Origin: Clostridia bacterium
GTDB taxonomy: Bacteria > Bacillota > Clostridia > UBA1381 > UBA9506
Assembly (NCBI GenBank): GCA_017415145.1
Contig: JAFQJE010000019.1
Span: 1-41,231, forward strand
DNA: 41,231 nt
Direction of reading: 5' to 3'
In this document: positions 1 through 41,231 of the stretch, piece after piece
Position numbering within the stretch: the stretch's first letter is position 1
How the letters are laid out: each line of letters starts with the position of its first letter
Notes under the pieces: generated by a model
The model's input: the letters and a program-made list of their open reading frames with translations, nothing else
Databases searched by the model: none
What the model was told of the DNA's origin: nothing
Translations under genes and position numbers: made by a program

Positions 1-183
1 GATTAAGTTACCTGTGTAGTCTGTGATGGGGGAGATGTCACGAAGGACTTCTTTTAATCCTTCCTCTAAAAACCAGTTATAAGAGTTCTTCTGAACTTCG
101 ATAAGGTTTGGCATTTCCAAAACTTCATCGACCTTGGCATAGCTCATTCTCTGGTTTGCGCCCAACTGAATCGGATGTACCAT
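1..183 (-). CDS. rpoB: RNA polymerase beta subunit, N-terminal fragment
   Basis: This is the first 61 codons of the RNA polymerase beta subunit; the rest lies beyond the left edge of the window. The translation begins [18 protein letters not shown] and continues with [22 protein letters not shown], which is the conserved beta N-terminus (the MPNLIEIQ..SY..FL motif). The ATG is preceded, 7 nt away, by GAGGTGG, a good ribosome site. The gene reads away from the SleB hydrolase and has its own upstream region, so it is not directly preceded by rplJ-rplL as in the usual ribosomal-protein operon. The identification is firm because the motif is highly conserved; nothing can be said about the missing domains. 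Confidence 0.93.
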
Positions 184-343
184 AAACTCAACCACCTCGT
201 AAAAAATTTGTTTGTAATCTCACGATTACCTTGGTTTGTTATGTATATGAAACAAAATTACATACAAAATTTAAACCGTCAAAACAGGACAAAAGTCCTA
301 TTTAAGCATATTATACCATTTTGAGATTATTATGCAGTTTATA

Positions 344-372
344 ATAATAGCATAATTAAAATCATAAGTCAA
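344..372 (-). promoter_or_regulatory. Probable sigma-A promoter for rpoB
   Basis: On the minus strand TTGACT (367-372), a 17-nt spacer and TATTAT (344-349) form a good sigma-A promoter. It would give a leader of about 150 nt before rpoB. The leader (184-340) holds small hairpins, AGGAC-TTTT-GTCCT near 285-298 and GTAATC-GTGA-GATTAC near 214-229, and a second possible start with an extended -10 (TGGTATAAT) at 310-318. I see no gene in 184-535. Confidence 0.5.
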
Positions 373-479
373 GCTTTTTTTAAAAAAATTTTTTGGGTTT
401 GTGTTATATATTATATATAATAAGGTAGCAACTCCTGATTTTTTTGTCAGAATTTGTAATAAAAACCATATATTTTGTA

Positions 480-508
480 TTGAAATCTGTAGCTACCCCC
501 TGTATAAT
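480..508 (+). promoter_or_regulatory. Sigma-A promoter of the SleB-type hydrolase gene
   Basis: TTGAAA (480-485), a 17-nt spacer and a perfect TATAAT (503-508) lie 27 nt upstream of the chosen ATG at 536. This promoter also argues against the longer reading frame that opens at 401, because that start would lie upstream of the promoter. Confidence 0.75.
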
Positions 509-535
509 GTTATTGAGTGGTGCAAGGGAGGAATT

Positions 536-1375
536 ATGAAAAAATTAATTCTTACACTTGTTTTTTTATTTGTTTTAGGAGCTTTTTTCGTTCCCACATC
601 TGCAAAATCAGAATTTTTCACCCCTGTTTGCCTGACAGTTAACGGCGAATATGTGAAAAGTGCCAACCACGCATATTTAAAAAACGAGACCACTATGGTC
701 GCCTTACGTGATTTGGGAGAAATTTTTGCATCCGACATATCCTGGAATGAAAAAACCTCAACTGCGACAGTAAAAACCCCAACTGTGACAATAGCTGTGG
801 CGAAAAACAAAAATTACGCCACAGTAAACGGAAAATCTCAAAAATTAGACTCTTCTGCTGTCATTGCCAACGACAGAGTTTATGTGCCCCTGAGATTTTT
901 AGCTGAAAATCTTGGAGCAAAGGTAAGCTGGGATTCTTCCACAATCTGTGCAAATCTCACATCAGCAAAAGCTTCTGTTCCCACACATCTAAAGGGAAAA
1001 GCACCATACACCGAGGATGAACTCTACTGGCTTTCAAAAATTGTTTCAGCTGAATCTGCAGGAGAAATAAATTCCGGCAAAGTGGCAGTGGCAAACGTAA
1101 TACTAAACCGTGTGGAAAGCGATGATTTTCCTGATTCTATCTACGGAGTCATATTTGATCAAAAATATGGTGTGCAGTTTACACCGACTGTTGACGGGGC
1201 AATCTATAAGACTCCCACCACAGAGAGTGTAACCGCTGCAAAGCGTGCACTTTTGGGAGAGGATGTTTCACGTGATTGCCTGTATTTTTTAAATCCTAAA
1301 ACTGCAACAAATTCGTGGATTGTGAAGAACAGAAAATTTTACAGAACTATTGGTAATCATGACTTTTATCTGTAA
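536..1375 (+). CDS. Secreted SleB-family cell wall hydrolase with copper-amine-oxidase-like N-terminal domain
   Basis: A 279-residue exported protein that probably cuts peptidoglycan. Residues 1-23 are a signal peptide (MKK, then a hydrophobic run ending PTSA). Residues about 30-140 match the copper amine oxidase N-terminal-like domain, a common non-catalytic surface module in Clostridia (the VALRDLGEIF and VYVPLRFLAENLGA motifs). Residues about 158-279 match the SleB/CwlJ Hydrolase_2 fold, with the likely catalytic glutamate E173 in KIVSAESAGE and the VANVILNRV helix. SleB proteins are lytic transglycosylases, many acting in spore germination. The start at 536 was chosen for its GGGAGGA site and the promoter just upstream; an in-frame extension to 401 has neither. 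Whether it acts in germination or in vegetative wall turnover cannot be told from sequence. Confidence 0.88.
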   Translation: MKKLILTLVFLFVLGAFFVPTSAKSEFFTPVCLTVNGEYVKSANHAYLKNETTMVALRDLGEIFASDISWNEKTSTATVKTPTVTIAVAKNKNYATVNGKSQKLDSSAVIANDRVYVPLRFLAENLGAKVSWDSSTICANLTSAKASVPTHLKGKAPYTEDELYWLSKIVSAESAGEINSGKVAVANVILNRVESDDFPDSIYGVIFDQKYGVQFTPTVDGAIYKTPTTESVTAAKRALLGEDVSRDCLYFLNPKTATNSWIVKNRKFYRTIGNHDFYL

Positions 1376-1379
1376 TAAA

Positions 1380-1408
1380 AAAAGACGGCATTGCCGTCTT
1401 TTTTTTTA
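1380..1408 (+). terminator. Rho-independent terminator after the SleB-type gene
   Basis: AAGACGGCA-TTGCCGTCTT is a tight inverted repeat followed by a run of about ten T, starting 6 nt after the stop codon. Confidence 0.85.
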
Positions 1409-1556
1409 TTTTTATAAGGGTGGATATATTCCCTTAACATATATGATTGCACCTGCCATAATTATAATTGGTTGTAAAACCAAACGTACGACTCTGACTG
1501 CTGCGACACATTTTTTGTACAGAATGAAGTAGGTCTCCATTCCGAAAACGTGAGAA

Positions 1557-1886
1557 TGCGAGTTGGAGCATCAATAGTTTCTCTACATTAATACTTCTAA
1601 TGTGGTACTTTTGTCGCGGCAAAAGTGCCCAAAACCGCTGGCGGGGGCTTCGAAACTCCCCCGCACCCCCGACAATGATTTAGGGGTAAACCCCTAAAAA
1701 CCCCACGCACAAACATAAGTTTTTGCAAAAAATTAATCATATTCGCCGGGGTCCGGGGTGTCCCCGGTCGTCTCAAGGGGGTATGGGGGGACATTCGAAA
1801 TCCCCCCATAGTTTTTGCTACTTTTTTTAAAAAAGTAGAAGACTAGAAGTACTAATGTGTCCCATAAAATGATGCTCCAACTCGCA
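1557..1886. repeat. Inverted-repeat element, copy A (MITE-like, 330 bp)
   Basis: The ends are perfect 15-bp inverted repeats, TGCGAGTTGGAGCAT at 1557 and its complement ending at 1886. Inside each end lies a second inverted motif, TTA(A/G)TACTTCTA, then hairpins TACTTTTG-TCGCGG-CAAAAGTG on the left and a CTACTTTTTT...AAAAAAGTAG stem on the right. The core is GC-rich, unlike its surroundings, and full of short G/C-run hairpins. The element sits between two convergent genes and their terminators. Copies B (10098) and C (21157) share ends and much of the core; copy A is inverted relative to both. It carries no believable gene. Non-autonomous transposon (MITE) is the simplest reading; no transposase is in the window and I could not find a clear target duplication. 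Confidence 0.8.
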
Positions 1887-1908
1887 AACTTACTCATTTA
1901 CAAAAACA

Positions 1909-1939
1909 CAAAAAGAACCGCACAAGTGTGCGGTTCTTT
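1909..1939 (-). terminator. Terminator of the EF-G-like gene
   Basis: On the minus strand, AAGAACCGCACA-CTTG-TGCGGTTCTT is followed by TTTGTGTTTTTG. It lies 13 nt downstream of the stop codon. Confidence 0.75.
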
Positions 1940-1951
1940 CTCTTTTATTTT

Positions 1952-4012
1952 TTATTGCTTGGCATCTCTGATAACCTGCTCTGCAATAACCTGCGGGGCT
2001 TCTTCGTAGTTTGTAATCTCATATGAGAATGAACCACGTCCATTGGTGAGTGCACGCAAATCTGTTGCATACTTCTTCATTTCAGAAGCAGGAACGATAG
2101 CCTCAACCTCTGTGTTGATGTTGTCAACGGGATTCATACCTAATATTCTGCCACGGCGTTTATTTAAGTCGCCTACTACGTCACCTGTGTAGTTGTTGGG
2201 AACTAAAACCTTTGCCGTGCCTACAGGCTCTAAGATTACGGGATTTGCCTTGGGAAGACCTTCTTTATATGCAATAGATGCTGCAGTTTTGAATGCCATT
2301 TCTGATGAGTCAACTGCATGGTATGAACCATCCATTAACGTTGCCTTTAAGTTAACCATGGGATAACCTGCCAAAACACCTTCCTTCATAGCGTCACGAA
2401 GACCTTTTTCTACTGCGGGGAAGAAGTTCTTGGGAACAGCACCGCCTACAACCTTTTCTTCGAATACAAGCTCTGCTGCATCATATACAGGTTCAAACTC
2501 TATAACAACGTGGCCGTACTGACCGTGGCCACCTGACTGTTTCTTATGTTTACCTTCAGCTCTTACCTTTGATTTGATTGCTTCACGATAAGGAGTTTTG
2601 GGTTCTTTTAAGTTGACTGAAACGCCGAACTTACCTTCAAGCTTTGAACAGATAACGTTGATGTGCTGCTCTCCAACCCCTGAAATTACTGATTCGTGTG
2701 TTTCGTGATTGCGGGTTAAAGTAAATGTCTTGTCTTCACTGGCAAGCTTAGTGAGTGACGCACTTATCTTTTCTTCATCGCCCTTTGCCTTAGGCTCGAT
2801 AGCAAGTGATAAAACAGGCTTGGGGAATGAGATAGCACCAATCGCAACAGGGAATGCAGGGTCACATAATGTATCACCTGTTTCTGTTACAGAAAGCTTT
2901 GCAGTTGCACCAATATCTCCTGCTTTTAATTCTTTTACTTCTGTCTGCTTTTTGCCGCAGATTTCATAAATTTTACCTAATTTTTCCTCTTTACCTACTG
3001 CAGGGTTTACCAATAATGTATCAGGCTTAATTGTACCTGACAATACTTTAAAATATGAAAGCTTTCCAACGTAGTTGTCAACGACTGTTTTGAAAACGTG
3101 CAATACTGTGGATTTAGCACTATCGCAAATAATTTCTTCGATGTCGCCAGTCTTTTTGTTTTCCCCCTCAATATACATAAATTCATTAGGTGCGGGCATA
3201 TAGTCTGCAATTGTGTTAAGTAAGTGTGTAATACCGATTTTAGCTATTACACTACCACAGATAACAGGAACAACTGTACCATCTTTAATACCTATTTTTA
3301 ATGCTGCTTTGATTTCGTCTTCTGTGAATTCTTCACCTGCAAAATACTTTTCCATTAATTCATCAGAAACTTCTGCAACTGCTTCTAATAAAAGATCACG
3401 GCTACGGTCTGCGATTTCTTTATAGTTCTCAGGTACTTCTTCGTATTTATGTGTATCACCATCAGGTGAGAACATCTTTGCGCGCATCTTTATTACGTCA
3501 ACAAAGCCTGTTAATTTATCTCCCTCTTTAATTGGGAATGTGAAAGGTGCGATGCATCTTCCGAATGCGTTGTTTAATTCTTCCACAACCTTGGCATAGT
3601 CTGCTTTGGGGTCTTCCAGTTTATTTACAAATACAATCTTTGCCTTGGTTTTAGCAATATTCCAGGCTTTTTCTGTACCTGCAGAAACGCCGGATTTACC
3701 ACTGACAACGATTAGAGCACTGCCGCAAACTGATGCACCCTCTAACTGTTCGCCAATAAAATCAGGAGTTCCGGGAGTGTCTAAAAGATTAATCTTTACA
3801 CCGTTCCACTCCACGGGAATAATAGAAGTATTCAGTGAAATCTGTCTCTTTATTTCTTCAGGGTCAAAATCTGATACTGTATTTCCATCTTCAACTCTAC
3901 CTACGCGGTCAACCATACCTGCTTTTTTAAGCATTGCTTCAACTAAAGAGGTCTTACCTGCATTTGAGTGTGATAGCATACACATGTTTCTGATGTTTTC
4001 GGTGTTTGTCAT
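1952..4012 (-). CDS. Elongation factor G-like translational GTPase (FusA2 type)
   Basis: A 686-residue member of the EF-G family that would act on the ribosome. G1 is SHSNAGKT (14-21), G3 is DTPG (78-81) and G4 is NKLE (130-133), where canonical EF-G has NKMD. Domain IV carries the GGHGQYGHVVIEFEP stretch, and the C-terminus carries the Y..LRALTNGRGSFSYE motif. These variant G motifs fit the second EF-G group found beside a canonical fusA in many bacteria rather than EF-G1 itself. Paralogues of this kind have been linked in Bacteroides to translocation under starvation; that role is not shown here. The start has a strong AAGGAGG site. It is a single gene between its own terminator and the parB terminator. 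Confidence 0.88.
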   Translation of the reverse strand: MTNTENIRNMCMLSHSNAGKTSLVEAMLKKAGMVDRVGRVEDGNTVSDFDPEEIKRQISLNTSIIPVEWNGVKINLLDTPGTPDFIGEQLEGASVCGSALIVVSGKSGVSAGTEKAWNIAKTKAKIVFVNKLEDPKADYAKVVEELNNAFGRCIAPFTFPIKEGDKLTGFVDVIKMRAKMFSPDGDTHKYEEVPENYKEIADRSRDLLLEAVAEVSDELMEKYFAGEEFTEDEIKAALKIGIKDGTVVPVICGSVIAKIGITHLLNTIADYMPAPNEFMYIEGENKKTGDIEEIICDSAKSTVLHVFKTVVDNYVGKLSYFKVLSGTIKPDTLLVNPAVGKEEKLGKIYEICGKKQTEVKELKAGDIGATAKLSVTETGDTLCDPAFPVAIGAISFPKPVLSLAIEPKAKGDEEKISASLTKLASEDKTFTLTRNHETHESVISGVGEQHINVICSKLEGKFGVSVNLKEPKTPYREAIKSKVRAEGKHKKQSGGHGQYGHVVIEFEPVYDAAELVFEEKVVGGAVPKNFFPAVEKGLRDAMKEGVLAGYPMVNLKATLMDGSYHAVDSSEMAFKTAASIAYKEGLPKANPVILEPVGTAKVLVPNNYTGDVVGDLNKRRGRILGMNPVDNINTEVEAIVPASEMKKYATDLRALTNGRGSFSYEITNYEEAPQVIAEQVIRDAKQ

Positions 4013-4179
4013 AATCTTTCCTCCTTGTTATTAAGAAACCTTGCGGTCATTATTTACCATTACGGTTATGCAATCTTTTTCGACATTTACCTTTTTATTT
4101 CCTTTATATTATATATGAAATTTATCACAAAAATGAGTGTTTTAAATTGTATATTTTGCATATGAAAATTTTTTAAAAC

Positions 4180-4208
4180 ACAAAAAAACCGCACAGTTGT
4201 GCGGTTTT
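4180..4208 (-). terminator. Terminator after spo0J
   Basis: The stem AAAACCGCACA-GTTG-TGCGGTTTT with a T-rich 3' side on the minus strand ends the soj-spo0J transcript. Confidence 0.75.
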
Positions 4209-4216
4209 TATCTTAT

Positions 4217-4232
4217 TGTTTAACGTGAAACT
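4217..4232. promoter_or_regulatory. Degenerate parS-like site at the end of spo0J
   Basis: TGTTTAACGTGAAACT differs at two positions from the parS consensus TGTTTCACGTGAAACA and sits on the spo0J stop codon, between the gene and its terminator. It may be a weak ParB site or chance; the near-perfect site at 5975 is far stronger. Confidence 0.35.
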
Positions 4233-5101
4233 TATTTCTTCTTTATAAGTGCTATAATACGGTCAAAATCCTCTGCTGAAGAATAAGGAATTTCAATGCG
4301 ACCTTTATTCTTTTTGTTCACTATTTTTATTTTTGTGCCAAATTCAGATGAAAGACTCTCCTCCAAGGCTTTAATATGGCGGGAAATTTCTATTTCTTCC
4401 TTTGTAGGCTTTTTAACTGTTTTAACCTTTGAAAGACTTGAAATATAGCTTTCAGTCTGTCTTACACTCATGTCTTGTGCGATAATTAATTTTGCTATCT
4501 CTTGCGCTTTTTCTTTATCTTCAACCGCCAAAAGTGCCCTTGCATGGCCCTGTGAAAGTATATTGTCTTTTACTAATTTCTGAATTTCTTCAGGTAAATT
4601 AAGAAGTCTTAGTATATTTGCAACTGCAGGACGGCTGCGACCAATTTTTTTGGCTACTTCGTCCTGTGTAAGACCATAAACATCAATTAATTCCTTAATT
4701 CCTGCAGCTTCTTCCAATGCATTTAAGTCTTCTCTTTGAATATTTTCTATTAAGGTAATTTCTTTTTCTGTCTGTTCTGAAACTTCCTTAATTAATGCAG
4801 GAACTTCCTTTAATCCCGCAAGACGTGCCGCTCTCCAGCGTCTTTCACCTGCAATAATGGTATAAAAGCCGTTTTTGTTGAGTTTTACAACGATTGGTTG
4901 AATAATACCGTATTCACGGATAGAATCTGCAAGTTCTTCTATCTTTTCTTCATCAAAAACATTTCTTGGCTGAGTTTTGTTAGGTTCTATCTGAGTTATT
5001 TTAATTTTTTTGACGTCACGTTCTGTTTCTGTTGTAGTTTCAACCACTGCATTTGTATCAAGTAGTGCACCTAATCCGCGTCCTAATCCTTTTTTTGCCA
5101 T
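4232..5101 (-). CDS. parB: Chromosome partitioning protein ParB / Spo0J
   Basis: A 289-residue centromere-binding protein. ParB family members load at parS as CTP-dependent clamps and recruit SMC, and the ParA partner moves the origin. The N-terminal KKGLGRGLGALL tail is the ParA-stimulating peptide typical of the family. The CTPase box GERRWRAARLAG begins at residue 85, and a helix-turn-helix follows around 143-169 (LTQDEVAKKIGRSRPAVANILRLL). The basic C-terminal third is the dimerisation domain. Length is normal for Spo0J. Its start lies 11 nt after the soj stop with an AAGGAGA ribosome site, so the two form one operon, with parS just upstream. Confidence 0.96.
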   Translation of the reverse strand: MAKKGLGRGLGALLDTNAVVETTTETERDVKKIKITQIEPNKTQPRNVFDEEKIEELADSIREYGIIQPIVVKLNKNGFYTIIAGERRWRAARLAGLKEVPALIKEVSEQTEKEITLIENIQREDLNALEEAAGIKELIDVYGLTQDEVAKKIGRSRPAVANILRLLNLPEEIQKLVKDNILSQGHARALLAVEDKEKAQEIAKLIIAQDMSVRQTESYISSLSKVKTVKKPTKEEIEISRHIKALEESLSSEFGTKIKIVNKKNKGRIEIPYSSAEDFDRIIALIKKK

Positions 5102-5112
5102 TGGTTTTCTCC

Positions 5113-5877
5113 TTATTTATTGTTCTTTATTAATTCTTTTGCTAATGATTTGTAGGCGTGTGCCCCTTTTGAAAATTTATCATAAGAAATAATAGCTTCT
5201 CCAAAGCTTGGAGCTTCAGAAAGACGCACATTTCTTGGAATTACTGTTTTATATACCTTATCGGGGAAGAATTTTTTAACTTCCTCATAAACAACAGTAG
5301 AAAGATTTGTACGTTTGTCAAACATAGTAAGAAGAATACCTTCTATTTCTATATCCTTATTAATACTCTGTTTTATAGAAGAAATGGTTTTTGTAAGCTG
5401 ACCTAAGCCCTCTAATGCGTAGTATTCGCACTGAATAGGAATTATTACACTATCTGATGCTGCAAAAGCATTTAAAGTTAATATTCCTAAAGACGGGGGA
5501 CAGTCTATAATTATGTAATCAAAATCGTCTTTTATGTTTTTAATTGCTTCCTTTAATAAATACTCGCGATTTTCAAAAGAAACAAGCTCAATTTCTGCTC
5601 CTGCCAAATCCACATTTGACGGAATGAGCTTTAAATTTTTATACTGTGTTTCCATAATGTTGTTTTTGATGTCTTCACCATTCACCAAAACATCATAAAC
5701 ATTACATTCTGCTTCATTTTTATCAATTCCTACACCGCTAGAAGCATTTCCCTGAGGGTCACAGTCAATAAGAAGAGTTTTTTTCTTACTGTCAGCAAGG
5801 TATGCCGACAAATTAATAGATGTTGTGGTTTTGCCCACGCCACCTTTCTGATTTGCAATTACTATTACCTTTCCCAT
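5113..5877 (-). CDS. soj: Chromosome partitioning ATPase ParA / Soj
   Basis: A deviant-Walker ATPase of about 254 residues. The P-loop KGGVGKTTT (11-19) has the signature lysine of the ParA/MinD class, and DCPPSLG carries the Walker B aspartate. Soj binds DNA in its ATP dimer form, partners Spo0J in origin segregation and, in Bacillus, also regulates DnaA. I place the start at the ATG ending at 5877; a GTG one codon upstream (5878-5880) is the other option and lies closer to the weak GAAAGG site. The promoter is at 5913-5941, and a parS site sits directly upstream of it. Confidence 0.95.
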   Translation of the reverse strand: MGKVIVIANQKGGVGKTTTSINLSAYLADSKKKTLLIDCDPQGNASSGVGIDKNEAECNVYDVLVNGEDIKNNIMETQYKNLKLIPSNVDLAGAEIELVSFENREYLLKEAIKNIKDDFDYIIIDCPPSLGILTLNAFAASDSVIIPIQCEYYALEGLGQLTKTISSIKQSINKDIEIEGILLTMFDKRTNLSTVVYEEVKKFFPDKVYKTVIPRNVRLSEAPSFGEAIISYDKFSKGAHAYKSLAKELIKNNK

Positions 5878-5912
5878 CACAAAAACCTTTCTTTTTTACA
5901 AATTATAAATAA

Positions 5913-5941
5913 ATTATACCATTTTTTAAATAACAATGCAA
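5913..5941 (-). promoter_or_regulatory. Sigma-A promoter of the soj-spo0J operon
   Basis: On the minus strand TTGCAT (5936-5941), 17 nt, TATAAT (5913-5918, within TGGTATAAT, so also an extended -10). The parS site lies 34 bp upstream of the -35, close enough for ParB spreading to reach the promoter. Confidence 0.7.
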
Positions 5942-5974
5942 TAAAAATATTAAATTTATAAAAATGCTGCGACG

Positions 5975-5990
5975 CGTTTCACGTGAAACA
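5975..5990. promoter_or_regulatory. parS centromere site
   Basis: CGTTTCACGTGAAACA matches 15 of 16 positions of the parS consensus TGTTTCACGTGAAACA. It lies between the greA terminator and the soj promoter, where origin-proximal parS sites commonly occur. Confidence 0.9.
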
Positions 5991-5994
5991 TAAT

Positions 5995-6019
5995 AAAAAA
6001 GACACTCATAAAGAGTGTC
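5995..6019 (-). terminator. Terminator of greA
   Basis: GACACTC-TTTAT-GAGTGTC followed by six T on the minus strand, 19 nt after the greA stop. Confidence 0.8.
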
Positions 6020-6037
6020 TTTTTTATAAATTTCTTC

Positions 6038-6511
6038 TTATTTAGATATCTCTAAGATTTTAACCTCATACTCACCATTAGGTGATGCTACCTTTACAAT
6101 CTGCTCAGGAACTGCACCGAGGAGTGCCTGACCTAAAGGAGATTCGTCCGAAATCTTTCCTGCTGCAGGATTTGCCTCTGTTGAACCAACAATTTCATAT
6201 ACTGTTTCTTCTTCAAAATCAATATCTAAAATTTTTACTTTTGTTCCAACAACAACCTTGCTTGTGTCAATTTCGTCTTCGTCTATTACTTTAGCACTTT
6301 TTAACATCTTTTCAAGGTTTACAATTTTTACCTCAACCTCGCCCTGTTCCTTTTTAGCCTCATCATACTCTGCATTTTCTGATAAATCACCAAAACCACG
6401 GGCAACTTTAATTTTTTCTGAAATTTCTTTTCTTTTTTCTGTTTTTAAATACTCAAGCTCCTGCTCAAGCTCTTTTAATCTTGTATAAGTAAGTATTACT
6501 TCTTTTGACAT
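6038..6511 (-). CDS. greA: Transcription elongation factor GreA
   Basis: A 157-residue GreA protein that rescues backtracked RNA polymerase by stimulating transcript cleavage. The N-terminal half is the coiled coil (LKELEQELEYLKTEKRKEISEKI) and its tip has the acidic GDLSENAEYDEAK motif that reaches the active site. The C-terminal half is the FKBP-like domain (GKISDESPLGQALLGA). The start at 6511 (MSKEVILTYTRL) is chosen for its AAGGA site and family length; an upstream in-frame start at 6547 has no good ribosome site. It has its own promoter and terminator, so it is a single-gene unit. Confidence 0.95.
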   Translation of the reverse strand: MSKEVILTYTRLKELEQELEYLKTEKRKEISEKIKVARGFGDLSENAEYDEAKKEQGEVEVKIVNLEKMLKSAKVIDEDEIDTSKVVVGTKVKILDIDFEEETVYEIVGSTEANPAAGKISDESPLGQALLGAVPEQIVKVASPNGEYEVKILEISK

Positions 6512-6557
6512 TGATTTTCCTTCTTTCATTTTCGTATTACTCCACAACTATTTAGAT

Positions 6558-6586
6558 ATTATAAGTGATTTATCATAAAATGTCAA
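6558..6586 (-). promoter_or_regulatory. Consensus sigma-A promoter of greA
   Basis: TTGACA (6581-6586), 17 nt, TATAAT (6558-6563) on the minus strand: a perfect consensus with ideal spacing. It lies at the end of the neighbouring upstream gene, so greA is probably transcribed strongly and independently. Confidence 0.85.
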
Positions 6587-6589
6587 CAA

Positions 6590-7351
6590 CTATTTTTTTA
6601 TGTTTACAATTTTTATATTTTCACCACTCTTATCCTGCTCTAAAAAATCAGCTAAAGCCGCAGAATACGTGCATTTTAAGAGTTTTGTATATTCCTTTGA
6701 AAGCTTATTATTTTCAAATATTATTTCATTATATCCCCCTTCATATACGCAATATATATCAATTAAATTAAGATTTTTAAATAAAGACTTATCAAACACT
6801 CTCATTCCGCCTGCATTAACATATATTTTGTTATGCTTCTTTAATTTATCCTTTTTTACTTTTATATTAAGCATAACGCCATACTTTTCAAAAAAGTAAT
6901 CTCTCATACTTTCATAGAGATATGGTTTATTTGTTAATACAGAAAGTGTTTTTACATTTTTTACACATTTTTCTGCTAAAAATTTAATTTCCTTTATGTT
7001 ATCTGATATAAATATTATTTCATAGTCAAAAAGCTTATTATTAGATATAAAATTTAATATATCACAAAATATAGTGCGATAAATATTTTTACCATCAATT
7101 ATACTAAACTCTGTTTTAAAATACTTTTTTATTTCTTTTTCAACACACATAATTTCTTTAATATTTTTACTCCTCAAAAACCTTGATAGTGCCTTTATAT
7201 AGGCACTTTTCAGTGTTTTTTTAAAAGGCACAAAAAACACATTTTTCTCTATATTTTTTTCATAAATTTTATTACATTTAAAATAAGTAAATAATATATA
7301 TTTTAAAAAACTAAATCTTTCTTCTGATAATTTTAAAATAATTTTATTCAT
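6590..7351 (-). CDS. AT-rich protein of unknown function downstream of rnmV
   Basis: I do not recognise this 253-residue protein. It has no signal peptide or clear membrane span. It is rich in Lys, Ile, Asn and Phe and its codons are markedly more AT-rich than neighbouring genes. A middle stretch (YEIIFISDNIKEIKFLAEKC, then TLSVLTNKPYLY) has the hydrophobic strand-helix rhythm of a nucleotide-binding or Rossmann-like fold, and the second half has INAGG- and YEGGYNEIIFEN-like segments, but no family motif can be named. It follows rnmV after a 12-bp hairpin whose 3' arm contains its ribosome site GAGGTGA, and it ends just before the greA promoter. AT-richness could mean recent transfer or relaxed selection. 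Confidence 0.65.
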   Translation of the reverse strand: MNKIILKLSEERFSFLKYILFTYFKCNKIYEKNIEKNVFFVPFKKTLKSAYIKALSRFLRSKNIKEIMCVEKEIKKYFKTEFSIIDGKNIYRTIFCDILNFISNNKLFDYEIIFISDNIKEIKFLAEKCVKNVKTLSVLTNKPYLYESMRDYFFEKYGVMLNIKVKKDKLKKHNKIYVNAGGMRVFDKSLFKNLNLIDIYCVYEGGYNEIIFENNKLSKEYTKLLKCTYSAALADFLEQDKSGENIKIVNIKK

Positions 7352-7360
7352 AAAAAAATC

Positions 7361-7389
7361 ACCTCAATATACCATTAGTATATTGAGGT
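7361..7389 (-). promoter_or_regulatory. Hairpin covering the ribosome site of the unknown gene at 6590-7351
   Basis: A perfect 12-bp inverted repeat, ACCTCAATATAC-TAATG-GTATATTGAGGT on the minus strand, lies in the 42-nt gap after rnmV. Its 3' arm ends in GAGGTGA, the ribosome site of the next gene, and is followed by seven T before the ATG. It could act as an intrinsic terminator, as a ribosome-site lock, or both. Confidence 0.6.
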
Positions 7390-7393
7390 AAAT

Positions 7394-7945
7394 TTAAAAT
7401 AATTCTATGTCTAATGCATTTATTACTTCTAATAACATATTTGCACTCATTTTTTGCGGTAGATTGTTTTTTAATAGGAACTCTCGTCTTTTTATTCTGC
7501 TGTCTTCTTTTCCAACCAGACCGCAAAAATAAAGGTCTGCTTTTGTGTATTTTTTATTTCTTTCCTTTTTTTCTCCGTCAATTGTCACTCCGGCATCCTT
7601 TAATGCCTTTATTATTATTTCTTTTTCTATTCCTTCAACACCAAGCAAACCTTCTGCACCAGGCTTTGGCTTTCTTTTTTCCTTACCTTTTATTTCAGGA
7701 ATATATGCATGTAAAACGTTTGGGGCCGCATTTTTTATAAAATTTCTTATAATAAATCCTGCACGATCTGAGTCAGTTAGTATCACAACACCGTTTTTTT
7801 CTGATAGCTTGCGGATTAGCGACTGCATTTATTTATTTTTAAAAATTTGAAAGCCGCCGGTAACTAAAACATCAGCCGAAAGAAAGGATAAAAGCTTGTG
7901 CTTGTCGTGTTCACCCTCTACTATTATTGTTTCTTTTATGTTCAT
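7394..7945 (-). pseudogene. rnmV: Ribonuclease M5 gene interrupted by an in-frame TAA
   Basis: RNase M5 is the Toprim nuclease that matures 5S rRNA in Firmicutes. Reading from the ATG at 7945, codons 1-38 give MNIKETIIVEGEHDKHKLL...FKNK, with the Toprim glutamate in IVEGEHD. Codon 39 (7829-7831) is TAA. The same frame resumes at once with ATG (7828) and runs MQSLIRKLSEKNGVVILTDSDRAG, with the Toprim DxD pair, to a normal end. The full span of 184 codons is family length, so this is one gene with one nonsense codon, not two genes. The start overlaps the dnaN stop as TAATG. Possible readings are a true loss, an assembly or read error, or a split protein made by reinitiation at TAAATG. The C-terminal piece alone lacks the first Toprim glutamate. 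Confidence 0.82.
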
Positions 7946-9051
7946 TATTTTATTCTTACGGGCAATATTATGTAAACGTATTTATCTCCGTCAACAGGAC
8001 GAATGATTGCAGGAGTTACAGGAGTAGAGAAGGATAGCTTAATCTTTTCATCCTCTGCATTTTTAAATGCTTCAATTAAATATTTAGGGTTAAATGCAAT
8101 CTGCATTGGCTCACCCTGCATATCAATAGAGAACTTATCCTTTACCTTGCCCATAACAGATTCACAGTCAATTGATACGCTTGTTTCATCAATATCCAAT
8201 AAAACATGAGATTTTGATGCTTCATTAACAATTGTTGCGGCACGATCTATTGAATTTAATATTTTTCTTCTTTCGACAATAAATTCTAAAGTATTTTTGT
8301 GGTTTGCAACAGATTTGTAGTTTAAATATTCGCCGTCAATAATACGTGAAACCAAAATACACTTATCAAGTGTGAATTTTACGTTATTTTCATTAACAGA
8401 AATCTTAATAAGCTCGTTGCTTTCTCCCATAATACCAAGTAATTCTTTAGCATTTTTACCGGGAAGAATGAATTTTAAGGTTTCATTATTTTCTATTTCT
8501 TCTTTTCTTATTGCAACTCTGAAACCGTCACAACCAACTACATTTATTTCTTTTTCTTCAACATCAAAGAGCACACCTGTGAGCACCGGCTTTTCTTCAC
8601 GTGTAGATACAGCATAAACTGTCTGTTTTATCATGTTTTTAACGAGGCTTTCCTTAATTTCAAAAGATTTTCCGTCCAGTACCAAAGGAAGCTGAGGAAA
8701 TTCTTCTGCAGATGATGTTGTAAAGTTAAATTTTGCGTATCCACATTCAATTTTTAAATTATCTTTTTCATCAATTTCCATAAAAACATCTTCATCTGTA
8801 TCAGGAAGTTTTTTTACTGCCTGAGAAAACAGTGAAGCTTTAACCATAGCAAGACCTTTTTCTTCAACTTCTGCAGGAATATAACATTCAATACCAAGAT
8901 TCATATTATTACCCACGAGCTTGAAGGCGTTTTCTTTAGCCTCTATAAAAATACCCTCCAAAACATTGATGGGAGTAGCAACAGGAACAGCTTTTTCAAC
9001 TAAAGATACAGCCTCAACTAAATCCCTGCGTGAGCATTTCATTTTCATCAT
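7945..9051 (-). CDS. dnaN: DNA polymerase III beta subunit (sliding clamp)
   Basis: A 368-residue clamp, the usual length, that encircles DNA and tethers polymerase III and other partners. The N-terminus MKCSRRDLVEAVSLVEKAV, the middle TGVLFDVEEKEINVVGCDGFRVA (the second clamp domain motif) and the C-terminal PVTPAIIRPVDGDKYVYIILPVRI are characteristic of three-domain bacterial beta clamps. The start at 9051 follows AAAGAGG by 6 nt; a second ATG one codon later is possible. Its stop overlaps the rnmV start. dnaA is not next to it: upstream comes a divergent HAD phosphatase, which is unusual because dnaA-dnaN linkage is common. Confidence 0.96.
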   Translation of the reverse strand: MMKMKCSRRDLVEAVSLVEKAVPVATPINVLEGIFIEAKENAFKLVGNNMNLGIECYIPAEVEEKGLAMVKASLFSQAVKKLPDTDEDVFMEIDEKDNLKIECGYAKFNFTTSSAEEFPQLPLVLDGKSFEIKESLVKNMIKQTVYAVSTREEKPVLTGVLFDVEEKEINVVGCDGFRVAIRKEEIENNETLKFILPGKNAKELLGIMGESNELIKISVNENNVKFTLDKCILVSRIIDGEYLNYKSVANHKNTLEFIVERRKILNSIDRAATIVNEASKSHVLLDIDETSVSIDCESVMGKVKDKFSIDMQGEPMQIAFNPKYLIEAFKNAEDEKIKLSFSTPVTPAIIRPVDGDKYVYIILPVRIK

Positions 9052-9115
9052 AAAAAACCTCTTTCTATATATAAAAAATATATATTTAGTAGTTATAGTA
9101 GTAGTGTCTGTAGAT

Positions 9116-9306
9116 TGTGTTAAAAAGTACTTTTTTTCCCACAGTTAAGGCAAATGTGCCTGTTCAGAAAATGTAGGAAAAATGTTGATGAAATGAAGTT
9201 TTCAACAGGTAAAATTTTCCATACTTCCAGTAAATGTAAGTAAAAATTTTATCTACATCTCAATCAACACAAATCAACAGATTATAAACAGAAAATCTGT
9301 TTATAA
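9116..9306. other. Origin-like intergenic region with DnaA-box-like sites
   Basis: The AT-rich gap between dnaN and the divergent phosphatase (9052-9400) has no gene. It contains several 9-mers one base away from the DnaA box TT(A/T)TNCACA: TTTAACACA (complement of 9116-9124), TTTTCAACA (9199), TTTTCCATA (9215), TTATCTACA (9249), and TTATAAACA twice as a perfect 10-bp inverted repeat (9282 and complement of 9298-9306). None is a perfect box. Together with dnaN, soj-spo0J and parS nearby, this suggests oriC or a DnaA-regulated dnaN promoter region. This is inference; the divergent promoters alone could explain an AT-rich gap. Confidence 0.35.
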
Positions 9307-9344
9307 GTAAAAAATCAATATATAATAATTGTACCATAAAATCG

Positions 9345-9373
9345 TTGAAAAGAAAAGTCTAATATGATAAAAT
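9345..9373 (+). promoter_or_regulatory. Promoter of the HAD phosphatase gene
   Basis: TTGAAA (9345-9350), 17 nt, TAAAAT (9368-9373), followed 27 nt later by the ATG with an AGAGGAAA ribosome site. Confidence 0.65.
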
Positions 9374-9400
9374 ATAAGAAAAAAATATAAAGAGGAAATT

Positions 9401-10051
9401 ATGAAAGATATAATATTTTTTGATTTTGACGGAACAATAGTGGACTCAGCACCCGGAATAAAGGCATCAGTAAAGTATGCACTCTCTTATTTTGGAATAG
9501 AAGAAAACCGTGAGGAAATGTTGAATCTCTTTATAGGTCCTCCGCTTTTTGATGCGTTTTCTAAGCATTATAATATGAATAAAGAGGATGCCGACACCGC
9601 TGTTGAAAAGTACAGAGAAAATTATAACGAAAAAGGTGCAATGAATAATTTCTTAGTATATGATGGTGTAGAGGAGATGCTAAAAACTCTAAATCGCGAG
9701 GGATTCACTCTTTGTATAGCATCTGCAAAGCCAACTTCGTACATTAAGAAAATGTTAGAAAGTGTAGATTTAATAAAATATTTTTACTTTATAAACGGAG
9801 CATCCTTTGATGAAACCAAGAGGACAAAATCAGCCGTTATAAAAGAAACAATAGAAGTGAATAATTTCCCGAAAGAGCGAATTTTAATGGTGGGAGACAG
9901 GGAAAACGACGTAACAGGAGCAAAAAAGAATGATATTGATATTTTAGGTGTTTTATATGGCTATGGTGATGAAGAGGAGTTATCTGATGCAGGGTGTGAA
10001 AAATTAGCCGAAACACCTGAAGAGGTAGTAAAAATTATAATGAATCAGTAA
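9401..10051 (+). CDS. HAD-family phosphatase, phosphoglycolate phosphatase-like
   Basis: A 216-residue haloacid-dehalogenase hydrolase, predicted cytoplasmic. Motif I is FFDFDGTIVDS with nucleophile and acid/base aspartates D8 and D10. The helical cap lies between about residues 15 and 80. Motif II is in LCIASAKPTS, motif III is the lysine region near TKRTKSAVIKE, and motif IV is MVGDRENDVTGAKKNDI. The family includes Gph and PpaX-type enzymes that hydrolyse phosphoglycolate, pyrophosphate or sugar phosphates; the exact substrate cannot be told. It is a single-gene unit with its own promoter and a terminator starting at the stop codon, divergent from dnaN. Confidence 0.9.
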   Translation: MKDIIFFDFDGTIVDSAPGIKASVKYALSYFGIEENREEMLNLFIGPPLFDAFSKHYNMNKEDADTAVEKYRENYNEKGAMNNFLVYDGVEEMLKTLNREGFTLCIASAKPTSYIKKMLESVDLIKYFYFINGASFDETKRTKSAVIKETIEVNNFPKERILMVGDRENDVTGAKKNDIDILGVLYGYGDEEELSDAGCEKLAETPEEVVKIIMNQ

Positions 10052-10077
10052 AGAAGAGGGAAACCTCTTCTTTTTTT
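10051..10077 (+). terminator. Terminator of the HAD phosphatase gene
   Basis: AAGAAGAGG-GAAA-CCTCTTCTT followed by T residues; the stem begins at the last base of the stop codon. Confidence 0.85.
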
Positions 10078-10097
10078 ATTTACTAATAAGTGAGTTT

Positions 10098-10414
10098 TGC
10101 GAGTTGGAGCATCATATTTTTTTATACGTTAGTACTTCTAGTCTTCTACTTTTTTAGAAAAAGTAGCAAAAATTGTGGGGCTGCCGATGCCCCACGCCCC
10201 CGGCTGGGGACACCCCAGACCCCGGCGAGCAAGATAAGAATTTTGCAAAAACAAATGTTGGTGCGTGGGGTTTTTAGGGGCTTGCCCCTAAATCATTGTC
10301 GGGGGTGCGGGGGAGTTTCGAAGCCCCCGCTAGCGGTTTTGGGTACTTTTGCCGCGACAAAAGTACCATATTAGAAGTATTAAGGTATTATAACTATTAT
10401 TGCTCCAACTCGCA
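10098..10414. repeat. Inverted-repeat element, copy B (317 bp)
   Basis: The second copy of the element seen at 1557, in the opposite orientation. The ends share TGCGAGTTGGAGCA as a 14-bp perfect inverted repeat. Subterminal TTAGTACTTCTA and its partner TAGAAGTATTAA are present, as are the CTACTTTTTTAGAAAAAGTAG and TACTTTTGCCGCGACAAAAGTA hairpins. The core phrases ending in TTGTCGGGGGTGCGGG are close to those of copy A. Long reading frames cross this element in A and B with similar peptides, but only because the DNA is nearly the same; there is no ribosome site. It lies downstream of the HAD terminator and just before the promoter of the small RNA at 10460. Confidence 0.8.
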
Positions 10415-10424
10415 AACATAACTA

Positions 10425-10453
10425 TTGCATATTATAAAAAAATGTGATATAAT
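10425..10453 (+). promoter_or_regulatory. Promoter of the small RNA at 10460
   Basis: TTGCAT (10425-10430), 17 nt, perfect TATAAT (10448-10453). Counting seven bases from the -10 places the start at G10460, exactly the first base of the RNA's closing stem. Confidence 0.75.
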
Positions 10454-10459
10454 ATAATT

Positions 10460-10622
10460 GCTAAACAAATTTTATATAATATTTAACGAGGTTTGTATTT
10501 TTTTATCTTTCGATAAAAATGCAAGCTCTATTTTCACATACTTCGTTAGGTATTATGAAATTTGTTTAGCGACAGGAGTCTTGCGTTTTTAGTGCGTAGG
10601 GTTCTGCCTTACGCACTTTTTT
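10460..10622 (+). ncRNA. Free-standing structured small RNA, about 163 nt, class unknown
   Basis: No believable protein frame exists here, but the DNA folds into a long rod. Stem 1: GCTAAACAAATTT (10460-10472) pairs perfectly with 10558-10570. Stem 2: ATAATATTTAACGA (10476-10489) pairs with TCGTTAGGTATTAT (about 10543-10556) through 14 pairs, two of them G-U. Stem 3 is a T-rich hairpin capped by TTTC, with an unpaired stretch of about 14 nt (TATTTTCACATAC) on its 3' side only. A short tail GACAGGAGTCTTGCG leads to a terminator hairpin. The rod shape and size recall 6S RNA, but a two-sided central bubble is not obvious, so I leave it unnamed. It has its own promoter and terminator and lies between repeat copy B and convergent rny. 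Confidence 0.7.
10591..10622 (+). terminator. Terminator of the small RNA
   Basis: AGTGCGTAGGG-TTCT-GCCTTACGCACT followed by TTTTT. Confidence 0.8.
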
Positions 10623-10670
10623 AATTTTAATAAGTTTTTAGTAGCTCTGACTGCGGTATTGCGACAGAAA

Positions 10671-10710
10671 AGAGCCCCACTATCAATATTTGTGGGGTTC
10701 TTTTTCTTTT
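10671..10710 (+). terminator. Second plus-strand terminator with no gene before it
   Basis: AGAGCCCCAC, an 11-nt loop, GTGGGGTTCT and a T-rich tail. It follows the small-RNA terminator by about 50 nt with no reading frame between them. It may be a back-up terminator or the end of a second short transcript. Confidence 0.6.
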
Positions 10711-10714
10711 ATTT

Positions 10715-10750
10715 AAAAAAAAAGAGGCTTTTCGAAAGAAAAGCCTCTTT
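10715..10750 (-). terminator. Terminator downstream of rny
   Basis: A perfect 13-bp stem, AAAGAGGCTTTTC with a TTTC loop, followed by nine T residues on the minus strand, about 65 nt after the rny stop. Confidence 0.75.
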
Positions 10751-10816
10751 AAATCTATATAGAATAAAAATTAAATCTCTTAAAAACTCTATATATATTT
10801 TAATTTTTTTTACGCT

Positions 10817-12370
10817 TTATTTTGCGTACTCAACAGTTCGTGTTTCGCGTATTACATTTACCTTAATCTGACCGGGATATTCCATTTCTTCCTCAATCTT
10901 TTTCACGATATCACGAGCGATGAGTGTCATGCTTTCGTCCTTAACGTCGTCAGGACAAACCATAATTCTTACTTCTCTGCCTGCCTGGATAGCAAAGGAT
11001 TTTTCTACTCCGTCAAAGGAGTTTGCAATTTCTTCTAATTTTTCCAGACGTTTAATGTATGACTCAATGTTTTCGCGTCTTGCACCGGGACGAGCAGCAG
11101 ATATTGCGTCTGCAGCCTGTACGATTGCTGCAACAATTGTTGTAGCTTCAACGTCACCGTGGTGAGCCATAATTGCGTGGATAATATCTTTGCTTTCCTT
11201 GTATTTTTTAGCAAGGTCTGCGCCGATTGTTACGTGTGAACCTTCGATTTCATGGTCAGCAGCTTTACCAAGGTCGTGGAGAAGACCGGCACGCTTTGCC
11301 ATCGTTACGTCCACACCAAGTTCTCCTGCAATAATTCCTGAAATATGAGATACTTCGATAGAATGCTTTAATACATTCTGACCATAACTTGTTCTGAATT
11401 TTAATTTACCTAAAAGTTTAACAATTTCGGGATGTAAGTTATGAACCCCTGTTTCAAAGGCAGCATTTTCGCCTTCCTGTTTGATTGTTGCCTCTACTTC
11501 TTTTTTGCTCTTTTCGTAGAGTTCTTCAATTCTTGCGGGGTGAATACGCCCGTCAACAATTAATTTTTCCAATGTCTGACGTGCAATTTCACGTCTTACA
11601 GGGTCAAAACCTGATAAAATTACAGCCTCAGGTGTATCATCAATAATTAAATCAATACCTGTTAAGTTTTCCAAGGTTCTGATGTTTCGACCTTCACGGC
11701 CGATAATTCTTCCCTTCATTTCCTCGTTGGGAAGGTTAACTACTGTTACAACCACTTCTGCAACATGGTCGGCAGCACATCTCTGGATGGCACCTGCAAT
11801 GATGTTTTTAGCGGTTTTTTCTGCATTTTCTTTAGCCTGGGTTTCTATCTCTTTTACCATTACGGCAGCATCTGCTCTTACTTCTGTTTCTAACTTTTCG
11901 AGCAAGTACTGTTTTGCTTCTTCTTTTGACAAGCCAGACAAATTCTGGAGCATTTCAAGTTCTTTTTCTTTGATTTTGCTCAATTCATCACGGATAACAT
12001 CTAACTCTTTATCGCGTTTAGCCAAAGCTTCTTCACGTTTTTCCAAAGCTTCGTTTTTCTTGTCGAGATTTTCTTCCTTCTGCTGAATGCGGTGTTCCTG
12101 TCTTGAAATCTCGTTACGTCTTTCTTTTATTTCCTTATCAAGTTCAGCACGTTCCTTGTGGTTTTCTTCTTTTGCTGCAAGGATTGCTTCGCGCTTTTTG
12201 CTTTCGCCTTCTTTTTTGGCATCTTCAATAATTCTTATAGCTTCGGTTTTAGCAGAACCGATTTCTGCTTCTTCCTGCTTTTTTCTTGAAGAGTAGCCTG
12301 ATTTATAAGAAATAAGCGACGCAACAATAATCAAAACGAGGGCAACTGCACCCGTTATGATTAATTCCAT
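10817..12370 (-). CDS. rny: Ribonuclease Y
   Basis: A 517-residue membrane-anchored endoribonuclease that starts mRNA decay in Firmicutes. The N-terminal [20 protein letters not shown] is the membrane anchor, followed by a long charged coiled coil (to about residue 190). A KH RNA-binding domain follows ([17 protein letters not shown]), then the HD domain with the [15 protein letters not shown] metal motif. Length is normal. The start at 12370 is chosen because GGAGGTAAAAAG precedes it; the frame runs 11 codons further upstream without a better site. Its usual neighbour ymdB is not here but in the folT operon at 17077. Confidence 0.96.
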
Positions 12371-12477
12371 CTTTTTACCTCCTTCTTCTAAAAATTTTGA
12401 CAAAATTTAATCATAGTGATTATGTATTATTTATAAATAAGTATCCTACTTATCCAATGTTACTATAATACTCTTTT

Positions 12478-12506
12478 ATTATACATTTTTTTGATGGTTT
12501 TGTCAA
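12478..12506 (-). promoter_or_regulatory. Consensus sigma-A promoter of rny
   Basis: TTGACA (12501-12506), 17 nt, TATAAT (12478-12483) on the minus strand, a perfect consensus, leaving a leader of about 100 nt. Confidence 0.85.
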
Positions 12507-12545
12507 CTTTTTTTGCCTGACAAAAACACCTATAAAACCGCATGG

Positions 12546-12574
12546 TTGACATATTTTAAAAAATGTTATACAAT
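12546..12574 (+). promoter_or_regulatory. Promoter of cca
   Basis: TTGACA (12546-12551), 17 nt, TACAAT (12569-12574). The start codon at 12602 follows GAGGGAGTG. It is divergent from the rny promoter with 39 bp between the two -35 boxes. Confidence 0.8.
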
Positions 12575-12601
12575 TGTAACAAAGAGAGGGAGTGAAAATT
12601 T

Positions 12602-13924
12602 ATGGTAAAACTGTCCAAAGCGTGCGAAAAAATTATAGATACGCTGACTCGTGCAGGCTTTTCTGCCTACGCTGTGGGCGGAGCAGTGAGGGACTGTTTA
12701 TTAGGGCTTGATGCTCACGATTTTGATGTTACAACTTCTGCCACTCCCGAAAAGGTAAAGTCGCTTTTTAAAAAGACCATAGATACAGGTATTGCTCACG
12801 GTACGGTGACTGTTATAATAGACAAAGAAGCTATAGAGGTAACCACATTTCGTTCGGATGGTGAGTATCTTGACAACAGAAAGCCTGAAAGCATAACCTT
12901 AGTTAAAGATGTGAGAGAGGATTTATCACGTCGTGATTTTGCTATAAATGCTCTTTGCTACAATCAGCAGGAGGGGTTAATTGATTTATTCGGCGGACTG
13001 AATGATTTAAAAAGTAAAATAATCCGTGCAATCGGAAACCCCGAAGAAAGATTTCGTGAGGATGCTTTAAGAATTTTAAGGGCAGTACGATTTTCGGCAC
13101 AGTTAGGCTTTGAAATTGAAGAAAACACCAAAAATGCTATTGTAAAATGTGCGCATTTAGTTAAAAATTTGAGCGTGGAGAGGATATCTTCCGAGTTTGA
13201 TAAAATATTGATGTCAGACAGTCCTGAGCATATTAAATTGTTGTATGATTTGGGCATTCTTGAGCAAATTATGCCCGAAATGTGTGCGTGCTTTAAACAA
13301 GAGCAAAACACACGCTGGCATATTTACGATGTAGGCACGCACTCGGTTGAGGTTATAAAAAATTGCCCGAAAGTTTTGTATCTTCGGTATGCAGCCTTTA
13401 TGCATGACTGGGGAAAGCCCCATACAAAAGGAATTAATGATTTGGGAGAGGATATGTTCCGTAACCACGCAAAAATCTCAGCAGTATTGGCAGAGAATTT
13501 TTGCAGAAAATATAAATTTTCAAACGAAAGACGGGACAAAATTGTAAGGCTCGTAAAGTATCACGATATAGAGATTCTTCCTGAGAAGAAATACGTAAAA
13601 CGAGCGATAAACAAGGTTGGGGAGGAAATTTTTTACGACCTTATCTGCTTAAAACGTGCAGACTGTCTGAGTCAGAATTTAGAATTAACTGCATCAAGAC
13701 TTCCCTATATTGAAAAGCTTTTTGAACTGTATCGGGAAATAAAGGAAAACAGCGAACCCTTTGGGTTAAAAAGTCTTAAAATTAACGGAAATGATTTGAA
13801 GGAATTAGGCTACGAGGGAAAACAAATCGGAGAAATTTTAAACATTCTTTTGGAAAAAGTGATAGAAAATCCTGAATTAAATGAAAAAGAAAAGCTAATA
13901 GAAATAGTAAAAGACCTTGCATAA
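12602..13924 (+). CDS. cca: CCA-adding tRNA nucleotidyltransferase with HD domain
   Basis: A 440-residue class II nucleotidyltransferase that builds or repairs the 3' CCA of tRNA. The head domain has GGAVRD (26-31) and the metal motif DFDVTT (40-45), then EVTTFRSDGEY and the RRDFAINALCYN motif. The neck has the RFREDALRILRAVRFSAQLGF signature. A C-terminal HD domain (FMHDWGKPHTKG, then KYHD) resembles that of bacterial Cca and poly(A) polymerase relatives. A poly(A) polymerase cannot be wholly excluded, but no other CCA enzyme is seen and the size fits. It is a single-gene unit between divergent rny and the hairpin-rich gap before recA. Confidence 0.93.
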   Translation: MVKLSKACEKIIDTLTRAGFSAYAVGGAVRDCLLGLDAHDFDVTTSATPEKVKSLFKKTIDTGIAHGTVTVIIDKEAIEVTTFRSDGEYLDNRKPESITLVKDVREDLSRRDFAINALCYNQQEGLIDLFGGLNDLKSKIIRAIGNPEERFREDALRILRAVRFSAQLGFEIEENTKNAIVKCAHLVKNLSVERISSEFDKILMSDSPEHIKLLYDLGILEQIMPEMCACFKQEQNTRWHIYDVGTHSVEVIKNCPKVLYLRYAAFMHDWGKPHTKGINDLGEDMFRNHAKISAVLAENFCRKYKFSNERRDKIVRLVKYHDIEILPEKKYVKRAINKVGEEIFYDLICLKRADCLSQNLELTASRLPYIEKLFELYREIKENSEPFGLKSLKINGNDLKELGYEGKQIGEILNILLEKVIENPELNEKEKLIEIVKDLA

Positions 13925-14011
13925 GCGGATTGGTCTTAAGGATAAAAATAATTTAAAAATCATATGCGTTGGGTTTCAGAATTGTGTCGAATATTAGTTT
14001 TATAGCTGTGT

Positions 14012-14353
14012 CAAAGGGGAACAAGGGCGATTGCGCTCGCCCCTTTTCCCCTTTGTATCCCTTTTTCTCCATCGCTTGTTGCAAAAACAAACTCGCTATC
14101 GCTCAAACACGTTTTTGCAACCGCATACGGAAATTTGGGTGCAAAGGGCTTTAGTTTTTACACAAAACTTATGGGAGTGCTGAATTTATCGTAAACGGCT
14201 TTGCCGTTTTAGAAAATACTGTTTAAGCACATATAATGTGCGAGTTTGTATTTTCTAAGATAAATTTTGCACGACGTTGTTGTGCGTTTTAGGGGAGAGA
14301 GGATTCCAAAAGGAGAGAGGGGGCAACTCGCAAAATGCCCCCTCTCTCCTTTT
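14012..14353. repeat. Multi-hairpin intergenic region between cca and recA
   Basis: The 524-bp gap between convergent cca and recA has no gene but five strong inverted repeats in a row. H1: 19-bp arms at 14012-14030 and 14037-14055 (two mismatches). H2: GTTGCAAAAAC (14078) with its complement ending at 14121. H3: outer arms 14183-14190/14209-14219 with 14248-14266, enclosing AAACGGC-TTT-GCCGTTT and GCACAT-ATA-ATGTGC, like a branched RNA or cruciform. H4: GCACGAC/GTTGTGC (14269-14285). H5: perfect 18-bp arms at 14308-14325 and 14336-14353. H5 may act as a two-way terminator although neither side has a long T run. No second copy is in the window. Confidence 0.6.
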
Positions 14354-14448
14354 GATCAAATCAATTTAAAATTTATTTTCGCTATATATCTTCTTTGTGC
14401 GACATGAATAATCTCTAAGATACACCCTCATAGCAAGGTCTTTTAATT

Positions 14449-15501
14449 TTATTCTTCTTCTGTTTCTTCTGCGGCCCCAGCATCATTAAAGAGGATATCT
14501 CGTACTTCTTCTTCAACTTTTGCCAAAATTTCAGGGTGTTCTTTTAAGAACTGCTTTGCATTTTCTCTGCCCTGACCGATACGTTCTTCCTCGTAGTTAT
14601 ACCATGTACCGCTTTTCTGGATAATTCCTGATGCTGCACCTATATCTAAGATACAGCCGATTTTAGAAATACCTTCGCCGTACATAATATCAAATTCCGC
14701 TTCTTTAAAGGGGGGAGCAACCTTATTTTTTACAACCTTAACCTTTGTGCGTGCACCGAGTATTTCTGTTCCCTGCTTGATTAACTCCTGTTTTCTTACC
14801 TCAAGACGAACTGAGGAGTAGAATTTGAGTGCTCGTCCACCTGTTGTAACCTCAGGGTTTCCGTAGATAACACCAACTTTTTCACGGAGTTGGTTGATAA
14901 AAATTGCAATTGTATTTGTGCGGGCAATAACGCCTGCAAGCTTACGGAGCGCCTGACTCATGAGTCTTGCGTGCAGGCCCACGTGTGAGTCGCCCATTTC
15001 GCCCTCAATTTCAGATTTGGGAACCAACGCTGCAACAGAGTCTATTACGATTACGTCAATAGCATTACTGCGAACAAGCATTTCTGCAATTTCTAAAGCC
15101 TGTTCACCTGTATCAGGCTGTGAAACGATTAATTCTTCAACATTTACGCCGAGTTTCTTAGCATAATTGGGGTCTAGTGCGTGCTCTGCGTCAACGAAAG
15201 CAACTTCGCCGCCACGTTTTTGTGCTTCTGCGATAACGTGGAGGGCAACCGTTGTTTTACCTGATGATTCAGGACCATAAATTTCTATAATTCTTCCCTT
15301 GGGAAGACCGCCAATCCCCAATGCGTAGTCTAAAGACAAAGCACCTGTGGGAAGAGTTTCAATCTGCATACTTGTACGCTCGCCAAGCTTCATAACAGAG
15401 CCTTTACCGTAGTTTTTTTCAATTTGAAGCATTGCAGCCTCTAACGCTTCCTTTTTATCTCTGTCAACTTCTATTCCTTTAGTATTTGTTACTCGTGCCA
15501 A
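14449..15501 (-). CDS. recA: Recombinase RecA
   Basis: A 350-residue RecA that forms filaments on single-stranded DNA for strand exchange and LexA cleavage. Walker A is GPESSGKT (76-83), followed by [11 protein letters not shown] and the [14 protein letters not shown] Walker B; the L2 loop is [26 protein letters not shown]. The acidic C-terminal tail ends in EETEEE. The start codon is TTG (15499-15501), supported by GGAGG 8 nt upstream and by the alignment of MARVTN; no ATG fits better. It has its own consensus promoter and an SOS box. pncC lies directly upstream, as cinA does in many Firmicutes. Confidence 0.97.
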
Positions 15502-15520
15502 ATTTTTGTCCTCCTTTGCT

Positions 15521-15534
15521 AGAACATTTGTTCG
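15521..15534. promoter_or_regulatory. LexA (SOS) box of recA
   Basis: CGAACAAATGTTCT on the minus strand matches the Gram-positive LexA consensus CGAAC-N4-GTTCG at all but the last base. It starts 6 nt downstream of the -10, over the transcription start, a good position for repression. Confidence 0.88.
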
Positions 15535-15539
15535 ATTAA

Positions 15540-15568
15540 ATTATAACTAAATTTTTCTAGCTTGTCAA
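15540..15568 (-). promoter_or_regulatory. Consensus sigma-A promoter of recA
   Basis: TTGACA (15563-15568), 17 nt, TATAAT (15540-15545) on the minus strand. A perfect promoter under LexA control allows strong induction. It begins 8 nt after the pncC stop. Confidence 0.9.
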
Positions 15569-15576
15569 GAAAAAAA

Positions 15577-16041
15577 TTAAATTTGTAATCTTTTTTTAAC
15601 TTCTGAGAAAACCGCCTCAACAGTTTGTGTTCGCACCTCAGTACGGCTGCCTTTAAAAACTTTTTTCACAACAGTTGTTACACCATCTAGGCACACGCCC
15701 ATATAGACGAGACCTACGGGCTTATCTTCGGTTCCGCCTGTTGGTCCTGCAATGCCTGTTGCGGATAACCCCAACCTTGCACCTGAAACGCGGCACACGC
15801 CCTCTGCCATCTGTCGTGCCACAACCTCACTTACGGCACCAAAATTTTCTAAAGCGTCATGAGAAACTCCTAAGTTTTTCTCCTTTGCCTCGTTACTGTA
15901 TGTAACGTACCCCTCTGAAAAAATCTCAGAAACACCGCTGACATCCCCAAGGCGAGCTGAAATCTGCCCTGCAGTACAGGATTCAGCGCATGCCACAGTT
16001 ATTTTGTTTTTTATCATATATGCAATAACTGTATCTATCAT
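15577..16041 (-). CDS. pncC: Nicotinamide-nucleotide amidohydrolase, CinA C-terminal domain
   Basis: A 154-residue stand-alone CinA C-terminal domain protein. PncC enzymes deamidate nicotinamide mononucleotide to nicotinate mononucleotide, feeding the NMN made by DNA ligase back to NAD. Diagnostic motifs are [16 protein letters not shown] (about 16-31), [13 protein letters not shown] and [14 protein letters not shown]. The MPT-binding domain present in full CinA is absent, so it is the short form. Its ATG overlaps the stop of the preceding gene (ATGA), making it the last gene of the folT operon. The recA promoter begins just after its stop codon. Confidence 0.92.
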
Positions 16042-16541
16042 AATTCAATGTTCCTCGGGTTATATTTTTTCATATTATCTAAAATCTTTTCAGGTGGTTG
16101 AAACAAAAGAGTATAAGCAACGCCGCTTTTTGAAAAGTTCACATAATACTTTCTGCCAAGTTTTTCATCATAGTTTGCATTGATTATTGTTCTTTCTGTT
16201 GAAAATTCTCTGCGTACAGGAGCCATATATTCAATGTTTTTGCAGGCAACAGACACAATATTTTTGCGTCTTGCACGGCCTAAGATTTTGTCAATATCTA
16301 AAACTCCGTTGGTAAAAGAATACTCAAATTCCACGGAAAACTGCTGACACAAAATGCGTGTGCCGTAGATGGTAGCACCCCATATAATGGGAGTAAGCCA
16401 CATCCATTGAATTTTTATAAAAAATAAAAAGTAGAAAGAAAAAAGACACACCAAAATACAACTAAGCACCGCAAGTGCCTTTATCAGCTTGTCCTGTAAA
16501 GATTTCTTTGTTACTAAATATTCACAAAAAATGTCCATCAT
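16038..16541 (-). CDS. Small membrane protein of unknown function
   Basis: A 167-residue protein, not confidently assigned. Two hydrophobic segments near residues 20-42 and 48-65 ([20 protein letters not shown], then [13 protein letters not shown]) form a hairpin anchor. The cytoplasmic remainder ([38 protein letters not shown]) looks like the beta-rich, PH-like soluble part of small Clostridial membrane proteins. The exact start is uncertain: an in-frame GTG at 16550 overlaps the fau stop, and ATG codons occur at 16541 and 16538; none has a strong ribosome site. Translation is probably coupled to fau. It overlaps pncC by 4 nt. Confidence 0.75.
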
Positions 16542-16546
16542 GAGTA

Positions 16547-17080
16547 TCACGCTCTTTTCAAAATTTTTGTTTCGGTAACTATATAATCAAGGGGCAAATC
16601 ATGAGATTCTTCTAAAAAATCTGCCCTCTGTTCATCATAAAAAAGTCCGCAGGTAACGGCGGAGGTGTTTAATAAAAACCTGTCATAGTACCCTGCACCG
16701 TAGCCAATGCGATGAAATCTGTCATTAAATCCCAACCCCGGCACTAAAATCAAATCAATATATGTAATTTCTTCTCCCAGAGGCTCTAAAATTCCATAGC
16801 GACCACATTTTAGTTCATCGAAGGAAGAAAAACTTTTAGCCACCATAACACCGCCTGTCAAACAGACAGGAGCACACAGCCGCAGGCCCTGTGCGAGCAA
16901 TTTTTTTACAAGCTCTAAAGTGTCCACCTCGGAACCAATTGATAGATATACCATAATAGTTTGTGCTGTCTTAAAGAATGGTTGCTCCATCAGATTTTTT
17001 CCAATCTGCTTACTTTTTTCAGGTTTATTTTCAATGTTTTGTCTTGTCGCTATTAATCGTTTACGAAGTGCTGCTTTCAT
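16547..17080 (-). CDS. fau: 5-formyltetrahydrofolate cyclo-ligase
   Basis: A 177-residue MTHFS family enzyme that uses ATP to turn 5-formyl-THF into 5,10-methenyl-THF, recycling a stored folate. The N-terminal KAALRKRLIATRQNI and the catalytic-site stretch ILVPGLGFNDRFHRIGYGAGYYDRFL are diagnostic. The start overlaps the ymdB stop as ATGA. Its presence in an operon headed by a THF riboswitch and a folate transporter makes metabolic sense and supports the folate reading of the whole unit. Confidence 0.95.
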   Translation of the reverse strand: MKAALRKRLIATRQNIENKPEKSKQIGKNLMEQPFFKTAQTIMVYLSIGSEVDTLELVKKLLAQGLRLCAPVCLTGGVMVAKSFSSFDELKCGRYGILEPLGEEITYIDLILVPGLGFNDRFHRIGYGAGYYDRFLLNTSAVTCGLFYDEQRADFLEESHDLPLDYIVTETKILKRA

Positions 17081-17859
17081 ATTGCATCACCCGGTAAAAT
17101 CGAGAAAATTTCAGCATTTTCACATTTTCCTGTCTTTTCATCTACAGTAAATATCGCTCCGTCAATTCGGGCGGAGGAGTCGGCAAATTCAAATCTTGCA
17201 GGCGAGCATTTAACAAACCTGTCGATAACAATGTTTTTCTCCACGCCAAGACAGGAGTGATGAGGTCCGCTCATTCCAACGTCTGTTAAGTATCCTGTAC
17301 CACGGGGCAAAACCTGTGCGTCTGATGTCTGCACATGTGTATGAGTGCCGAACACAACAGATGCAATGCCGTCAAGGAAAAACCCAAGGGCACGCTTTTC
17401 GCTGGTTGCTTCTGCGTGAAAGTCTACTATTTTTATGTCAGCGTCATTATTTTCTAAAGCGCCCTTTAATGCTCTGAAAGGACAGTCAACATTTTCTAAA
17501 TAAACTCGTCCCAAGGCGTTTGCAACTAAAATTTTAACCCCGTTTTTTTCAACGATAACAAAACCCTTACCCACAGTTTCGGGAGGGTAGTTTATGGGAC
17601 GTATCACACGCTCGTTATGAGCAAGGATGGTGTAGGCATCCTTTTGGCGGAAGGAGTGATTGCCTAAAGTCACAACATCTGCACCGCAATCTAATATCAT
17701 TTCTGCTTTCTTTCTTGAAATGCCGTTTGCACTGCAGGCATTTTCGCCGTTTACAATACAAAAGTCGGCAGAATATTTCTTTTTTAGTTTTTCTAAATTG
17801 TCGCAAACCATGTCAGTGCCGCGGTCCCCCACAACGTCGCCAATTACTAAAATTTTCAT
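17077..17859 (-). CDS. ymdB: YmdB-type metallophosphoesterase
   Basis: A 260-residue phosphoesterase of the YmdB/TIGR00282 family. In Bacillus YmdB hydrolyses 2',3'-cyclic nucleotides and affects biofilm and motility decisions. Metal-binding motifs are IGDVVGD (6-12), VNGENA, the VVTLGNHSFRQ motif, VDFHAEATSEK and FGTHTHVQT. Length is normal. It follows nifS after 12 nt and overlaps fau (ATGA). In many Firmicutes it sits next to rny; here it is about 5 kb away. Confidence 0.93.
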   Translation of the reverse strand: MKILVIGDVVGDRGTDMVCDNLEKLKKKYSADFCIVNGENACSANGISRKKAEMILDCGADVVTLGNHSFRQKDAYTILAHNERVIRPINYPPETVGKGFVIVEKNGVKILVANALGRVYLENVDCPFRALKGALENNDADIKIVDFHAEATSEKRALGFFLDGIASVVFGTHTHVQTSDAQVLPRGTGYLTDVGMSGPHHSCLGVEKNIVIDRFVKCSPARFEFADSSARIDGAIFTVDEKTGKCENAEIFSILPGDAI

Positions 17860-17871
17860 ATAGTCTCCAAT

Positions 17872-19014
17872 CTAAGCTCTTGTAAATCGTGAAAGAGCAG
17901 CCGCCTCTTCTTTTAAAATGCGGCAAAATGTATTTATTTCTTCTTCTGTGTTGTAAACACCTAAACTTACACGGATAGTTTCTTCAATGTGCTTTCTATC
18001 ATACCCCTGTGCCAGCAAAACATGCGATGGCGCAGGCTTGTTTGTTGAGCAGGCAGAGCCTGCAGACACACAAATTCCGTGAGCCTCCAGTGCGTGGAGC
18101 AGGACTTCTGCACGTGCGTTTTTAACTCTTATGCTCACAATGTGGGGAGAATACATATCCCCTGGGTTGTTTATTATAAAATTATCATCTAAAGACAGAA
18201 TTATCTGCTCTTTTAAGGCTTTTAGGCAGTTTTGCTTTTCGTTAAAGGTTTCAACGGCCTTTTCCATTGCCACGCTAAAGCCTACTGCACCTGCTACGTT
18301 TTCTGTACCTGAACGCAGGTTTTTCTGCTGATGTCCGCCCAAAATATAGGGAAGAACCCGCACGTTCTGACGAATGTAGAGTGCTCCTACACCGCGTGGA
18401 CCGTAGATTTTGTGAGCAGACAAAGATATTGCGTCAACTCCCCAGCTGTCCACATTAACATTTATATTGCCCATTGCCTGAACGCAGTCGGAATGAACAA
18501 TTATATCGGCGCTTTTCGCCTTTACTTTTTTTACGATGTCAGCTATTGGGTTAATCGCCCCTGTTTCGTTATTTACCGCCATAACAGAAACAATCTTCGT
18601 GTTTTCCTTTATAGCATCTGCCACCATATCTGCTGAAATCACGCCAAATTCATCAGGTGTAATGTAGGTTACCTCGCAACCAAGGGCTTCCAGAGCTTTC
18701 ACAGGCTCTAACACCGACGGGTGCTCAATAGCAGTCGTTATAATATGGGGTTTTCTCTTTATGGCATTTTTTAAAATACCAAAGAAAATCTGGTTGTTGC
18801 TTTCTGTTCCGCCTGATGTGAAAACAAGCTCTCCTGAGCGAGCACCAATGGAGGACATTATTTTTTCCTTGGCATCAGAAAGTTTTTTTTCGGACATATA
18901 CCCTGCTGCGTGCATTGATGAGGGATTTGCAAAAAAGTCCCTGTTTATTTCGTTCATTGCATAAAGCACCAAATCATAGGGCTTGGTTGTTGCTGCGTTG
19001 TCAAGATAAATCAT
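17872..19014 (-). CDS. Cysteine desulfurase, NifS/IscS family
   Basis: A 380-residue PLP enzyme that removes sulfur from cysteine for Fe-S clusters or tRNA thiolation. The PLP lysine is K202 in SLSAHKIYGPRG; H98 stacks on PLP (AIEHPSV); the sulfur-carrying cysteine is C322 in VSAGSACSTN. The short active-site loop places it in the NifS/IscS group rather than SufS. No iscU or thiI is next to it. It overlaps folT (ATGA), so it is the second gene of the riboswitch operon; why a folate signal would reach a desulfurase is unclear and may only reflect operon packing. Confidence 0.93.
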   Translation of the reverse strand: MIYLDNAATTKPYDLVLYAMNEINRDFFANPSSMHAAGYMSEKKLSDAKEKIMSSIGARSGELVFTSGGTESNNQIFFGILKNAIKRKPHIITTAIEHPSVLEPVKALEALGCEVTYITPDEFGVISADMVADAIKENTKIVSVMAVNNETGAINPIADIVKKVKAKSADIIVHSDCVQAMGNINVNVDSWGVDAISLSAHKIYGPRGVGALYIRQNVRVLPYILGGHQQKNLRSGTENVAGAVGFSVAMEKAVETFNEKQNCLKALKEQIILSLDDNFIINNPGDMYSPHIVSIRVKNARAEVLLHALEAHGICVSAGSACSTNKPAPSHVLLAQGYDRKHIEETIRVSLGVYNTEEEINTFCRILKEEAAALSRFTRA

Positions 19015-19511
19015 ACTTTTATTCTATCTCCTATGAGTTTGTACATATATTTAATAACAAGTATTTTTACAGGTATCATAGCGGCGGCATCAACAGCACG
19101 AGCACCTAAAGCTGCCCAGAAGGGTGTGCCTACATAGTGATTGTACCACAATGCACCAAGTGTTGCATCGATGATTATTGCCTGCAGTATCACACAGATA
19201 ATAAGTTTTTTTGTGCTGAATCTGTCTTTTTGTAAAAACAGGCCATAGCTTATACCATAGAGTGCGGCATTTACAGTAAAGCCAAGCCATGGCATACCGC
19301 CTGACATCAGCATTCCCAAAACGTCAGCAATAACGGCAAGTAAAGCGCCGATGGAAGGTCCAAATATCATTGAACCCAAAGCTATGGGAATAAAGTTAAA
19401 GCCAATACGCACAGTAAATACGTTAATTGACAAAAGGCGGGTGAGTACGATGTTTAAAGCAACCAAGATTGCTCCGTACGCCAAAATTCTAGGGGTTACA
19501 CGGAATTTCAT
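19011..19511 (-). CDS. folT: ECF transporter substrate-binding (S) component, folate type
   Basis: A 166-residue membrane protein with about six helices, the size of an ECF S component. The N-terminal FRVTPRILAYGAILVALNIVLTRLLSI with later RIGFNFIPIALGSMIFGPSIGALLAVIADVLG is the S-component pattern that binds the shared EcfT/EcfA module, encoded elsewhere. The folate assignment rests on the THF riboswitch directly upstream and on fau in the same operon. The start at 19511 (MKFRV) follows AAAGGA at 8 nt; the frame stays open upstream only because it crosses the riboswitch. Confidence 0.88.
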   Translation of the reverse strand: MKFRVTPRILAYGAILVALNIVLTRLLSINVFTVRIGFNFIPIALGSMIFGPSIGALLAVIADVLGMLMSGGMPWLGFTVNAALYGISYGLFLQKDRFSTKKLIICVILQAIIIDATLGALWYNHYVGTPFWAALGARAVDAAAMIPVKILVIKYMYKLIGDRIKV

Positions 19512-19563
19512 ATCAATCATCCTTTCTGTTTTTGCCGCAAAAGAACGTTTGATATCATTTGCA

Positions 19564-19670
19564 GCAGCGGAATGCGGAAAAGACACCGCAAGGGATATTT
19601 TTTGTTCCCTTTTCGTGCAAAGGACAACTTCCCGTTCCTTTGCCACTTAACGCGTCAGTTCCTACTCTGC
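19564..19670 (-). promoter_or_regulatory. Tetrahydrofolate (THF) riboswitch
   Basis: On the minus strand the leader contains, in order, the conserved pieces of the folT-type THF riboswitch: GCAGAGTAGG at the 5' end, CGCGTTAAGTGG, then GGGAAGTTGTC closing the CAAAGGA/TCCTTTG arm, the ACGAA junction, an AAGGGA/TCCCTT arm, GCGGTGTC, and CCGCATTCCGCTGC, which closes P1 (GCAG with CTGC). A downstream hairpin (GCTGCAAA with TTTTGCGGC) would use the 3' strand of P1 and could be the competing fold next to the ribosome site. Function as a THF sensor is known for the class; the direction of control is inferred. Confidence 0.92.
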
Positions 19671-19694
19671 ACACACAAATAAGTGTACTATTTT

Positions 19695-19723
19695 ATTATA
19701 TATTTTTGGAGACAATTTGTCTA
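19695..19723 (-). promoter_or_regulatory. Promoter of the folT operon
   Basis: TAGACA (19718-19723), 17 nt, TATAAT (19695-19700) on the minus strand; the transcript would start about 20 nt before the riboswitch. Confidence 0.75.
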
Positions 19724-19767
19724 CATTATTTAGAAAAATTTAACCTTATTTTAAAAAAATATCTCAG

Positions 19768-19796
19768 TTGACAAAATTCGATGATTGTAGTATTAT
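19768..19796 (+). promoter_or_regulatory. Promoter of the glycosyltransferase gene
   Basis: TTGACA (19768-19773), 17 nt, TATTAT (19791-19796), divergent from the folT promoter; an AGGAGAGAG ribosome site precedes the ATG at 19838. Confidence 0.78.
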
Positions 19797-19837
19797 GATT
19801 ATGTTATCAGATAATACAAACAGGAGAGAGATTTTTT

Positions 19838-21097
19838 ATGCAAAGTCTTGATATAATCCGTTATGTAAATTATATTTTTGGTATGATTTTCGTGGCCTGT
19901 GTAGGATATCAGTTTATTTATATATTTATTCCTTTTTTAAAGGGCGGAAGAAGATACAAAGAACGCAGAATGTATCGTTATGCGGTTTTGATTCCTGCAC
20001 GAAATGAGGAAAAGGTTATACCCCACCTGATTGCAAGCATCAAGGGGCAAAAATACCCGTCAGAACTTGTGGATATTTTTGTAATTGCGGATAATTGTAC
20101 TGACTCCACAGCACAAGTAGCACGGGATGCGGGAGCATTCAGAGTAATAGAGCGACAGAACAAAAAACAGGTTGGCAAGGGTTATGCCCTAGATTATGCC
20201 TTAAATCTTATAAAAACAGAATATCCTGACAATGAATACGAGGGATATTTTGTGTTTGATGCAGACAATTTACTTGACGAAAACTATATTTCTGAAATGA
20301 ACAGAATGTTTTCAAACGGGCACAGAATTTTAACAAGCTACAGAAACACCAAAAACTACGGTACAAGCTGGGTTTCAGCAGGCGGTTCTTTGTGGTATTT
20401 AAGAGAGTCTGCGTTTCTTCACCACCCAAGAACTTTGCTGGGTACATCCTGTACAATTTCAGGCACGGGCTTTTTGGTACATCGTGAGATTTTAGAACGT
20501 GTAGGCGGATGGAAGTTCTTTTTACTTACTGAAGATATTGAGTTTTCTTTGCAACAGGTTTTAGATGGAGAGAGAATTTCTTACTGCCCGAGAGCAATGC
20601 TCTATGATGAACAGCCTGTAAAATTCAGTCAGTCATGGCGACAGAGAATGCGTTGGACAAAAGGTTCTATGCAGGTAACACGCAAATATTTCTTTAAAAT
20701 GGTTAAAGGAATATTTACAGGAAAAGGATTTGCCTGCTTTGACTTGGCGGTTTCCACCATGGTTCCCCTGATGCTGACAATTGTTTCGGGTTTTGTGTAT
20801 GCACTGTTTATTGTGTTGGGACTAGTTTTGCGACTGAACTTTAATGTCCTTATCAGCTCCATTTTAGAGCTTGTGGTAAATTCATACCTTATGCTTTTGG
20901 GAATGGGATTTATTGCGGTGGTTTCTGAGTGGGATAAAATCTTTGCACCTATTCATAAAAAGATTTTATATACGTTTACATTCCCGTTCTTTATGTTTAC
21001 GTATATTCCCATTACCTTTGTGGCATTGTTTTCTAGGGATGTAGGCTGGAAGCCTATCACACACGACCAAGTTAAAACTTTAGATGATGTAAGATAA
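19838..21097 (+). CDS. Membrane-bound family 2 glycosyltransferase
   Basis: A 419-residue processive-type GT2 enzyme. A helix spans about residues 10-33. The catalytic domain holds VLIPARNEEKVI (50-61), the metal-binding DAD (141-143), the acceptor TED (231-233) and QRMRW (269-273), the QxxRW signature of cellulose, hyaluronan and poly-N-acetylglucosamine synthases. Three or so C-terminal helices follow from about residue 305. It likely moves sugar from a nucleotide sugar to a lipid or polysaccharide at the membrane; the product cannot be told. It is a single-gene unit with its own promoter and terminator. Confidence 0.9.
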   Translation: MQSLDIIRYVNYIFGMIFVACVGYQFIYIFIPFLKGGRRYKERRMYRYAVLIPARNEEKVIPHLIASIKGQKYPSELVDIFVIADNCTDSTAQVARDAGAFRVIERQNKKQVGKGYALDYALNLIKTEYPDNEYEGYFVFDADNLLDENYISEMNRMFSNGHRILTSYRNTKNYGTSWVSAGGSLWYLRESAFLHHPRTLLGTSCTISGTGFLVHREILERVGGWKFFLLTEDIEFSLQQVLDGERISYCPRAMLYDEQPVKFSQSWRQRMRWTKGSMQVTRKYFFKMVKGIFTGKGFACFDLAVSTMVPLMLTIVSGFVYALFIVLGLVLRLNFNVLISSILELVVNSYLMLLGMGFIAVVSEWDKIFAPIHKKILYTFTFPFFMFTYIPITFVALFSRDVGWKPITHDQVKTLDDVR

Positions 21098-21109
21098 AAG
21101 AGTATAAAA

Positions 21110-21144
21110 AAGAAGCGCTCACATACCGTGAGTGCTTCTTTTGC
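21110..21144 (+). terminator. Terminator of the glycosyltransferase gene
   Basis: AAGAAGCGCTCAC-ATACC-GTGAGTGCTTCTT followed by a short T run. Confidence 0.75.
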
Positions 21145-21156
21145 GTGAGTGGGGTT

Positions 21157-21541
21157 TATCAGTTGGAGCATTATATGGTGACGTACATTAATACTTCTAG
21201 TTCTCTACTTTTTTAGAAAAAGTAGCAAAAACTTGGGGGGACTCCGAATTTCCCCCCCCAAAACCCCCTTGAAATGGCCGGGGAAACCCCGGACCCCGGC
21301 GAATATGATTAGTACTTTGCTAAGTATATGTTTTTTTGGGTTTGGGTTTTAGTTATTAGAATCGCAATGTTATACCTATCACAATACTTACTGCGAGGCA
21401 GTGGGGTCTGGGGTGGCCCCAGCCGTTTGTGGGGTGCGGGGGAATCGGAACCCCCGCTAGCGGTTTTGGGTACTTTTGCCGCGACAAAAGTGCCATATTA
21501 GAAGTATTAATTTGTTTTTGCATATAATGCTCCAACTCGCA
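21157..21541. repeat. Inverted-repeat element, copy C (about 385 bp, altered core)
   Basis: The third copy, oriented like copy B, again between two convergent genes and their terminators. The right end is a perfect ATGCTCCAACTCGCA. The left end keeps AGTTGGAGCAT but has lost the outer TGCG. The subterminal TTAATACTTCTA / TAGAAGTATTAA pair and both flanking hairpins are kept. The middle differs from A and B: a stretch of roughly 110 bp (about 21325-21435) replaces the shared core. Similarity with copy A continues about 15 bp past the right end (ACTTA-TCATTT), so the true boundary may be slightly outside the core repeat. Confidence 0.75.
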
Positions 21542-21564
21542 GACTTATTCATTTGACAATAAAT

Positions 21565-21597
21565 AAGAAAAGCACCCAAGGGATACCTGGGGTGCTT
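21565..21597 (-). terminator. Terminator of the sugar-type operon
   Basis: AAGCACCCCAGG-TATC-CCTTGGGTGCTT with TTTC after it, minus strand, about 34 nt past the oxidoreductase stop; one mismatch in the stem. Confidence 0.65.
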
Positions 21598-21630
21598 ATA
21601 ACACACTTTTTATTACATCCTCAACGTGTA

Positions 21631-22671
21631 TTAAAGAATTTCGTATTTTTTATTCGCGTTACTTGCGTAAGCCGCTTCGATTACTTTCTGTGAAGCAATA
21701 GCGTCTGCCGCTGTGATAGCAACAGGAGCTTCTCCTGAAACCGCACGGCCAAAGCTTTCAATTTCTTTTGTGTACATGTTGCCGAACTCAACATTTACTT
21801 CTAAAGGTGTAACTTCTCCTCTGTCCTGGTTAGCGTCGTAGCCCAAACCATCATCTGTACAGAGAACTTCAATTTCGCCGCCTTCAACCTGTGAGATTGT
21901 GCCCTGAGCAAAGATACTGCCCTTTGTACCGTAGAATTCAATCTTACATTTTGCAGCAGCATCGGGGATGTTGAAGTTAGCGTCAACGTATGCAACTGCA
22001 CCGTTAGATAATCTCATAATAACGCCGCCGGCATCTTCAACACTGTACTTAAACACCTGATTACCGCAGATACCTGCAGCCTCAACTACTTCAAGACCTG
22101 TGATATAACGGATAAGGTCAACGCAGTGTACACCCATATCCATCATAGCACCGCCACCGGATAATTTCATATCCTGTCTCCAGCAGTTTTCCATTTCGGG
22201 ATACCAGCAGGTAAGCTGAGCACGTGCTGATACAATTTCACCGATTTTGCCTGATGACACGATTTCCTTCATTGCCTGATGATAAGAGTGGAATCTCATC
22301 ATAAAGCCAACGCCCATTTTAACACCCTTTGATTCACAGTAAGCTGCAATTTCTTCAGCTTCAGCTGCGGTCAGACCTACGGGCTTTTCGATTAAGATGT
22401 CTTTACCTGCATCTGCTGCAGCCATTGCCTGTTCTTTATGACAGAAAACGGGAGAAGCGATGTATACTGCCTGAATTTCGTCAATAGCTAAAACATCTTC
22501 CATTTTATCAAATGCATATTTTGCATTGTATTTTTCTTTACATTTTTCTGCTGCAGGCATATATGCGTCCATAACTGCAACGAGTTCCGCATTGTCTGCC
22601 AACATCATACCGGGTAATGTTCTTCTGTCAGCGATACCGCCGCAGCCAATTACGCCCCATTTGATTTTCAT
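21631..22671 (-). CDS. Gfo/Idh/MocA family oxidoreductase
   Basis: A 346-residue NAD(P)-dependent sugar or inositol dehydrogenase. The Rossmann motif is GVIGCGGIADR (6-16), the conserved EKP (95-97) holds the catalytic-site lysine, and GAMMDMGVHCVDLIRYITG contains the D-x-x-x-H pair typical of the family. Substrates in this family range from glucose-type sugars and inositols to keto-sugars, so the substrate is open. It is the last gene of the ROK-controlled operon, following a 72-nt gap with a hairpin, and pairs naturally with the DegT aminotransferase upstream. Confidence 0.9.
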   Translation of the reverse strand: MKIKWGVIGCGGIADRRTLPGMMLADNAELVAVMDAYMPAAEKCKEKYNAKYAFDKMEDVLAIDEIQAVYIASPVFCHKEQAMAAADAGKDILIEKPVGLTAAEAEEIAAYCESKGVKMGVGFMMRFHSYHQAMKEIVSSGKIGEIVSARAQLTCWYPEMENCWRQDMKLSGGGAMMDMGVHCVDLIRYITGLEVVEAAGICGNQVFKYSVEDAGGVIMRLSNGAVAYVDANFNIPDAAAKCKIEFYGTKGSIFAQGTISQVEGGEIEVLCTDDGLGYDANQDRGEVTPLEVNVEFGNMYTKEIESFGRAVSGEAPVAITAADAIASQKVIEAAYASNANKKYEIL

Positions 22672-22700
22672 AGGATTTACCTCGCTTTTTTGTTTAGTTA

Positions 22701-22725
22701 GGGCATAACGGAAACCGCTATGCCC
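22701..22725 (-). other. Intercistronic hairpin between the aminotransferase and oxidoreductase genes
   Basis: An 11-bp stem (GGGCATAGCGG-TTT-CCGTTATGCCC, one G-T pair) without a following T run, in the only long gap of this operon. Likely an mRNA stability or processing element rather than a terminator. Confidence 0.5.
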
Positions 22726-22743
22726 CGAAAACTTATAATGTAA

Positions 22744-24054
22744 TTATCTGCCTTCCTGCATTTCCTTTACAGCTTCTAACACAGCATCAGCCATGTATTC
22801 GATCTGTTCCTGAGAAAGACCGTACAAGGGAAGGTGTGTATATCTCTTGTAGAAGATTTCTTCACAGTTAGGACAAGTTTTAGCGATTTCATCTGAATCG
22901 TAACCCATATCCTGAACAACCTTAAATCTGTAAAGAGGACCGAAGTGAGCAATCTGTGTAACGCCCTTTTCTGTCAACTTCTGCTTTAAATCTTGAATGT
23001 CGCCACCAGCTTTTGCGGGGTCAATCTGTAACATATACATATGATATGTAGGTTTGATTTCGTCAGTATCTAAGAGCTGAGGAATGATAGCGTCGTTTTC
23101 AGCGAATCTCTTTGTTAAGTATTCAGCAGCTTCACGACGAACGCGGATAATTTCTTCGTTACGAGCAACCTGAAGTGCTAAACCTAAGCCCTGGATTTCT
23201 GTTGTTGATGAGTTACCAGCCATGAAGGGCTTTTCTTTACCCGGAATGGGTGTGATGTTGTAGAGCCACTTTTCGATGGGGCAGCTAAAATCTAAACCTA
23301 AGAAACGAGCTCTCTTCATGTCAGGACCGAAGCCGGGGATTGTTGTTGTCAAAATACCGCCTTCACCAAATGATGTGATGTTCTTAACTTCGTGCATAGA
23401 GAAGCCTGCAAAATCACCGATTGTACCGATTTTCTTGCCTTTGTACATAGCACCGAAAGCGTGAGCAGCATCTTCTAATACTAAGATGTCGTGCTTTCTA
23501 GCGAGTTCCATGATAGGATCCATATCAACAGGGTAACCGCCAAGGTGAACGGGAACGATCATCTTTGTTTTGTCTGTGATTTTTCTTGCAACGTCAGCAG
23601 GATCCATATTACCTGTTCTGGGATCAACGTCTGCAAATACTAATTTACAACCGATAGCTAAAGGATAAGCCATTGTAGCTACGAATGTGATAGCGGGAAC
23701 GATAACTTCGTCGCCAGCAGCGAGATTAGCGTACTTGTAAGCAATTTCAAAACCTGCTGTAGCGTTTGTTACGAATGTTGATGTATCTGTGCCGAGGTAT
23801 TCGTTACAAGCTGCTTCTGCTTTTTCTACCTGTGAGCCGAGTGAAAGCTTTCCGGGAGGTGTAGCAAGCTCGTCGAGCTTTTTAACCTGTTCCCAAACTG
23901 CTTCTAATGCAGCGTCGTATTCTTTACCTTCACCCTGCATTAAGAAACGGATAATTTCCATTAAGTCATGAACGTTGTAGTTTTCACCTACAGCCGCCCA
24001 CGGTACCTTTGTGGCACCGGTGTTGTACCTAAAATCTGATGTCTGTTTTGCCAT
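22744..24054 (-). CDS. DegT/DnrJ/EryC1/StrS family PLP aminotransferase
   Basis: A 436-residue sugar aminotransferase-type protein. The PLP-binding lysine is K224 in FSMHEVKNITSFGEGG, and D195 in LVLEDAAHAFGA contacts the PLP ring nitrogen; VPAITFVATMAYPLAIG and VPVHLGGYPVDMD are family landmarks. These enzymes move an amino group from glutamate or glutamine to a keto-sugar or keto-cyclitol, or run in reverse during breakdown. The start at 24054 follows AAGGAGGAAAAG; the frame is open 24 codons further but without a ribosome site. With the Gfo/Idh dehydrogenase it suggests interconversion of a hydroxyl, keto and amino group on one substrate. Confidence 0.9.
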   Translation of the reverse strand: MAKQTSDFRYNTGATKVPWAAVGENYNVHDLMEIIRFLMQGEGKEYDAALEAVWEQVKKLDELATPPGKLSLGSQVEKAEAACNEYLGTDTSTFVTNATAGFEIAYKYANLAAGDEVIVPAITFVATMAYPLAIGCKLVFADVDPRTGNMDPADVARKITDKTKMIVPVHLGGYPVDMDPIMELARKHDILVLEDAAHAFGAMYKGKKIGTIGDFAGFSMHEVKNITSFGEGGILTTTIPGFGPDMKRARFLGLDFSCPIEKWLYNITPIPGKEKPFMAGNSSTTEIQGLGLALQVARNEEIIRVRREAAEYLTKRFAENDAIIPQLLDTDEIKPTYHMYMLQIDPAKAGGDIQDLKQKLTEKGVTQIAHFGPLYRFKVVQDMGYDSDEIAKTCPNCEEIFYKRYTHLPLYGLSQEQIEYMADAVLEAVKEMQEGR

Positions 24055-24067
24055 TTTCTTTTCCTCC

Positions 24068-24712
24068 TTAAAATTCCGGTTTATATTTTTGTATAAACTC
24101 TTCCCAATATATTTTACGTACTTCAATATCGCGGATTTTGAGCTTTGTGCAATAAGCTGAAAATCCTACATGACCGCCTACTATTGGCGTGGGGTCAATG
24201 AGCTCTGATATTAGCACGTCGTCAACAACCATAAATGTATGACCTTGAATGGAACCTGCCGTCATTCGGACCTCTGTACCGGGCTGATAACGGTACGCCG
24301 CCGTGGTGGAATATACACCCCTTTGATCTCCGCCGTCCTTACTGCTGTCCAATATTTTTTCAATACCTGACTTGTCTTCGTACCAGCCGTTAAGACCACA
24401 AACGTAAGACTCGCCTATATAGTCTCTTTTTTCGTTCCAGTGGGCACAGAAAACTGCGTTTACATCCCTTGTTGCAGGAAGAACCGTTCCGATTGTGAAA
24501 GAGAACATCACATCATCTTCATATTTTTCCTTTGACATTAATATGCCGCCAAAATTTCCTGGTTCCGAACCGATTAAGTAGCCGTTTTCATGCTTCCATT
24601 CGCCTGTCATTACGTCCCAGTAGTTTTGCCAGTCGTCTGACGGACTGTATTTGAAGATAACGGGTGATTTATCTGCTATTATTTTTTTGCCAAGTAATAA
24701 AATATCACGCAT
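24068..24712 (-). CDS. LamG-like beta-sandwich protein of unknown function
   Basis: A 214-residue protein without a signal peptide. The pattern (WDVMTGEWKHENGYLIGSEPGNFGG, FCAHWNEKRDYIGESYVCGLNGWYED, RYQPGTEVRMTAGSIQGHTFMVVDDVLISELIDP, GGHVGFSAYCTKLKIRDIEVRKI) is that of concanavalin-like or DUF1080-like sandwich domains, which bind or cleave glycans. No catalytic residues can be named. The start at 24712 lies inside the end of the preceding gene (8-nt overlap), with GGAGG 12 nt upstream; an in-frame ATG at 24745 is less likely. Being cytoplasmic and in a sugar operon, it may act on an imported oligosaccharide. Confidence 0.65.
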   Translation of the reverse strand: MRDILLLGKKIIADKSPVIFKYSPSDDWQNYWDVMTGEWKHENGYLIGSEPGNFGGILMSKEKYEDDVMFSFTIGTVLPATRDVNAVFCAHWNEKRDYIGESYVCGLNGWYEDKSGIEKILDSSKDGGDQRGVYSTTAAYRYQPGTEVRMTAGSIQGHTFMVVDDVLISELIDPTPIVGGHVGFSAYCTKLKIRDIEVRKIYWEEFIQKYKPEF

Positions 24713-25637
24713 TTCGGGGTAAATCCTCCATAAACATAAATTCAAATCCCGCTTCCTTCATAACCCTGCCCATTGTGAGGATTTTTTCTGCGTAATCGGG
24801 CTGATATGCGTAGTAGTCAGGGTAGTAGTACTGTTCGTGGTTGCCGATACTCAGGTATTCCTGATGAGTGAATTTTTCCAGCTCGTCAACTAAGATTTCG
24901 CCGGGGATTAAGTTTAAAACAGCCTGAGCGGCTGCCATATAGCTCATATCAAGCTCTTTGTCCTTGATTGTTGCTTGTTTGCCGATAATGTTTAAATAGT
25001 CTTTTTCATCTACGTGGTTATATGAACAAAGAGCGTTGGCAATGGCTAAATCTCTTGTTACCTTCTGATAAACACCTGATTCGGGCTTTTTATTATGTAG
25101 CAATCTGAAGGAGTGACCATAAGGAAGTGACATCTGGTCTCCGTCCCAGTCAATTTTTTTGCCGTATGATGCATAGGTTACGCGGATGCCGTTGTCAGAA
25201 AGTGCTTTTACACCTTCTTTTGACATGGGAATCCAATGTGTTACAACTGACTTTGCAAAGGATTTTTCTCCTGCAAAGCGGCATATCTCATTATATATGA
25301 GCTTAAATACTTTGTCAACAAGACCGTAGTCAGCGTTGATAAAGGGGTAATCAGGCCATTCTTCCTTTGAGTGGAAGCCAAGCTTTAACCAGTCGGATGC
25401 TTCTTCAAATTCTGATTTATAAGCATCTGTCATATCTGACAATGAAAAATCATCGTCGCCGTACCAGAAGTCTGTTTTGTAAAAGACGTTCAACTGTGTT
25501 TTAACACCATATTCCTCATAGGCACGCTTTAACGTTGCCATATAGGGATTATCCCACATAGAGGCAGGACGTTTGCGTGTTAAATCACGAAATACCCAGA
25601 TAACGTCATCTATAAAGTATGTTGCTTTTTTATTCAT
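24705..25637 (-). CDS. Polysaccharide deacetylase-like protein
   Basis: A 310-residue protein with no signal peptide. It starts KKATYFIDDVIWVFRDLT, where IDD matches the TFDD metal motif of NodB-fold deacetylases; LGFHSKEEWPDYPF resembles the second histidine motif, though only one histidine is present, so the metal site is not canonical. Later parts (VVTHWIPMSKEGVKALSDNGIRVTYAS, YYYPDYYAYQPDYAEKIL) fit the (beta/alpha)-barrel fold. The start at 25637 follows GAGGTG by 7 nt. It is the first gene of the operon, directly behind the palindromic operator. A non-deacetylase hydrolase using the same fold is equally possible. Confidence 0.7.
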   Translation of the reverse strand: MNKKATYFIDDVIWVFRDLTRKRPASMWDNPYMATLKRAYEEYGVKTQLNVFYKTDFWYGDDDFSLSDMTDAYKSEFEEASDWLKLGFHSKEEWPDYPFINADYGLVDKVFKLIYNEICRFAGEKSFAKSVVTHWIPMSKEGVKALSDNGIRVTYASYGKKIDWDGDQMSLPYGHSFRLLHNKKPESGVYQKVTRDLAIANALCSYNHVDEKDYLNIIGKQATIKDKELDMSYMAAAQAVLNLIPGEILVDELEKFTHQEYLSIGNHEQYYYPDYYAYQPDYAEKILTMGRVMKEAGFEFMFMEDLPRNA

Positions 25638-25655
25638 AACACAATACACCTCAAA

Positions 25656-25682
25656 CAATTTATTTATTGCTTAAATAAATTG
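25656..25682. promoter_or_regulatory. Palindromic operator, probably for the ROK regulator
   Basis: CAATTTATTTA, 5 nt, TAAATAAATTG: a perfect 11-bp inverted repeat. It overlaps the -10 of the minus-strand operon promoter, where a bound protein would block transcription. The form resembles operators of XylR/NagC-type ROK repressors. Confidence 0.7.
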
Positions 25683-25707
25683 TACCATTATATATGTTAA
25701 AAGTCAA
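25679..25707 (-). promoter_or_regulatory. Promoter of the four-gene sugar-type operon
   Basis: TTGACT (25702-25707), 17 nt, TACAAT (25679-25684) on the minus strand; the -10 is the first part of the palindromic operator. Confidence 0.78.
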
Positions 25708-25724
25708 TAGAAAATACCTTTGTA

Positions 25725-25753
25725 TTGACTTTTTTTTGGTGATTTGTTAAAAT
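25725..25753 (+). promoter_or_regulatory. Promoter of the ROK regulator gene
   Basis: TTGACT (25725-25730), 17 nt, TAAAAT (25748-25753). The two divergent -35 boxes are only 17 bp apart, so the palindrome could influence both. Confidence 0.68.
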
Positions 25754-25787
25754 GAATTATACTAAATGAGATAAGGAGGGGACGACT

Positions 25788-26957
25788 GTGAACCGACAGG
25801 TGGGAAATGTTGCATTAATGCAGAAAATGAACAGACTTAAGGTATTAAATTTTGTGCGGAGAAACCCTGACGTTTCACGTCCGAATATTTCTGCGGCAAC
25901 AGGCTTGTCTTTAGCGTCCATTACCAATATAACCTCCTATCTCCTGGATTTGGGACTCTTGATGGAAAGCGGAACGGAAAAAGTGGGCAGAGTGGGAAGA
26001 AAAAGCACACTTTTGCGATTTTGTGCTGATGTCCATGATTTGATTTGCATATTCTTAACAGAGAAATACATAAACATTGCATATACAGATTTAGAGGGCA
26101 AGCCTTTAGAAAAAATAAAAGTAGAAATCAAAGGACTCTCACCCGAGGAAATATTAGAAGAGGTTAAAGAAAGCGTATTAGCGTTGATAGAGTCACACGG
26201 AAGAGAACGTGTTTTAGGTATTGGTGTGGCGATTTCAGGCCTTGTTTTAGATGACAGCAGATTTGTCTTTTCATCAAGGTTTAAATGGAAGAATTTTGAC
26301 ATCAAAAAGATGTTGGAAGTAGACACGGGTCTTCCTGTTTTTGTAGACAATATGTCATTGCTTAAAGCCGTCCATTATTTTTGTGCAAAAGGACATGGAA
26401 AACACGATAATATGCTCTTTGTAGATATGGAAAACGGTATCGGTGCGGTGCAGTTTTTCGAAGGTGCAATATCGAGAGCCACCATCGGCGAAATAGGCCA
26501 CACAACCGTTGTAAGCGACGGAGAACCATGTTTTTGTGGAAACCGGGGTTGTCTTGAAGCAATGTGCTCGCCACAGAGATTATTGAAACTCTATCAGGAA
26601 AAGACAGGTGTGCAGCTTACAGATTTACGTGAGCTTGACAAGCTTTATAAAAAGGAGGATTCAAACGCTGTTTATGCGGTGTCCGAGTGCGGCAAATACT
26701 TAGGCATAGGTCTTGCAAACCTCATAAACCTTTTTAATCCTGCGGTAATGGTAATAAATACAGGAGATTTTGAAGGATGCCCCTCCGTTTTGAAAGAAGC
26801 AGAGGCGGAGCTTCATAAAAGGGCGTATATGTCCCTGACACAGAGGCTCTCAATAAAGGTAATCTCAGGAACAGACGAAAACACGCTGTTGGGCACGGCA
26901 TTCAATCTGTGCGACAGACTTTTTGATATATCGTATCCCAAAAATATTGTGGAGTGA
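25788..26957 (+). CDS. ROK-family transcriptional regulator (XylR/NagC type)
   Basis: A 389-residue repressor-type protein. Residues about 10-60 form a winged helix-turn-helix (LKVLNFVRRNPDVSRPNISAATGLS...). The rest is a ROK sugar-kinase fold with GIGVAISGLV, FVDNMSLLKAVHYF and a zinc site of H238, C248, C250 and C255 (GHTTVVSDGEPCFCGNRGCLE). Such proteins bind a sugar or sugar phosphate and release their operator. The start is GTG, supported by AAGGAGGGG. Its position, divergent from the operon at 25637 with a perfect palindrome between, points to local control. It also precedes two exporter genes that it may be co-transcribed with. Confidence 0.9.
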   Translation: MNRQVGNVALMQKMNRLKVLNFVRRNPDVSRPNISAATGLSLASITNITSYLLDLGLLMESGTEKVGRVGRKSTLLRFCADVHDLICIFLTEKYINIAYTDLEGKPLEKIKVEIKGLSPEEILEEVKESVLALIESHGRERVLGIGVAISGLVLDDSRFVFSSRFKWKNFDIKKMLEVDTGLPVFVDNMSLLKAVHYFCAKGHGKHDNMLFVDMENGIGAVQFFEGAISRATIGEIGHTTVVSDGEPCFCGNRGCLEAMCSPQRLLKLYQEKTGVQLTDLRELDKLYKKEDSNAVYAVSECGKYLGIGLANLINLFNPAVMVINTGDFEGCPSVLKEAEAELHKRAYMSLTQRLSIKVISGTDENTLLGTAFNLCDRLFDISYPKNIVE

Positions 26958-26962
26958 AAATT

Positions 26963-27721
26963 ATGGAACATAATCTGACACAAAAGGAAATTTTACATAT
27001 TCTCAGCCTTATGGGCGAAAAAATCCTGCGTTGCGGGGGCGAAGCAAACCGTGCCGAGGACACCGTAAACAGAATAGGTAAAGCATACGGCATGGAACAG
27101 GTACACGTTTTTGCCATTGCGTCATCAATTATTATAACTATCGAAGATGAGGATAAAGAAATTCTCACGCAAACAAGAAGAATTCAAAGGACATCAACAG
27201 ACCTTGACAAGCTCGACAAACTTAATGCACTGTCAAGAGAAATCTGCCAAAATTGTCTGCCATACGACGAGGTAATGGCAAAAATTGCAGAAATAGACCA
27301 TGGCAAGATTTATCCGCCTGTTGTAAAAATGTTTGCATATGCAACTATAAGCGGATCATTTTCTGTATTTTTCGGCGGAGGGTGGAAAGAAGGCATTGTT
27401 GGCTTCTTAGTTGGTGCAATGCTTTACTTTGTTATAAGAATTCTTAATTATCTGCAGGCTCCGCCCTTTTTTACAAATGTAGGCGGTGCGGCTGCAACTG
27501 TTATATTTATAAAGTTATTTACATTTTTGTGTGCATCACTGGATGTTTCAGCTATCACTATAGGCGTTCTGATGAATCTTGTACCCGGAGTTCTGCTTAC
27601 AAATTGCATTCGTGACTTTGTTGCCACGGATTACTCTGCAGGCACATCAAAAATCATGGAAACGCTCCTTGTAGCTGCGGCAATAGCTTTAGGCGTGGGC
27701 GTATCAATTTTGTGGAGGTAG
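26963..27721 (+). CDS. Threonine/serine exporter-like protein, large (DUF1212) subunit
   Basis: A 252-residue ThrE N-terminal (DUF1212) protein. The cytoplasmic first half has the family motif LRCGGEANRAEDTVNRIGKAYGM, and the second half has about five helices (TISGSFSVFFGG, GIVGFLVGAMLYFVI, GVLMNLVPGVLLTNCIRDF). In actinobacteria ThrE exports threonine and serine; split pairs such as YjjP/YjjB export small acids. The start at 26963 has GGAGTG at 6 nt; a GTG at 26954 overlaps the ROK stop and is less likely. The 4-nt gap to the next gene shows they are partners. Confidence 0.88.
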   Translation: MEHNLTQKEILHILSLMGEKILRCGGEANRAEDTVNRIGKAYGMEQVHVFAIASSIIITIEDEDKEILTQTRRIQRTSTDLDKLDKLNALSREICQNCLPYDEVMAKIAEIDHGKIYPPVVKMFAYATISGSFSVFFGGGWKEGIVGFLVGAMLYFVIRILNYLQAPPFFTNVGGAAATVIFIKLFTFLCASLDVSAITIGVLMNLVPGVLLTNCIRDFVATDYSAGTSKIMETLLVAAAIALGVGVSILWR

Positions 27722-27725
27722 CGGT

Positions 27726-28190
27726 ATGTTTGAAAATTTCTTTTTACCTGTAATTTCAGCCACACTTGCCACTTTCGGATTTTCCGTGGCTTTTAATATC
27801 AGGGGGAAAAACTTAATCATAGCAACTTTGTGCGGAACCTTCAGCTGGATAATATATCTTATTTGTGACCATTTTTCAAATTCTGTTATGATGCCGTACT
27901 TTGTGTGCGGAGTGTCCATTGCACTGTATTCTGAGATTGCGGCATATATCTTCCGCTCGCCAGCAACGATTTTTTTAATGTCGGGATTTATCCCTTCAGT
28001 CCCCGGGAGTGCGATATACCGCGCTATGGAATCCTGTCTGTTTGGCGATGTCCCCGGCTTTGTAGAAGGTCTTGTAAACACCTTAAAAATCGGAGGGGCA
28101 ATAGCATTAGGGCTGATTTTGATGTCGTCGTTTTTCAGACTTTTCAGAGGAGCATTACAAAGAGTAATACAAAATAAAAAAGAGGCCTAA
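27726..28190 (+). CDS. Threonine/serine exporter-like protein, small (DUF3815) subunit
   Basis: A 154-residue protein with four predicted helices, the second half of a split ThrE exporter. Landmarks are [50 protein letters not shown] and [14 protein letters not shown]. Its ATG follows GGAGG in the end of the preceding gene. The last codons and the TAA lie inside a 20-bp palindromic terminator shared with the convergent galE, so its C-terminal residues IQNKKEA are identical to those of GalE. Confidence 0.88.
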
Positions 28191-28210
28191 GCCTCTTTTT
28201 TATTTTGTAT
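28167..28210. terminator. Bidirectional terminator with 20-bp perfect arms overlapping two stop codons
   Basis: Arms 28167-28186 and 28191-28210 are perfect complements around a CTAA loop that supplies the stop codons of both convergent genes. Each strand has GAGGC/GCCTC at the base of the loop followed by six T, so it can end transcription from both sides. The arms are coding on both strands. Confidence 0.85.
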
Positions 28211-29191
28211 ATAATTCCAACTGTCTCTGCACATCTCGGCTAACTCGTATTCTGCCTTCCAGCCAAGCTCGGTATAGGCTTTTTGTGGGTCGGCATAACA
28301 TATTGCCACATCTCCCGGGCGACGGTCAACTACTTTGTAGTTAACTTTAACCCCTGTTTCTTTTTCAAAGGTTTTCACCAAATCAAGCACACTGTAACCA
28401 TTACCCGTTCCCAGGTTGTAGGCTTCTACACCTGTTGAGTTAAGAATTTTTTCGAGTGCTTTAATATGTCCTTTCGACAAATCCACAACGTGGATATAAT
28501 CTCTTACTCCCGAGCCGTCGTGGGTAGGATAATCGCTTCCGAATACGGATAACACTTCAAGCTCGCCCGATGCAACCTTTACTATATAAGGCATTAAGTT
28601 ATTGGGAATGCCGTTAGGCTCCTCGCCAATCAGACCGCTTTTGTGAGCACCGATAGGGTTAAAGTAACGAAGTAAGGAAATACTCCATTCTGAATCTGAA
28701 ACATAAACGTCACGCAGAATGTTTTCTATCATCAGCTTTGTGCTTCCGTAGGGGTTTGTTGTAGAAAGGGGGAAATCCTCACGAATCGGTACAGTCTCAG
28801 GATTGCCGTAAACAGTAGCTGAAGATGAAAATACGATTTTTTTAACATCTGCCTGTTTCATAACGTCTAAAAGCACCAATGTGCCTGTTATGTTGTTATG
28901 GTAGTAGCGGATGGGCATTGATACTGATTCACCAACTGCCTTTAATCCTGCAAAATGGATTACTGCATCTATTTTGTGATTGGAAAAGATTTTATCCATT
29001 GCATCACGGTTTAAAATATCCGCCTCATAAAATGTGAAATCCTTGCCTGTGATTTTCTTGATGTTATTAAGAGTTTCGGGCTTTGAATTTATGAAGTTGT
29101 CACATACTACAATATCGTAGTTTTCGTTCAATAATTCTACGCAGGTGTGACTTCCGATAAAGCCTGCTCCGCCTGTTACTAAAACCGCCAT
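28187..29191 (-). CDS. galE: UDP-glucose 4-epimerase
   Basis: A 334-residue short-chain dehydrogenase-type epimerase that interconverts UDP-glucose and UDP-galactose. The NAD motif is TGGAGFIGS (6-14), the catalytic serine lies in [12 protein letters not shown] and the tyrosine/lysine pair in [11 protein letters not shown], followed by [17 protein letters not shown] and the C-terminal DRRPGDVA substrate loop. It starts 12 nt after the WG-repeat gene with GGGAGG, so the two are probably one operon. It overlaps the exporter gene tail to tail by 4 nt. UDP-galactose for surface glycans is the likely purpose. Confidence 0.95.
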
Positions 29192-29203
29192 AGGAACCTC
29201 CCT

Positions 29204-30739
29204 TTAGTAGTGTATGTAAATGGTCTGTATTTCGCCAAACCACTCTACTTCGCATTTTAAGGCCTGTGCCACACTTCGTACAGGTATCATTGTAATTCCG
29301 TCAACCAGTTCAGGAGCGGCACTGAGTACTGAAGCAACACCGTTGACAAAGGCAATTTTACTGCCGATTGTTACGGAAATTTTGCTGCCGTTATATGAAA
29401 TGGATATACGCTGAGTGTCTTCTTTCCATTCGATTTTTCCGCCGAGGTACTCTACGGTATCGCGCAGAGGAACCATTGTTACGCCATTTATGAGGGCAGG
29501 AGATGTGGCAAGTAATTTAGCGTTAGCGGCTTTTACTGCATACAAACTGCCGATTTTCATAGACATTATTCCCGTTTTAGGGATTTGGGGAGTAATCTCG
29601 CCTGATGACAGCATTTCCTCGTGAGAGATGGTATCTCCCGCAGGGCTTACAGGTGTAACTGACGGAGTTGCGCCTGGTGTAGGTTTGGGGTCTTGGGCAC
29701 TGGGGTTGGATATTTCGGGCATGTCAGAATCAAGAGTCATATACCCATAGGTAAATCCATCTAAAGAATAGGGTGCAACACCGTTTCTGTATTCACCGCA
29801 GTCGGTAAATGTAGGTGCTACTACTTCTTTGCCATTTTCGTCAATATATCCCCAAAGACCGTCAGAGAATACTCTTGCATAGCCGTCTGTGAATGTGTAG
29901 CAGTACTCATAATTCGTCTTTATTACCCATCTTCCTGTTACGTTTATATATCCGCTTACATCTCCCTGTTTTACAGGGTAGCGTCCCTGTGAATCGGGTG
30001 TGCCGATGTAGTCAAATGTAAAATCTGTTACTTTTTTTCCGTCTATATTAATAAGACCGTAGCCTGTAGAGGTTTTGCAAACGGCATACCCTTTGTAAAA
30101 ATCTCCAGCGTGGAGGTATGTAGGAGAAACAACGTAAGAGCCATAGGTGGAAATGTATCCCCATTTGCCGTTTTTGCAAACTGCAGCTAACCCTTCTGAA
30201 AAATCAAGAGCAAAATCAAATTGAGGGGCAATAATCTGATTCCCTTCTGTGTCGCAATAACCGTAAAGACCGCCGGATACTCCGCAGATTGCTCCGCCTG
30301 ACACGTCAAAGGAATACTCGAAAGGCGTGTTAAACGCAATTTCTCCGCTCTTGTCAATATATGCATGAATGTTGTTTGAGAGGACAACGTGAGCAAATCC
30401 TTCGGAAAAATTATAAGCTTTTGCAAACTGATAGGGAATAACGGTCGTGCCGTTGGGGGAAATATATCCCCAGATGCCGCCTGATTGTGCGGGAATTAAA
30501 TCACCTTTCACTGTGCCCAAAGCGTCCCATCGGTATTCGGTAATGGGATTTCCGTTGTTGTCTACGAGTGCCCACTTGGAGTTTTTGGAAGCCTTACCCA
30601 CAGAGCTGTACAGTGTGTCTAACATATTGTGGTCAGCGTCGGTGATTACTGTATATCCGGCAAAAGCGGTATTTATAAAAACAAAACTTATGGCAAACGC
30701 CATAGCAAATGCTAAAAGCAAGGATGGAATTCTTTTCAT
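29204..30739 (-). CDS. Secreted WG-repeat protein with C-terminal copper-amine-oxidase-like domain
   Basis: A 511-residue exported protein. Residues 1-27 are a signal peptide ending NTAFA. From about 40 to 350 there are roughly nine WG repeats (GIWGYISPNGTTVIPY, KWGYISTYGSYVVSP, LWGYIDENGKEVVAP and so on), a beta-rich repeat of unknown function common in Clostridia. A Pro/Thr/Ser linker (about 355-385) leads to a copper amine oxidase N-terminal-like domain (LLATSPALINGVTMVPLRDTVEYLGG; ELVDGITMIPVRSVAQAL). No copper-enzyme residues are present; the module is thought to be structural or surface-binding. The start at 30739 follows AGAAAGG; nine more codons upstream are open but unlikely. galE follows in the same transcript. 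Confidence 0.85.
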   Translation of the reverse strand: MKRIPSLLLAFAMAFAISFVFINTAFAGYTVITDADHNMLDTLYSSVGKASKNSKWALVDNNGNPITEYRWDALGTVKGDLIPAQSGGIWGYISPNGTTVIPYQFAKAYNFSEGFAHVVLSNNIHAYIDKSGEIAFNTPFEYSFDVSGGAICGVSGGLYGYCDTEGNQIIAPQFDFALDFSEGLAAVCKNGKWGYISTYGSYVVSPTYLHAGDFYKGYAVCKTSTGYGLINIDGKKVTDFTFDYIGTPDSQGRYPVKQGDVSGYINVTGRWVIKTNYEYCYTFTDGYARVFSDGLWGYIDENGKEVVAPTFTDCGEYRNGVAPYSLDGFTYGYMTLDSDMPEISNPSAQDPKPTPGATPSVTPVSPAGDTISHEEMLSSGEITPQIPKTGIMSMKIGSLYAVKAANAKLLATSPALINGVTMVPLRDTVEYLGGKIEWKEDTQRISISYNGSKISVTIGSKIAFVNGVASVLSAAPELVDGITMIPVRSVAQALKCEVEWFGEIQTIYIHY

Positions 30740-30780
30740 TTTTTTAGCCTTTCTGCCGACAGGCACAAATTTACATATAC

Positions 30781-30809
30781 ATTTTATACTATTTTATCTA
30801 AAAATTCAA
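30781..30809 (-). promoter_or_regulatory. Promoter of the WG-repeat gene and galE
   Basis: TTGAAT (30804-30809), 17 nt, TAAAAT (30781-30786) on the minus strand, about 40 nt before the start codon. Confidence 0.6.
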
Positions 30810-30847
30810 TAAAATATCAAAAAAAACTATGATTTTTGAAAAAATAG

Positions 30848-30856
30848 TGATATAAT
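30848..30856 (+). promoter_or_regulatory. Extended -10 promoter of the tsaC operon
   Basis: TGATATAAT is a perfect extended -10 (TG-N-TATAAT); no good -35 is found at the right distance. It lies 30 nt before the ATG at 30887. Confidence 0.55.
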
Positions 30857-30886
30857 TACAATGAGATAGTCTGGGAGGTGGTAGAA

Positions 30887-31906
30887 ATGGCAAAAATTGT
30901 AAAGATAGAATCCTGCAGCGATTATGAAAACTTAAATGATGCAGCAAAAGCTTTAGCAAATGGTGAATTAGTGGCATTTCCCACCGAAACAGTTTATGGT
31001 CTTGGAGCAAATGCATTAGATACTCAGGCAGTAAAAAATATTTTTATAGCGAAAGGCAGACCTCAGGACAATCCCTTAATAGTACACATTGCAGATAAAG
31101 AAAAAATTTATGAGCTGGTATGTGATGTGCCGAAGGAGGCTCGTAAAATCTTAGACAATTTAACACCCGGTCCTGTGACTGTGGTATTAAATAAAAGTGA
31201 CCTGGTCCCTGATGTGGTAACAGCAGGTGGAAAAACCGTCGCAATAAGAATTCCCGAATCTGAAATTGCAAGAGAACTGATAAGACGTGCAGGAGTTCCT
31301 GTTGCAGCACCCAGTGCAAACACCTCAGGAAAGCCCAGTCCTACGAAAGCTTGCCACGTGGCAGAGGATTTGGAAGATAAGGTCAGTTATATCATTGACG
31401 GTGGCAGTTGTCGTGTGGGACTAGAATCTACTGTTGTGGACCTGACCGTTACACCGCCTCAGATTTTGCGTCCGGGGGGAGTCACCCACGAGGAGTTGAG
31501 TGCTCTTTTGGGTGAAGTTGTGGGATATGCAGGGGGAACAAGCGAAAAAGAGGCTCCAAAAAGCCCCGGTATGAAATACCGCCACTACGCACCAAAGGCT
31601 AAAATGACAGTTTTTGAGGGCGAAAATATAGAAAAATGTATACTAGAAGAAATAAAAAAACATCAGGGAAAAAGAGTTTGTGTCCTTTGTGCGGGAGTTC
31701 GTGAGTACACCGATGTAATCAGTATAAATTGCGGGGACACCCCTGAAGATTATTCAAAACATCTTTTTGATGCATTGCGTTTTGCAGATAGTGAGGAATG
31801 TGATGTTGTTTTAGCAGAATTTCCTTTTAAAAGGCAAGGCATTACTGTTGCACTCTTTAACAGAATAAACAAATCCTGTGGAGGGAATGTGATAGAATGC
31901 AGATAG
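30887..31906 (+). CDS. tsaC: Threonylcarbamoyl-AMP synthase (Sua5/YwlC type)
   Basis: A 339-residue enzyme that makes threonylcarbamoyl-AMP from threonine, bicarbonate and ATP, the first step of t6A modification of tRNA position 37. The YrdC domain has VAFPTETVYGLGANALD, IFIAKGRPQDNPLIVHI, and APSANTSGKPSPT. The extra C-terminal Sua5 domain (from about residue 220; SPGMKYRHYAPKAKM linker) shows the long Sua5 form rather than short TsaC. The start at 30887 follows GGGAGG; the frame is open three codons further. The TsaD partner is two genes downstream, while tsaE and tsaB are not in the window. Confidence 0.95.
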   Translation: MAKIVKIESCSDYENLNDAAKALANGELVAFPTETVYGLGANALDTQAVKNIFIAKGRPQDNPLIVHIADKEKIYELVCDVPKEARKILDNLTPGPVTVVLNKSDLVPDVVTAGGKTVAIRIPESEIARELIRRAGVPVAAPSANTSGKPSPTKACHVAEDLEDKVSYIIDGGSCRVGLESTVVDLTVTPPQILRPGGVTHEELSALLGEVVGYAGGTSEKEAPKSPGMKYRHYAPKAKMTVFEGENIEKCILEEIKKHQGKRVCVLCAGVREYTDVISINCGDTPEDYSKHLFDALRFADSEECDVVLAEFPFKRQGITVALFNRINKSCGGNVIECR

Positions 31907-32334
31907 TAAAAATGACAAAAGAGCATATACCTGACATATTAAAGGTGGAATCAGAATGTTTTTCCGACCCTTGGAGTGAGGCAATGTTTCTAGAAGAAAT
32001 TTCAGGAAAGTTTTCTCACTACTACGTTGCAGAAATAGAAGGCGAGGCAATTGCCTATATGGGAATGTGGTCACTTTCAGGCGAGGGTCACATAACAAAC
32101 GTTGCAGTAGCAGGAAACCACAGAAGAAAGGGCATAGCAAAGTCTTTAATCGAGCACTTTATTGATATAGCACGAAAAGAAAACCTTGAATTCATGACCT
32201 TAGAGGTAAGAGCGTCAAATATTGCCGCAATTTCATTGTATGAATCCTTCGGTTTTACTCAGGTTGGCGTAAGGAAGAAATATTATGAAAATTCAGAGGA
32301 CGCCTTGCTTTTAACTAAATTTTTCGGAGAGTAA
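31897..32334 (+). CDS. rimI: Ribosomal protein S18 alanine N-acetyltransferase-like GNAT
   Basis: A 145-residue GNAT acetyltransferase. The acetyl-CoA motif is [21 protein letters not shown] (the R/Q-x-x-G-x-A loop), then [22 protein letters not shown] and the C-terminal [16 protein letters not shown], the RimI signature. RimI acetylates the S18 N-terminus; in Firmicutes rimI is nearly always linked to the t6A genes, as here. It overlaps tsaC by 10 nt and is followed by tsaD after 2 nt, so the three are translationally linked. Confidence 0.92.
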
Positions 32335-32336
32335 TT

Positions 32337-33344
32337 ATGGACAATCTTATTTTAGCAATTGAATCATCCTGTGACGAAACCTCGGCAGCAGTTTTAAAAA
32401 ACGGACGTGAGGTTAGGTCATGCGTGATTTCATCACAAATAGATATACACAAAAAATTTGGCGGAGTTGTGCCCGAGGTGGCATCGAGAAATCATATTTT
32501 AAACATTTCATCGGTGGTATCGGAGGCAATGGAAGAAGCAGGAGCAACTTATGACGATTTGTCTGCTGTTGCTGTTACCTACGGCCCCGGTTTGATCGGA
32601 GCACTCCTGGTGGGAGTGTCTTATGCAAAGGGAATCGCGGCTGCTAAAGGATTGCCGCTCGTTGCAGTTAATCATATTCACGGACACATTGCGGCAAACT
32701 ATATCACACATCCTAATTTAGAGCCACCCTTCGTGTGTTTGGTGGCATCAGGGGGACACAGTCATATACTGTATGTTAAGGATTATATGGAGTTTGAGAT
32801 TTTAGGAAGAACGAGAGACGACGCGGCAGGTGAAGCCTTTGATAAAATTGCACGTGTAATCGGTCTTGGTTACCCTGGGGGACCTAAAATTGAAGCCTTG
32901 GCAAAAGAGGGGCGTGACGATGCAATGAAATTCCCCCGTGTAGAATTTAGTGACGCTCCCTATGACTTCAGCTTTAGTGGAGTTAAAACTTCTGTTATAA
33001 ACTTTTTGCACACGAAAGAGCAAAAGGGCGAAGAAGTAAATAAGGCAGATATTGCTGCAAGCTTTCAGCGTGCGGTAACGGATGTTTTGGTTTCCCATAC
33101 AATCCGTGCCTGTCTTGATAGATGCGTGGACAAGGTAGTAGTTGCCGGCGGTGTAAGTGCAAATGGTGCTCTGCGTGAAGCGTTTGAGCGTGCTGCCAGC
33201 GAAAATAATTTAGAGCTATATTATCCTCAGCCTGTATATTGCACAGATAATGCTGCGATGATAGGCTGTGCAGGTTACTATAAATTTTTAAAAGGAGAAT
33301 TTGCCGATAGCGGATTAAACGCTGTTGCAAATCTTAAACTGTAG
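32337..33344 (+). CDS. tsaD: tRNA N6-adenosine threonylcarbamoyltransferase
   Basis: A 335-residue ASKHA-fold enzyme that transfers the threonylcarbamoyl group to A37 of ANN-decoding tRNAs, with TsaB and TsaE. It opens with [15 protein letters not shown]; metal ligands H113 and H117 are in [30 protein letters not shown] and [13 protein letters not shown] are further family motifs. Length is normal. It starts 2 nt after rimI with GGAGAG. Confidence 0.97.
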
Positions 33345-33379
33345 TCAATTGACTAACCTTCGGCGAAAGGAAGTGCATT

Positions 33380-34642
33380 ATGGACGAAAAAGAGTTTATG
33401 ACCAATGAGAGCACAAACGACACACCGGAAGAATTAAACAAGGAAAAACAGGCAGCAAGAGCGAAAATGGAAAACATTTTTGAGCAGATTTCTGAAATAA
33501 AAGCAGAAATGAAAGAAATGCCACCAAAGGAGACACAGGAAAAAGAGGAACTTCCCACAGAAATTGAGGTTCGTACTCTCACTACGGAATCTGATGCTGA
33601 AAAGGAAGAAAAAGAGCGTAAATTTATGGAAGAACGCACCCGAAAAAACAAAAGGATGCTCACCCGTGCGGTAATTTCTATTGCGGTTGCGGCGGCGGTC
33701 ATTTTTGGTGGGTATTTTTACGCAGATTACATTCCCAAGGGTCAGGGAGAAACTGTTGTTGTTACAATTCCTAAAGGCTCGGGAACTGTACGTATTGCCA
33801 GTGAACTTAAGAAAAATAACCTGATAAACTCAGAAGGCTTTTATCGTGTCATGTCAAGGCTTCGCGGCATTGACGGAAAATACAATTTTGGCAAATACGA
33901 AATAAAAAGAGGCTCAGGGTATGAAAAGATATTTAAAATTCTGACTCAGCCCAGCACCAACATTGACGCTGTGCGTGTTACAATACCTGAGGGATATGAA
34001 ATCTATAAAATAGCGGACTTGTTGGAAGAAAAAGGTCTTATTGACAAGGATAAGTTTTATTATTTAGTTGATTACGGCAACTTCGACTATGATTTTGTAA
34101 AAGAAATTCCCCAAAGACCGTCACGTCTTGAGGGGTATCTGTTCCCCGATACTTATGAGTTTGTGCCAAATGATGAATATGGCATTATAAATGAAATGCT
34201 GGGGAAATTTGAGCAGGTTTACTCAAAGTATAAAGATCAGGTGGCATCAACCGATATGACAATGGATGAAATCATCACCCTTGCGTCAATCGTTGAACGT
34301 GAAGCACAGGGAGATCACGACAGAAGTTTGGTGTCAAGCGTGTTTCACAACAGAATAAAGAGTCCTGATTATCCCTATCTTCAGTCCTGTGCAACTGTGC
34401 AGTACGTGCTGAAAGAAAGAAAACCTGTGCTGTCTGTAGCCGACACAAAAATTGACAGTCCTTATAACACCTATATAAATAAGGGATTGCCCATAGGTCC
34501 CATCGCATCTCCCGGAGAAAAGTCAATAGCTGCAGCAATTAATCCTGCAGAGTCGGATTATCTGTTCTTTGTGATGGGCAGTGACGGAAAACATCATTTT
34601 TCTACCACATTTAATGAGCATATACAGAATAAGAACAATTAA
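33380..34642 (+). CDS. mltG: Endolytic murein transglycosylase MltG
   Basis: A 420-residue membrane protein that cuts nascent glycan strands and so sets their length. A charged, coiled-coil cytoplasmic part fills residues 1-92, longer than in many homologues. One membrane helix lies at about 96-113. A LysM-like segment follows (GSGTVRIASELKKNNLI, IPEGYEIYKIADLLEEKGLI), then the YceG catalytic domain with EGYLFPDTYEF (251-261) and ASIVEREAQ (302-310), which holds the catalytic glutamate. The start follows AAAGGAAG. It is the last protein gene of the tsaC unit. Confidence 0.94.
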   Translation: MDEKEFMTNESTNDTPEELNKEKQAARAKMENIFEQISEIKAEMKEMPPKETQEKEELPTEIEVRTLTTESDAEKEEKERKFMEERTRKNKRMLTRAVISIAVAAAVIFGGYFYADYIPKGQGETVVVTIPKGSGTVRIASELKKNNLINSEGFYRVMSRLRGIDGKYNFGKYEIKRGSGYEKIFKILTQPSTNIDAVRVTIPEGYEIYKIADLLEEKGLIDKDKFYYLVDYGNFDYDFVKEIPQRPSRLEGYLFPDTYEFVPNDEYGIINEMLGKFEQVYSKYKDQVASTDMTMDEIITLASIVEREAQGDHDRSLVSSVFHNRIKSPDYPYLQSCATVQYVLKERKPVLSVADTKIDSPYNTYINKGLPIGPIASPGEKSIAAAINPAESDYLFFVMGSDGKHHFSTTFNEHIQNKNN

Positions 34643-34667
34643 TAGGATGGAAATATTTAGATGCAGA

Positions 34668-34748
34668 ATGGACAAACCGAACCGCAGGCATTGCCTGAGG
34701 GTTACCCGAAGGCGTACGGGTGTACGCCGAGAGGTGAGGTTTGTTCAT
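34668..34748 (+). ncRNA. Compact structured element after mltG: three stems and a possible pseudoknot
   Basis: An 81-nt segment starting 26 nt after the mltG stop is more GC-rich than its surroundings and folds well. P1 pairs ATGGACAAACC (34668-34678) with GGTTTGTTCAT (34738-34748), 11 pairs with one G-U. P2 is AACC/GGTT plus CAGGC/GCCTG (34680-34703). P3 is GGCGTA/TACGCC (34711-34728), and its loop CGGGT can pair with ACCCG (34704-34708), a pseudoknot. It could be a structured RNA at the end of the mltG transcript or a short palindromic repeat; the class is unknown. Two short overlapping frames (29 codons from 34661, 38 codons from 34647) lack ribosome sites. Confidence 0.5.
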
Positions 34749-34768
34749 AATCAAAAACATTAAAAATA

Positions 34769-34796
34769 AAAGAACTCAGCATTTGCTGAGTTCTTT
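34769..34796. terminator. Bidirectional terminator between mltG and the convergent small gene
   Basis: AAAGAACTCAGC-ATTT-GCTGAGTTCTTT, a perfect 12-bp stem with T-rich sequence on both strands. Confidence 0.8.
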
Positions 34797-34855
34797 CTTT
34801 AATTAAAAACATAAACAATCTTGTTTTTGATGGTCTGCGCCAAATATGACATCCT

Positions 34856-35176
34856 TTATGAATTTTTCAAAAATTCTTTTTCCATTTCCAACATATCTTC
34901 GAGCCAGTAGATGCCAATGTCTAATGCTGCCCACATGCTTGTACGCTCTGCTTTTTTTGTAAGCTTGGCACTGTCTATGCTGTCGCCACATTTCTCTAAA
35001 AGCTCGATAACGACTTTTTTTGCCATATCAAGGTCGTTTACCTTTTCTGATTCTAAAATCGTAAATCTTACAATAAAGTTTTCGTTAAAATCGCCGAAGT
35101 AAAGCACATTCCCGTCACGGAGTAAGGGCTTTTCGCGGTATATGAGTTTTTCTCTTTCTGTGATTGCTGCTGCCAT
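34856..35176 (-). CDS. Small protein of unknown function following ricT
   Basis: A 106-residue soluble protein I cannot assign. It begins MAAAITEREKLIYREKPLLRDG, then NVLYFGDFNENFIVRFTILESEKVNDLDMAKKVVIELL, an alternating strand and helix pattern, and ends in an acidic helix (YWLEDMLEMEKEFLKNS). It has no signal peptide or membrane span. GGAGGAATTAACATC precedes the ATG. It is the last gene of the dnaX-ricT operon, 19 nt after ricT. The order suggests a link to that operon, but no function can be inferred from position alone. Confidence 0.8.
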   Translation of the reverse strand: MAAAITEREKLIYREKPLLRDGNVLYFGDFNENFIVRFTILESEKVNDLDMAKKVVIELLEKCGDSIDSAKLTKKAERTSMWAALDIGIYWLEDMLEMEKEFLKNS

Positions 35177-35195
35177 GATGTTAATTCCTCCTATA

Positions 35196-36077
35196 TTAAT
35201 CCTTTTCTAATTCTTCTAATGCTTTTGCGTCAACGTCGCTCTCGTCATGTTTTGTGTGAGCACGCTGAGCGTTTTTGATTATTACAATATCTTCAACCTT
35301 AAAGTCGTTAACCACAGTTTCTTCTGAAGTCATTTTAACAGATACGATACCTTTTAAAAGCTGAGAGGCAATAACTGTACCTCTGCCCATTGGTGTATCT
35401 ACCAACGCACCTACATTAGGAGCTTTTTCGAGGAGAGCTTCGTATGCATCCTGCTCGTATTTTAAGCAACACATAAGTCTGCCACAGGTACCTGAAATCT
35501 TTGTGGGGTTCAGTGACAGCGACTGCTCTTTTGCCATTTTTATTGACACAGGCTCAAAATCTCCTAAAAACTGTGAGCAACAAAGAGGTCTGCCGCAAAT
35601 TCCCAACCCACCTAAAAGCTTAGCCTCGTCACGAACACCAATCTGGCGAAGTTCGATTCTTGTTCTGAACACTGCTGCCAAATCTTTAACCAGTTGTCTG
35701 AAGTCTACTCTGCCGTCGGCGGTAAAGTAAAACAGCACCTTACTGCGGTCGAAGGTGTATTCAACGTCAATCAAGTTCATTTCAAGACCGTTTGCTGCGA
35801 TTTTTTCAAGACAAATAGAAAAAGCATCACGCGCCTTTTTCTTGTTTTCTTCTGCGGTCTGTTGGTCTTGCTCTGTTGCTTTTCTTAAAATGCTCTTTAT
35901 CGGCATATTAAATTCTGCTTCGTCTATTTCCTTATCTGAAAGTACCACTGTTCCGTATTCAACACCGCGTGTTGTTTCGACGATTACTCCATCGCCTGGA
36001 CGAACGTCAATATCTTCAGGATTGAAATAGTATATTTTTCCTACGGGCCTAAATCTGATGCCCACTACCTTTGTCAT
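35196..36077 (-). CDS. ricT: RicT / YaaT, PSP1 domain protein
   Basis: A 293-residue PSP1-family protein. In Bacillus RicT (YaaT) joins RicA and RicF in an Fe-S complex that works with RNase Y on mRNA processing and affects sporulation and competence. The cysteine clusters are clear: C161, C166, C167 (GICGRPLCC) and C198, C203, C204 (TCGRLMCC). The PSP1 core includes VIVETTRGVEYGTVV and FYFTADGRVDFRQLVKDLA. The ATG lies inside the end of holB (29-nt overlap) after GGGAGG. holB-ricT linkage is a classic Firmicutes arrangement. Confidence 0.95.
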   Translation of the reverse strand: MTKVVGIRFRPVGKIYYFNPEDIDVRPGDGVIVETTRGVEYGTVVLSDKEIDEAEFNMPIKSILRKATEQDQQTAEENKKKARDAFSICLEKIAANGLEMNLIDVEYTFDRSKVLFYFTADGRVDFRQLVKDLAAVFRTRIELRQIGVRDEAKLLGGLGICGRPLCCSQFLGDFEPVSIKMAKEQSLSLNPTKISGTCGRLMCCLKYEQDAYEALLEKAPNVGALVDTPMGRGTVIASQLLKGIVSVKMTSEETVVNDFKVEDIVIIKNAQRAHTKHDESDVDAKALEELEKD

Positions 36078-37056
36078 GAAGGTCCTCCCATATACGCATT
36101 GTGGCTTCTGACACCGTTGCGTTAAAATTTAAATTTTGTTTAAGTGAAAGCTTTAAATTACTTAATTTATCAAAAGCTGAAATCAGCTGTTTTTTCGAAA
36201 TATTTTCAGTAAAGACGCGAATCTCAGAAATCCTGTCGGCAAACACACAAAGAGAATCTTTATGCGTTTTTACCATTACGCAATCCCGCAGAAAAGTCAT
36301 GAGATAATCAATAATTTCTGTGATGTTTTCTTTTTCTTCCGTCAAAAACTCTACCATCTCACGAAGTTTTAAAGAATTTTTCTTAAGATTTACGAGGGAT
36401 TGGATAGATTTTTCAATTCGTGTCTGTTTATCAGGATTTTGGCACAACTCGATTGCCGTGCCGATACTCCCCTGAGAAAGCTTTGCCAAAACGTTAGCAC
36501 GTTCAGGGGAAATATTGTAATTTCTTATAAGATAATCGCAAACAAGATTTGTGCCCAAAGGAAAGAATGACACTACCTGACTGCGTGAAAGCACGGTTGA
36601 TAGGAGTTTTTCCTTTGATGTGACACAGATAATGAATGTTACATATGAGGGTGGCTCTTCCAAAACCTTTAAAAGAGCATTCTGAGCTTCCACACTAAGC
36701 TCGTCCCCATACTCTATAATAAAAATTTTGCGTCGGGCGTTTCTGGGTTTTAAGAAAACCTCAGAAATTATCTGCTCACGTACATTGTCAACACCCACAG
36801 ACGCCCGGTCGCGGTCTTTTGTCAAAGTTATAATATCGGGCAGAGTGCCGGCAAGGGCCTGAACGCACAAAGGGCAACTCCCGCAGGCGTTGTTGTTCTC
36901 ACAAACAAGTGCCTGTGAAAATAATTTTGCACACAACTTTTTGCCCACGCCCTGACTTCCTTCAAAAACGTAGGCATTTGATATTCTGTCACAGGCGAGA
37001 GAACGCCCAAGACTTTCTTTTACTGTTTCGTGTCCTGTGAGACCTTCAAAAATCAT
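36049..37056 (-). CDS. holB: DNA polymerase III delta-prime subunit
   Basis: A 335-residue clamp-loader subunit. The P-loop-like motif GSQGVGKK (33-40) is followed by a four-cysteine zinc site (C52, C58, C61, C64). FIIEYGDELSVEAQNALLKVLEEPPSYVTFI is the conserved box VI-VII region and SRSQVVSFFPL the SRC-like motif. The start is an ATG that overlaps the darA stop as TGATG, with AGAAGG upstream. It belongs to the operon headed by dnaX. Confidence 0.95.
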   Translation of the reverse strand: MIFEGLTGHETVKESLGRSLACDRISNAYVFEGSQGVGKKLCAKLFSQALVCENNNACGSCPLCVQALAGTLPDIITLTKDRDRASVGVDNVREQIISEVFLKPRNARRKIFIIEYGDELSVEAQNALLKVLEEPPSYVTFIICVTSKEKLLSTVLSRSQVVSFFPLGTNLVCDYLIRNYNISPERANVLAKLSQGSIGTAIELCQNPDKQTRIEKSIQSLVNLKKNSLKLREMVEFLTEEKENITEIIDYLMTFLRDCVMVKTHKDSLCVFADRISEIRVFTENISKKQLISAFDKLSNLKLSLKQNLNFNATVSEATMRIWEDLHDKGSGHQI

Positions 37057-37385
37057 CAAACCTTCTCAAATCTTTCAACGTCAACAACAAATATTGTAGC
37101 ACCGCCTACTTCGATTTCAGCAGGGAATGACATATAGCCTGCGCTTGCACCGACATAGGGTTCAGCAGAAAATACAACCTGCTTGCGTTTTGCTGAGTGC
37201 TTTGACATAATATCAATAACTGTCTGCACCTTTTCTTCGTCTGTACCTACTAATAAGGTTACATTTCCAACTCTCAAAAAACCGCCGGTTGAGGCCATTT
37301 TTGTAACAGAAAATCCTTCCTTGTTAAGTTGTTTCATAACGGTATTAGCGTCGTCGTTGCTTACAATAGCAAATACAAGTTTCAT
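37056..37385 (-). CDS. darA: Cyclic-di-AMP receptor DarA / PstA (YaaQ family)
   Basis: A 109-residue PII-like signalling protein that binds c-di-AMP as a trimer. The sequence MKLVFAIVSNDDANTVMKQLNKEGFSVTKMASTGGFLRVGN with the TLLVGTDEEKV segment is typical of the family, and length is normal. Partners of DarA are still poorly known. It overlaps holB by 1 nt, as in Bacillus where yaaQ precedes yaaR-holB. An AGGACG ribosome site precedes the ATG. Confidence 0.95.
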   Translation of the reverse strand: MKLVFAIVSNDDANTVMKQLNKEGFSVTKMASTGGFLRVGNVTLLVGTDEEKVQTVIDIMSKHSAKRKQVVFSAEPYVGASAGYMSFPAEIEVGGATIFVVDVERFEKV

Positions 37386-37404
37386 AGTATCGTCCTGCCT
37401 TTCT

Positions 37405-38529
37405 TTATTTTTGTTCGTTGTAAATGTCTAATATAAATTCCCCTAATTTTTTTGCCGCATCGGGCTTTGCCAAAAGTTCAGCATTGTCCTTTAGCTGGCG
37501 TGCAATGTGGGGATAATTCATCAAAAGGTAAACTGCCTCGTCAACAGGGAATGTATCACTGACAGATAGAGCCAAACCGTGGTTTGTCATAAACTCCATA
37601 TTTCTGTCCTCCTGTCCCGGAATGGGGTTTGTGAGGATAAGAGGGAGATTTTTTGCCAAAGCCTCAGATGTGGTCAGTCCTCCCGGTTTTGTAATGATAC
37701 AATCACTACAGTCCATAAGCTCATCTACATTCGTCACATAACCGTAGGTTATAAGCTTTCTGTGAAGTTTGAGCTTTGAAACAGAAGCTTTGAGTCTTTT
37801 GTTATTTCCGCAAACAGCAATAATCTGAAAATCATCAGGGAGCTTATCAAGCTGCTTTATAATAGCTGTTGCGGCTTTTCCGTAGCCCATTGAACCCATC
37901 ATTACAAGCACTGTGTATTTTTGGTCAATGTCTAAAGAAGATCTTATCAGCGACTTGTCGCTATGCTTTGAAAACTTGGGACTGATAGGAATACCAAAAG
38001 GTAAAATCACCTTGTCGTTTCCCAGTTTTTTGATTGCCTGATAAGACAAAAGCTCCGAGGCTATGATGTAGTAGTCTGACTTAACCTGCTCCCAGAAGGG
38101 GTGTATGGTGTAGTCAGTAACTATTGATATTATGGGAGCGTCGATTTTATGACGCTTTGATATTCTGTTTAAGACCATTGTTGCCCAAACGTGAGTGGAA
38201 ACAATAATATCGGGACGATACTCTTCCAAAGACTTTAGTAGTCTGCGTTTAAAAGCATCTGCGATTAACTTGTTATATCGTGTCAGCTCGTCATCGTCTG
38301 AGGTTCTTGCGTCAAGCATGTCATATATGGCGCTGTATGCTCTTGGGAAAATTGTAGTAGAGAGAATATATCCCTTAGAGATAAGCTCCTTTAAGACTGT
38401 GTTAACGTTTTCGGCAACGTCTAATATTTTTGTTTCTACGTTTTCACATTCTGCAAAATAGTCAACCATGGCTTTCGCCGTCTGGTGATGACCGCCACCT
38501 GCGGGAACGGATAAAAACAGTACCTTCAT
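37405..38529 (-). CDS. Diacylglycerol glucosyltransferase-like protein (UgtP/MGDG synthase family)
   Basis: A 374-residue GT28-type glycosyltransferase. The N-terminal LFLSVPAGGGHHQTAKAM is the MGDG synthase motif, and the C-terminal half has the nucleotide-sugar site (MGSMGYGKAATAIIKQL, ITKPGGLTTSEALAKNLPLILTNPIPGQEDRN). Family members add glucose or galactose to diacylglycerol, making membrane glycolipids that may anchor lipoteichoic acid; the donor is likely UDP-glucose or UDP-galactose. AAAGAGGAAG precedes the ATG. It sits between ybaB and darA in the operon, an unusual insertion into an otherwise replication-linked group. Confidence 0.9.
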   Translation of the reverse strand: MKVLFLSVPAGGGHHQTAKAMVDYFAECENVETKILDVAENVNTVLKELISKGYILSTTIFPRAYSAIYDMLDARTSDDDELTRYNKLIADAFKRRLLKSLEEYRPDIIVSTHVWATMVLNRISKRHKIDAPIISIVTDYTIHPFWEQVKSDYYIIASELLSYQAIKKLGNDKVILPFGIPISPKFSKHSDKSLIRSSLDIDQKYTVLVMMGSMGYGKAATAIIKQLDKLPDDFQIIAVCGNNKRLKASVSKLKLHRKLITYGYVTNVDELMDCSDCIITKPGGLTTSEALAKNLPLILTNPIPGQEDRNMEFMTNHGLALSVSDTFPVDEAVYLLMNYPHIARQLKDNAELLAKPDAAKKLGEFILDIYNEQK

Positions 38530-38543
38530 AGTCTTCCTCTTTC

Positions 38544-38888
38544 TTAGAAAAGACCGGGGATATTGAGACCGCCTGTGATTGCACCCATACCTTCTTCTGC
38601 TGCTGATTCTATCTGACGGATTGCGTCATTTACTGCAACTGTAACCAAATCCTCCAGCATTTCAGTATCTTCAGGGTCTACGATTTCGGGGTCGATTGTA
38701 ATCTTTGTAATTTCCTTTGTTCCACGCATTTCTACCTTAACCTTGCCACCACCGGCAGAAGTTTCTATAACTTTTTCTTCTAATTCTTTCTGTACTCTTT
38801 CCATTTCCTCCTGCATCATCTGCACCTGACGCATTGCGGTATTCATTTTAACGCTTCCGCCACCTGTAAATTTATTTCCTTTTGCCAT
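38544..38888 (-). CDS. ybaB: YbaB/EbfC nucleoid-associated protein
   Basis: A 114-residue DNA-binding protein of the YbaB family, typically encoded between dnaX and recR. The helical hairpin QVQMMQEEMERVQKELEEKVIE and core GKVKVEMRGTKEITKITIDPEIVDPEDTEMLEDLVTVAVNDAIRQIE are diagnostic. The start at 38888 (MAKGNKFTGGG) fits the family best but has only a weak ribosome site; ATG at 38900 is the alternative. The stop of the small gene upstream is 1 nt from this ATG, so translation may be coupled. recR does not follow; a glycosyltransferase does. Confidence 0.93.
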   Translation of the reverse strand: MAKGNKFTGGGSVKMNTAMRQVQMMQEEMERVQKELEEKVIETSAGGGKVKVEMRGTKEITKITIDPEIVDPEDTEMLEDLVTVAVNDAIRQIESAAEEGMGAITGGLNIPGLF

Positions 38889-38889
38889 T

Positions 38890-39063
38890 CTAATTTCCAT
38901 AGCCTTTCTGCCCACAAATAGTAATTAAAGAAATTGTATACGCCTTTTTTGTGGGCTGATAAGGCGTATAATGGAAATTATGCACATCGCCGTTTCGTGT
39001 CCTTTGGGCACGGAAGCTCGGCGGTGCAATAAATTCCGCCGGAGGCATAACGTGATTTTTCAC
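38890..39063 (-). CDS. Small gene of 57 codons between dnaX and ybaB
   Basis: The 192-nt gap between dnaX and ybaB holds a frame from GTG at 39063 to TAG at 38890. GGAGG lies 9 nt before the GTG, right after the dnaX stop, and no other gene uses that strong site. The product starts MKNHVMPPAEFIAPPSF, is rich in Pro, Arg and Tyr and ends near CGQKGYGN. Its stop is 1 nt from the ybaB ATG. I recognise no family. The DNA also has strong inverted repeats (AACGTGA/TCACGTT, GCACCGCCG/CGGCG..GTGC, TATACGCCTT/AAGGCGTATA), so a structured RNA spacer is the alternative. Confidence 0.5.
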   Translation of the reverse strand: MKNHVMPPAEFIAPPSFRAQRTRNGDVHNFHYTPYQPTKKAYTISLITICGQKGYGN

Positions 39064-39080
39064 GTTGTATTTCCTCCAAG

Positions 39081-40715
39081 TTATATAAACTGTATTTCTG
39101 AATGTGTTTTTGCCAATTCTTCAAGCTTTTTCAAAGGGTTTTCGGGCTCTTCACCTATTTCTTTCGGGGTTACGCAGGCAACCTCTATATCTTCTCCCGT
39201 AACATTTTTTACAGCAGTTCTTATTAATTCAAGATTTGAAGGCTTTGACACTACGCTTTTAGAAAGGAGTGCGTTGTCCCCGAATACTATACAAAGTTTT
39301 CCTGATATTTCCTTAGCCTGCACCAATGAAAGATGCGGGAAAATGGGCATTCCGCCGTGGGTCTTTATATAATTTATAATTTCGGGCCAGCGGCTTGCTA
39401 CTGTGCCGTCAGATACTGCGAGAACTTCTTTTTTCGGCTCTTCCTTTTTGGGAGGCTCCTCTTTTTCAACTTTTGGAGCAGCCTTTGGCTCCTTTTTAGG
39501 CTTTTCTTTCTTTGGCTCGTCGTCCCAGGGCAAGTCATCAGGCTTTGCTGCTGCCACAAACTCCCCTTTGGAAAGCTTACTTTCCAAAACCGCAATTCTG
39601 TCACGCAGGGCGATTGCTGTGTCTTCCGTATCGGGCTCGCACATTTTAACCAATGCCATCTCGTAAGTGGTGCGACTAAAACTTGACGCCCTGGTAGCAG
39701 CATAGGCTGCTGACATCAAATCAATTGAACGCAGTAGACGTTCTTTTGAAAATTCTATAGAAAGGTCGTCGATTTTCTTAGCGGTTTCTTCTGAAGTATT
39801 CAAGAAAATCTCAGGCTTGTTTGTAATCTTAATCATTAAAATATCACGGAGATATTTTATAAATCTTTCGGCAAATAAAGATAACTCTTTGCCTTTTTCC
39901 ACCACGTCATCAAGCTTTGTTAAAGCGGCTGCAGTATCGCCTTTTGCAATGGCTGAACCCAGCTCGAAAAGTGCGTCGTTATCTGCAATGCCTGTAACGG
40001 AGATTACAGTATCTAAGGTTAATTCCTTATCAATTGCACCAATGCACTTGTCCAAAACCGACAGAGAATCTCGCATGGAGCCGTCGCCTAATTCTGCAAT
40101 TAGTGAAAGTGCTGAGTCCTCGTAAGTGAATCCATCAGCGGTCAGGATTTCGCCCATCCGTCCCGCTATGTCAGAATTGGTAATACGCCTGAAGTCAAAC
40201 TGCTGACAACGTGATAGTACGGTTATGGGCACCTTGTTTAATTCCGTTGTGGCAAGGATAAACATAACATGTGATGGAGGTTCTTCTAAAGTTTTGAGCA
40301 AAGCATTAAACGCCTGCTGGGTAACCATGTGAACCTCGTCTATAATATATACTTTTTTTCGTGCAACAGAAGGCATAAACATTACGTCGTCAATAATTTC
40401 ACGAATGTTTTCCACCTTATTCTTTGATGCACCGTCAAGTTCTATAACATCTAAAATTGATTCGTCCAGTAAACCTCGACAAACCTCACATTCGTTACAG
40501 GGGTTGCCCTCTTTAGGGTTTAGGCAGTTTACTGCACGGGCTAAAATTTTTGCAGTTGAGGTTTTTCCTGTACCTCGTGTTCCGCAAAAAAGATAAGCGT
40601 GTGCACATGATGAGTTCATAACCTGGTTTTTCAGGGTGGTTGTAATATGCTTCTGTCCCACAACGTCGTCAAAAACCTTTGGTCGCCAACGTCTGTATAT
40701 AGCCTGATACGCCAC
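39081..40715 (-). CDS. dnaX: DNA polymerase III subunits gamma and tau
   Basis: A 544-residue clamp-loader ATPase. Walker A is GTRGTGKT (45-52), zinc cysteines C64, C73, C76 and C79 follow, then VYIIDEVHMVTQQAFNALLKTLEEPP and the LSRCQQFDF SRC motif. Residues about 395-435 form a Lys/Pro/Glu-rich linker to the tau C-terminal domain. The start is GTG (40713-40715) with AAGGAGGTG upstream. No canonical -1 slippery heptamer in the right frame was seen in the linker. SRP RNA and its terminator lie just upstream. Confidence 0.96.
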   Translation of the reverse strand: MAYQAIYRRWRPKVFDDVVGQKHITTTLKNQVMNSSCAHAYLFCGTRGTGKTSTAKILARAVNCLNPKEGNPCNECEVCRGLLDESILDVIELDGASKNKVENIREIIDDVMFMPSVARKKVYIIDEVHMVTQQAFNALLKTLEEPPSHVMFILATTELNKVPITVLSRCQQFDFRRITNSDIAGRMGEILTADGFTYEDSALSLIAELGDGSMRDSLSVLDKCIGAIDKELTLDTVISVTGIADNDALFELGSAIAKGDTAAALTKLDDVVEKGKELSLFAERFIKYLRDILMIKITNKPEIFLNTSEETAKKIDDLSIEFSKERLLRSIDLMSAAYAATRASSFSRTTYEMALVKMCEPDTEDTAIALRDRIAVLESKLSKGEFVAAAKPDDLPWDDEPKKEKPKKEPKAAPKVEKEEPPKKEEPKKEVLAVSDGTVASRWPEIINYIKTHGGMPIFPHLSLVQAKEISGKLCIVFGDNALLSKSVVSKPSNLELIRTAVKNVTGEDIEVACVTPKEIGEEPENPLKKLEELAKTHSEIQFI

Positions 40716-40737
40716 GGTTACACCTCCTTAAAAGTTC

Positions 40738-40760
40738 AAAAAAAACCGCCCCTAAGGCGG
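40738..40760 (-). terminator. Terminator between SRP RNA and dnaX
   Basis: CCGCC-TTAGG-GGCGG followed by eight T on the minus strand, ending only about 10 nt before the dnaX ribosome site. dnaX expression must come from read-through or a promoter I do not see. An extra hairpin, ATACTGCA-TTT-TGCGGTAT, precedes it at 40766-40784. Confidence 0.8.
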
Positions 40761-40788
40761 CTACAATACCGCAAAATGCAGTATTTGG

Positions 40789-40924
40789 TTAGATGCGTTC
40801 ACACCGGGAGGAGCCGCATCACACAGGATAACTTGCTTATCGCTGCTTGGTTCCCCACCTGACGAGGTTCACAAGCTCCTGTTGTGCGGATCCCGGCCGA
40901 CAACGCTTTCGCGTAGAACGCTAA
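40789..40924 (-). ncRNA. ffs: Signal recognition particle RNA (4.5S-type)
   Basis: The minus strand contains the SRP helix 8 signature CGTCAGGTGGGGAACCAAGCAGCG, split here as CGTCAGG, TGGGGAA and CCAAGCAGCG, matching the GUCAGG...GGAA...AAGCAGC core. The arms pair through CCGCA/TGCGG, CCGGGA/TCCCGG and the closing GCGTTC (40916-40921) with GAACGC (40795-40800). A small ACGC-GAAA-GCGT hairpin near the 5' end is an added feature. The RNA binds Ffh for protein targeting. Ends are approximate; processing probably trims the transcript. Location upstream of dnaX is the usual Firmicutes one. Confidence 0.93.
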
Positions 40925-40953
40925 TTTAAAAAGGGAATACCCCTCTTTATACT

Positions 40954-40982
40954 ATTTTACCATATTTAATTGATAGTTTCAA
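40954..40982 (-). promoter_or_regulatory. Promoter of the SRP RNA
   Basis: TTGAAA (40977-40982), 17 nt, TAAAAT (40954-40959) on the minus strand. The transcript would begin near 40946 with a leader (AGAGGGG...CCCTTTTT) ahead of the mature RNA. Confidence 0.7.
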
Positions 40983-40994
40983 CTATTTTTTATT

Positions 40995-41231
40995 TTATTT
41001 CTTCGACATAATATACTCGTCGATTGCCGCAGCTGCAGTTTTGCCTGCACCCATAGCAAGGATAACGGTAGCTGCACCTGTTACGGCATCACCGCCGGCA
41101 TAAACCCCCGTACGTGTCGTAAGACCTGTAGCCTCATCCACTATAATTCCGCCCCAGCTCTGAGTGTCTAAACCTTCTGTTGTAGATTTAATAAGGGGGT
41201 TGGGAGATGTACCGATAGACATAATTACGCA
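40995..41231 (-). CDS. Glutamate synthase small-subunit-type FAD/NAD(P) oxidoreductase, C-terminal fragment
   Basis: Only the last 78 codons are in the window; the frame runs off the right edge. The translation has MSIGTSPNPLI, GGIIVDEATG, TGVYAGGDAVTGAATVILAMGAGKTAAAAIDEYI, the second FAD/NAD(P) motif and C-terminus of the GltD family. NADPH-dependent glutamate synthase small subunit, the NfnB subunit and related flavoproteins share this tail, so the precise enzyme is open. The stop is about 13 nt upstream of the SRP promoter. Confidence 0.88.
   Translation of the reverse strand, partial: CVIMSIGTSPNPLIKSTTEGLDTQSWGGIIVDEATGLTTRTGVYAGGDAVTGAATVILAMGAGKTAAAAIDEYIMSKK

Follow-up and report, generated by a model that had tools for sequence, protein, structure and literature searches.

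The RNA encoded at positions 10460..10622 (plus strand) of the window—by which we mean the entire 41,231-nt stretch of Clostridia DNA analysed here—is one member of a new family of structured RNAs (covariance model R1: 141 bits, E 1e-24). We assign a probability of roughly 0.6 to the reading that this family is a cis-acting, riboswitch-like transcription attenuator operating by strand exchange, of which the window feature is one copy.

An earlier note had proposed, from the sequence alone, a structured RNA with a promoter and a terminator of its own, and its main coordinates held. The promoter (10425..10453, plus strand), read from the sequence, combines TTGCAT (10425-10430) and TATAAT (10448-10453; extended as TGA-TATAAT) across a 17-nt spacer, with 6 nt between TATAAT and the start at G10460. 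The TTGCAT site was absent from a promoter-scan listing; a similar layout, TTG.../TGNTATAAT, precedes nearly all of 40 homologues. G10460 opens the closing stem P1, in which GCTAAACAAATTT (10460..10472) is perfectly complementary over 13 bp to AAATTTGTTTAGC (10558..10570). At the other end lies the intrinsic terminator T1 (10591..10622; hairpin 10591-10617, U-run to 10622), which an independent terminator scan recovered with 12 pairs. The minimum free energy of the whole RNA is -60.4 kcal/mol, compared to -26.3 +/- 3.2 in 200 dinucleotide shuffles (z -10.6).

Within P1, an AUA joint (A10474, T10475 and A10476; conservation 94-96%) leads into the 5′ strand of a hypervariable stem P2, together spanning 10474..10496. 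The P2 3′ strand, equally hypervariable, was placed at 10536..10557 from the fold and the seed alignment, in which the P2 core is only 72% paired. The U-rich 5′ strand of a further stem, P3 (10490..10507), would pair with 10512-10527 in an alternative (ON) state. The switch strand AAAAAUGCAAGCUC (10515..10528) has, from covariation and swap tests, two candidate partners: the P3 5′ strand or the tail (10573..10590), the latter pairing being a pseudoknot between AAAAATGCAAGCTC (10515-10528) and GGAGTCTTGCGTTTTT (10575-10590). On the same types of evidence, the tail may act as pseudoknot partner (10576-10590) or as 5′ strand of an antiterminator (10573-10586), whose 3′ strand (10594..10606; swap test, window fold -13.2) overlaps the 5′ half of T1. 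These pairings recast two further claims of the note. The one-sided bulge is real on the nested fold, but most of it is the strand engaged by the tail in the pseudoknot, and the AGGAG of the tail, suspected to bind ribosomes, belongs instead to a strand whose partner is either GCUC in the apical arm or the 5′ half of the terminator. We likewise rejected the idea that a peptide starts within the tail (GGAGNNAUG): the AUG there is not conserved and results from pseudoknot complementarity. Downstream of T1, we noticed a possible degenerate ‘anti-tail’ (10642..10668; the family's P1 3′ strand and tail in reverse complement, weak in the window) and a second terminator-like hairpin, AGAGCCCCAC...GTGGGGTTCT, with a U-run (10671..10709), which was read from the sequence and is absent from the terminator-scan listing.

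The same genome has a paralogue of 77% identity on its contig C9, and blastn returned matches in many relatives. From an alignment of 34 diverse members we built the covariance model R1, which detected members in 50 of 61 relatives, often in tandem and up to 27 per genome; the window's own genome holds five. Class-wide, R1 found members in 93 of 391 Clostridia genomes and 55 of 223 genera—about a quarter of the sampled genomes—in a search that scored few candidates per genome and whose copy numbers are lower bounds. In a sample spanning the phylum, the remaining 397 genomes had no member, a result that doubles as a specificity control. Close relatives on named contigs stem from gut MAGs labelled Oscillospiraceae, Clostridia or Candidatus Avimonoglobus, plus one labelled Bacteroides sp. 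One good member each (about 123 bits) was also present on MT837627.1 and MT835845.1 (L240, L241), two human faecal scaffolds that lack annotation and are labelled ‘Bacteriophage sp.’ but could be bacterial DNA within a virome. An exact pattern had no match in IMG/VR and none in plasmids, and we set aside the idea of a phage RNA.

From 5′ to 3′, family members comprise P1, the conserved AUA joint, hypervariable P2, an apical hairpin, the 3′ strands of P2 and P1, the tail and the terminator. In the apical hairpin, the 5′ arm is rich in U and the 3′ arm, which runs on into GCUCUAUUUU, is rich in A. The consensus tail, CAACAAUCGGAGNNAUGCRUUUUU, has its complement in the apical arm (AAAAAYGCANGCUC), giving a pseudoknot across P1. 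Compensatory changes in relatives, which the note had named as a check, are massive. Across 114 sequences, 97.4% of cells were paired (83.0% in shuffles), double-changed cells numbered 491 (134 in shuffles) and the covariation score was 0.454 (0.184 in shuffles); the signal collapsed once partners were slid by 1-3 columns, and the seed alignment agreed. P1 was 98.8% paired, with all ten core pairs changed on both sides, and the pseudoknot 94-95% paired, with double changes in 8 of its 14 pairs. For T1, pairing reached 99.9%, with 8/8 pairs doubly changed. As the 114-sequence alignment had been fitted to a pseudoknot-free model, the pseudoknot counts are independent of the model.

Both pseudoknot strands have a potential alternative partner. 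For the A-rich strand it is the U-rich strand on the 5′ side (forming P3), and for the tail it is the terminator 5′ half (antiterminator), as in the homologue L068, where CGGAGUUAUGCA faces UGCGUAGCUUCG. In a swap test, each member's own strands were compared with strands exchanged in from other members, yielding p values that ignore phylogeny. By this measure, own strands outperformed swapped ones in the pseudoknot (own -15.8, swapped -11.6 kcal/mol; p 5e-26), the antiterminator (own -13.9, swapped -9.7 kcal/mol; p 1e-24) and P3 (own -11.6, swapped -9.0 kcal/mol; p 6e-23), showing that all three alternatives co-evolve (p<1e-22, phylogeny ignored). The advantage of the pseudoknot and of the antiterminator was equal in members that precede a gene (leaders) and in those that do not (orphans). 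Column shuffles gave weak signals for the antiterminator alone and for P3 alone. Mutually exclusive terminator and antiterminator folds with a common strand emerge from the swap tests, with the antiterminator column shuffles being weaker.

The proposed attenuator would form two mutually exclusive folds during transcription. In the OFF state, the A-rich switch strand would pseudoknot with the tail, permitting the terminator to form and transcription to stop at about 163 nt. In the ON state, the 5′ U-rich strand would hold the switch strand in P3, leaving the tail to invade the terminator 5′ half so that RNA polymerase reads on. In the leader members, about a third of the family, this would gate exported and accessory protein genes ~20 nt past the terminator, with the balance tipped by a small ligand, a protein or another RNA. 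We infer that the folds exchange in the cell, that control runs in this direction and that orphan copies have any role at all. The window copy has the same four switch strands and may give rise to a constitutive or regulated short RNA or, alternatively, to a readthrough RNA of about 250 nt ending at the second hairpin. Its computed energies (P3 -12.5, pseudoknot -17.0, antiterminator -13.2, terminator -17.9) make OFF, that is pseudoknot plus terminator, look energetically favoured, with pseudoknot entropy left uncounted. The window copy controls no adjacent gene; most likely, it makes the short RNA or the ~250-nt readthrough form.

By a simple rule, 56 of 161 distinct members qualified as leaders, about five to six of them with doubtful ORFs, leaving ~50 directly upstream of a gene in a 5′-UTR position. 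Their start codons, equipped with Shine-Dalgarno sequences, lie mostly 14-32 nt past the U-run (median 20). Two leader-type members occur in the window's own genome, at C15:54203 (start 24 nt past T1) and at C26:12072 (start 68 nt past T1). The leader genes, BspA/LRR types among them, are very diverse, with no recognisable ligand theme: ten scanned proteins included LRR_5 plus Dockerin_1, Cu_amine_oxidN1, SLH, ABC transporter and zinc-ribbon matches as well as several unknown small proteins. Short unknown proteins of 45-85 aa recur behind leaders in three sets (L063, L082 and L166; L067, L179, L210 and L221; L161 and L180), exemplified by M-DYKxxY..., MNIKLELL... and MEKLTAxLFSK...; the two short leader proteins scanned against Pfam had no match. 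The description as free-standing fits the window copy, which sits 3′ of a HAD hydrolase gene and faces rny (RNase Y), but not the roughly one third of members that are 5′ leaders. Nor is the place between the HAD gene and rny conserved, and the note's proposal to collect homologues from there would have failed. We searched 20 relatives and found rny in 19, only one of which had so much as a weaker match nearby (L253:3736); the closest relative, with rny at 93% identity, has an empty site next to that gene.

Several of these observations weigh against an attenuator: about 100 of the 161 members, the window copy included, have no gene behind the terminator; the leader genes are diverse; and the column shuffles of antiterminator and P3 are weak. 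The scarcity of strongly conserved unpaired bases outside the switch strands also counts against a switch and is unusual for a small-molecule aptamer.

The predominance of orphans, each with its promoter and terminator, would be expected if the family consisted of trans-acting small RNAs whose main form is free-standing, whose pseudoknot stores and releases the tail for targets and whose leaders are chance neighbours. The anti-tail adds to this possibility, which we hold with low confidence. It is frequent 3′ of the terminator in free-standing members, sits between that terminator and the next terminator hairpin (e.g. in L154, L148, L200, L057 and L132), beats shuffled sequence (p 5e-10) and is weak in leaders. 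Its pairing with the member's own tail was no better than with those of other members (p 0.92), which gave no support to strict intramolecular tail/anti-tail pairing; the anti-tail could stem from an old fold-back duplication or act as a shared site for pairing in trans. Against chance neighbours stands the tight start-codon spacing after the terminator in the leader class. Moreover, the tail co-evolves with its own terminator 5′ half in both classes, which a purely trans-acting RNA would not need.

It is improbable, in our estimate, that the family is a dispersed mobile or selfish repeat, transcribed by chance, whose covarying stems serve movement rather than regulation. High and variable copy numbers, tandem copies and the empty rny-side locus of the closest relative would suit such an element, as would a MITE-like module of ~320 bp with terminal inverted repeats (GCGAGTTGGAGCA/TGCTCCAACTCGC) that lies just upstream of the promoter in three of the five RNA copies of the window genome. 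Module copies are located in the window at 10099-10413, 1557-1898 (minus strand) and 21148-21547, and elsewhere at G000 C9:10986-11316 and C15:53757-54089; they lie near RNA copies in genome G002, too. However, the module was confined to one genus among 31 genomes, whereas the RNA is class-wide; no conserved element boundary or transposase was noticed at the RNA copies; and hypervariable stems that keep their pairing argue for a function at the RNA level. Adjoining another module copy, a lone sequence resembling the P1 3′ strand plus tail (TGTGTCGCAGCAGTCAGAGTCGTACGTTT; 1481-1516, minus strand) is probably a decayed RNA copy; R1 found no full member there.

A further, speculative extension, to which we attach small odds, is a two-tier regulon in which dozens of leaders with one switch design are joined by free-standing copies acting on them in trans, via the tail or a readthrough-made anti-tail. 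If true, pairing of orphans with either of two leader elements, the conserved tail or the switch strand, would set termination at many unlinked genes at once.

Orphans might instead be antisense-acting attenuators: readthrough of T1 would enter a convergent gene (rny in the case of the window copy) from its 3′ end and repress it. Antisense-acting riboswitches are documented (PMC9943018), and among the 93 non-leader members followed by a sufficient length of sequence, 54 have as their first large downstream ORF a convergent one, which ends at a median distance of 127 nt. Yet the convergent neighbours identified here are unrelated genes (RNase Y, aldolase), and in the window both the second hairpin with its U-run (10671-10709) and rny's own terminator intervene. 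That hairpin, and the lack of conservation of the RNA/rny arrangement among relatives, make antisense control of rny unlikely, and we regard the general form of this reading as quite doubtful.

The note had left open whether the RNA was a divergent 6S or a new class, and database searches speak for the latter. A gathering-score scan of the whole window against Rfam 15 returned no family at the RNA (only a THF riboswitch at 19563-19671 and a bacterial small SRP RNA at 40799-40898, both on the minus strand and ordinary), and at E<=10 the region 10200-10900 contained neither 6S—the check that the note had suggested—nor any other convincing match. No Rfam family covered the RNA at 20 homologue loci, and the best-scoring homologue produced only chance matches at E<=5. 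The searched main-text passages of PMC11109978, PMC8632094 and PMC8040213 held no matching motif; unnamed listings may exist in their supplements. Within these bounds, its absence from Rfam 15 marks the family as previously uncatalogued, and the strong covariation in relatives fits a new class. A divergent 6S RNA (RF00013) acting as an open-promoter mimic to bind RNA polymerase, suggested by the rod-like fold beginning at +1 and the length of ~160 nt, is largely refuted and would be very surprising in view of the missing model match, a canonical 6S on a separate contig of the same genome (C16:23251, 81 bits), a one-sided bulge covarying with the tail in place of the large two-sided central bubble, and the conserved pseudoknot, up to 27 copies per genome and leader positions, none of them 6S features.

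Among known systems, terminating riboswitches and attenuators that exchange a pseudoknot, terminator and antiterminator (such as fluoride and SAM) resemble the family in that many members are 5′ leaders, in that the tail is common to the upstream fold and the terminator, and in that the terminator lies just before the ribosome site. Unlike them, the new family has no Rfam match, mostly hypervariable stems with few conserved unpaired bases, and many copies per genome, most without a gene and the others near unrelated genes. In Listeria, terminated riboswitch RNAs of the SreA type have roles both in cis and in trans (PMC8079631) and parallel the family as terminated leaders with a possible second life as small RNAs, although many members here lack a downstream gene altogether; the antisense-acting riboswitches (PMC9943018) are another precedent for terminated leaders with second roles. 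The mobile or repeat candidates among the structured RNAs of the Breaker-lab scans (category MRSC, PMC11109978) share several copies per genome and inconsistent gene context, but differ from the present family, at whose copies we noticed no transposase and which has a conserved promoter, switch strands and leader geometry.

With nearly every stem pair covarying, a presence in about a quarter of the sampled Clostridia, up to 27 copies per genome and no entry in Rfam 15, the family would count as one of the more common regulatory RNAs of gut bacteria to have gone undescribed. Should the switch prove real, many surface and accessory genes may be coordinated by one signal. Since a single genome can contain leaders as well as free-standing copies, it can be tested directly whether trans-acting RNAs arose from terminated leaders.
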